This document shows positions 1 to 27,689 of a stretch of DNA of 27,689 nucleotides, in pieces. The stretch covers positions 1 through 27,689 of IMG/VR virus record IMGVR_UViG_3300046010_007721. The stretch is one strand, 5' to 3'. Source of the stretch: a virus. The position numbers and the translations under genes were made by a program. Under the pieces are notes generated by a model, which was given only the letters and a program-made list of their open reading frames with translations, did not search any database and had not been told where the DNA came from. Every line of letters begins with the position of its first letter. The stretch's first letter is position 1.

Positions 1-41
1 GTGGTGGTAATGATAAAAGTGACGATACAAAGAGTGAGTAA
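1..41 (+). CDS. 3' end of an upstream gene (partial)
   Basis: The frame starting at base 3 is open from the window edge and stops with TAA at 39-41, giving a hydrophilic Gly/Asp/Lys/Ser-rich tail (GGNDKSDDTKSE). A strong intrinsic terminator follows 20 bases later, which fits the end of a real gene. Only 12 codons are visible, so this could be chance and no function can be given. Confidence 0.35.
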   Translation, partial: GGNDKSDDTKSE

Positions 42-60
42 AGATGTGTGTTTAGTGTGT

Positions 61-100
61 AGCCCCTGACCGTTGTGTGTTTCGGTTGGGGGCTTTTTTT
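61..100 (+). terminator. Intrinsic terminator
   Basis: An AGCCCC arm pairs with GGGGCT, and inner CCG pairs with CGG. Two adjacent U-G wobbles sit in the stem, followed by seven T residues. It would end transcription from the gene cut off at the left edge. The stem shares its CTGAC/GTTGG core with two later terminators. Confidence 0.8.
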
Positions 101-115
101 ATTAAAATACTTTAC

Positions 116-123
116 TATCTTTG
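116..123 (+). promoter_or_regulatory. Bacteroidota-type -7 element
   Basis: TATCTTTG matches the TAnnTTTG -7 consensus of Bacteroidota promoters and lies 17 nt before the ATG at 141, right after a terminator. No clear TTTG -33 element stands at the usual spacing, so the promoter may be weak or non-canonical. Confidence 0.45.
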
Positions 124-140
124 CAAAAACACACAAACAC

Positions 141-425
141 ATGGGAGCAACTACCAAACAGCTACAGGACAAATTAAACATGGCTAACAAGACAGTAGCC
201 GAATTGATGGAGCAGAACGCCCTACTTACTGATGACTTACAAAATGCCAATCACGACATTGACAAGTTAATTAAATCGGTGAACGATGTAACAGCCGAAA
301 ACTACGCACTAAAATCCGAGATTGAGCGCACGAACCGACATATTAATTTGGCTGAAAATCAACTGAATAAAGAGCAACAACCGTTAGTAGTCAACCATTA
401 TCATAATTGCGTTATAAATAAGTAA
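141..425 (+). CDS. Small coiled-coil protein, unknown function
   Basis: A 94-residue hydrophilic protein. Nearly the whole length from about residue 5 to 80 is rich in Leu, Glu, Gln, Asn and Lys with heptad-like spacing (TVAELMEQNALL, AENYALKSEIERT), which suggests a coiled coil. I chose ATG 141 because it follows the TATCTTTG -7 element and an A/C-rich leader. An in-frame ATG at 75 lies inside the preceding terminator and would add a hydrophobic stretch out of keeping with the rest. It stands alone between two hairpins, just before the spanin and endolysin genes. No enzymatic motif is visible, and the function is unknown. Confidence 0.7.
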   Translation: MGATTKQLQDKLNMANKTVAELMEQNALLTDDLQNANHDIDKLIKSVNDVTAENYALKSEIERTNRHINLAENQLNKEQQPLVVNHYHNCVINK

Positions 426-445
426 AAATGTTTTAGGGTTAAAAT

Positions 446-475
446 GGGCTGACTTATTCTTAGGTTGGCTTTTTT
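446..475 (+). terminator. Weak intrinsic terminator
   Basis: GGCTGAC can pair with GTTGGCT through G-U wobbles around a 10-nt loop, and six T residues follow. The stem is wobble-rich, so the call is tentative. It would separate the coiled-coil gene from the spanin-like gene. Confidence 0.4.
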
Positions 476-478
476 GTT

Positions 479-486
479 TATATTTG
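479..486 (+). promoter_or_regulatory. -7-like element upstream of spanin-like gene
   Basis: TATATTTG fits TAnnTTTG and ends 5 nt before the ATG at 492, so a transcript from it would be nearly leaderless. No TTTG -33 box lies 19-20 nt upstream, so it may be chance in AT-rich DNA. Confidence 0.35.
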
Positions 487-491
487 CAATC

Positions 492-1082
492 ATGACATTT
501 ACATCAAATAACCACCCCAACGATAAAGTATTTGCAGCACTGTTATTAGGCTGCATACTTTGCATTGCTGCATTTTTTATTCTACTTAGTAGCTGCAAGT
601 CGAGTGAGAAACGACAAGCCAAGTTATACGGCAAGTTTGATAAACTGAAGCGCAAAGCAGATGCCGACAGTGTACTAAAGGTAGTGCCGAGCAAATGGAG
701 TTTGGCTAATTTTCCTATCAAATTAAGCGGAAAGAAAACCGTTTATTTGCCGAGCCGACCTAAGGTTACACATGATACCATTACCAAAACCAGCATTAAA
801 AATGATACTACATACATCACTAAGTATGTAACCAAGTACAGCCATTCAGTTGACACGCTACACACAACCGATACAATACTTGATAATAGACCATTGACGC
901 AATTACAGACCGATTACAGGGCGTTAGATGCTAAGTTGATACAAAGTACCACTAGAGAGCTATTAGCCACAGAAACGAAAAATAAACAGCGTGGTAAATT
1001 ATTGTGGTCAATAGGATTGAACATACTATTAATACTGCTTATAATTGCACACTTTTTGCGTAGATTTGGGATATTGAATTAG
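492..1082 (+). CDS. Spanin-like membrane lipoprotein (u-spanin candidate)
   Basis: A 196-residue protein. Residues 13-34 are strongly hydrophobic and end in a lipobox, LSSC, with Cys35 as the lipidation site. This is followed by a charged, then Thr-rich periplasmic-type stretch (about 36-165) and a C-terminal transmembrane helix (about 169-189) ending in a basic tail (RRFG). An N-terminal lipoprotein signal plus a C-terminal membrane anchor is the layout of unimolecular spanins, which span the periplasm and fuse inner and outer membranes in the last step of lysis. The endolysin gene follows at 1316. ATG 492 was preferred to upstream codons because it follows TATATTTG. The role rests on topology and neighbourhood only. 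A two-membrane structural protein or a simple two-helix membrane protein remains possible. Confidence 0.6.
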   Translation: MTFTSNNHPNDKVFAALLLGCILCIAAFFILLSSCKSSEKRQAKLYGKFDKLKRKADADSVLKVVPSKWSLANFPIKLSGKKTVYLPSRPKVTHDTITKTSIKNDTTYITKYVTKYSHSVDTLHTTDTILDNRPLTQLQTDYRALDAKLIQSTTRELLATETKNKQRGKLLWSIGLNILLILLIIAHFLRRFGILN

Positions 1083-1145
1083 TCAAGTCGTTTTAATGGT
1101 AAGACGGCACATTTGCTGATACGGGTTCGAGTCCTGTCTTGACTA
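1081..1145 (+). pseudogene. tRNA-like sequence lacking a normal anticodon arm
   Basis: A perfect 7-bp acceptor stem is present (AGTCAAG 1081-1087 with CTTGACT 1138-1144). A 4-bp D stem (GTTT/AGAC) carries an 8-nt loop containing GG. The T arm has a 5-bp stem (1121-1125/1133-1137, one G-U) and a 7-nt TTCGAGT loop, with A1145 as discriminator. Only 14 nt (1107-1120) lie between the D arm and T arm where about 21-22 are expected, so the anticodon stem-loop is missing. No CCA is encoded. The 5' base overlaps the TAG stop of the spanin-like gene. It is most likely a decayed tRNA gene with an internal deletion, but a functional tRNA-like RNA cannot be excluded. Confidence 0.55.
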
Positions 1146-1173
1146 ACGTTGTTTTTTTCATAGATTTAATTTT

Positions 1174-1203
1174 CCCTGACTATTTCTATAGTTGGGGTTT
1201 TTT
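1174..1203 (+). terminator. Intrinsic terminator
   Basis: ACTAT (1179-1183) pairs with ATAGT (1188-1192) and CCC (1174-1176) with GGG (1195-1197). Two U-G wobbles join the helices, and T1198-T1203 follows. It would end transcription after the spanin-like gene and tRNA-like sequence. The bases between it and the endolysin promoter (1204-1281) show nothing recognisable. Confidence 0.75.
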
Positions 1204-1281
1204 ATTTAAAGTTTATTTTACTATCAATATTGGTACATTTACTACCTTTACCACCAATAAGTGTAAGCATATAATTTGACA

Positions 1282-1311
1282 TTGCAATAAATTAGTAATA
1301 ATATACCTTTA
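1282..1311 (+). promoter_or_regulatory. Promoter of the endolysin gene
   Basis: TTG (1282-1284), 19 nt, then TACCTTTA (1304-1311) resembles the Bacteroidota TTTG / TAnnTTTG pair with A in place of the last G. It ends 4 nt before the ATG, so the message would be leaderless or almost so. The same TACCTTTA variant recurs near 19804, 20213 and 20317. Confidence 0.5.
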
Positions 1312-1315
1312 CAAC

Positions 1316-1759
1316 ATGAAAGACGCAATCAGCATACAGCGAATAGCCACACTACACCCATTAGTGCGTGATACCTTTACGAAGTTTATAGATGCCGCAG
1401 AAAGCGAGTTAAATATAACACTAAGGGTAACACATGCACTCAGGACAATAGCCGAGCAAAACGCCTTATATGCGCAAGGGCGTACTACATCAGGTAAGAT
1501 AGTTACTAATGCTAAAGGTGGTCAATCGTTTCATAATCTAGGACTTGCCATTGACGTAGTGGAGTTGGTAGGTAAAACTGTAAATTGGAACTTCGATTAT
1601 TCTAAATTAAAGCCCATAGCGGATAGGTTCGGCATTGAGTGGGGCGGTACATGGAAATTTGTAGATAAGCCCCATTTTCAGATTACATTTGGATATGATA
1701 AGGCTACACAATTAGCAGTATTGCCAAAAGATAGTAAAGGCTACCCAATAATAAAATAA
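1316..1759 (+). CDS. Endolysin, M15-family D-Ala/L-Ala-D-Glu peptidase
   Basis: A 147-residue single-domain protein. SFHNLGLAID (71-80) is the zinc-binding SxHxxGxAxD motif, supplying His73 and Asp80, and PHFQ (119-122) supplies the third ligand His120. The WGGTW segment (109-113) is also typical of VanY/Ply500-like M15 peptidases. These enzymes cut peptide cross-links or stems of peptidoglycan and serve as phage lysins. There is no signal peptide, so release would need a holin, which I did not identify. The length is normal for a minimal M15 lysin. It has its own promoter and sits beside the spanin-like gene, making a lysis cluster. Confidence 0.9.
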   Translation: MKDAISIQRIATLHPLVRDTFTKFIDAAESELNITLRVTHALRTIAEQNALYAQGRTTSGKIVTNAKGGQSFHNLGLAIDVVELVGKTVNWNFDYSKLKPIADRFGIEWGGTWKFVDKPHFQITFGYDKATQLAVLPKDSKGYPIIK

Positions 1760-1784
1760 TAATTTTAACCTACTTAAATTTGTG

Positions 1785-1792
1785 TAGTTTTG
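1785..1792 (+). promoter_or_regulatory. -7 element upstream of phosphoesterase gene
   Basis: TAGTTTTG fits TAnnTTTG and lies 27 nt before ATG 1820. The expected -33 site holds TTTT (1763-1766), with N18 spacing, rather than TTTG. Confidence 0.45.
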
Positions 1793-1819
1793 CCGACATT
1801 ATTCACATAACTGCAAATA

Positions 1820-2959
1820 ATGGCTAATCAATACACAAAAAGTAAGTATGAGTATTTGAATGATGAGATAATTGCAGAACTAAATAATGGCGGTTCAGCA
1901 GCAGGTACAGCCCGAAAAATAGTCGATAAACATAAGCTAGATGTAACCCCCGATGCGTTCAGGATACATATTAGAAAGCTCCAAAAGAAACAACAGCACC
2001 CACTATTAAGTGATGAATGTGAGGAGTTAGGCATACCATTAGACGATGTTAAACATTATTGGCATAAGGGCAAATCATTTAGCATATTTGTTAAGGGTGA
2101 ACAAGTTAGCTATGAAGATATACGCAATTCTATTATAGCAGATATTACCAACTATGCACCGATATACCCCACAATACAATACAATCAAGACAGCGAAGGT
2201 TATCTGTTAGTAATTGACCCAGCAGATATTCACCTAAACAAGTTATGCAGTGCGTTTGAAACAAATGACGCATGTAACCACGACATAATATACAACCGAG
2301 TAATTGAGGGCGTTAAAGGGATATTAGGGTACGTGCGAGGGTTTAAAATAGACCAGATACTATTCGTAGCAGGTAATGACATACTCCACGTAGATAGCCC
2401 TAAAAACACAACCACAAGCGGTACGCCACAAGATGCGTCTATGATGTGGTATGATGCGTTTGTTTTGGCACGTAAATTGCTAACAGAGTGCATAGAATTA
2501 CTACTACCTATTGCACCTGTACATTTCCAGTACAACCCATCAAACCATGATTTTACAAATGGGTTTTTCCTTGCACAAACTATACATGCATGGTTCGCGA
2601 AATGCGAAAATATAACATTCGATACCTCAATGGCACACCGTAAGTACTACACATACGGTCAAAATATAATTGGTACTACACATGGCGATGGGGCAAAAGA
2701 AACGGACTTAGCTTTATTAATGGCACATGAAGTAGGTGAGAATTGGCACAAGTGTAAACATAGATACTACTATACACACCACATACACCATAAGAAAAGT
2801 AAAGAGTATATGAGTGTATGTGTTGAAACTTTACGTAGCCCAAGTGGTACTGACGGTTGGCATCATCGCAATGGGTATCAACATGCACCAAAAGCAATAG
2901 AGGCTTTTATACATAGCAAGAATAACGGACAGATAAGTAGGCTTACCTACATATTTTAA
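1820..2959 (+). CDS. Calcineurin-like metallophosphoesterase with N-terminal HTH-like segment
   Basis: A 379-residue protein with the metallophosphoesterase motifs in order: DIH (Asp136, His138), GND (185-187), NHD (242-244, after Ser241 where GNHD is usual), THGDG (287-291) and HHIHH (320-324). These residues would hold two metal ions and hydrolyse phosphodiester or phosphomonoester bonds. Residues 10-60 are helical, basic and HTH-like (AAGTARKIVDKHKL), as often seen in phage members. The fold is shared with Mre11/SbcD nucleases, so a role in DNA end processing is plausible, but substrate cannot be told from sequence. It is transcribed alone and ends at a two-way terminator facing the minus-strand operon. 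Confidence 0.8.
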   Translation: MANQYTKSKYEYLNDEIIAELNNGGSAAGTARKIVDKHKLDVTPDAFRIHIRKLQKKQQHPLLSDECEELGIPLDDVKHYWHKGKSFSIFVKGEQVSYEDIRNSIIADITNYAPIYPTIQYNQDSEGYLLVIDPADIHLNKLCSAFETNDACNHDIIYNRVIEGVKGILGYVRGFKIDQILFVAGNDILHVDSPKNTTTSGTPQDASMMWYDAFVLARKLLTECIELLLPIAPVHFQYNPSNHDFTNGFFLAQTIHAWFAKCENITFDTSMAHRKYYTYGQNIIGTTHGDGAKETDLALLMAHEVGENWHKCKHRYYYTHHIHHKKSKEYMSVCVETLRSPSGTDGWHHRNGYQHAPKAIEAFIHSKNNGQISRLTYIF

Positions 2960-2963
2960 ATGA

Positions 2964-2994
2964 AATAGCCCACTATTTAAGGTAGTGGGCTATT
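2964..2994. terminator. Bidirectional terminator between convergent genes
   Basis: A perfect 12-bp stem (2964-2975 with 2983-2994, core TAGCCCACTA) with a 7-nt loop lies between the phosphoesterase gene and the minus-strand DUF3310 gene. Flanking T-runs are short on both sides. The position between convergent genes supports termination in both directions. Confidence 0.75.
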
Positions 2995-3010
2995 AAAGCG
3001 TTACAAATTG

Positions 3011-3223
3011 TTACTTTTCGCTTTGTTCAATTTCCCTTTGCAAGTACCATAATGCTTTTTTTAAGTCTTGCAGCCTATTACCTTTAAGGTCAGCACGTAG
3101 TATATATTTCACTGAATTGCCTAATTTAAAATTTAGATTATAGCACTCAATCACATCTATTACCTCAATGCCGTTAACAGTGTAATGCGGTGGGTGGTTT
3201 ACCATGTCGGGCGTATTATTCAT
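3011..3223 (-). CDS. DUF3310 family protein
   Basis: A 70-residue protein. The motif VNHPPHY near residue 8, GIEVIDVIE (about 18-26), LGNSVKYILRA (about 34-44) and the tail DLKKALWYLQREIE are the family hallmarks of DUF3310, common in phages and related to the T7 gene 1.7 region. In T7 that region has been linked to nucleotide kinase activity, but whether this short member is enzymatic is unknown. It is the last gene of the minus-strand operon. Its start overlaps the stop of the upstream gene by 8 nt, suggesting coupled translation. Confidence 0.85.
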   Translation of the reverse strand: MNNTPDMVNHPPHYTVNGIEVIDVIECYNLNFKLGNSVKYILRADLKGNRLQDLKKALWYLQREIEQSEK

Positions 3224-3452
3224 GTGTTATGTTGTTTAAAAAGTTATCAAAAGTTACAAAATTACCAAGTTCAAAACCTTTTTCATACGCACTCCTAACC
3301 AACTCATAAACCACACCAGCAAGCATCATTTTAGACTGTATTTCGGCTTGTATTTCCTCATGTGGTATAATCTCTTCAAATGGTTTATTTTGGGCTTGTT
3401 TTAGCTTAGATACAAGCAGTTCGGCTATTTTAGTTTGTTGGGTGGTGGTCAT
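3216..3452 (-). CDS. Hypothetical protein
   Basis: A 78-residue, mostly helical and mildly acidic protein. There is no membrane segment and no motif I recognise. It overlaps its downstream neighbour by 8 nt and the gene before it by 4 nt (ATGA-type junction), which supports it being translated as part of the operon starting at 3948. Function unknown. Confidence 0.7.
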   Translation of the reverse strand: MTTTQQTKIAELLVSKLKQAQNKPFEEIIPHEEIQAEIQSKMMLAGVVYELVRSAYEKGFELGNFVTFDNFLNNITHE

Positions 3453-3556
3453 TGTTTATGTTTTTTAAGTATGTTCATTGCATCAGATAGCACACTAATA
3501 GTAAATGCTAACAATATGCAATTTAAAAATATTAAGCCTATGATTATTTGCTGCAT
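3449..3556 (-). CDS. Small single-span membrane protein
   Basis: A 35-residue peptide starting at the ATG complementary to 3554-3556 (MQQIIIGLIF...). Residues 3-24 form one hydrophobic helix, followed by a basic end (KKHKQ), so a single transmembrane segment with a cytoplasmic C-terminus is likely. A longer in-frame reading to 3649 would run through the preceding gene and was not used. It sits 1 nt after the previous stop and overlaps the next start by 4 nt. Function unknown. Confidence 0.55.
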   Translation of the reverse strand: MQQIIIGLIFLNCILLAFTISVLSDAMNILKKHKQ

Positions 3557-3557
3557 G

Positions 3558-3746
3558 TTAGTCAAGTAGTTTAAATAAATGTGGATAATCGGGGCAAAAA
3601 GTAACCCACCTGTGCGGATTAGTTTCATCTTCATGACCCCAACAATCACTACATAATGCGTGTACTTTAGGGTACAAAATATCCCCTTTAAACAAGTGCG
3701 TAAAATGTGGCATTGTGTTTATTACCTCGTATCTGTTATTGTTCAT
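3558..3746 (-). CDS. Small Cys/His-containing protein
   Basis: A 62-residue protein starting at the ATG complementary to 3744-3746. That ATG overlaps the end of the preceding gene, whereas the longer in-frame version from 3800 would run back through that gene. It contains CSDC, then His, Glu and Asp residues, then HRWVTFC, a possible zinc-binding cluster (Cys-x2-Cys ... His ... Cys). The N-terminus has a KGDIL turn. It is part of the minus-strand operon. Function unknown. Confidence 0.6.
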   Translation of the reverse strand: MNNNRYEVINTMPHFTHLFKGDILYPKVHALCSDCWGHEDETNPHRWVTFCPDYPHLFKLLD

Positions 3747-3948
3747 TATATTGTGCTTTAAGTGTTTCCAAATGTTGTATAGCCTTATCGCTTTCGGCAC
3801 GTATTACCCTAATCATATCGTCTGCTAATGGTGGCGGTATCTGCTTAGTTTTACCCTTACAAATGTCATATACATATTGTGGGTGTACTTTTAGTACCAT
3901 CTTATCCCATAGCTTGATTGCTTTAAATAGGTCGTTAATTCTGTACAT
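3736..3948 (-). CDS. Hypothetical protein, first gene of minus-strand operon
   Basis: A 70-residue soluble protein. The N-terminal half resembles a small helical DNA- or protein-binding module (YRINDLFKAIKLWDKMV ... YVYDICKG), and the C-terminal half is a charged helix. It lies about 20 nt downstream of a well-formed promoter (3968-3998, minus) and overlaps the next gene by 11 nt. No family was recognised. A regulator is possible but unproven. Confidence 0.65.
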   Translation of the reverse strand: MYRINDLFKAIKLWDKMVLKVHPQYVYDICKGKTKQIPPPLADDMIRVIRAESDKAIQHLETLKAQYNEQ

Positions 3949-3967
3949 CGTGTGTTATAATTTTTCA

Positions 3968-3998
3968 CAAAGTTAGTCTATTACCCCGAATAAACAAA
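3968..3998 (-). promoter_or_regulatory. Canonical Bacteroidota promoter (minus strand)
   Basis: Read on the minus strand: TTTG (complement of 3995-3998), 19 nt, TAACTTTG (complement of 3968-3975). This matches both consensus boxes and spacing. It would drive the 3948-3011 operon with a leader of about 15 nt, and it diverges from the plus-strand promoter at 4021-4051. Confidence 0.8.
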
Positions 3999-4020
3999 TA
4001 AAAATATTTTTTTACAAAAG

Positions 4021-4051
4021 TTTGTAGTTTCAAAAAGTATTTGTACATTTG
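4021..4051 (+). promoter_or_regulatory. Canonical Bacteroidota promoter (plus strand)
   Basis: TTTG (4021-4024), 19 nt, TACATTTG (4044-4051) is a full match to the TTTG / TAnnTTTG pattern. It starts the plus-strand operon at 4074. The downstream bases and first codons closely resemble those at 5137-5222. Confidence 0.85.
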
Positions 4052-4073
4052 CTTATCATTAAACGATAAAAAC

Positions 4074-4211
4074 ATGACAACAGAAACACAAAACACAATA
4101 TTAGCGGAGATTATTCCGTACGATTTCAGACAGTCAGAACAATACGGCATGAAGCCACAGCCAAATGACGATGATGACGATTACGAAGACGAATACACAG
4201 ATTCATATTAA
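4074..4211 (+). CDS. Small acidic protein
   Basis: A 45-residue protein with a short hydrophobic middle (ILAEIIPYDF) and a very acidic C-terminal tail (DDDDDYEDEYTD). ATG 4074 lies 22 nt after a perfect -7 box. Its first codons (MTTETQ) are almost the same as those of the annealing protein gene at 5196 (MATETQ). Acidic tails of this type occur in small phage proteins that mimic DNA or bind host factors, but that is only a guess here. Function unknown. Confidence 0.65.
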   Translation: MTTETQNTILAEIIPYDFRQSEQYGMKPQPNDDDDDYEDEYTDSY

Positions 4212-4233
4212 TAACCAACTAAAACCAAACAAA

Positions 4234-4437
4234 ATGAGCGCATTTAAAAAATTAGTAGAATTTAACAAACAACTACCCCACCATCAAGGGGTAGAATTGT
4301 TAAACTTAATACATGCTTATGTATTAGAAACAGAAGCGGAAAAATTAGCATTAATGGAGCAATACGAAAGTATATTTAAAAATGCTACAAATAAAACCCC
4401 ATTACCTAACCCCATTCAAACTATAGAAGGATGCTAG
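4234..4437 (+). CDS. Small helical protein
   Basis: A 67-residue protein predicted to be mainly helical (FKKLVEFNKQL ... VELLNLIHAYVLETEAEKLALMEQYESIF), then a Pro/Thr-rich tail. ATG 4234 is preferred to an in-frame ATG at 4165 because that one lies inside the upstream gene. The stop overlaps the next start (ATG at 4431). No family recognised. Confidence 0.65.
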   Translation: MSAFKKLVEFNKQLPHHQGVELLNLIHAYVLETEAEKLALMEQYESIFKNATNKTPLPNPIQTIEGC

Positions 4438-4586
4438 ACCCCAACAACCCAACGACAGCAGACAGCGCACTAATAATAGCTGCAATAGTAGTAGTAATGG
4501 TATTTGTTATGATTGTGAGAGAAAGCATAACAACCACCAAGCGCAAAAAACAACACAACATTTTTGACGAAACAGATATATACTAA
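4431..4586 (+). CDS. Small single-span membrane protein
   Basis: A 51-residue protein. Residues 13-30 are a hydrophobic helix (ALIIAAIVVVMVFVMIV), followed by a basic segment (TTTKRKKQ) that predicts the C-terminus in the cytoplasm, so N-out/C-in topology. It overlaps the previous gene by 7 nt. Small one-helix proteins like this could be holins or host membrane modulators, but nothing here decides. Confidence 0.6.
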   Translation: MLDPNNPTTADSALIIAAIVVVMVFVMIVRESITTTKRKKQHNIFDETDIY

Positions 4587-4587
4587 C

Positions 4588-4674
4588 ATGATACCGCAAA
4601 ACATAGAACTAACATTTTACATTGTACTGATAGTAATCGGAATTATTTACCTACTTAAAAAAGCAACAACATGA
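4588..4674 (+). CDS. Tiny membrane peptide
   Basis: A 28-residue peptide. About 17 residues form one transmembrane helix (LTFYIVLIVIGIIYLL), followed by KKATT. It sits 1 nt after the preceding stop and ends inside the ATGA that starts the next gene. The strict spacing supports translation, although the length makes it uncertain. Confidence 0.45.
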   Translation: MIPQNIELTFYIVLIVIGIIYLLKKATT

Positions 4675-4814
4675 CACGTAAACGCAAACACGACCTATTT
4701 GTAACATTCCACTACCACAACGCAAGACGCAACAAGCGCAAGTACACTAATCTATTCACCAACTTTTTAAACCAACTCAAATGCACATTTTCAAAGCAAT
4801 CAGCAAAAAACTAA
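4671..4814 (+). CDS. Small basic protein
   Basis: A 47-residue, very basic protein (MTRKRKHDLF ... ARRNKRKYTN). The charge suggests nucleic-acid binding. The start overlaps the previous stop by 4 nt, while its 3' end overlaps the following gene by 34 nt. Function unknown, and the gene call is tentative because it overlaps so much. Confidence 0.45.
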   Translation: MTRKRKHDLFVTFHYHNARRNKRKYTNLFTNFLNQLKCTFSKQSAKN

Positions 4815-5152
4815 CCATAGTTACCACATCAATCGAGCAGCGCAATTTCTTAACGCAAGTACTAGATTATATGCAGCAAGAACCAGCATTACCGTTTAAT
4901 GCAGATAATGATACAGTATGTAAATGGCTACTATGTGGAGATTACATATTTTCATTTAGCAAAGATGCAACAGGGCTTAAATTTACAGACCTTGACCTAA
5001 CATTCAACATCAAACAACTATCCGCAATTTTGGGTAAACATAGCAGTACAGTTCACCAATTATTAAAACGACCCAACAACTGGAGCAGCCACAACATAGC
5101 TAGTAAAAATAAATGTGGTAAAGAGATAGTAGTTACTTTGAAATTCCAATAA
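4781..5152 (+). CDS. Hypothetical protein with possible C-terminal winged-helix segment
   Basis: A 123-residue protein. Residues 75-100 (FNIKQLSAILGKHSSTVHQ) look like a helix-turn-helix with a recognition helix, and a beta-rich end follows (EIVVTLKFQ). The N-terminal part is mixed. It is the last gene of the first small-gene run; the promoter for the recombination operon overlaps its 3' end. DNA-binding regulation is plausible, not shown. Confidence 0.6.
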   Translation: MHIFKAISKKLTIVTTSIEQRNFLTQVLDYMQQEPALPFNADNDTVCKWLLCGDYIFSFSKDATGLKFTDLDLTFNIKQLSAILGKHSSTVHQLLKRPNNWSSHNIASKNKCGKEIVVTLKFQ

Positions 5153-5167
5153 CATTTTGTACATTTG
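5137..5167 (+). promoter_or_regulatory. Canonical promoter of the recombination operon
   Basis: TTTG (5137-5140), 19 nt, TACATTTG (5160-5167). It is identical in both boxes and spacing to 4021-4051, and it lies 28 nt before ATG 5196. Confidence 0.85.
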
Positions 5168-5195
5168 CTTATTATCAAACTAAACACACAAAAAC

Positions 5196-5843
5196 ATGGC
5201 AACAGAAACACAACAATTACAGTTAGTCAATCCGCAAGACCTTTCATTTGTAGATGAAAATATGCTATCAGCTAAACAGCTACAAAGTTTACTAAAGCAC
5301 ACCCCACCGCAATACGTACATACTAGACCTGCAAAGGGTGGTGGCACATGGGAATATGTGTCGGGTGGGTATGTGCGTAAAGTACTTAACCTTATGTTTG
5401 GTTGGAACTGGTCATTTGAGATAGTAGATGAAAAAATACTGCATGGTGAAGTAGTGGTAAAGGGTAAGCTAACTTGTACCAGCAACGGCACATCTATAGT
5501 AAAAATGCAGTTTGGGAATAAGGATATTATTTACAAAAAGTTGCAGCAAGGCGAAACGGAGAGAGTGCCGTTATCAATCGGTAACGACCTAAAAGCAGCA
5601 GCTACAGACGCATTAAAAAAGTGTGCAGCCGAAATAGGGATAGCAGCCGATATATACAATAAACAAGACTTTAAGGCGGTAATGGTTGATACATCGGTGA
5701 CTGACATTGAAGACCTTAAAGAACTGTTTGAAATGAAGCGTGAGGCTATGACGGCAGAACAAATAAAGAACGCTGAAAGGATAATCAACAACACCGAAAC
5801 AAAATCATACAAAAAACTTTTTGACCAACTAAAAGCACTATAA
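5196..5843 (+). CDS. Rad52/Rad22-like single-strand annealing protein
   Basis: A 215-residue protein. The core TWEYVSGGYVRKVLN (51-65) with FGWNWSFEI (68-76), and then GNDLKAAATDALKKCA (129-144) with AEIGIAADIY, are the conserved blocks of phage Rad52-like annealing proteins. These form rings that coat single strands and pair complementary ones. The C-terminal third is helical and charged. It is first in the operon, and its stop overlaps the start of an exonuclease (TAATG), the usual partner that makes 3' overhangs. Together they would give RecA-independent recombination in the host cytoplasm. Confidence 0.85.
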   Translation: MATETQQLQLVNPQDLSFVDENMLSAKQLQSLLKHTPPQYVHTRPAKGGGTWEYVSGGYVRKVLNLMFGWNWSFEIVDEKILHGEVVVKGKLTCTSNGTSIVKMQFGNKDIIYKKLQQGETERVPLSIGNDLKAAATDALKKCAAEIGIAADIYNKQDFKAVMVDTSVTDIEDLKELFEMKREAMTAEQIKNAERIINNTETKSYKKLFDQLKAL

Positions 5844-6571
5844 TGAGTATCATAACTAACACACAAAGATTAGGTAATTTCACTAGCAGCAATATTTACA
5901 AACTGTTATCTAAAGCAAAAAACGGTAAAGACTTTGGCGCACCTGCATTGACTTATATTGAGGAGTGCAATATTGAGCGTGAAATGGGTATTTATTTAGG
6001 CAATGAAACAAGTGCAAGACCTTTAGACTGGGGTAAACACTGTGAGCAGTTCGCATTTGACCATATCAGCACCGAATACATTATCACATCAGATGTTACC
6101 ACCGCACACCCTACATTACCATTTTGGGTAGGTAGCGCAGACGGATATAAAGAAGATACGGTATTTGACCTTAAATGCCCTATGACTAGAAAATCATTTT
6201 TCGGGCTGGTAGCTGGTGACAATATCCAAAGTATAATAGACGGTTTTACCCGCAACAACTTTAAATATAAGGCACATACAGACGCAGAAAAGTACTATTG
6301 GCAGTTAGTATCCAACGCTATTATTTTGGGCAAAAAATACGCTGAATTGATAGTGTATATGCCATATCAAAGCGAACTGCTAACTATTAAAGAGGCTGCA
6401 AAAGACTTTTATAATTGGATACATTACAGCGCAGATATTGAACTGCCATATTTGCCCGATGGTGGCAAGTTCCAAAACATAAATATTATACGTTTTGAAG
6501 TTCCGCAAAGCGACATTGACCTACTAACAGAATGTGTAACCGAAGCATCAAAATACCTCATTACACCATGA
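5843..6571 (+). CDS. YqaJ / lambda-type exonuclease (PD-(D/E)XK)
   Basis: A 242-residue protein. WGKHCE (63-68) supplies the first acidic residue Glu68. GSADGY (97-102) and FDLK (108-111) give Asp100 and the D-x-K pair Asp109/Lys111, and WQLVSNA (153-159) supplies the conserved Gln. This set fits YqaJ/RecB-like nucleases that digest one strand of duplex DNA from the ends. The gene is translationally coupled to the annealing protein upstream (TAATG) and to the DnaA-like gene downstream (ATGA). Length is normal for the family. Confidence 0.85.
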   Translation: MSIITNTQRLGNFTSSNIYKLLSKAKNGKDFGAPALTYIEECNIEREMGIYLGNETSARPLDWGKHCEQFAFDHISTEYIITSDVTTAHPTLPFWVGSADGYKEDTVFDLKCPMTRKSFFGLVAGDNIQSIIDGFTRNNFKYKAHTDAEKYYWQLVSNAIILGKKYAELIVYMPYQSELLTIKEAAKDFYNWIHYSADIELPYLPDGGKFQNINIIRFEVPQSDIDLLTECVTEASKYLITP

Positions 6572-6918
6572 TAATAACAGCAAAATACATCGAGGAACAA
6601 TTTTGGTTGGAGCGAAAGTATAAAGGAGTGCTAACAGTTGAGCGAATAGAACAAGTAGTTTGCAGCCATTTTAAGGTAACGATTGAGCAGGTAAAGAGTA
6701 GTAGCAGACGGTACAATATAACCGAGTGTAGGCACTTAATTTGGTACTATTTGCGCACTACTGGCATGACATTGCAAGCTATCACAACAATGTACAATAA
6801 AAAAGACCATACAAGCGTAATCCATGCACTAAATAAGGTTGAAAGGTTACTGCATAATGATGATGAAATGAAGTACAATGTATCAGCAATTAACACACAA
6901 TTAAACTTACAGAAATGA
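6568..6918 (+). CDS. Standalone DnaA domain IV-like DNA-binding protein
   Basis: A 116-residue protein. Residues 24-92 follow the DnaA C-terminal domain: VERIEQVVCSHFKV, then the basic SSSRRYNI, the RHLIWYYLR helix and the signature KKDHTSVIHALNKV (78-91) that reads the DnaA box. The AAA+ ATPase part is absent. I chose ATG 6568, overlapping the previous stop as ATGA. Bacterial DnaA uses this domain to bind TTATNCACA boxes. A lone copy could mark a phage origin or compete with host DnaA. TTATCAA boxes in the repeat block at 15043-15445 are possible targets, which is inference. Confidence 0.85.
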   Translation: MIITAKYIEEQFWLERKYKGVLTVERIEQVVCSHFKVTIEQVKSSSRRYNITECRHLIWYYLRTTGMTLQAITTMYNKKDHTSVIHALNKVERLLHNDDEMKYNVSAINTQLNLQK

Positions 6919-7274
6919 CCACTAACAGCCAATCAGAACTTAAAGGATTAGCCAAAGATTTGCGAAGGTTACTATATCTCAATCAAGCGCAAACATTCAC
7001 AATTCAATCAATACTAGCCAACCCAATTTGTCAACCGATTTTGAAAGACATAATCAAAAAGCAAGTTAACGCAATGAATTATGTTAAGAATGAGATTAAG
7101 AGTAGGGATAAAGCAGACACATGGCAAACTATACAAAACGAACTGGATAGCGATAGAATGCACGACATTGCCCTACACATTGACTTTATCGCAGACATTG
7201 CGAACCTTGCAGAGATAACCGAGATACTACAGGAACATTATAATGAACAACTAAAAACTAATCAAAATGCCTAA
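6915..7274 (+). CDS. Hypothetical helical protein
   Basis: A 119-residue soluble, mostly helical protein (LKGLAKDLRRLLYL, LKDIIKKQVNAMNYVKNEI). No catalytic motif or membrane segment. It overlaps the DnaA-like gene by 4 nt and the next gene by 8 nt, so it belongs to the replication operon. Function unknown. Confidence 0.7.
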   Translation: MTTNSQSELKGLAKDLRRLLYLNQAQTFTIQSILANPICQPILKDIIKKQVNAMNYVKNEIKSRDKADTWQTIQNELDSDRMHDIALHIDFIADIANLAEITEILQEHYNEQLKTNQNA

Positions 7275-7806
7275 AATAGGACATATAAAAGTAAAGGCGG
7301 CACGTAACGCATATCATGTGATGGAACACGTAGGGGAAGGTAGTTACAAAAAGATTGCCACATTGTATAAGTTTGCAGATACTTTACCATATCGAAATGC
7401 TAAGTGGATGACGCATAATGGTCAATTAAAGTATCGTGATTTTCCCGACCCAAAAGAAAAAACAGCAGTACCAATTAAAAGCCGTACTATTGCGCCTGCT
7501 AAACCAAAAAGAACAAAGGTAGTACAGACGATGGAATGTACTTTGGCTGCTAAGGATAAAGCACTACAACGCATAGAAACTAAAGAAGGGATAGTAATAG
7601 CAGAGCAAAATAGACCGCCCAAAGTAAGGGTGATAGTAGATAGTAAAACATCAATGTTAGTTTACCCACATTTGGTAGATAACGCACTAAATAGGCACTA
7701 TAAACGTTATCAGCAATCACAAGAACAATCACACAACCACCAGCGCAAACCAATACCAAAAGAAAAGGTTAAACAACAGCAATCAGATTTAATATTTTAT
7801 AACTAA
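7267..7806 (+). CDS. Hypothetical basic protein
   Basis: A 179-residue protein, rich in Lys, Arg and Gln. The N-terminal 60 residues look folded (YKKIATLYKFADTLPYRNAKW). The middle is Pro/Lys-rich and the C-terminal tail (QQSQEQSHNHQRKPIPKEK) looks disordered. The charge suggests nucleic-acid binding. It lies between the recombination genes and the helicase-methyltransferase. No family recognised. Confidence 0.65.
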   Translation: MPKIGHIKVKAARNAYHVMEHVGEGSYKKIATLYKFADTLPYRNAKWMTHNGQLKYRDFPDPKEKTAVPIKSRTIAPAKPKRTKVVQTMECTLAAKDKALQRIETKEGIVIAEQNRPPKVRVIVDSKTSMLVYPHLVDNALNRHYKRYQQSQEQSHNHQRKPIPKEKVKQQQSDLIFYN

Positions 7807-7824
7807 ACACACAAATTAACACAC

Positions 7825-9999
7825 ATGGATTACAAAGAGTTTTTGAAGACAAAAGAAAAACGCCTAATAGAAACAGGTTTTGAACATTCGGGCGGTTGGA
7901 GTTGGTTATATCCATTTCAGGAGTATTGCGTTAAAATAGCACTCAAAAAAGGTAGGTTTGCACTGTTTGAGGATTGCGGACTAGGCAAGACAAGACAGCA
8001 AATAACATGGGCTAATGAGGTAGTAAAGCACACCAATAAACCAGTGTTAATACTTGCACCTTTGGCAGTAGTAGGGCAAACAATACAGGAAGGTAACGCA
8101 ATAGGAATAGATGTAACCGAATACAGTAGTAACGCAATAAATGCAACTGTTTACATTTCCAATTACGAACAACTTGATAATATTGATTGTTCTATATTTT
8201 CAGGTGTGGTACTAGATGAAAGTAGTATATTGAAAAACTATTCAGGTGCAATAAAAGAAAAGATAATAGAACTATTTGCTAACACACCATACAAGTTAGC
8301 TTGCACCGCCACACCTTCACCAAATGATGAACTAGAAATAGGCAACCATGCCGAATTTTTACAAGTGATGACTTCGCAAGATATGCGGGCTATGTTTTTT
8401 ACTACCGACAAAAACATTATAAACGGTGAAAAGTACAGGCTAAAAAAACACGCTATTAAACAGTTTTACAGATGGATTAGTACGTGGGCTATAATGATAA
8501 GTAAACCGTCTGATATTGGTTTTGATGATTTAGGCTACAACCTGCCACAGCTAATATACCATGATAAAAAAGTAATAACCGATAAGCGTGATAACGGTAG
8601 TTTATTTAACTCCGTTTCAGTATCAGCTACAGAGTTTAACGGTGAATTAAGGCTAACTAAGGTTGAGCGAATGGATGAAGTAGCAGCCATAGTAAACAAC
8701 AGTAGCGAACAGTTTATAATTTGGATTAAACACAATGAAGAGGGCGAACTACTAAAGAAATTAATACCCGATGCAATAGAGGTAAAAGGTTCTGATACCA
8801 ACGACTACAAAAAGAAACACCTACTAGGTTTTGCTAACAACGCATTTAGAGTATTAGTAACTAAAAGTAAGATTGCACAGTTTGGGCTTAACTATCAGAA
8901 TTGCCATAATCAAATATTTGCGTCACTAGATTTTAGCTTTGAAAGCCTATACCAATCAATCAGAAGGTCATACCGTTTCGGACAAAAAGAAAATGTAAAC
9001 ATTTATTTAATCACAACAGACACAATGGAAAACGTAATTAAAAGTATCGAAGAGAAAGAAGCTAAATTCATTCAGATGCAAGATGAAATGAGAGAGGCGA
9101 TAATGAGTAACGTTGTACACTCTACAGTTAAGTATGTACCAAAAGTAACCGCAACAGACAACTACAAACTCATAATGGGTGATTGTGTAGAAGAGGTACG
9201 AAAGATGCCGAGCAACTCAATAGATTATTCTTTTTTTAGTCCGCCATTTGGGGCTATGTATGTATTTTCTAATGATGAAAGGGATATGAGCAACGTAAAA
9301 AATAACAAAGAGTTTTTAACGCACTTTAGTTATTTAGTTGAGGAGTTATTCAGGGTTATTAAAAATGGTAGACTTGTAACTATTCACATGATGCAATCAA
9401 CTACTTTATTAGGGCGTGACGGCTACTATTCTATTGTTGATTTTAGGGGCGATTTGATACGCATGTTTCAGGATAAAGGATTTTATTTCCATGCCGAAAA
9501 CATGATAAGGAAAGACCCAAAGACAGCAGCTATACGCACTAAAAACAGACAGTTGATGCATGGCACAACTAAAAAAGATAGTTCAATAGTTCGCCCAGGT
9601 CTTGCTGATTACATGCTTACCTTTAGAAAGTCGGGAGAGAATGAAAAACCTATAAGAAATGAAATACCATTTGACTTATGGTGCAAAATAGCCGAACCTG
9701 TATGGATAGAGATTGAGGAAGGTGATACACTAGAGTTTAGGAGCGCAAAAGACCACAAAGATGAAAGACACTTAACACCTACGCAACTAAAGCCTATTGA
9801 ATGGCTATACCTTATGTACACAAATAAACATGATACCGTACTTAGCCCTTTTAGTGGCATAGGCAGTGAGGGTGTAAAGGCTTTAATGATGGATAGAAAA
9901 TACATAGGAGTTGAGTTAAAAAAGTCATACTATGATATTTCAGTAAAAAACCTTAACAACGTTATTACATCAAAATCACAACTTTCACTACAACTATAA
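7825..9999 (+). CDS. SF2 (SNF2-like) helicase fused to amino DNA methyltransferase
   Basis: A 724-residue two-domain protein. The N-terminal helicase has Walker A GLGKT (52-56), DESS as Walker B (131-134), TATP (161-164) and a SNF2-type motif VI (IRRSYRFGQ, 379-387). The C-terminal methyltransferase has motif IV SPPF (472-475) before motif I SPFSGIGSEG (674-683), the beta-class order, with RKYIGVELK after it. SPPF/SPPY is typical of N4-cytosine enzymes, though N6-adenine is possible. Such a protein could move along DNA and methylate it. No endonuclease domain or restriction gene is adjacent, so protection of phage DNA is the likelier job. It has a terminator just downstream. Confidence 0.85.
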   Translation: MDYKEFLKTKEKRLIETGFEHSGGWSWLYPFQEYCVKIALKKGRFALFEDCGLGKTRQQITWANEVVKHTNKPVLILAPLAVVGQTIQEGNAIGIDVTEYSSNAINATVYISNYEQLDNIDCSIFSGVVLDESSILKNYSGAIKEKIIELFANTPYKLACTATPSPNDELEIGNHAEFLQVMTSQDMRAMFFTTDKNIINGEKYRLKKHAIKQFYRWISTWAIMISKPSDIGFDDLGYNLPQLIYHDKKVITDKRDNGSLFNSVSVSATEFNGELRLTKVERMDEVAAIVNNSSEQFIIWIKHNEEGELLKKLIPDAIEVKGSDTNDYKKKHLLGFANNAFRVLVTKSKIAQFGLNYQNCHNQIFASLDFSFESLYQSIRRSYRFGQKENVNIYLITTDTMENVIKSIEEKEAKFIQMQDEMREAIMSNVVHSTVKYVPKVTATDNYKLIMGDCVEEVRKMPSNSIDYSFFSPPFGAMYVFSNDERDMSNVKNNKEFLTHFSYLVEELFRVIKNGRLVTIHMMQSTTLLGRDGYYSIVDFRGDLIRMFQDKGFYFHAENMIRKDPKTAAIRTKNRQLMHGTTKKDSSIVRPGLADYMLTFRKSGENEKPIRNEIPFDLWCKIAEPVWIEIEEGDTLEFRSAKDHKDERHLTPTQLKPIEWLYLMYTNKHDTVLSPFSGIGSEGVKALMMDRKYIGVELKKSYYDISVKNLNNVITSKSQLSLQL

Positions 10000-10007
10000 C
10001 AGAAAAT

Positions 10008-10042
10008 ACTCCACACGTTTATATACCTTAAGCGTGTGGAGT
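10008..10042 (+). terminator. Hairpin after the helicase-methyltransferase gene
   Basis: ACTCCACACG (10008-10017) pairs perfectly with CGTGTGGAGT (10033-10042) around a 15-nt loop. Only three T residues follow, so it may be a partial terminator or an RNA-stabilising hairpin. Confidence 0.6.
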
Positions 10043-10069
10043 TTACTAAACAAATAAAACTATTTTAAC

Positions 10070-10306
10070 ATGATAGACATTCGCAAAGCACTCAACCAAA
10101 GGTGCTACATAATATTTGACAGTAACGAACAGTTGCGGAATTTTGTAAAAGAACATGATTTAATGGTTGTATTAGGCGTTTGGGGACACGATATTACATT
10201 ATCTGTAAAACCAAATAATCGTTGCGAAACACACCCATACATACCAAAAGATGGAATAACAACTTACCACCACACCGAATTAACTATTACAGACGATGGA
10301 GAATAA
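10070..10306 (+). CDS. Hypothetical protein
   Basis: A 78-residue alpha/beta protein (IIFDSNEQLRNFVKEHDLMVVLG ...) with several His residues near the end (THPYIPKDGITTYHHTE). No known motif was recognised. It overlaps the next gene by 11 nt. Function unknown. Confidence 0.65.
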   Translation: MIDIRKALNQRCYIIFDSNEQLRNFVKEHDLMVVLGVWGHDITLSVKPNNRCETHPYIPKDGITTYHHTELTITDDGE

Positions 10307-10484
10307 CAGATACCGCCTTAAAGAAGATAAGATACTAGGCAAAATTAAGGTAGCCAGTAAGGGGGATGTGGTAACGGTACTATCCACATCGGAGGGCAAT
10401 GATGGTATAGTGTGCATTGTTAGTAGAGATAAAGACGATAACAGATTTTCAGTATCAACAAAACTTTTACAACCAATTTTATAA
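10296..10484 (+). CDS. Small beta-rich protein, possibly SH3-like
   Basis: A 62-residue protein. The pattern KIKVASKGDVVTVLSTSE ... GIVCIVSRDKDDNRFSV looks like a small beta barrel of the SH3/KOW type. It overlaps the upstream gene and precedes the SSB-like gene by 26 nt. Function unknown. Confidence 0.6.
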   Translation: MENNRYRLKEDKILGKIKVASKGDVVTVLSTSEGNDGIVCIVSRDKDDNRFSVSTKLLQPIL

Positions 10485-10510
10485 CCGCCAATAGGCACAA
10501 AACAAACAAT

Positions 10511-10813
10511 ATGATAGTAGTATCAATCGATGTAACCAAAATCGACAAAAGCAAATTAGTAGAAGGTAAAAACGGACAAAAATACTACTCATTAGTAGTA
10601 GATGAATTGCGCACACCTGACAAGTACGATAACACACATACAGTGTATCAAAATCAGACAAAAGATGAACGTGCAGCCAAGACACCTAAAGTTTACATCG
10701 GTAACGGTAAGGAGTTTAAATTCAATCAGCAGACCGCACCACAACAGCAGCAAAGCGCACCAGCTACAAACCCATTACATTCGCAACAGGCGGTGGATGA
10801 CCTACCGTTCTAG
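10511..10813 (+). CDS. SSB-like single-stranded DNA-binding protein
   Basis: A 100-residue protein. The N-terminal 70 residues are beta-rich (MIVVSIDVTKIDKSKL ... KYYSLVVDEL). A Gln/Ala/Pro-rich linker (about 73-92) follows, and the end is DDLPF. That layout, with a flexible linker and an acidic tip ending in Pro-Phe, is the SSB pattern through which bacterial SSB recruits repair and replication proteins. The short core is not a textbook OB fold, so a divergent phage SSB is likely. Its place between recombination genes, helicase and primase-helicase supports that role. Confidence 0.7.
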   Translation: MIVVSIDVTKIDKSKLVEGKNGQKYYSLVVDELRTPDKYDNTHTVYQNQTKDERAAKTPKVYIGNGKEFKFNQQTAPQQQQSAPATNPLHSQQAVDDLPF

Positions 10814-10853
10814 CACTACCCTATAAACCCTATCACTTTAAAAACACACAACT

Positions 10854-12359
10854 ATGTTCACACTAAGAAATTATCAATTAGAAAATGTACTTGAAGTAGC
10901 ACATGCGGTAGCCAATTACAAGCGTATAATTAACTGTATCGCTACAGGTGGGGGTAAAACAAAGATAGCCATATCCATAACTAACCGAGCGTTAAGCAAG
11001 GGTAAAACAGTGCTATTTATAACTGAAAGTGATAAGATATACAAGCAGTTAGATGCAGAGATAACAGATACAACCAACATCAACAGCACTGCAAAACTTA
11101 GCTACTTAGCACCAAATCGGTTATACCTAGCAATGGCACAAACATTAGCACGTAGGGCAGAACTGATTAAACAGTTTGCTACTATGGGTAACAGCCTACT
11201 AATAATCAACGATGAAGCGCACGTAGGCACAGCTACAAAACTACTACTACAGCTACCACATGCACTACTGATAGGGCTTACAGCTACCCCAGCAATGAAG
11301 TGGGCTAAGCACCTACCAACATTATACAACAGCATTGTAGTAGGTAAGCAACCTGAATGGTTAGTGGCTAACAATTACCTAGTTAAATACCAACATGCAC
11401 AGGTAACAGCAGCAAACCTAAACAGTTTACAAATAAAAGCAGGGGAATTTACAGAGGAAAGCCAAGAACGTATATTTGATACTGTAAATTCACACCAATT
11501 TGTACTACAGCACCTAAAACAATACAGGTACACTAAATGTATGATATTTTGCGCAAGTATTAAATCGGCAGAATCATTACATACGTTTCTTACAGAACAA
11601 GGACACAAGATTTGCACACAACATAGCAAATACGAAATACGTAGTGAATCGGTACAGGCATACGAATTAGCACAATTTACCAACTTGCATAGTGGTGTAA
11701 ATATCTGTATAAGTATTGCGTCAATGAATAAGGGTTTTGATTTTCCCCCAGTTGACCTTATACTTTTATACCGAGCAACTACAAGCCTACCATTATACTT
11801 GCAAATGTGTGGCAGGGCAAGCCGTACAAGCCCCGAAACAGGTAAAGCAATGTGGACTGTACTTGATTACGGTGGTAATGGTAAGCGACATGGCAGGTGG
11901 GATTACCCATGTATAAATGGTGAGCCAGTAGACTGGAATGTAGTTTGGAATACTATACCAAAAAAACGTGAAGGGGTAGCACCTATAAAAGAATGTCCTA
12001 AATGTAAATACCTACTACCAATATTAGCACAAGAGTGTACAAATTGTGGTCATGTGTTTGTGAAAACTAAGCAGCCCCACGAGATTGAGCAGGTACATAT
12101 TGTTATGTTGGAGCAAAACGCACAACTAAGGGAAATGAAAGGTAAACGAATATCACAACTTACACCAATAGAACTTGCTAATTATGCCAAAATTAAAGGT
12201 AAGAAACCGTATGCAGCAAGAGTAGCAAAAGCCTTAACACTTACTACCCCTACATATATCTATGAGTACGCTAAAGCTATGGGATATAAAAATGGTTGGG
12301 CAGATTTTAATGCACCAAGCTACGGTGAAAGAATTGATTTTTTCGACAAAATAGTTTAA
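10854..12359 (+). CDS. SF2 DEAH-box helicase with zinc ribbon
   Basis: A 501-residue protein. Motif I TGGGKT (31-36), motif II DEAH (120-123), motif III TATP (143-146) and motif VI QMCGRASR (317-324) define an SF2 helicase resembling type III restriction/UvrB-like ResIII proteins and phage T4 UvsW. A four-Cys zinc ribbon follows (Cys381, 384, 395, 398). The last 100 residues are helical and basic. Expected work: ATP-driven unwinding or branch migration during phage replication and recombination. No nuclease domain was seen. The promoter of the next transcript overlaps its 3' end. Confidence 0.85.
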   Translation: MFTLRNYQLENVLEVAHAVANYKRIINCIATGGGKTKIAISITNRALSKGKTVLFITESDKIYKQLDAEITDTTNINSTAKLSYLAPNRLYLAMAQTLARRAELIKQFATMGNSLLIINDEAHVGTATKLLLQLPHALLIGLTATPAMKWAKHLPTLYNSIVVGKQPEWLVANNYLVKYQHAQVTAANLNSLQIKAGEFTEESQERIFDTVNSHQFVLQHLKQYRYTKCMIFCASIKSAESLHTFLTEQGHKICTQHSKYEIRSESVQAYELAQFTNLHSGVNICISIASMNKGFDFPPVDLILLYRATTSLPLYLQMCGRASRTSPETGKAMWTVLDYGGNGKRHGRWDYPCINGEPVDWNVVWNTIPKKREGVAPIKECPKCKYLLPILAQECTNCGHVFVKTKQPHEIEQVHIVMLEQNAQLREMKGKRISQLTPIELANYAKIKGKKPYAARVAKALTLTTPTYIYEYAKAMGYKNGWADFNAPSYGERIDFFDKIV

Positions 12360-12364
12360 CTTTG
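12334..12364 (+). promoter_or_regulatory. Promoter at the 3' end of the helicase gene
   Basis: TTG (12334-12336), 20 nt, TAACTTTG (12357-12364, perfect TAnnTTTG). It overlaps the helicase stop codon. A transcript would begin a few bases later, directly at the first hairpin of the non-coding stretch. Confidence 0.65.
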
Positions 12365-12366
12365 CA

Positions 12367-12459
12367 GACCACTAGCGGCAACTAGTGACAAAGATATTAT
12401 AACTAACCTTTAGTGGGGGATGCTTTGCCGAGCTGAACTCATTAAAGGTTAATTTTTTT
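12367..12459 (+). ncRNA. Candidate small RNA or structured leader of the primase gene
   Basis: Right after the promoter comes a 6-bp hairpin, CACTAG (12370-12375) with CTAGTG (12382-12387), loop CGGCAA. An A/T-rich linker leads to a 12-bp stem (12404-12415 with 12440-12451, one G-U) whose 24-nt loop contains GCT...AGC pairing, and then seven T residues. No coding frame with a plausible start covers it. The result would be a ~90-nt RNA with a 5' hairpin and 3' terminator. It could equally be an attenuator controlling the primase-helicase gene at 12532. No known RNA family recognised. Confidence 0.5.
12404..12459 (+). terminator. Intrinsic terminator/attenuator before primase-helicase
   Basis: A 12-bp stem with one G-U (12404-12415/12440-12451), a 24-nt loop, then T12453-T12459. 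It comes 73 nt before the primase-helicase start, so some read-through or another promoter must serve that gene. The bases 12460-12531 show only a weak GGTTA/TAACC pairing. Confidence 0.7.
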
Positions 12460-12531
12460 GTAACATACTCGCACCATACCCACTACAAGGGAGAGGTTAT
12501 TATTTCCTAACCAAATTAATATTTTTACAAA

Positions 12532-15042
12532 ATGCAAGAACTATCTGCCGTATTCGGGCAAGTACAGGAATTATTATCTGCTGGTATATCCATTGTACCA
12601 GTACGTGACAAAGCAGAAACAAAACAAGATGGGACTATCATACCTGCTAAAGTAGCCTATTCAGGATGGAAACAATACCAATCAACCATTATCAGCAAAG
12701 AGGCGTTATGGTATGAAATGGATAAACATAATACCACCGCTATTGCTATGGTATGCGGTAGCGTATCGGGCAACTTAGAAATAATAGACATAGACTGTAA
12801 GCACTGGAACGGTATAGATGGTAGACTTTTCAGCGATATACGCCAAATATACCCCGAACTATGGTACAGGTTACGCATACACAAAACACCGTCAGGAGGC
12901 TATCATATACTATACAGGATTGCAGACGGTAAAGCGCAAGGAAATAAAAAATTAGCATGGAAAGCAGATGTTAAAGAGTGTGGCATTGAAACAAGGGGAG
13001 AAGGTGGTTATGCACTCGCACCCCCCTCAATGGGATACTCAATACATCAGGGTGCTAACATACCACTAATCACACAATCAGAGCGTGATAGCTTGATTAA
13101 TTTATGCATCAGCTACAACCAACGCATCAAAGCAGAAGTAAGCTACAAGCCGACTAAAAAACAGACCGATTACTACGATGAAAACCCATTTGACCATTTT
13201 AACGGTAGCATAGCAGCAGAGGACATATTAACAGCTAATGGTTATAAAATATTTAATGACCACGATATGTACAGAAGATGGACACGACCTAACAGAAATG
13301 AAGGGGGCGTATCTGTAACATTTCGTAAGGATTACCGATTATACTATTTTTTCACTACATCAACAGAATTTGAGGCGGGCAAATGGTTAACACCAGCAGC
13401 AGTACTATGTACTTTACAATTCGGTGGGGACTACAAAAAACTATACCGTCACTTAGTAGATAGTGGATATGGTAAAATAAAACATGAACACGAACAAAGG
13501 ATAATTAAGACCGCTACAGCCTATAATACCCCTACACCTGCTAACATATCAGATGAGGCTAAGCAGTTTGTACAGGACATACTAATAAAGGCTACAGAAA
13601 CGCACCCACATGGCATATTTTGGGCAATAAACGACAAGGGCGGCACATACATCAGCCGAGAAAAATTGTACACCGTATCGCATGGTTTAGGGTATAGGCT
13701 ACATAAAGAAGATGTAACCAAAATACAAGGATATAAGATATGTCGTACCGATGCACGTACATACTTTGATGAACTTAAAGCATATATACATATCGAAGAT
13801 GCAGACGAATACGAAACTGTTTTTAATGCCTTAGATGAATTTATACAGAAGTCGGGTAAGCACATAATTGCCAGCCTACCCATATTAGATACATCAGTCA
13901 TACTGACCCCCACTAAACACCTATCGTATAAATTCTATAATAATTGCTATGCGACTATTGATAAAGATGGTGTAGAAGTGCTACCCTACTCAGCTCTACC
14001 CACCAATAAATTGATATGGGAAAACAAAATACAACTACGTGACCTAACAGTAACAACAGATAACAGCCATAAGCAATCACTATATTACAAATATCTTGAC
14101 CTATCAGTTAGCGTTACACCGCATGTATTGCAATGTATTGGCTATTTATGCCATGAATTTAAAGACGAATCAGACGCATATATAGTAGTATTAGTTGAGC
14201 AATGCCCCGACCCTAAATCGGGTGGTGGTAGCGGTAAAAACATATTTTCAAATATGCTTAAATACGCTACAAGTGTTAAGAACCTACCCGGTAGCCAAGT
14301 TGTTTTAGATAAGGATTTTTTACAGTCATGGGACTACGAAAAGGTGCTATCTATATCAGATGTGCCGAAAAAGTTTGACTTTCTATTCCTTAAAGAATTG
14401 TCATCAGGTAACGGTATCAACAAAAAGCTATTCAAAAATATAAGTACTGTTGATGTGGGCGATATGCCAAAGTTATTAGTAAGCACAAATTACAGTTATG
14501 AGGTGTCAGACGGTGGGTTAAGGCGTAGAATTATCCCGATAGAATTTACTGACTTTTTTACTAAAGCAGGGGGCGTAAATACTCACTTTGGAAAGATGTT
14601 TCCTACCGATTGGACTACCGAAGATTGGCAAGCCTATGATAACATTATCCTTGCATCTATTCAACAATGGCTTAAGGTCATGAGGCTTACAGCCCCCCAA
14701 TTAACCGAAGGTGGATGGCAAAAACAATTTGAACAGGAGTATGGATTATTAACTTTGCAGTTCATAGAGGAAAATATTACAGAATGGAAACTTATAAAAA
14801 AAGTGCAGGTTAAAGCGTTCAATAACACCTACGATACCTTTTATTCTGATAATGGGGGAAACAAATTGTATAAGTTATCATCTATTCGGCTTAATTCAGC
14901 ACTAGAAAGCTACTGTCAAAAACACGAAATACACTTTGAAAAACAAGTAGTAATGAAGGAAAATGGCATACTTGACAGATATAAGTTATTTAATGGAGAG
15001 CAAAAAAATGATAATTCAGCACCCGATTTAGTACCTTTTTAG
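12532..15042 (+). CDS. Primase-polymerase / SF3 helicase (replicative primase-helicase)
   Basis: An 836-residue protein. The N-terminal Prim-Pol (archaeo-eukaryotic primase type) shows DID (86-88) as metal ligands, SGGYH (121-125) and ETRGEGGYALAPPS (153-166). The C-terminal part is a D5/SF3-type ATPase: Walker A GGGSGKN (564-570), SISDVPKKFDF near 606 (Walker B region) and LRRRIIPIEF near 664-673, with the arginine cluster. Such fusions unwind DNA and lay primers at phage and plasmid origins. The gene stands between the candidate small RNA and the iteron-like repeat block, which fits an initiator acting next door. Confidence 0.85.
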   Translation: MQELSAVFGQVQELLSAGISIVPVRDKAETKQDGTIIPAKVAYSGWKQYQSTIISKEALWYEMDKHNTTAIAMVCGSVSGNLEIIDIDCKHWNGIDGRLFSDIRQIYPELWYRLRIHKTPSGGYHILYRIADGKAQGNKKLAWKADVKECGIETRGEGGYALAPPSMGYSIHQGANIPLITQSERDSLINLCISYNQRIKAEVSYKPTKKQTDYYDENPFDHFNGSIAAEDILTANGYKIFNDHDMYRRWTRPNRNEGGVSVTFRKDYRLYYFFTTSTEFEAGKWLTPAAVLCTLQFGGDYKKLYRHLVDSGYGKIKHEHEQRIIKTATAYNTPTPANISDEAKQFVQDILIKATETHPHGIFWAINDKGGTYISREKLYTVSHGLGYRLHKEDVTKIQGYKICRTDARTYFDELKAYIHIEDADEYETVFNALDEFIQKSGKHIIASLPILDTSVILTPTKHLSYKFYNNCYATIDKDGVEVLPYSALPTNKLIWENKIQLRDLTVTTDNSHKQSLYYKYLDLSVSVTPHVLQCIGYLCHEFKDESDAYIVVLVEQCPDPKSGGGSGKNIFSNMLKYATSVKNLPGSQVVLDKDFLQSWDYEKVLSISDVPKKFDFLFLKELSSGNGINKKLFKNISTVDVGDMPKLLVSTNYSYEVSDGGLRRRIIPIEFTDFFTKAGGVNTHFGKMFPTDWTTEDWQAYDNIILASIQQWLKVMRLTAPQLTEGGWQKQFEQEYGLLTLQFIEENITEWKLIKKVQVKAFNNTYDTFYSDNGGNKLYKLSSIRLNSALESYCQKHEIHFEKQVVMKENGILDRYKLFNGEQKNDNSAPDLVPF

Positions 15043-15057
15043 CCATTTTAGCCAAAA

Positions 15058-15373
15058 GTTACAAGGAAGTCTGTAACTGTTACAAACTTTTTTTCAAACT
15101 CTGTAACCGATAACTAACTGATTATCAACTACTTATAACTAAAGTTACAGAGTTACAGACTTTTTTCCTATTAACGCATGAAGAGAAAAAAAAAGAAGAG
15201 TAGTAAAAGTAAAAAAGTAAGAGGCTGCAACTTTTTTTATTTATATAGAATGGGGTTAAAAATGGGTAAAAGTTTGTAACTCGGCATTTTGGGCGAAAAA
15301 AGCACTGATTATCAATGAGTTAGCGGTTACAAACTTTGAAAAAAACGAAAATGCAAGTCTGTAACTTTGTAAC
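15058..15373. repeat. Iteron-like repeat block, candidate replication origin
   Basis: The 403-base gap 15043-15445 has no gene. It holds ten copies of GTTACA or its complement TGTAAC, at 15058, 15072, 15079, 15102, 15144, 15152, 15275, 15326, 15360 and 15368, several in the longer form GTTACARACTT. Two pairs are tandem with an 8-nt period, and one pair (15068-15088) is inverted. CTGATTATCAA occurs twice (15118-15128 and 15305-15315). Between the clusters lie a purine-rich tract (15178-15225) and an AT-rich stretch (15231-15249). Repeats plus an easily melted tract beside a primase-helicase gene are the usual make-up of an origin. This is inference from pattern. Confidence 0.6.
15067..15095 (+). 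terminator. Intrinsic terminator formed by inverted repeat pair
   Basis: AAGT-C-TGTAA pairs with TTACA-A-ACTT around a 3-nt loop, with one C/A mismatch, and seven T residues follow the 3' arm. It lies 25 nt after the primase-helicase stop and uses one of the inverted GTTACA pairs, so the element may serve both termination and origin structure. Confidence 0.5.
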
Positions 15374-15445
15374 TTTCTAATATGTAGCAGTCCCCAACAT
15401 TTAAATAACAAAACACAATTTAAACTAAAATAACTTACAGGCGCA

Positions 15446-15823
15446 ATGACAAAACAACAACTACTTGAACAAGATGCAATAGGTTGGGCATCAGAGGACA
15501 AACTACAAGCCGCATGTTATCAGTGGGCGCATAACACCTATCCTGAAATAAGAGGTACATTGTTTAGCGTTCCGAATGGTGGGTACAGAAACAAAATAGA
15601 GGTTATGAAAATGAAAGCGACAGGGCTTACATCAGGTGTACCTGATATGCTTTGTGTATATGGCGGCAAATTAACGGCAATAGAGCTTAAAAATGGGGCT
15701 AGTGGTGTACTTAGTAGGGAACAGAAAGAACTACACCTTATTTGGGCTAAAAACGGGCATTACGTGCATGTTTGCAGAACGGCAAGTGATTGGATTAATG
15801 TAATTGAAAACTTAACCCTATGA
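15446..15823 (+). CDS. VRR-NUC domain nuclease
   Basis: A 125-residue single-domain protein. Glu18 (SEDKLQ), SGVPDM (63-68) with Asp67, IELK (79-82) with the Glu80-x-Lys82 pair, and the Gln at 93 are the VRR-NUC active-site set of the PD-(D/E)XK fold. Stand-alone phage VRR-NUC enzymes cut branched DNA such as Holliday junctions in test-tube studies of relatives. Here it could resolve replication and recombination intermediates. It overlaps the following HNH-like gene by 4 nt and sits just after the candidate origin. Confidence 0.85.
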   Translation: MTKQQLLEQDAIGWASEDKLQAACYQWAHNTYPEIRGTLFSVPNGGYRNKIEVMKMKATGLTSGVPDMLCVYGGKLTAIELKNGASGVLSREQKELHLIWAKNGHYVHVCRTASDWINVIENLTL

Positions 15824-16140
15824 AAACACAAATCAGAATAAGCCGACAAGACCGAGATATAGTGCTAAACAAGTATGGCTGCAAATGTGCATATTGCGGT
15901 AACAACTTAACCATAGCCACATTAAAACTAGACCCCACACCCGATAGTATATACCCATCTTGTATGAGGTGTAAGAGGCGTAAGGGGAGTAAGGGTATTG
16001 AGCAGTTTAGGCTACATATAGCAGTGGTACATAAGCAGCTACAGTATCTAAATAGTAAATACAGTTTGTGTAAGGATTATGGATTAGTAGCAGATGTAAC
16101 AAACGATGTAATTTTCCACTTTGAAAAATGTAAAAAATGA
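15820..16140 (+). CDS. HNH-like zinc-binding protein (degenerate motif)
   Basis: A 106-residue protein. CAYC (23-26) and CMRC (48-51) form the Cys-pair frame of an HNH/McrA-type finger, and the KRRKGSKGIEQFR segment after it fits HNH enzymes (N-x-x-KG pattern). The usual catalytic His before Asp is replaced (LKLDPTP), so cleavage activity is uncertain. It may be a structural or DNA-binding relative. Overlaps of 4 nt on both sides couple it to the VRR-NUC and methyltransferase-like genes. Confidence 0.65.
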   Translation: MKTQIRISRQDRDIVLNKYGCKCAYCGNNLTIATLKLDPTPDSIYPSCMRCKRRKGSKGIEQFRLHIAVVHKQLQYLNSKYSLCKDYGLVADVTNDVIFHFEKCKK

Positions 16141-16775
16141 AAGTATTAATAGGCTGCGAAGAAAGCCAAACAGTATGTAAAGCGTTTAGAAATAAAGGGC
16201 ATGAGGCATATAGCTGTGATATACAAGATTGTAGCGGTGGACATACCGAATGGCATATTAAAGGTGATGTAATAGAAGCTATTTTATCAGATAGTTGGGA
16301 TTTTATAGGACTTCACCCAATGTGTACAGCTATGACACTATCAGGTAACAGAACCTACGCACCAGGTAAAGAAAAGCATTATTTAAGACTTCAATCGGTA
16401 GAATGGACTATTAATTTATGGAATTTAGCAACTTCCGTCTGTGATAAGGTTTACATGGAAAATCCTATGGGCGCAATGAATCCCGATAAAAGGCTACCAA
16501 AGCCACAGATAATACAGCCTTATTATTTTGGTGATGAAGCGCAAAAAACTACTTGTTTGTGGTTGTATGGATTACCTTTATTAGTTCACTACAAAAACGA
16601 TGATTTATTTAATAAAAAAACGCATGTTTCACCTGGAGAAATGATAACTACTACAACAGGTAAAACGTTTAATAAATGGTATTGGGATACAAGTAAAAGA
16701 TGCGCAGATAGGGCAAAAATTAGAAGTAAGTCTTTCCCAGGCATTTCAAAAGCTATGGCAGACCAATGGGGATAA
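16137..16775 (+). CDS. Phage DNA cytosine methyltransferase-like protein
   Basis: A 212-residue protein. CEESQTV (7-13) and GHEAYSCDI (21-29) form the SAM-binding start. LHPMCTAM (59-66) stands where C5-cytosine methyltransferases have the PC catalytic motif, with Cys63 as candidate nucleophile. ENPMG (108-112) corresponds to the ENV motif. It is shorter than a classic enzyme and lacks a visible target recognition domain, as is common in phage relatives annotated as DNA cytosine methyltransferase. It may mask phage DNA from restriction. It ends at a strong hairpin facing the minus-strand cluster. Confidence 0.7.
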   Translation: MKVLIGCEESQTVCKAFRNKGHEAYSCDIQDCSGGHTEWHIKGDVIEAILSDSWDFIGLHPMCTAMTLSGNRTYAPGKEKHYLRLQSVEWTINLWNLATSVCDKVYMENPMGAMNPDKRLPKPQIIQPYYFGDEAQKTTCLWLYGLPLLVHYKNDDLFNKKTHVSPGEMITTTTGKTFNKWYWDTSKRCADRAKIRSKSFPGISKAMADQWG

Positions 16776-16790
16776 CACCTACCTACAATA

Positions 16791-16825
16791 AAAAAACCCC
16801 CGTAATCGAAAGATTAGGGGGGTTT
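16791..16825. terminator. Terminator with GAAA tetraloop between convergent genes
   Basis: CCCCC (16797-16801) pairs with GGGGG (16818-16822), a G/G mismatch follows, then TAATC (16803-16807) pairs with GATTA (16812-16816) closed by a GAAA tetraloop. Six A residues upstream give a U6 tail for the minus-strand transcript. In the plus direction only three T residues follow, so it works mainly for the minus cluster. Confidence 0.8.
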
Positions 16826-16829
16826 AATG

Positions 16830-17150
16830 CTATATTGTGGTGGTCATTGCATCAACCCACTTTTGAACGCTACCATGTTTGCTGATTATAGCGGCTTTTA
16901 TGGTGGGTTTTATTCTGATAGTGGTAATCTCTTTAGGTGCGTTACCTTGTTTCTTTCGTTGTTCGGCTCGGATAATCTGCCATGCGTTTGCCCATGCTTT
17001 GGGTTCGGAGGTTTGCATGTTGTTACTAATCATAAAGCCTTTTTTGTTTGACCTTATGTAAAATCCTTTGAGTGGGTATATTTGCTCTACGCAATCCGCA
17101 TCGGGGTAAACTTCAAGCACTTTGACTTTACTTATGATTGTTCTAGGCAT
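16830..17150 (-). CDS. Hypothetical protein
   Basis: A 106-residue basic protein. The N-terminal half is beta-rich (TIISKVKVLEVYPDADCVEQIY, then KGFYIRSNKKGFMIS). The C-terminal half is helical (AWANAWQIIRAEQRKK). No family recognised. It is the last gene of the minus-strand cluster and ends at the GAAA-loop terminator. Confidence 0.65.
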   Translation of the reverse strand: MPRTIISKVKVLEVYPDADCVEQIYPLKGFYIRSNKKGFMISNNMQTSEPKAWANAWQIIRAEQRKKQGNAPKEITTIRIKPTIKAAIISKHGSVQKWVDAMTTTI

Positions 17151-17151
17151 G

Positions 17152-17217
17152 TTAAAAGTTTTGTATTAATGCCGCAAGTATCAGCAGCGTTAGGAATATT
17201 ATTATTTTGCGTATCAT
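17152..17217 (-). CDS. Tiny membrane peptide
   Basis: A 21-residue peptide (MIRKIIIFLTLL...) with one hydrophobic helix after a basic start. It ends one base before the start of the next gene, the kind of spacing seen for coupled genes. It may be only a leader peptide, or not translated at all. Confidence 0.35.
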   Translation of the reverse strand: MIRKIIIFLTLLILAALIQNF

Positions 17218-17277
17218 GTAGTTAAAATTAAGGGGGTGTAATTTTTTTTTCCAAAAAACCGTGGGGGGGGGTAAAGC

Positions 17278-17727
17278 CTATTCTATTGGTAGGCTGCTAA
17301 GGTCGCTTAATGCAATGTAGTGGGTAAAATTTGGCAAGTATTGACCGTTACCAATATAAAGAGTTATTTCATTATGTCTATCTAATTCTAAACTTCCCAT
17401 AAATATAATTGTAGGTTCATTAATGTGCATAGCTACAACAGTATCTATACATAGGTTATTTGCGTCAATTTTACGCCACATTACGGGCGGTTTTGCTGGT
17501 TCAGGTACGTAGCTATTGTCGAGGTGTTTAAGGTCGGAGTATGGGGCATTAAAATCAAAAGATACTTTACTCCAAAATTTTGTTCCTTCTGGGCTAACGT
17601 TCCAAATAAAACCATCCCATAATATTTCATCTAGGTAGGTGTATGTACGTTCTTTATTTACATTCTCCATTATCTTGCCCCTAATAATCGGGCATGGGTG
17701 TGTTGATACTATCTGTTCTAATGTCAT
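17278..17727 (-). CDS. Hypothetical protein
   Basis: A 149-residue soluble protein. A stretch near residues 28-55 (YTYLDEILWDGFIWNVSPEG) is rich in aromatic residues, and the C-terminal half is beta-rich (IIFMGSLELDRHNEITLYIG). A second in-frame ATG at residue 20 could be the true start. Just downstream lie runs of nine C and nine A (minus strand). No function recognised. Confidence 0.65.
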   Translation of the reverse strand: MTLEQIVSTHPCPIIRGKIMENVNKERTYTYLDEILWDGFIWNVSPEGTKFWSKVSFDFNAPYSDLKHLDNSYVPEPAKPPVMWRKIDANNLCIDTVVAMHINEPTIIFMGSLELDRHNEITLYIGNGQYLPNFTHYIALSDLSSLPIE

Positions 17728-17805
17728 TGTGGTGTGTGTTTAGTTTTGCCCACAATAGCCGCCTGAATTAACAGTGCGGCTCGGTGGGGGAGTGTTGTGA
17801 TGTAA

Positions 17806-17994
17806 TTAGGCTAGTATTTTGTTAGCCCATTTAGTTGCTGTTTTTTCGTTGCTAAATGATTTGAGTTGCAGTAAATCTTCTTGAGTATCAATGCCAGTTT
17901 TAGTGTATTGAACATAAGCGGCATTTATTGTACCGTTACCGCTTGTAGATATTTTAACTGCTTTGCTACCTGATGTGTTTGTTAGAGTTGTCAT
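17806..17994 (-). CDS. Small hypothetical protein
   Basis: A 62-residue Thr/Ser/Asn-rich protein (MTTLTNTSGSKAVKISTSG...). ATG at 17992-17994 was chosen over an in-frame upstream ATG at 18024 because the -7 box at 18022-18029 overlaps the latter. A hairpin, AGCCGC (17757-17762) with GCGGCT (17776-17781), lies downstream. Function unknown. Confidence 0.6.
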   Translation of the reverse strand: MTTLTNTSGSKAVKISTSGNGTINAAYVQYTKTGIDTQEDLLQLKSFSNEKTATKWANKILA

Positions 17995-18021
17995 AACTGT
18001 GTGTTTGTGTTTTTGTTTTTT

Positions 18022-18045
18022 CAAAGGTAATACAAAGTAAATTAC
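18022..18045 (-). promoter_or_regulatory. -7 box with TAATACAAAGT operator-like site
   Basis: On the minus strand TACCTTTG (complement of 18022-18029) fits TAnnTTTG. It overlaps GTAATACAAAGTAAATTAC (18027-18045), an inverted repeat GTAAT-N9-ATTAC. The same GTAATACAAAGT core recurs at 19821 and 20230, which suggests a shared regulator. Confidence 0.5.
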
Positions 18046-18082
18046 TAACCTAATTTATTTTGAAAAGTTTTGCAGTTGCTCG

Positions 18083-18096
18083 GATGCTGCACCCCG
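18083..18096 (-). repeat. Short intergenic repeat, copy 1
   Basis: GATGCTGCACCCCG is a near copy of 19124-19137. On the minus strand GCAG pairs with a nearby CTGC to form a small hairpin. It lies between two minus-strand genes; role unknown. Confidence 0.4.
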
Positions 18097-18106
18097 AAAA
18101 TATTAT

Positions 18107-18403
18107 TTAACCTTTAAACTCATCAAATATTCTACTACTTACAGTGTACTGACCAAGTAAGACCATGTCTGTACTGCAATCAGGATTTGTGCCATAAACA
18201 AACTCAATAACTTTTTCTCCTATTTTTTTTATACCTGAAAACTTCACATTGCTACCATACGGCATACCTGCCATTATATCTGATTTCCCCGACTGCGTAA
18301 AGTATGGCGCATATTCTTCCAGTAGGTTTACTGTATATTGCTTTTTTAGCATTTCTAATTTTACTGCATTTACTGGTGTAAACTTTTGATTTGTCTTTTT
18401 CAT
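18107..18403 (-). CDS. Hypothetical protein
   Basis: A 98-residue soluble protein, basic at the N-terminus (MKKTNQKFTPVNAVKLEML), then mixed helix and strand. It has its own well-formed promoter (18427-18458, minus) and an A/C-rich leader before the ATG. No family recognised. Confidence 0.65.
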   Translation of the reverse strand: MKKTNQKFTPVNAVKLEMLKKQYTVNLLEEYAPYFTQSGKSDIMAGMPYGSNVKFSGIKKIGEKVIEFVYGTNPDCSTDMVLLGQYTVSSRIFDEFKG

Positions 18404-18426
18404 TTGTGTGTTTGTTTAATTTTTAT

Positions 18427-18458
18427 CAAAGATAATTCAGTCTGTATTACTAATCAAA
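18427..18458 (-). promoter_or_regulatory. Canonical promoter (minus strand)
   Basis: TTTG (complement of 18455-18458), 20 nt, TATCTTTG (complement of 18427-18434): both boxes match. It drives the gene at 18403-18107. A TAATACAGACTGAATTA stretch lies between the boxes, similar to blocks at the other minus-strand promoters. Confidence 0.75.
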
Positions 18459-18474
18459 TAAAAGTACAACTATT

Positions 18475-18696
18475 TTAAAAAATATTTTCTAACTCCTTTC
18501 TAAACTGTTTCCGATGCCAGTCATTCATGTGTTTAAACTCACTTTCATTATCATGGTAGAACCTTTGCACTGTAATAGTTCCGTAAGTACCAAACCGAGT
18601 ATTTTTAACCATATCGGTAAACTTTTGGTATTGTTTATCGGTTTTTATCTTGTACCAATAATCTATGATTGACTGTATTTTGTTTATTGTTTTCAT
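18475..18696 (-). CDS. Small hypothetical protein
   Basis: A 73-residue basic, aromatic-rich, helical protein (IDYWYKIKTDKQYQKFTDMVKN). It sits 1 nt after the stop of 18698-18919. No motif recognised. Confidence 0.6.
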   Translation of the reverse strand: MKTINKIQSIIDYWYKIKTDKQYQKFTDMVKNTRFGTYGTITVQRFYHDNESEFKHMNDWHRKQFRKELENIF

Positions 18697-18697
18697 C

Positions 18698-18919
18698 TCA
18701 GCATGATTTAAAATAGCCTGGTTCTCTACCTACTACCCAGTTCATAATGTATCTGCAACCGCAATACTCAATAGTATAATTTGGCTTATTACCGTACAAT
18801 GCAAGTACCTTAGCTTCGTTCTCCATTGGTATGTTGGCTATCATTGGTAGCCCTAAATTACCGTTGTTAAACACGTTTAAATAAATATCTCCGTTACGTA
18901 TAATGTTTGTGTATTCCAT
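18698..18919 (-). CDS. Small hypothetical protein
   Basis: A 73-residue protein that looks beta-rich at the start (YTNIIRNGDIYLNVFNNGNLG), with a CGC pair near residue 53. It sits 3 nt after the previous stop, within an operon of three genes (19099 to 18475). Function unknown. Confidence 0.6.
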   Translation of the reverse strand: MEYTNIIRNGDIYLNVFNNGNLGLPMIANIPMENEAKVLALYGNKPNYTIEYCGCRYIMNWVVGREPGYFKSC

Positions 18920-18922
18920 GTG

Positions 18923-19099
18923 TTATTTTTTAGTAGTTATCAATTCAAATTTAGCCCCTTTTATAACCTCATAAGTATCAGCACATATTGCACCATGCTT
19001 TAAAAAATGCCTATGTTGTTTCTTAGCAATAGCAGCAGTACGATAGTTGCATTGTCTAATAAATTCACCCGATTTGCTAAAAATAATTATTATGTTCAT
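18923..19099 (-). CDS. Small basic hypothetical protein
   Basis: A 58-residue protein starting at the ATG complementary to 19097-19099 (MNIIIIFSKSGEF...), then basic with several His and Cys residues (AKKQHRHFLKHGAICA). It ends 3 nt before the next start. It is the first gene of a compact three-gene run. Function unknown. Confidence 0.55.
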   Translation of the reverse strand: MNIIIIFSKSGEFIRQCNYRTAAIAKKQHRHFLKHGAICADTYEVIKGAKFELITTKK

Positions 19100-19123
19100 G
19101 TCGTTTAGTTTAATGCAGTGTAA

Positions 19124-19137
19124 GATGCTGCGCCCTG
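19124..19137 (-). repeat. Short intergenic repeat, copy 2
   Basis: GATGCTGCGCCCTG differs from the copy at 18083-18096 at two of 14 positions, and the surrounding TGCAGT is also shared. On the minus strand GCAG can pair with CTGC across about nine bases. Both copies lie just upstream of minus-strand genes. Confidence 0.4.
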
Positions 19138-19151
19138 TGTGTTGTTAAAGA

Positions 19152-19766
19152 TTAATGATAGTGTGATTGATATTTTTCTTTACCGTCCCATAATCTAGCG
19201 CTTGCGTATGATGCAATTGTAACATAACCGCCTTCATTGTATTGTGAAAACTGTATTTTCTTTCTTAATAATTCACCGCTAAAATCTATAGTTTTTGTAG
19301 CTGTTACCATTTCAGACATACTACATAAAGCCTCTACCATTTCACCGCATAATGGCAATAGTTTACACATTGATTTTGTCATTTCAACTACACAATAGTA
19401 ATCTACATTTGTTTGGTCATAGCCCCATGATGAGTACAAAACAGCACCCAATTCTATTTTGTTTGCTACGTGTGGAACAACACCAGCATACTTAACAGTG
19501 TACTCCATTTCTACCTGTTTTGCTATTCTTGTTTTTAGAATGTTATCTAATAACATACCTTCAAAGTCTGATAAGTCACCAATAAAGCTATCAAAGTTTA
19601 CAAGGCAAAGATTAACGTTTTCAACTATTTCAATTTGTTTCTCAAATAGTTCATCACATTTGTAACCGCCTTTTACTACTTCAAAAAGTTCGGTAAATTC
19701 AATAACAGATTTGTCTGTAAGCAATGGGAACTGTTTGCTGATTGATGCTAATGTGTAAGTGTTCAT
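19152..19766 (-). CDS. Hypothetical protein with SWGYDQTNVDYY motif
   Basis: A 204-residue protein, the largest of the minus cluster. The central segment YSSWGYDQTNVDYYCVVEM is strikingly aromatic and looks like a conserved core, followed by a Cys/Met-rich helix (CKLLPLCGEMVEALCSM). The end has strands and GGYVTIASYASARLW. I recall similar SWGYDQTN segments in uncharacterised proteins of phages and other mobile elements, but cannot name a family. It is driven from the 19804-19838 promoter region. Function unknown. Confidence 0.7.
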   Translation of the reverse strand: MNTYTLASISKQFPLLTDKSVIEFTELFEVVKGGYKCDELFEKQIEIVENVNLCLVNFDSFIGDLSDFEGMLLDNILKTRIAKQVEMEYTVKYAGVVPHVANKIELGAVLYSSWGYDQTNVDYYCVVEMTKSMCKLLPLCGEMVEALCSMSEMVTATKTIDFSGELLRKKIQFSQYNEGGYVTIASYASARLWDGKEKYQSHYH

Positions 19767-19803
19767 TTTTGTGTGTTTTTAGTTGTTTGTGTTTTTGATG
19801 ATG

Positions 19804-19838
19804 TAAAGGTAATTCAAAAAGTAATACAAAGTGTATTA
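19804..19838 (-). promoter_or_regulatory. Promoter/operator block, copy 1
   Basis: On the minus strand TACCTTTA (complement of 19804-19811) acts as -7 variant. GTAATACAAAGTGTATTA (19821-19838) contains an inverted repeat TAATAC-N5-GTATTA. The whole block to about 19868 (ending in GAGATATTTTTT) is repeated at 20212-20266. It probably controls the gene at 19766. Confidence 0.55.
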
Positions 19839-19872
19839 TTGTGGAATTATTTTGAGATATTTTTTTTCAGTA

Positions 19873-20193
19873 TTAGTTAAGTACTGATACTCTTTTAATC
19901 TCTTCTATTGCTATGTATTCTTTTAGTTCAATTTCAGCCATCATTAATGCTGTTTTCATTTCAGGGCTTTTGTAGTTCTTTGCAGCATCTTCAAATGATT
20001 TGTATATTTTACCGCCAAATCTATAAGCGGGGTTATTAGTCATTTTAGTAACCGATACATAATTTGAGCTACCAAATACCCACATTATGTTCCACATATT
20101 ACCAGCTACTTTTTTAGTTGATGTAGCGTACATAGCATCTTTAGTTCTTAAAGTCTTGCAAGTGTTTTCGATTAAGTTTTTATTTGCGTTCAT
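19873..20193 (-). CDS. Hypothetical protein
   Basis: A 106-residue protein starting at the ATG complementary to 20191-20193, just after its promoter block; an earlier in-frame ATG at 20238 lies within the promoter. It has a compact beta-rich middle (NMWNIMWVFGSSNYVSVTKM) and a helical end. It is divergent from the terminase genes. Function unknown. Confidence 0.65.
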   Translation of the reverse strand: MNANKNLIENTCKTLRTKDAMYATSTKKVAGNMWNIMWVFGSSNYVSVTKMTNNPAYRFGGKIYKSFEDAAKNYKSPEMKTALMMAEIELKEYIAIEEIKRVSVLN

Positions 20194-20212
20194 ATCGTTT
20201 GTGTTTAGACTG

Positions 20213-20248
20213 TAAAGGTAATTCATTATGTAATACAAAGTACATTTA
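20213..20248 (-). promoter_or_regulatory. Promoter/operator block, copy 2
   Basis: TACCTTTA (complement of 20213-20220) plus GTAATACAAAGTACATT (20230-20246) and GAGATATTTTTT further on repeat the layout at 19804-19868. It would control the gene starting at 20193 and lies in the 140-bp gap shared with the terminase promoter. Confidence 0.55.
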
Positions 20249-20316
20249 TTTTGAGATATTTTTTATTGTAATACTGCATAGGGTTTTTAGGTTGGTGTAT
20301 TTTACATACCTTTACA

Positions 20317-20324
20317 CTCAAAAT
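20317..20324 (+). promoter_or_regulatory. -7 variant upstream of terminase genes
   Basis: TACCTTTA is the same variant as the endolysin promoter at 1304-1311. TTGG at 20292-20295 is the nearest -33-like element, about 22 nt away. It lies 9 nt before ATG 20334. Confidence 0.4.
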
Positions 20325-20333
20325 ATATATGTT

Positions 20334-20750
20334 ATGGGCAAAATGAATGATGAGATATTCACCCAAATATGTGAAATAACCTCAAATACTTCTAAAGGTA
20401 TTCAAGTTATAATGCAAGATTATGATATAAGTGTTGGCACTTTTTGGAACTTTAAAGAGAGTTCGCCACAAAGAATTGAACAATACGCACGTGCGAAGAA
20501 TATGCAGTTACTTATACTTGCTGGTGAGATACTTACAATATCAGACGATAAAAGCGGTGATGTGTTAGACGGTGATTTGGGTAAGACTGGTAATAGTGCT
20601 GCGGTTAACCGTGCTAAGTTGCAGACTGATAGCCGTAAATGGTTGTTATCTAAACTTGCACCGAAAGAGTACGGAGATAAGATTGAGGTAAACGCAACCA
20701 CAACTACTACACAAGTATTTAAAATCGGTGATACCGAAATAGCCATGTAA
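20334..20750 (+). CDS. terS: Terminase small subunit
   Basis: A 138-residue protein. The N-terminal HTH-like part (MNDEIFTQICEITSNTSKG ... YDISVGTFWNF) would read the packaging site. RIEQYARAKNMQLLILAGEI, KLQTDSRKWLLSKLAPKEYGDK and the nearby Asp-rich region match phage small terminase proteins. I chose ATG 20334, just after the promoter, because earlier starts run through the divergent promoter region. The stop overlaps the large subunit start (TAATG). It selects genome ends and loads the large subunit during packaging. Confidence 0.85.
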   Translation: MGKMNDEIFTQICEITSNTSKGIQVIMQDYDISVGTFWNFKESSPQRIEQYARAKNMQLLILAGEILTISDDKSGDVLDGDLGKTGNSAAVNRAKLQTDSRKWLLSKLAPKEYGDKIEVNATTTTTQVFKIGDTEIAM

Positions 20751-22180
20751 TGCAGAATAAAGTAGTACTATTTGAGCCGTTCCCAAAGCAACAAAAGTTT
20801 ATTGAATTTGCATTCGATAAGGTCACAAAATATGCGCTGTATGGTGGTGGTATTCGTGGCGGCAAAACGTTCTGCGGGCTTGGTACGTTCATTTTATTGT
20901 GTAAGGTGTACCCATATAGCCGATGGGCGGTAGTCCGCAAATCCTTGCCCGATTTAAAGCGTAATACTATTGTATCATTTAATAAGTTAGTGCCGACTAA
21001 CTTTGTAAGGTCGTACAATCAAGACACACAAACAGTAACATTTAACAACGGTTCGCAGATTATATTCTTTGCTGAGAACTACGATGATGATAAGGAGTTA
21101 AACAGGTGGAGAGGTCTTGAGGTTAACGGCTTTTTATTAGAGGAGGCGAACGAATTACAGGAACTATCATTTTACAAAGCTATTGAGCGTGCAGGGTCAC
21201 ACATACCGCCAGTAGGATGCAAGAAACCAAAACCATTTATAGGACTTACTTGTAACCCATCATGGGGTTGGGTAAAGACAACGTTTTACGATAGGGCTAA
21301 AAATGGTACTTTACCGCCCGACTTTCAGTACATATCAGCATTGATACATGAAAACCCATATATTACAGAGGATAAGGATTATATGGAATCATTGAATAAC
21401 TTACCTCGCTTGCAATATGAGGTGTTTGTATTGGGTAATTGGGATGTAAATATGAATGAACACCCTTGGATTTATGCAATGGATGAGGATGTACACATTA
21501 AGCCAGTTCAAGTGATAGAAACGTTCCCAATATACCTGTCATTTGACTTTAATGCAAACCCGATGAGTTGTACAGTTTGGCAACGTTCGCCTAATGTTGC
21601 TGGCAATGGTGGTTGGTGTAGGTGTATTGATGAGTTCGGTGGACATTTGAAGATAGACGAATTATGCGCCCAAATTAAGACATCTTACCCTAATCACATA
21701 TTTTATGTCACAGGTGATAGAAGCGGTCAAAATGAGGATATAGGGCGTAATCAGACAGCATACCAGATGATACAGTCATTGTTACATTTATCCAACGCTC
21801 AATTACATTTGAATAGTTCAAACCTTGAACACTTTGACAGTAGAATGTTATGTAATGTAATGTTTGGTAAGTATGACATAACCATTGACCCATGTTGTAA
21901 GAATTTAATAGCTGATATACGTAAGGCAAAGGTTGACATTAACCATAAATTAGGTAGTCAGCTATTGAAAGATAGAGGCGAAAACAAGATGGATTATTTC
22001 GATAGTATGCGTTATTTCTTTCAGACATACTATAATGAACACGTACGCTCCACTTATCTTAAAGGTATCACAATTAACAATATCGCAGCATTACCACCCG
22101 AAAAACCAATAAAACAAATGAAAATAGTTCACAATCAAGGTAGAGAAGTAGAAGACCATAGTAAACGATTTAGAATTTAA
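20750..22180 (+). CDS. terL: Terminase large subunit
   Basis: A 476-residue protein. Walker A GGIRGGKT (33-40) and Walker B with catalytic Glu, GFLLEE (127-132), form the packaging ATPase. The RNase H-like nuclease has LSFDFNAN (263-270, Asp266), VTGDRSG (320-326, Asp323) and KMDYFDSMR (413-421, Asp415/Asp418). It cuts concatemeric phage DNA and pumps it into the procapsid through the portal. Length and motif order are normal. Translation is coupled to the small subunit. No portal gene follows, which is unusual. Confidence 0.95.
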   Translation: MQNKVVLFEPFPKQQKFIEFAFDKVTKYALYGGGIRGGKTFCGLGTFILLCKVYPYSRWAVVRKSLPDLKRNTIVSFNKLVPTNFVRSYNQDTQTVTFNNGSQIIFFAENYDDDKELNRWRGLEVNGFLLEEANELQELSFYKAIERAGSHIPPVGCKKPKPFIGLTCNPSWGWVKTTFYDRAKNGTLPPDFQYISALIHENPYITEDKDYMESLNNLPRLQYEVFVLGNWDVNMNEHPWIYAMDEDVHIKPVQVIETFPIYLSFDFNANPMSCTVWQRSPNVAGNGGWCRCIDEFGGHLKIDELCAQIKTSYPNHIFYVTGDRSGQNEDIGRNQTAYQMIQSLLHLSNAQLHLNSSNLEHFDSRMLCNVMFGKYDITIDPCCKNLIADIRKAKVDINHKLGSQLLKDRGENKMDYFDSMRYFFQTYYNEHVRSTYLKGITINNIAALPPEKPIKQMKIVHNQGREVEDHSKRFRI

Positions 22181-22181
22181 C

Positions 22182-22189
22182 TATATTTG
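22182..22189 (+). promoter_or_regulatory. -7-like element after terL
   Basis: TATATTTG fits the -7 box and ends 4 nt before ATG 22194, but no -33 TTTG lies at the usual spacing. It may give a leaderless transcript or be chance. Confidence 0.3.
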
Positions 22190-22193
22190 CATA

Positions 22194-22736
22194 ATGAACA
22201 GCACACTCACAGCAAAACAGCACCCCGATTACGAAGTTGCATTTACATGCGGTGAACACGTATTTTATAAGCCTACCGACATTACAAGCTACCATAAGAG
22301 TAGAGAATTAGCAATGGCAGCACAAGACCAGTTCAGTAGGTCGGGCATAGACCCTGATACATTACAGGCATTTGCGCAGCAACTACTAGACGAGGCGAAC
22401 AATACAGCACAAAAGGATAGATTGCGTAGTAATGTGTCTGTAATTGCCACTAACCTACTACTCAGGTTACGTAATCCAGTTGATGAACTATGCGCTATAA
22501 GAATGGGTGCAATAGCTATGATACACGCTGATGAATACCCCGATGTATGCAATTACGCATGGTTGAAAAAGAAAATGGATTTAGCACAGCAACACCCCGA
22601 TATTTACGCTTTTTTTTTGCAAATGGGTTTGGCATTTACGCCCGAATACGGCAATCTCTTGCGTGGTTTGACGGCAGAGGAATATTTGACAAATCGGGGG
22701 CAGCAATTGAAAGTAGTAAAACCGATAACCCAATAA
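22194..22736 (+). CDS. Unknown virion-region protein, tail-chaperone-like
   Basis: A 180-residue, mainly helical protein, with an N-terminal beta-like part (YEVAFTCGEHVFYKP) followed by helices (ELAMAAQDQF, LQAFAQQLLDEANNTA). A second frame, open in -1 relative to this gene, runs over its last part and continues to 22906. A run of nine T (22610-22618) lies where a -1 slip would join them. This G/GT-like layout recalls tail assembly chaperones, which lie before tape-measure genes; here the tape measure lies 4.6 kb further. The function is inferred from layout only. Confidence 0.6.
   Translation: MNSTLTAKQHPDYEVAFTCGEHVFYKPTDITSYHKSRELAMAAQDQFSRSGIDPDTLQAFAQQLLDEANNTAQKDRLRSNVSVIATNLLLRLRNPVDELCAIRMGAIAMIHADEYPDVCNYAWLKKKMDLAQQHPDIYAFFLQMGLAFTPEYGNLLRGLTAEEYLTNRGQQLKVVKPITQ
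22610..22618 (+). promoter_or_regulatory. Possible -1 programmed frameshift site
   Basis: The gene reads GCT TTT TTT TTG here, so T-TTT-TTT is a perfect X-XXY-YYZ slippery heptamer in the correct phase. A -1 shift enters a frame open to 22906. No clear downstream stimulatory pseudoknot was worked out by eye. Confidence 0.4.
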
Positions 22737-22750
22737 GTAAAGTAGATGCC

Positions 22751-22906
22751 ATGTTTAGAAACGATTACCAAACAGCTTTGAGAATAGCAGGTGGCAAGCA
22801 TAGTGAAGCGGAATTTATAATGAATTGCAGTTACTTTGAATGGTACAACCGAATAGCACACAGTATAGAATATTCAGATTATATTAATCCAAAACAAAAC
22901 AGCTAA
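22751..22906 (+). CDS. Small protein or frameshift extension of the upstream gene
   Basis: From its own ATG at 22751 this is 51 residues (MFRNDYQTALRIAGGKH...), mostly helical. The same frame is open back to 22547, overlapping the upstream gene in -1 register, so it may instead be the C-terminal part of a ~237-residue frameshift fusion made at 22610-22618. The stop overlaps the next start (TAATG). Function unknown. Confidence 0.5.
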   Translation: MFRNDYQTALRIAGGKHSEAEFIMNCSYFEWYNRIAHSIEYSDYINPKQNS

Positions 22907-23412
22907 TGATAAAAACAATACAGCACAACGGAATAGAATACCCACACTTTCAATGTGAAGGTAATGCAGCGCAATTTTGCCGACCATTTGCGCAAAAGGT
23001 ATGTAAGGGGGTGGGGGTTGATGTGGGCTGCAATCGCAAAGAATGGGCTTATGTCGATGCTGACGGAGTTGAGGCGTTATGTATTGACCCAGTTATTTGC
23101 AGTGAATACCATGCACTTAACTTTCCGAATATGAACTATGACTATGTCATATCGAGCCATTGCGGAGAACACTTAGATAATTGGGTCGATGCTTTTGATT
23201 ATTGGATTGGCAAATTAAAGGTTGGTGGCGTGCTGTTTTTATACCTACCTGACTACTCTCAAACATATTGGAGAGTGTTTTCAAATAGGAAACACATACA
23301 TACATTTTTCCCACAGCTAGTACGTGATTACTTAGAAGATAGGAAGATGAAAAATATATTTGTATCAGGTGTAGATTTAAACAATTCATTCATGGCTATG
23401 TGCGAAAAATAA
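22906..23412 (+). CDS. SAM-dependent methyltransferase (class I)
   Basis: A 168-residue protein. GVDVGCN (37-43) is the SAM-binding glycine motif. YDYVISSHCGEHL (78-90) followed by LKVGGVLFLYLPD (104-116) matches the Methyltransf_11 pattern. Substrate unknown; small enzymes of this kind often modify sugars or lipids. It is first in the virion- or surface-modification block and followed by a terminator, then a homing endonuclease gene. Confidence 0.8.
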   Translation: MIKTIQHNGIEYPHFQCEGNAAQFCRPFAQKVCKGVGVDVGCNRKEWAYVDADGVEALCIDPVICSEYHALNFPNMNYDYVISSHCGEHLDNWVDAFDYWIGKLKVGGVLFLYLPDYSQTYWRVFSNRKHIHTFFPQLVRDYLEDRKMKNIFVSGVDLNNSFMAMCEK

Positions 23413-23413
23413 G

Positions 23414-23441
23414 AAAAGCCCACTAATAATTGTGGGCTTTT
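23414..23441 (+). terminator. Intrinsic terminator before homing endonuclease
   Basis: AAAAGCCCAC (23414-23423) pairs perfectly with GTGGGCTTTT (23432-23441), loop of 8, and the T-run continues to 23442. It separates the methyltransferase gene from the inserted HNH gene. Confidence 0.8.
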
Positions 23442-23444
23442 TCG

Positions 23445-23452
23445 TATCTTTG
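23445..23452 (+). promoter_or_regulatory. -7 element for the HNH gene
   Basis: TATCTTTG follows the terminator by 3 nt and lies 20 nt before ATG 23473. There is no -33 TTTG at normal spacing because the terminator occupies that site. Confidence 0.45.
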
Positions 23453-23472
23453 AATTGCTAAAAACAAAAGAT

Positions 23473-24039
23473 ATGTGCAAAGTTAATGAAATTTGGAAAG
23501 ACATTCCTAATTATGTTGGGTTTTATCAAGCCTCAAATAAAGGCAACATCAGGAGTGTAGAAAGGATTGTAAATGGTAAATGGGGAAACGATGCTGTAAG
23601 AAAGTCAGTCGTATTAAAACCAGCAAAAAGCAAAGTAGGCTATTTAAGGTGTTTGTTAATGAAAAATAGCAAACGTAAAAACTATTCAGTACATAGGTTG
23701 GTAGCTTTAACATTTATAGACAACAACACGCCCCACAATCAAATTAATCACTTAGACGGTAATAAATTAAATAATTGTTTTTGTAACCTTGAATGGTGTT
23801 CATCAACAGAGAACAACAGACATGCAAGATTAATTGGGCTTAACGTTTCAAAGTCGGGGCAATACCACCATAGTTATGGGTTAAAGAACAAACAATCTCA
23901 TGTATTAATAAATACAGAAACGCAAGAAATAAAGCCTATTTGCGAAGTAGCAAAAGAATATGGTTATACGGCAAGGCATATAACAATGATGGTAAAAGGG
24001 GAAAGAACAAACAAAACAAAATATAAATTAAACACATGA
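23473..24039 (+). CDS. HNH homing endonuclease with NUMOD4 domain
   Basis: A 188-residue protein. The NUMOD4 segment (EIWKDIPNYVGFYQASNKG, 6-24, then IRSVERIV) binds DNA. The HNH segment has VHRLVALTFI (73-82), INHLDGNKLNN (91-101) with His93, and CNLEWCSSTENNRHA (104-118). The end (VAKEYGYTARHITMMVKG) resembles a NUMOD1-type helix-turn-helix. ATG 23473 follows the -7 box. Such genes are selfish elements that cut alleles lacking them. It sits between a methyltransferase gene and the FkbM gene with its own terminator and promoter, and overlaps the FkbM start by 4 nt. No intron ends were seen. Confidence 0.9.
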   Translation: MCKVNEIWKDIPNYVGFYQASNKGNIRSVERIVNGKWGNDAVRKSVVLKPAKSKVGYLRCLLMKNSKRKNYSVHRLVALTFIDNNTPHNQINHLDGNKLNNCFCNLEWCSSTENNRHARLIGLNVSKSGQYHHSYGLKNKQSHVLINTETQEIKPICEVAKEYGYTARHITMMVKGERTNKTKYKLNT

Positions 24040-24707
24040 AAACAACAATAAGAGGTACAGAGATAAGCAGTAATAGCCAGCCTGACTTTTGGTGTAAGGC
24101 AAATATATCAACATGGGAACAGCATACCTTTGACATTATAGATAGGCTTGTAACACCAAATAGCACATTCGTTGACATTGGTGCATGGAATGGCGTATTG
24201 TCAATGTATGCAGCTAAGAATGGCGCAAAAACTATATCGGTTGAGCCTGACACAATAGCACATGGTTATTTGATTGATAACTTTGCATTGAACAACGTAA
24301 GCGGCAAAGTAATTAACGCAGCTATAGGTAATGCTACAGGCAAAGCAATATTATACCATCATGGGGGATATGGCAGCTCAATGAGTTCGCTAGTACATGG
24401 ATTTGGTGGTAAAGAGGTAGAAACAATTACCATAAGCGAACTAATACAAGATGCACAAAATATAAGCCTGATAAAAATAGACATTGAAGGTGCGGAAGTT
24501 GATATACTACCAAATGCAATAGACATACTATGTAAGTACCCTATTCACTTATCGTTGCACCCATTTTGGTCAGATACTGCAAAACTAAAGGACTTTATAT
24601 TTTCATTCAATGTATATTTGTATGGGGTTGAGTTGTTAGATGTGCAAAGGTTTGAAGAACTTGTTAAACTAAATGAAGGGTTTGACCTATTATTACTACC
24701 AAAATGA
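24036..24707 (+). CDS. FkbM-family methyltransferase
   Basis: A 223-residue protein. TFVDIGAWNG (44-53) is the SAM-binding motif, ISVEPD (67-72) ends the second strand, and IKIDIEGAEVDIL (146-158) is the FkbM hallmark. FkbM enzymes methylate hydroxyls, often on sugars. Its place at the head of three glycosyltransferases, all joined by 4-8 nt overlaps, suggests it caps a glycan made by them. The substrate is not known. Confidence 0.88.
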   Translation: MKTTIRGTEISSNSQPDFWCKANISTWEQHTFDIIDRLVTPNSTFVDIGAWNGVLSMYAAKNGAKTISVEPDTIAHGYLIDNFALNNVSGKVINAAIGNATGKAILYHHGGYGSSMSSLVHGFGGKEVETITISELIQDAQNISLIKIDIEGAEVDILPNAIDILCKYPIHLSLHPFWSDTAKLKDFIFSFNVYLYGVELLDVQRFEELVKLNEGFDLLLLPK

Positions 24708-25381
24708 GAACAGCAATCGTAATTCCCACGTTTAATAGACCTGAGTACGTAACACAGTGCTACCAATCATTGTGTGAAATGTCGACCATGCCCGACCACA
24801 TATTTATAATAGATGATTGCAGTACGGTTAAGATGCCGATGCTCAATTTACCTAATGTTACGTATGTATCAACCCATAAAAATAGCGGTGTTAAATACGC
24901 ATTACATTGCGTTATTGACCATGCTTTTAGTTTAGGTTATGAGCTGATAATGAACCTTGACAGCGATGCAATAGTTAAAGCTGATTTTGTTGATAGAATG
25001 GTAAGTGTGCATAAGAAAAGCGGTCATATTGTCAGTGGGTTTAATAATCCCAATCGTAAGTTTATTAGTCTGCATGGCGATTATGGTATAAAAAGTAATG
25101 CCAATGGGATAAATATGTGCTTTGACAATAAGCAATATTTACGCCACATGCTGTTATCATTGTGTGGTACTGGTAAAGATTGGGATTTAACGTTGAGTGG
25201 TAATTTAAGACAGTTTGCAATTACAATACCTTCATGTGTACAGCATATTGGAAAGGTTAGTAGCTTAGGTCATTACCCACCTGATGAGGCTAAAGATTTT
25301 AACGGCAATGCAGATGTGTCAAACATGGTTGAAAAACCAATTGTCAATAACAGTAAGTTTAAAGCATTAAGAAGGATATGA
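24704..25381 (+). CDS. Family 2-like glycosyltransferase (GT-A)
   Basis: A 225-residue protein. AIVIPTFNRPEYV (4-16) is the start of a GT-A fold, FIIDDCS (34-40) follows, and LDSDA (85-89) is the metal-binding DxD motif. It transfers a sugar from a nucleotide donor, acceptor unknown. The C-terminus has no membrane helix, so it is cytoplasmic. It overlaps its neighbours by 4 nt on both sides. Confidence 0.88.
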   Translation: MRTAIVIPTFNRPEYVTQCYQSLCEMSTMPDHIFIIDDCSTVKMPMLNLPNVTYVSTHKNSGVKYALHCVIDHAFSLGYELIMNLDSDAIVKADFVDRMVSVHKKSGHIVSGFNNPNRKFISLHGDYGIKSNANGINMCFDNKQYLRHMLLSLCGTGKDWDLTLSGNLRQFAITIPSCVQHIGKVSSLGHYPPDEAKDFNGNADVSNMVEKPIVNNSKFKALRRI

Positions 25382-26073
25382 CGGTACTACCATTACAGGC
25401 GTTCGGCATTGGAGATATAATCTTTTCAATGACCCTAATAAAGCGTATAGCGAACGGCAATCCTATTGTTTGGGGTGTAATGCCTCATTTTGTCGAAGGG
25501 CTTAACAGGGCTTACCCTGATGTAACTTTTGTAGATTGGACTAAGTTAGGCATTGATTACAACACCAAACAGCATAAAGAAATATATCACGCTGAATATG
25601 GCAAGTGTGTGATTATCCCTATTAGGTGGGCTGATAGCATTATGAAAGTGGGGTATGAGCAGTGGATGCGGTCAAAGTATGATATGTACGGCATGGACTA
25701 CAGAGATTGGAAAGAACATGCAATGTGGGTAAGGGATGAGGCAAAAGAAAGTAAATTGAGTAAGTTAGTAGGCAATGGTAATACTTTGGTAAATGATACA
25801 TTTGGCAGTGATTGCAAACTAAAATCAAATGTGCCAACATTCCCAAATGCAATTAAAATGAGAGTAATAGACGGTTATTCACTATTCGATTGGGCTGGTG
25901 TAATGCAGAGCGCAAAACACATTTATAGCGTAAACACATCTATCATTTACCTACTTGACCAGTTAGAACTAAATGCAACAAGCGTGCATTTATACCAACG
26001 TGCCATAAAGTCACAGACACACAAAGGCGTTGACTATTTGATTAACAAACATAATTACACATATCATGGCTAG
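25378..26073 (+). CDS. GT-B-like glycosyltransferase (heptosyltransferase-like)
   Basis: A 231-residue protein. LQAFGIGDIIFSMTLIKRI (6-24) looks like the N-terminal GxGD strand of the glycosyltransferase 9 fold, and DWAGVMQSAKHIYSVNTSII with LLDQLEL near the C-terminus matches the donor-site region in that family. The protein is shorter than typical GT9 enzymes and lacks a clear central part, so the assignment is moderate. It sits in the same coupled cassette. Confidence 0.6.
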   Translation: MTVLPLQAFGIGDIIFSMTLIKRIANGNPIVWGVMPHFVEGLNRAYPDVTFVDWTKLGIDYNTKQHKEIYHAEYGKCVIIPIRWADSIMKVGYEQWMRSKYDMYGMDYRDWKEHAMWVRDEAKESKLSKLVGNGNTLVNDTFGSDCKLKSNVPTFPNAIKMRVIDGYSLFDWAGVMQSAKHIYSVNTSIIYLLDQLELNATSVHLYQRAIKSQTHKGVDYLINKHNYTYHG

Positions 26074-26287
26074 GGAACACATGGAAACACGAGGTAGCAG
26101 CATGTTTACAGAAATTAGCTACGATGAAAAGAGTAAAGAATTAATAGTAGACATGGTAAATTATGGTAGGTACTCATATCGGGACTTTCCGTTACTGATG
26201 TGGCAACACTTTAGAAAGACTGCTAGTTATGGTTACTTTTACAATCAATACGTTAAAGGTGTTTACCAATACACAAGGCTAAGATGA
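26066..26287 (+). CDS. KTSC domain protein
   Basis: A 73-residue protein. The pattern SSMFTEISYDEKSKELIVDM (about 11-30), YGRYSYRDFPLLMWQHF and TASYGYFYNQYVKGVYQY fits the KTSC domain, small proteins of unknown exact role found alone or beside other phage and metabolic genes. It is embedded between two glycosyltransferase genes with 8-nt and 4-nt overlaps. Confidence 0.8.
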   Translation: MAREHMETRGSSMFTEISYDEKSKELIVDMVNYGRYSYRDFPLLMWQHFRKTASYGYFYNQYVKGVYQYTRLR

Positions 26288-26865
26288 CAGTATCAATAGT
26301 TACCCCTACTACACATGACCGTAAAGAGTTTAACGATAGGTGTGTATCAATGGCACGTAATCAAACATACGGTGCGATTGTAGAGCATTTATTTGACTAC
26401 AGCACTGATAACATAGGAACTAAAAGAGAGCGGTTATTTCGGTCTGCTATTGGGGATATTATAATTAACTTCGATAGTGACGATATTTATTTACCTCAAT
26501 ATGTAGAATTAGCGGTAAATGCAATTACCCAATCAAAGTACGGTTTATTAGGGCTGCATAACTTTTATATGCACCATGTAGCGAATAACACATTTCATTT
26601 GTTTAATAATGTTGGGTACATAGCTGAGGCAACATTCGTGTATATGCGTGATGGGTTTTGTGGATTCCCAAATAAACACACAAATGAAGGGTGGCACGTA
26701 ATGCAGAACATGAAGTTTGCAAGCTATCACAATCCGTATTTCCTTGCTACTGTACATGGTGCAAATACATGCGGTCACAAGACCATACCACTAATAAAAA
26801 AGCTACCCCAAAATGAGGCAGCTAGTTTATTTTGTACTTTTTATTCTACTACGCTTGACCAGTAA
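26284..26865 (+). CDS. Family 2-like glycosyltransferase (GT-A)
   Basis: A 193-residue protein. VSIVTPTTHDR (3-13), then IIINFDSDDIYLPQYVELA (59-77) with the DSDD (64-67) metal site, define a GT-A enzyme. The rest is aromatic-rich (LGLHNFYMHHV). It ends the modification cassette and overlaps a convergent minus-strand gene by 17 nt. Acceptor unknown. Confidence 0.82.
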   Translation: MTVSIVTPTTHDRKEFNDRCVSMARNQTYGAIVEHLFDYSTDNIGTKRERLFRSAIGDIIINFDSDDIYLPQYVELAVNAITQSKYGLLGLHNFYMHHVANNTFHLFNNVGYIAEATFVYMRDGFCGFPNKHTNEGWHVMQNMKFASYHNPYFLATVHGANTCGHKTIPLIKKLPQNEAASLFCTFYSTTLDQ

Positions 26866-27322
26866 TAGGAAACTCAATCGTTTTACCTTCTGTTTTGTGT
26901 TCAACATCTATTACTTGAACTTCATCAACAAATGGATATTCGGTTTCAAAGCGTTCGATTGTAGCGTTCCACACCTTTGCAAAGTCCTCATTTAGTATTT
27001 CCAACACTTGTATGTATTCGCAATATTGTGTTGGCTGCAATCCCATTGCCCGACCTGTAGCTTGTGCCATTATCTGTTTTAAGATATGGAACGTTTGGAG
27101 TGTAAATGTTTTACAATCAATGCTAAACATTTCAATCATAAAGGCAGGTGGCACACCAATTGCGGCAGGTGAAACACAATTTAATGCTTGCCTTACCGCA
27201 GCTTTAAAACTGTACTGTTTTGGCAGTAGATTGACTGGTATTGTGTAAATCTCTTTTGCAATAAACTCATTAAAAGCCTTTGCGCCTTCGTCACTGATTT
27301 TTCTTTTCTGCTGTGGTTGCAT
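26849..27322 (-). CDS. Hypothetical protein on the opposite strand of the late region
   Basis: A 157-residue soluble protein with long helices (DEGAKAFNEFIAKEIYTI, CEYIQVLEILNEDFAKVWNATI) and no known motif. It runs against its neighbours: its 3' end overlaps the last glycosyltransferase gene by 17 nt, and its start faces the tape-measure-like gene. A -7-like TATATTTG (complement of 27348-27355) lies 26 nt upstream. Its composition looks like a real gene, but a coding role on this strand needs confirmation. Confidence 0.55.
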   Translation of the reverse strand: MQPQQKRKISDEGAKAFNEFIAKEIYTIPVNLLPKQYSFKAAVRQALNCVSPAAIGVPPAFMIEMFSIDCKTFTLQTFHILKQIMAQATGRAMGLQPTQYCEYIQVLEILNEDFAKVWNATIERFETEYPFVDEVQVIDVEHKTEGKTIEFPITGQA

Positions 27323-27362
27323 AAAATATAGTTATTTTTGTGAAACGCAAATATACATAAAT

Positions 27363-27689
27363 ATGGCTGATATAGTAGAACTGATAACAAAATTAGGGTT
27401 TGAAATTGAGAATAAGGATAGCATTAAAGGCGTTACAGATGAATTTGCAAAGCAGGTAACAGCAATCGACAAACTAGAAAAGAAATTGGAAAGTTTGTCG
27501 GCTAAAATGTCAATGACTACCAATGTCAATGAACAACAAAAACTATCAACAGCCATACTTGCAACCGCTAAAGCTATAGATGCACAAACACAAGCGGCAC
27601 AAAAATCACTAGCTGCAAACAAGGCGTTCACCAATGCCATTGATGATGAGGTTGGTAAAATACAACAGTTGAAGGATTTTATAATTCTC
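27363..27689 (+). CDS. N-terminus of tape-measure-like protein (partial)
   Basis: The frame from ATG 27363 is open to the window edge (109 codons). It begins MADIVELITKLGFEIENKD and continues as Lys/Glu/Ala/Gln-rich coiled coil (VTAIDKLEKKLESLSAK, ILATAKAIDAQTQAAQ). This is the usual start of long phage tail tape-measure proteins, which set tail length. TATTTTTG at 27333-27340 may be a -7 box. The rest lies outside the window, so another long coiled-coil protein is possible. Confidence 0.65.
   Translation, partial: MADIVELITKLGFEIENKDSIKGVTDEFAKQVTAIDKLEKKLESLSAKMSMTTNVNEQQKLSTAILATAKAIDAQTQAAQKSLAANKAFTNAIDDEVGKIQQLKDFIIL

Follow-up and report, generated by a model that had tools for sequence, protein, structure and literature searches.

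The origins of PICIs lie immediately 3' of the rep gene, with an AT-rich region placed between two sets of iterons (PMC6092414), and the C-terminal domain of the SaPI Rep recognises such a downstream iteron origin (PMC7581432). In the alpha protein of phage P4, a winged helix binds the origin repeats, and unwinding and priming are provided by the same protein (PMC4234260). The element of phage Sfi21 has been described as an origin whose copies block the replication of invading phages (PMC6356513), and the NrS-1 enzyme recognises TTTGGTTA (PMC8718748), which resembles the GTTAC core of the repeats studied here. Satellites and phage Sfi21 have already made known iteron origins located 3' of an initiator helicase. 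The present locus adds a set of near-identical phages in which nearly all of the repeats have switched in step, and in which the corresponding protein change is limited to the C-terminus of the putative initiator. We found no paper on this array or on the co-variation of iterons and wing, in a library whose incompleteness means that this is not proof of novelty.

The DNA analysed, hereafter the window, is a virus record of 27.7 kb (27,689 nt). A second record, G001, shares 15.3 kb of identical sequence with it and adds a further 19 kb. Relatives were also sought in bacterial genome contigs, where none was confirmed. Eight other phage contigs contain relatives of a large gene at 20750-22180, and related records extend up to 46 kb; both observations speak for a full phage over a satellite, all of these records being fragments. 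At 1081-1145, the window matches a tRNA in Rfam (36.7 bits) at a place where ARAGORN makes no call, possibly a degenerate tRNA or the remnant of an attachment site.

Directly after the primase-helicase gene lies a noncoding block which, judging from its sequence and surroundings, is very probably the origin of DNA replication of this phage. Its features are given below in window coordinates, together with their state in type B, the alternative form of the block carried by close relatives.

12532..15042, plus strand: primase-helicase gene, 836 aa (PF09250, 4e-10; PHROG 19930 and 28855)
15043..15445: noncoding block of 403 bp, proposed replication origin, between the primase-helicase and VRR-NUC-like genes
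15058..15063, plus strand: iteron 1, GTTACA; GGTAACA in type B
15072..15077, minus strand: iteron 2; switched in type B
15079..15084, plus strand: iteron 3; without match in type B, where an extra site occurs nearby
15088..15127: left arm of the 40-nt inverted repeat
15102..15107, minus strand: iteron 4; switched in type B
15119..15127, plus strand: first copy of the near-palindrome TGATTATCA; kept in both types, one base different in L010
15144..15149, plus strand: iteron 5, first member of a tandem pair; switched in type B
15152..15157, plus strand: iteron 6, second member of this pair; the sole site unchanged in type B
15158..15274: centre devoid of sites, containing the purine and AT-rich tracts; proposed region of melting
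15275..15280, minus strand: iteron 7; switched in type B
15306..15314, plus strand: second copy of TGATTATCA; kept in both types
15306..15345: right arm of the 40-nt inverted repeat
15326..15331, plus strand: iteron 8; switched in type B
15360..15365, minus strand: iteron 9, in a tandem pair; region rearranged in type B
15368..15373, minus strand: iteron 10, in the same pair; region rearranged in type B, with GTTACC nearby
15446..15823, plus strand: VRR-NUC-like nuclease gene bounding the block (PF08774, 1.7e-4, slightly short of the curated cut-off; PHROG 824)

An earlier, sequence-only reading of this DNA had described ten GTTACA/TGTAAC sites in about 316 bp, two tandem pairs at 8-nt spacing, a repeated sequence and a purine tract directly after the primase-helicase gene, and all of these are borne out. 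The ten sites span 316 bp (15058-15373), the same-strand pairs start at 15144/15152 and 15360/15368, copies of CTGATTATCAA start at 15118 and 15305, and the purine tract covers approximately 15180-15225. The reading frame of the primase-helicase ends at 15042 and the first site stands at 15058, so that the array adjoins the candidate initiator gene. The sites form two groups, 15058-15157 and 15275-15373, largely inverted to each other, separated by a 117-bp centre without sites and joined by the inverted repeat, whose arms are 85% complementary. Two iteron sets around a site-free centre, directly 3' of a primase-helicase, make up a layout of the PICI/SaPI type. The block is poorer in GC than the window (31% versus 37%), and within it the AT content of the centre is similar to that of the remainder. 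Over the whole window GTTACA is not over-represented (36 occurrences for 29 expected); its clustering is exceptional, with 10 sites in 320 bp against a maximum of 5 in 200 second-order Markov simulations. A chance origin of the cluster is thus excluded, and AAAAAA is the sole other hexamer clustering as strongly anywhere in the window.

Clustered short sites in an intergenic region also look like multi-operator arrays, and the block could in principle serve a phage transcription regulator of the flanking genes, all the more as the minus strand has a promoter-like match (15315-15286). We consider this very unlikely, given that promoter-like matches in the block are at chance level and no terminator-like site was found there, that the primase-helicase is the constant neighbour across phages, and that the element of the same layout in Sfi21 is a known origin. 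A search of the block against Rfam matched no RNA family.

The same early reading had suggested that a DnaA domain IV protein of the phage could bind TTATCAA boxes in the block. The proposal of an iteron-type origin is supported by the conservation of the array, by its place downstream of the primase-helicase gene and by the Sfi21 and PICI/SaPI layouts; the DnaA part is not, and we regard a DnaA-type origin as extremely improbable. The window does encode a PF08299 protein at 6532-6918 (1.2e-17), and both TTATCAA copies of the block are kept in nearly all relatives. However, the boxes are poor and common: the best match in the block has 2 mismatches to TTATNCACA, a level reached at 125 places in the window, and TTATCAA itself occurs 14 times. 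A perfect DnaA box exists at 3580, outside the block. Moreover, TGATWATCA is absent from all but 2 of the 53 other blocks, and the DnaA-domain protein, 96-98% identical in phages of both types, does not track the origin type. This protein stands alone, without an AAA+ domain. A check of GC skew, suggested at the same time, gave no reversal at the block, which is weak evidence in a fragment of 27.7 kb. The TTATCAA copies of the block belong to TGATTATCA, which occurs twice in the window, both times inside the block; being conserved across types, these two copies may be sites for another factor. TGATWATCA, related to TGATTATCA, is also found in the blocks of loci L086 and L091.

The comparison of close relatives revealed two forms of the block. 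Type A is carried by the window, G001 and G002, of which the window and G001 are the same virus, leaving two distinct phages; type B is carried by eight viral contigs whose primase is about 97% identical to that of the window. Type A has 10 GTTACA and 0 GGTAACA sites, type B 1 and 9, respectively. The type B block nevertheless aligns base by base with type A across most of its length, and the sequence between the sites, including both copies of TGATTATCA, is largely the same. The array is kept in relatives; the literal GTTACA is missing from most of them, owing to the change of almost all sites to GGTAACA. The early reading had named a lack of such conservation as grounds for refutation, a test which, applied to the letters GTTACA, would have misfired.

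The change is not limited to the block, and the features concerned in the primase-helicase are the following.

14746..14994, plus strand: winged helix predicted at aa 739-821, the proposed reader of the iterons (AF2 pLDDT 76-89, separate fragment model)
14932..14994, plus strand: predicted wing beta-hairpin, aa 801-821 (AF2 strands 801-810 and 813-821), with type-fixed changes at 807, 808 and 814
14950..15027, plus strand: codons 807-832, the sole region of the primase with fixed type A/B differences
about 14950..15400: allelic cassette, with a sliding identity of 94-100% within type and 63-86% between types

Along the same sliding comparison, the flanking coding DNA (primase and VRR-NUC) shows no split between the types. 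Ten amino-acid differences are fixed between A and B in the 836 residues of the primase and all lie at 807-832, that is, in the wing and in the tail after the wing; the recognition helix is identical in A and B. The wing changes themselves are conservative (V807L, M808I and L814V). The VRR-NUC protein downstream does not track the origin type, and no other gene clearly does so among those common to enough genomes, the G002 record being devoid of upstream genes. In G002, the primase DNA is as far from the window as that of type B and yet carries a type A segment, so that recombination seems to transfer this segment. This paired change of repeats and protein tail suggests that origin and protein are exchanged as a lock-and-key unit.

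A Rad52-like gene, a nuclease-like gene and an SNF2-helicase/N6-N4-methylase fusion occupy 5196-6571 and 7825-9999 of the window. They have no tblastn match in any compared type B genome, although their neighbours are conserved, a pattern of modular replacement.

The primase-helicase comprises an N-terminal Prim-Pol domain, a D5/SF3-type helicase region with a GGGGSGKN motif and a predicted C-terminal winged helix. Searching the PDB with its sequence gave no match. The full-length AF2 model is poor (mean pLDDT 40) and usable for the C-terminal domain only, where helices are predicted at 739-755, 760-773 and 784-797, ahead of the two strands of the wing. Aligned with VIA-align, the fragment model of this domain resembles RFX (8zjr, Z 9.0; 1dp7, Z 8.1) among many winged helices, as well as the origin-binding domain of phage P4 (1ka8, Z 7.7, 2.3 A over 75 residues, 15% identity), the latter at a Z below the safe level for a fold match; it is possible that the likeness to P4 and RFX reflects a common fold and nothing else. 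These matches come from VIA-align alone, Foldseek returning nothing at E <= 0.001 with the same fragment. RFX1 reportedly reads the major groove by its wing and not by its recognition helix (PMC4333399), in agreement with the location of the type A/B differences in the wing. Wing and C-terminal tail are, from the sequence comparisons, the likeliest determinant of specificity.

The C-terminus of the primase is contiguous with the block and some co-inheritance is expected by linkage alone. The block could thus be an origin read by a different protein, the C-terminal codons hitch-hiking in recombination tracts. The adjacency of these codons, the conservative nature of the wing changes with an unchanged recognition helix, and the upstream genes missing from G002, among which a reader could sit, would all be compatible with such an arrangement. 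The proposed reader was tested independently in three other families: Listeria PSA-like, staphylococcal VapE and streptococcal Sfi21-like phages.

In the Listeria phages (L363-L423), four iteron types occur within about 300 bp after the stop of the primase, next to near-identical primase backbones: GGTGGATAGTT, GGTGTATaGTT, cAGGGCA.GTT and acAGTGCAaGTT. Some of them are one letter apart (AGGGCA/AGTGCA and GGTGGA/GGTGTA). The similarity of the backbone is equal within and between iteron types, with no significant association, whereas over the last 60 columns of the alignment the two comparisons are 0.28 apart (0 of 2000 label permutations). The nearest neighbour is of the same type in a proportion of 1.00 by the C-terminus and 0.40 by the backbone, about 0.31 being expected from the type frequencies. 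The DNA and gene downstream of the block have no association with iteron type (-0.02), which controls for simple linkage. SSTKFGKEMGLKF, in the recognition-helix region, is nearly constant and the next hairpin is type-specific, with the fixed residues gathered there; helix and wing are assigned here by reading the Listeria sequences against the model of the window's protein. In the staphylococcal and Sfi21-like families, the strongest association is also C-terminal, accompanied by some association of the backbone, and their evidence is accordingly weaker than that of Listeria. The permutations ignore phylogeny, and backbone and downstream gene serve as better controls. The iteron type follows the C-terminal winged-helix domain in all three families. 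The one-sidedness of the association, with a downstream flank that does not follow the type in the window and Listeria families, the gathering of fixed Listeria residues in the wing and the reported binding of such sites by the C-terminal domains of SaPI Rep and Cch2 (PMC7581432) make an association by linkage only unlikely.

A scan of viral contigs for the tandem motif GTTACANAGTTACANA returned at least 120 loci. Of the 120 scan loci listed, 53 had six or more sites in 400 bp, against 1 of 120 for a control of the same composition, a proportion that overstates the independent cases since the same phage appears repeatedly (L117, L141 and L142, for instance). The largest ORF within 700 bp of the block was usually a primase-helicase (VapE for 13 and DUF5906 for 14 out of 30), compared with DUF5906 for 2 of the 30 controls and no VapE listed; further neighbours were NrS-1-type, Pox_D5 and DUF927 proteins. 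In most isolated phages that encode such a protein, the gene is followed by a gap of 220-450 bp containing an iteron of the phage's own: AGTAACA in phi105, GGTGGATAGTT in PSA, GTTGCATCA in phiSa2wa_st1, GTCAACA in Pd_22F, GGAACA in StAB and GTAACATCC in Halorubrum virus CGphi46. The iteron differs by phage lineage, ruling out GTTACA as a universal motif. The archaeal virus CGphi46 (L286) holds 12 GTAACA and 8 GTTACA sites at 5792-6241, after the primase, and the layout is consequently not limited to bacterial phages. Distant Prim-Pol phages (L470, at 5414-5770, and L471-L477, just after the primase stop) have other iterons directly 3' of the gene, with about 10 copies of GTGGCA or 5-7 of CGGTCAA. 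No such block follows the gene in Bacteroides phage BC669P2, nor is there an intergenic iteron block after the primase of L011 (from 7427 onward), a 51%-identical relative whose origin may be located elsewhere.

These blocks also bear on the possibility that the sites are not duplex iterons and instead act as single-strand templates recognised by the Prim-Pol domain. NrS-1, like the window's protein, has a Prim-Pol fused to a helicase, its recognition site resembles the GTTAC core, and in L102 a GTTACA block is found 14 bp downstream of an NrS-1-like helicase. On the other hand, the NrS-1 genome reportedly holds two copies only of its template site, where the window has an array. Residues 1-806, comprising Prim-Pol and helicase, are without fixed A/B difference, and similar blocks stand beside helicases with unrelated primase domains. 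Template sites of this kind are, in our opinion, quite unlikely.

Finally, folding of the DNA could matter more than the letters of the iterons. The pRN1 replicon encodes ORF904, which, like the window's protein, unites an AEP primase, an SF3 helicase and a winged helix, with the origin downstream. This origin is a 100-nt stem-loop without iterons, and stem-loops were proposed by the pRN1 authors as general for such proteins. The type A and B blocks do fold better than shuffled sequences (z of -3.35 and -4.45), a property which inverted iterons confer by themselves. The window does not fit the pRN1 description of one long stem-loop conserved in shape and free of iterons: iterons are present and the predicted structures of A and B differ. 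The number of sites and their approximate positions are kept and their letters switch, and a stem-loop origin appears highly improbable.

We consider it likely that the origin is read by the C-terminal winged helix of the primase-helicase, that melting of the centre and priming ensue and that origin and reader constitute one cassette with at least two recombining alleles. From the position, conservation and co-variation of the array, and by analogy, a replication function can be inferred, with the following steps. The winged helix would bind the inverted GTTACA arrays, as in P4 alpha and SaPI Rep, and one helicase ring would probably be loaded on each half of the block. The AT- and purine-rich centre would then be melted and the fused Prim-Pol domain would prime synthesis. 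Specificity would reside in the wing and the C-terminal tail, with AGTTACA for allele A and GGTAACA for allele B recombining between phages. Extending this reading, we lean slightly towards the idea that many families of phage primase-helicases read their origins by an RFX/P4-like wing and that wing and iterons form a recombining specificity cassette.

If true, near-identical phages would fall into discrete origin types according to a protein-DNA code that can be read, and this would matter for superinfection resistance based on origins and for the compatibility of satellites. The Listeria, staphylococcal and streptococcal patterns, with some iterons one letter apart, offer a data set for the study of changes in initiator specificity. 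The findings also give a simple rule for locating origins in uncultured phages, namely to inspect the first few hundred bases downstream of the primase-helicase gene.

Among described systems, the PER element of the S. thermophilus phage Sfi21 is similarly noncoding and 3' of a primase, with 8-nt pairs of a GTTAC core and inverted halves. Its record annotates 302 bp directly after the primase as 'origin of replication ... phage inhibitory sequence', in which we found nine AGTAAC/GTTACT sites, 8-nt tandem pairs, an AT-rich centre and inverted arms of 55 nt. The outer base of the iteron differs from that of the window, and the neighbouring primase is shorter, without recognisable similarity to the window's primase-helicase. 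The Sfi21 element has been studied by experiment, whereas the block of the window is known from sequence analysis. P4 alpha is comparable to the window's protein by the predicted C-terminal fold, close to 1ka8, and differs by its primase, which is of the Toprim type. PICI and SaPI elements share with the block an origin placed directly 3' of the initiator-helicase gene and two iteron sets; they are satellites of phages, whereas the window probably belongs to a full phage, and its AEP-type Prim-Pol is fused to the helicase.
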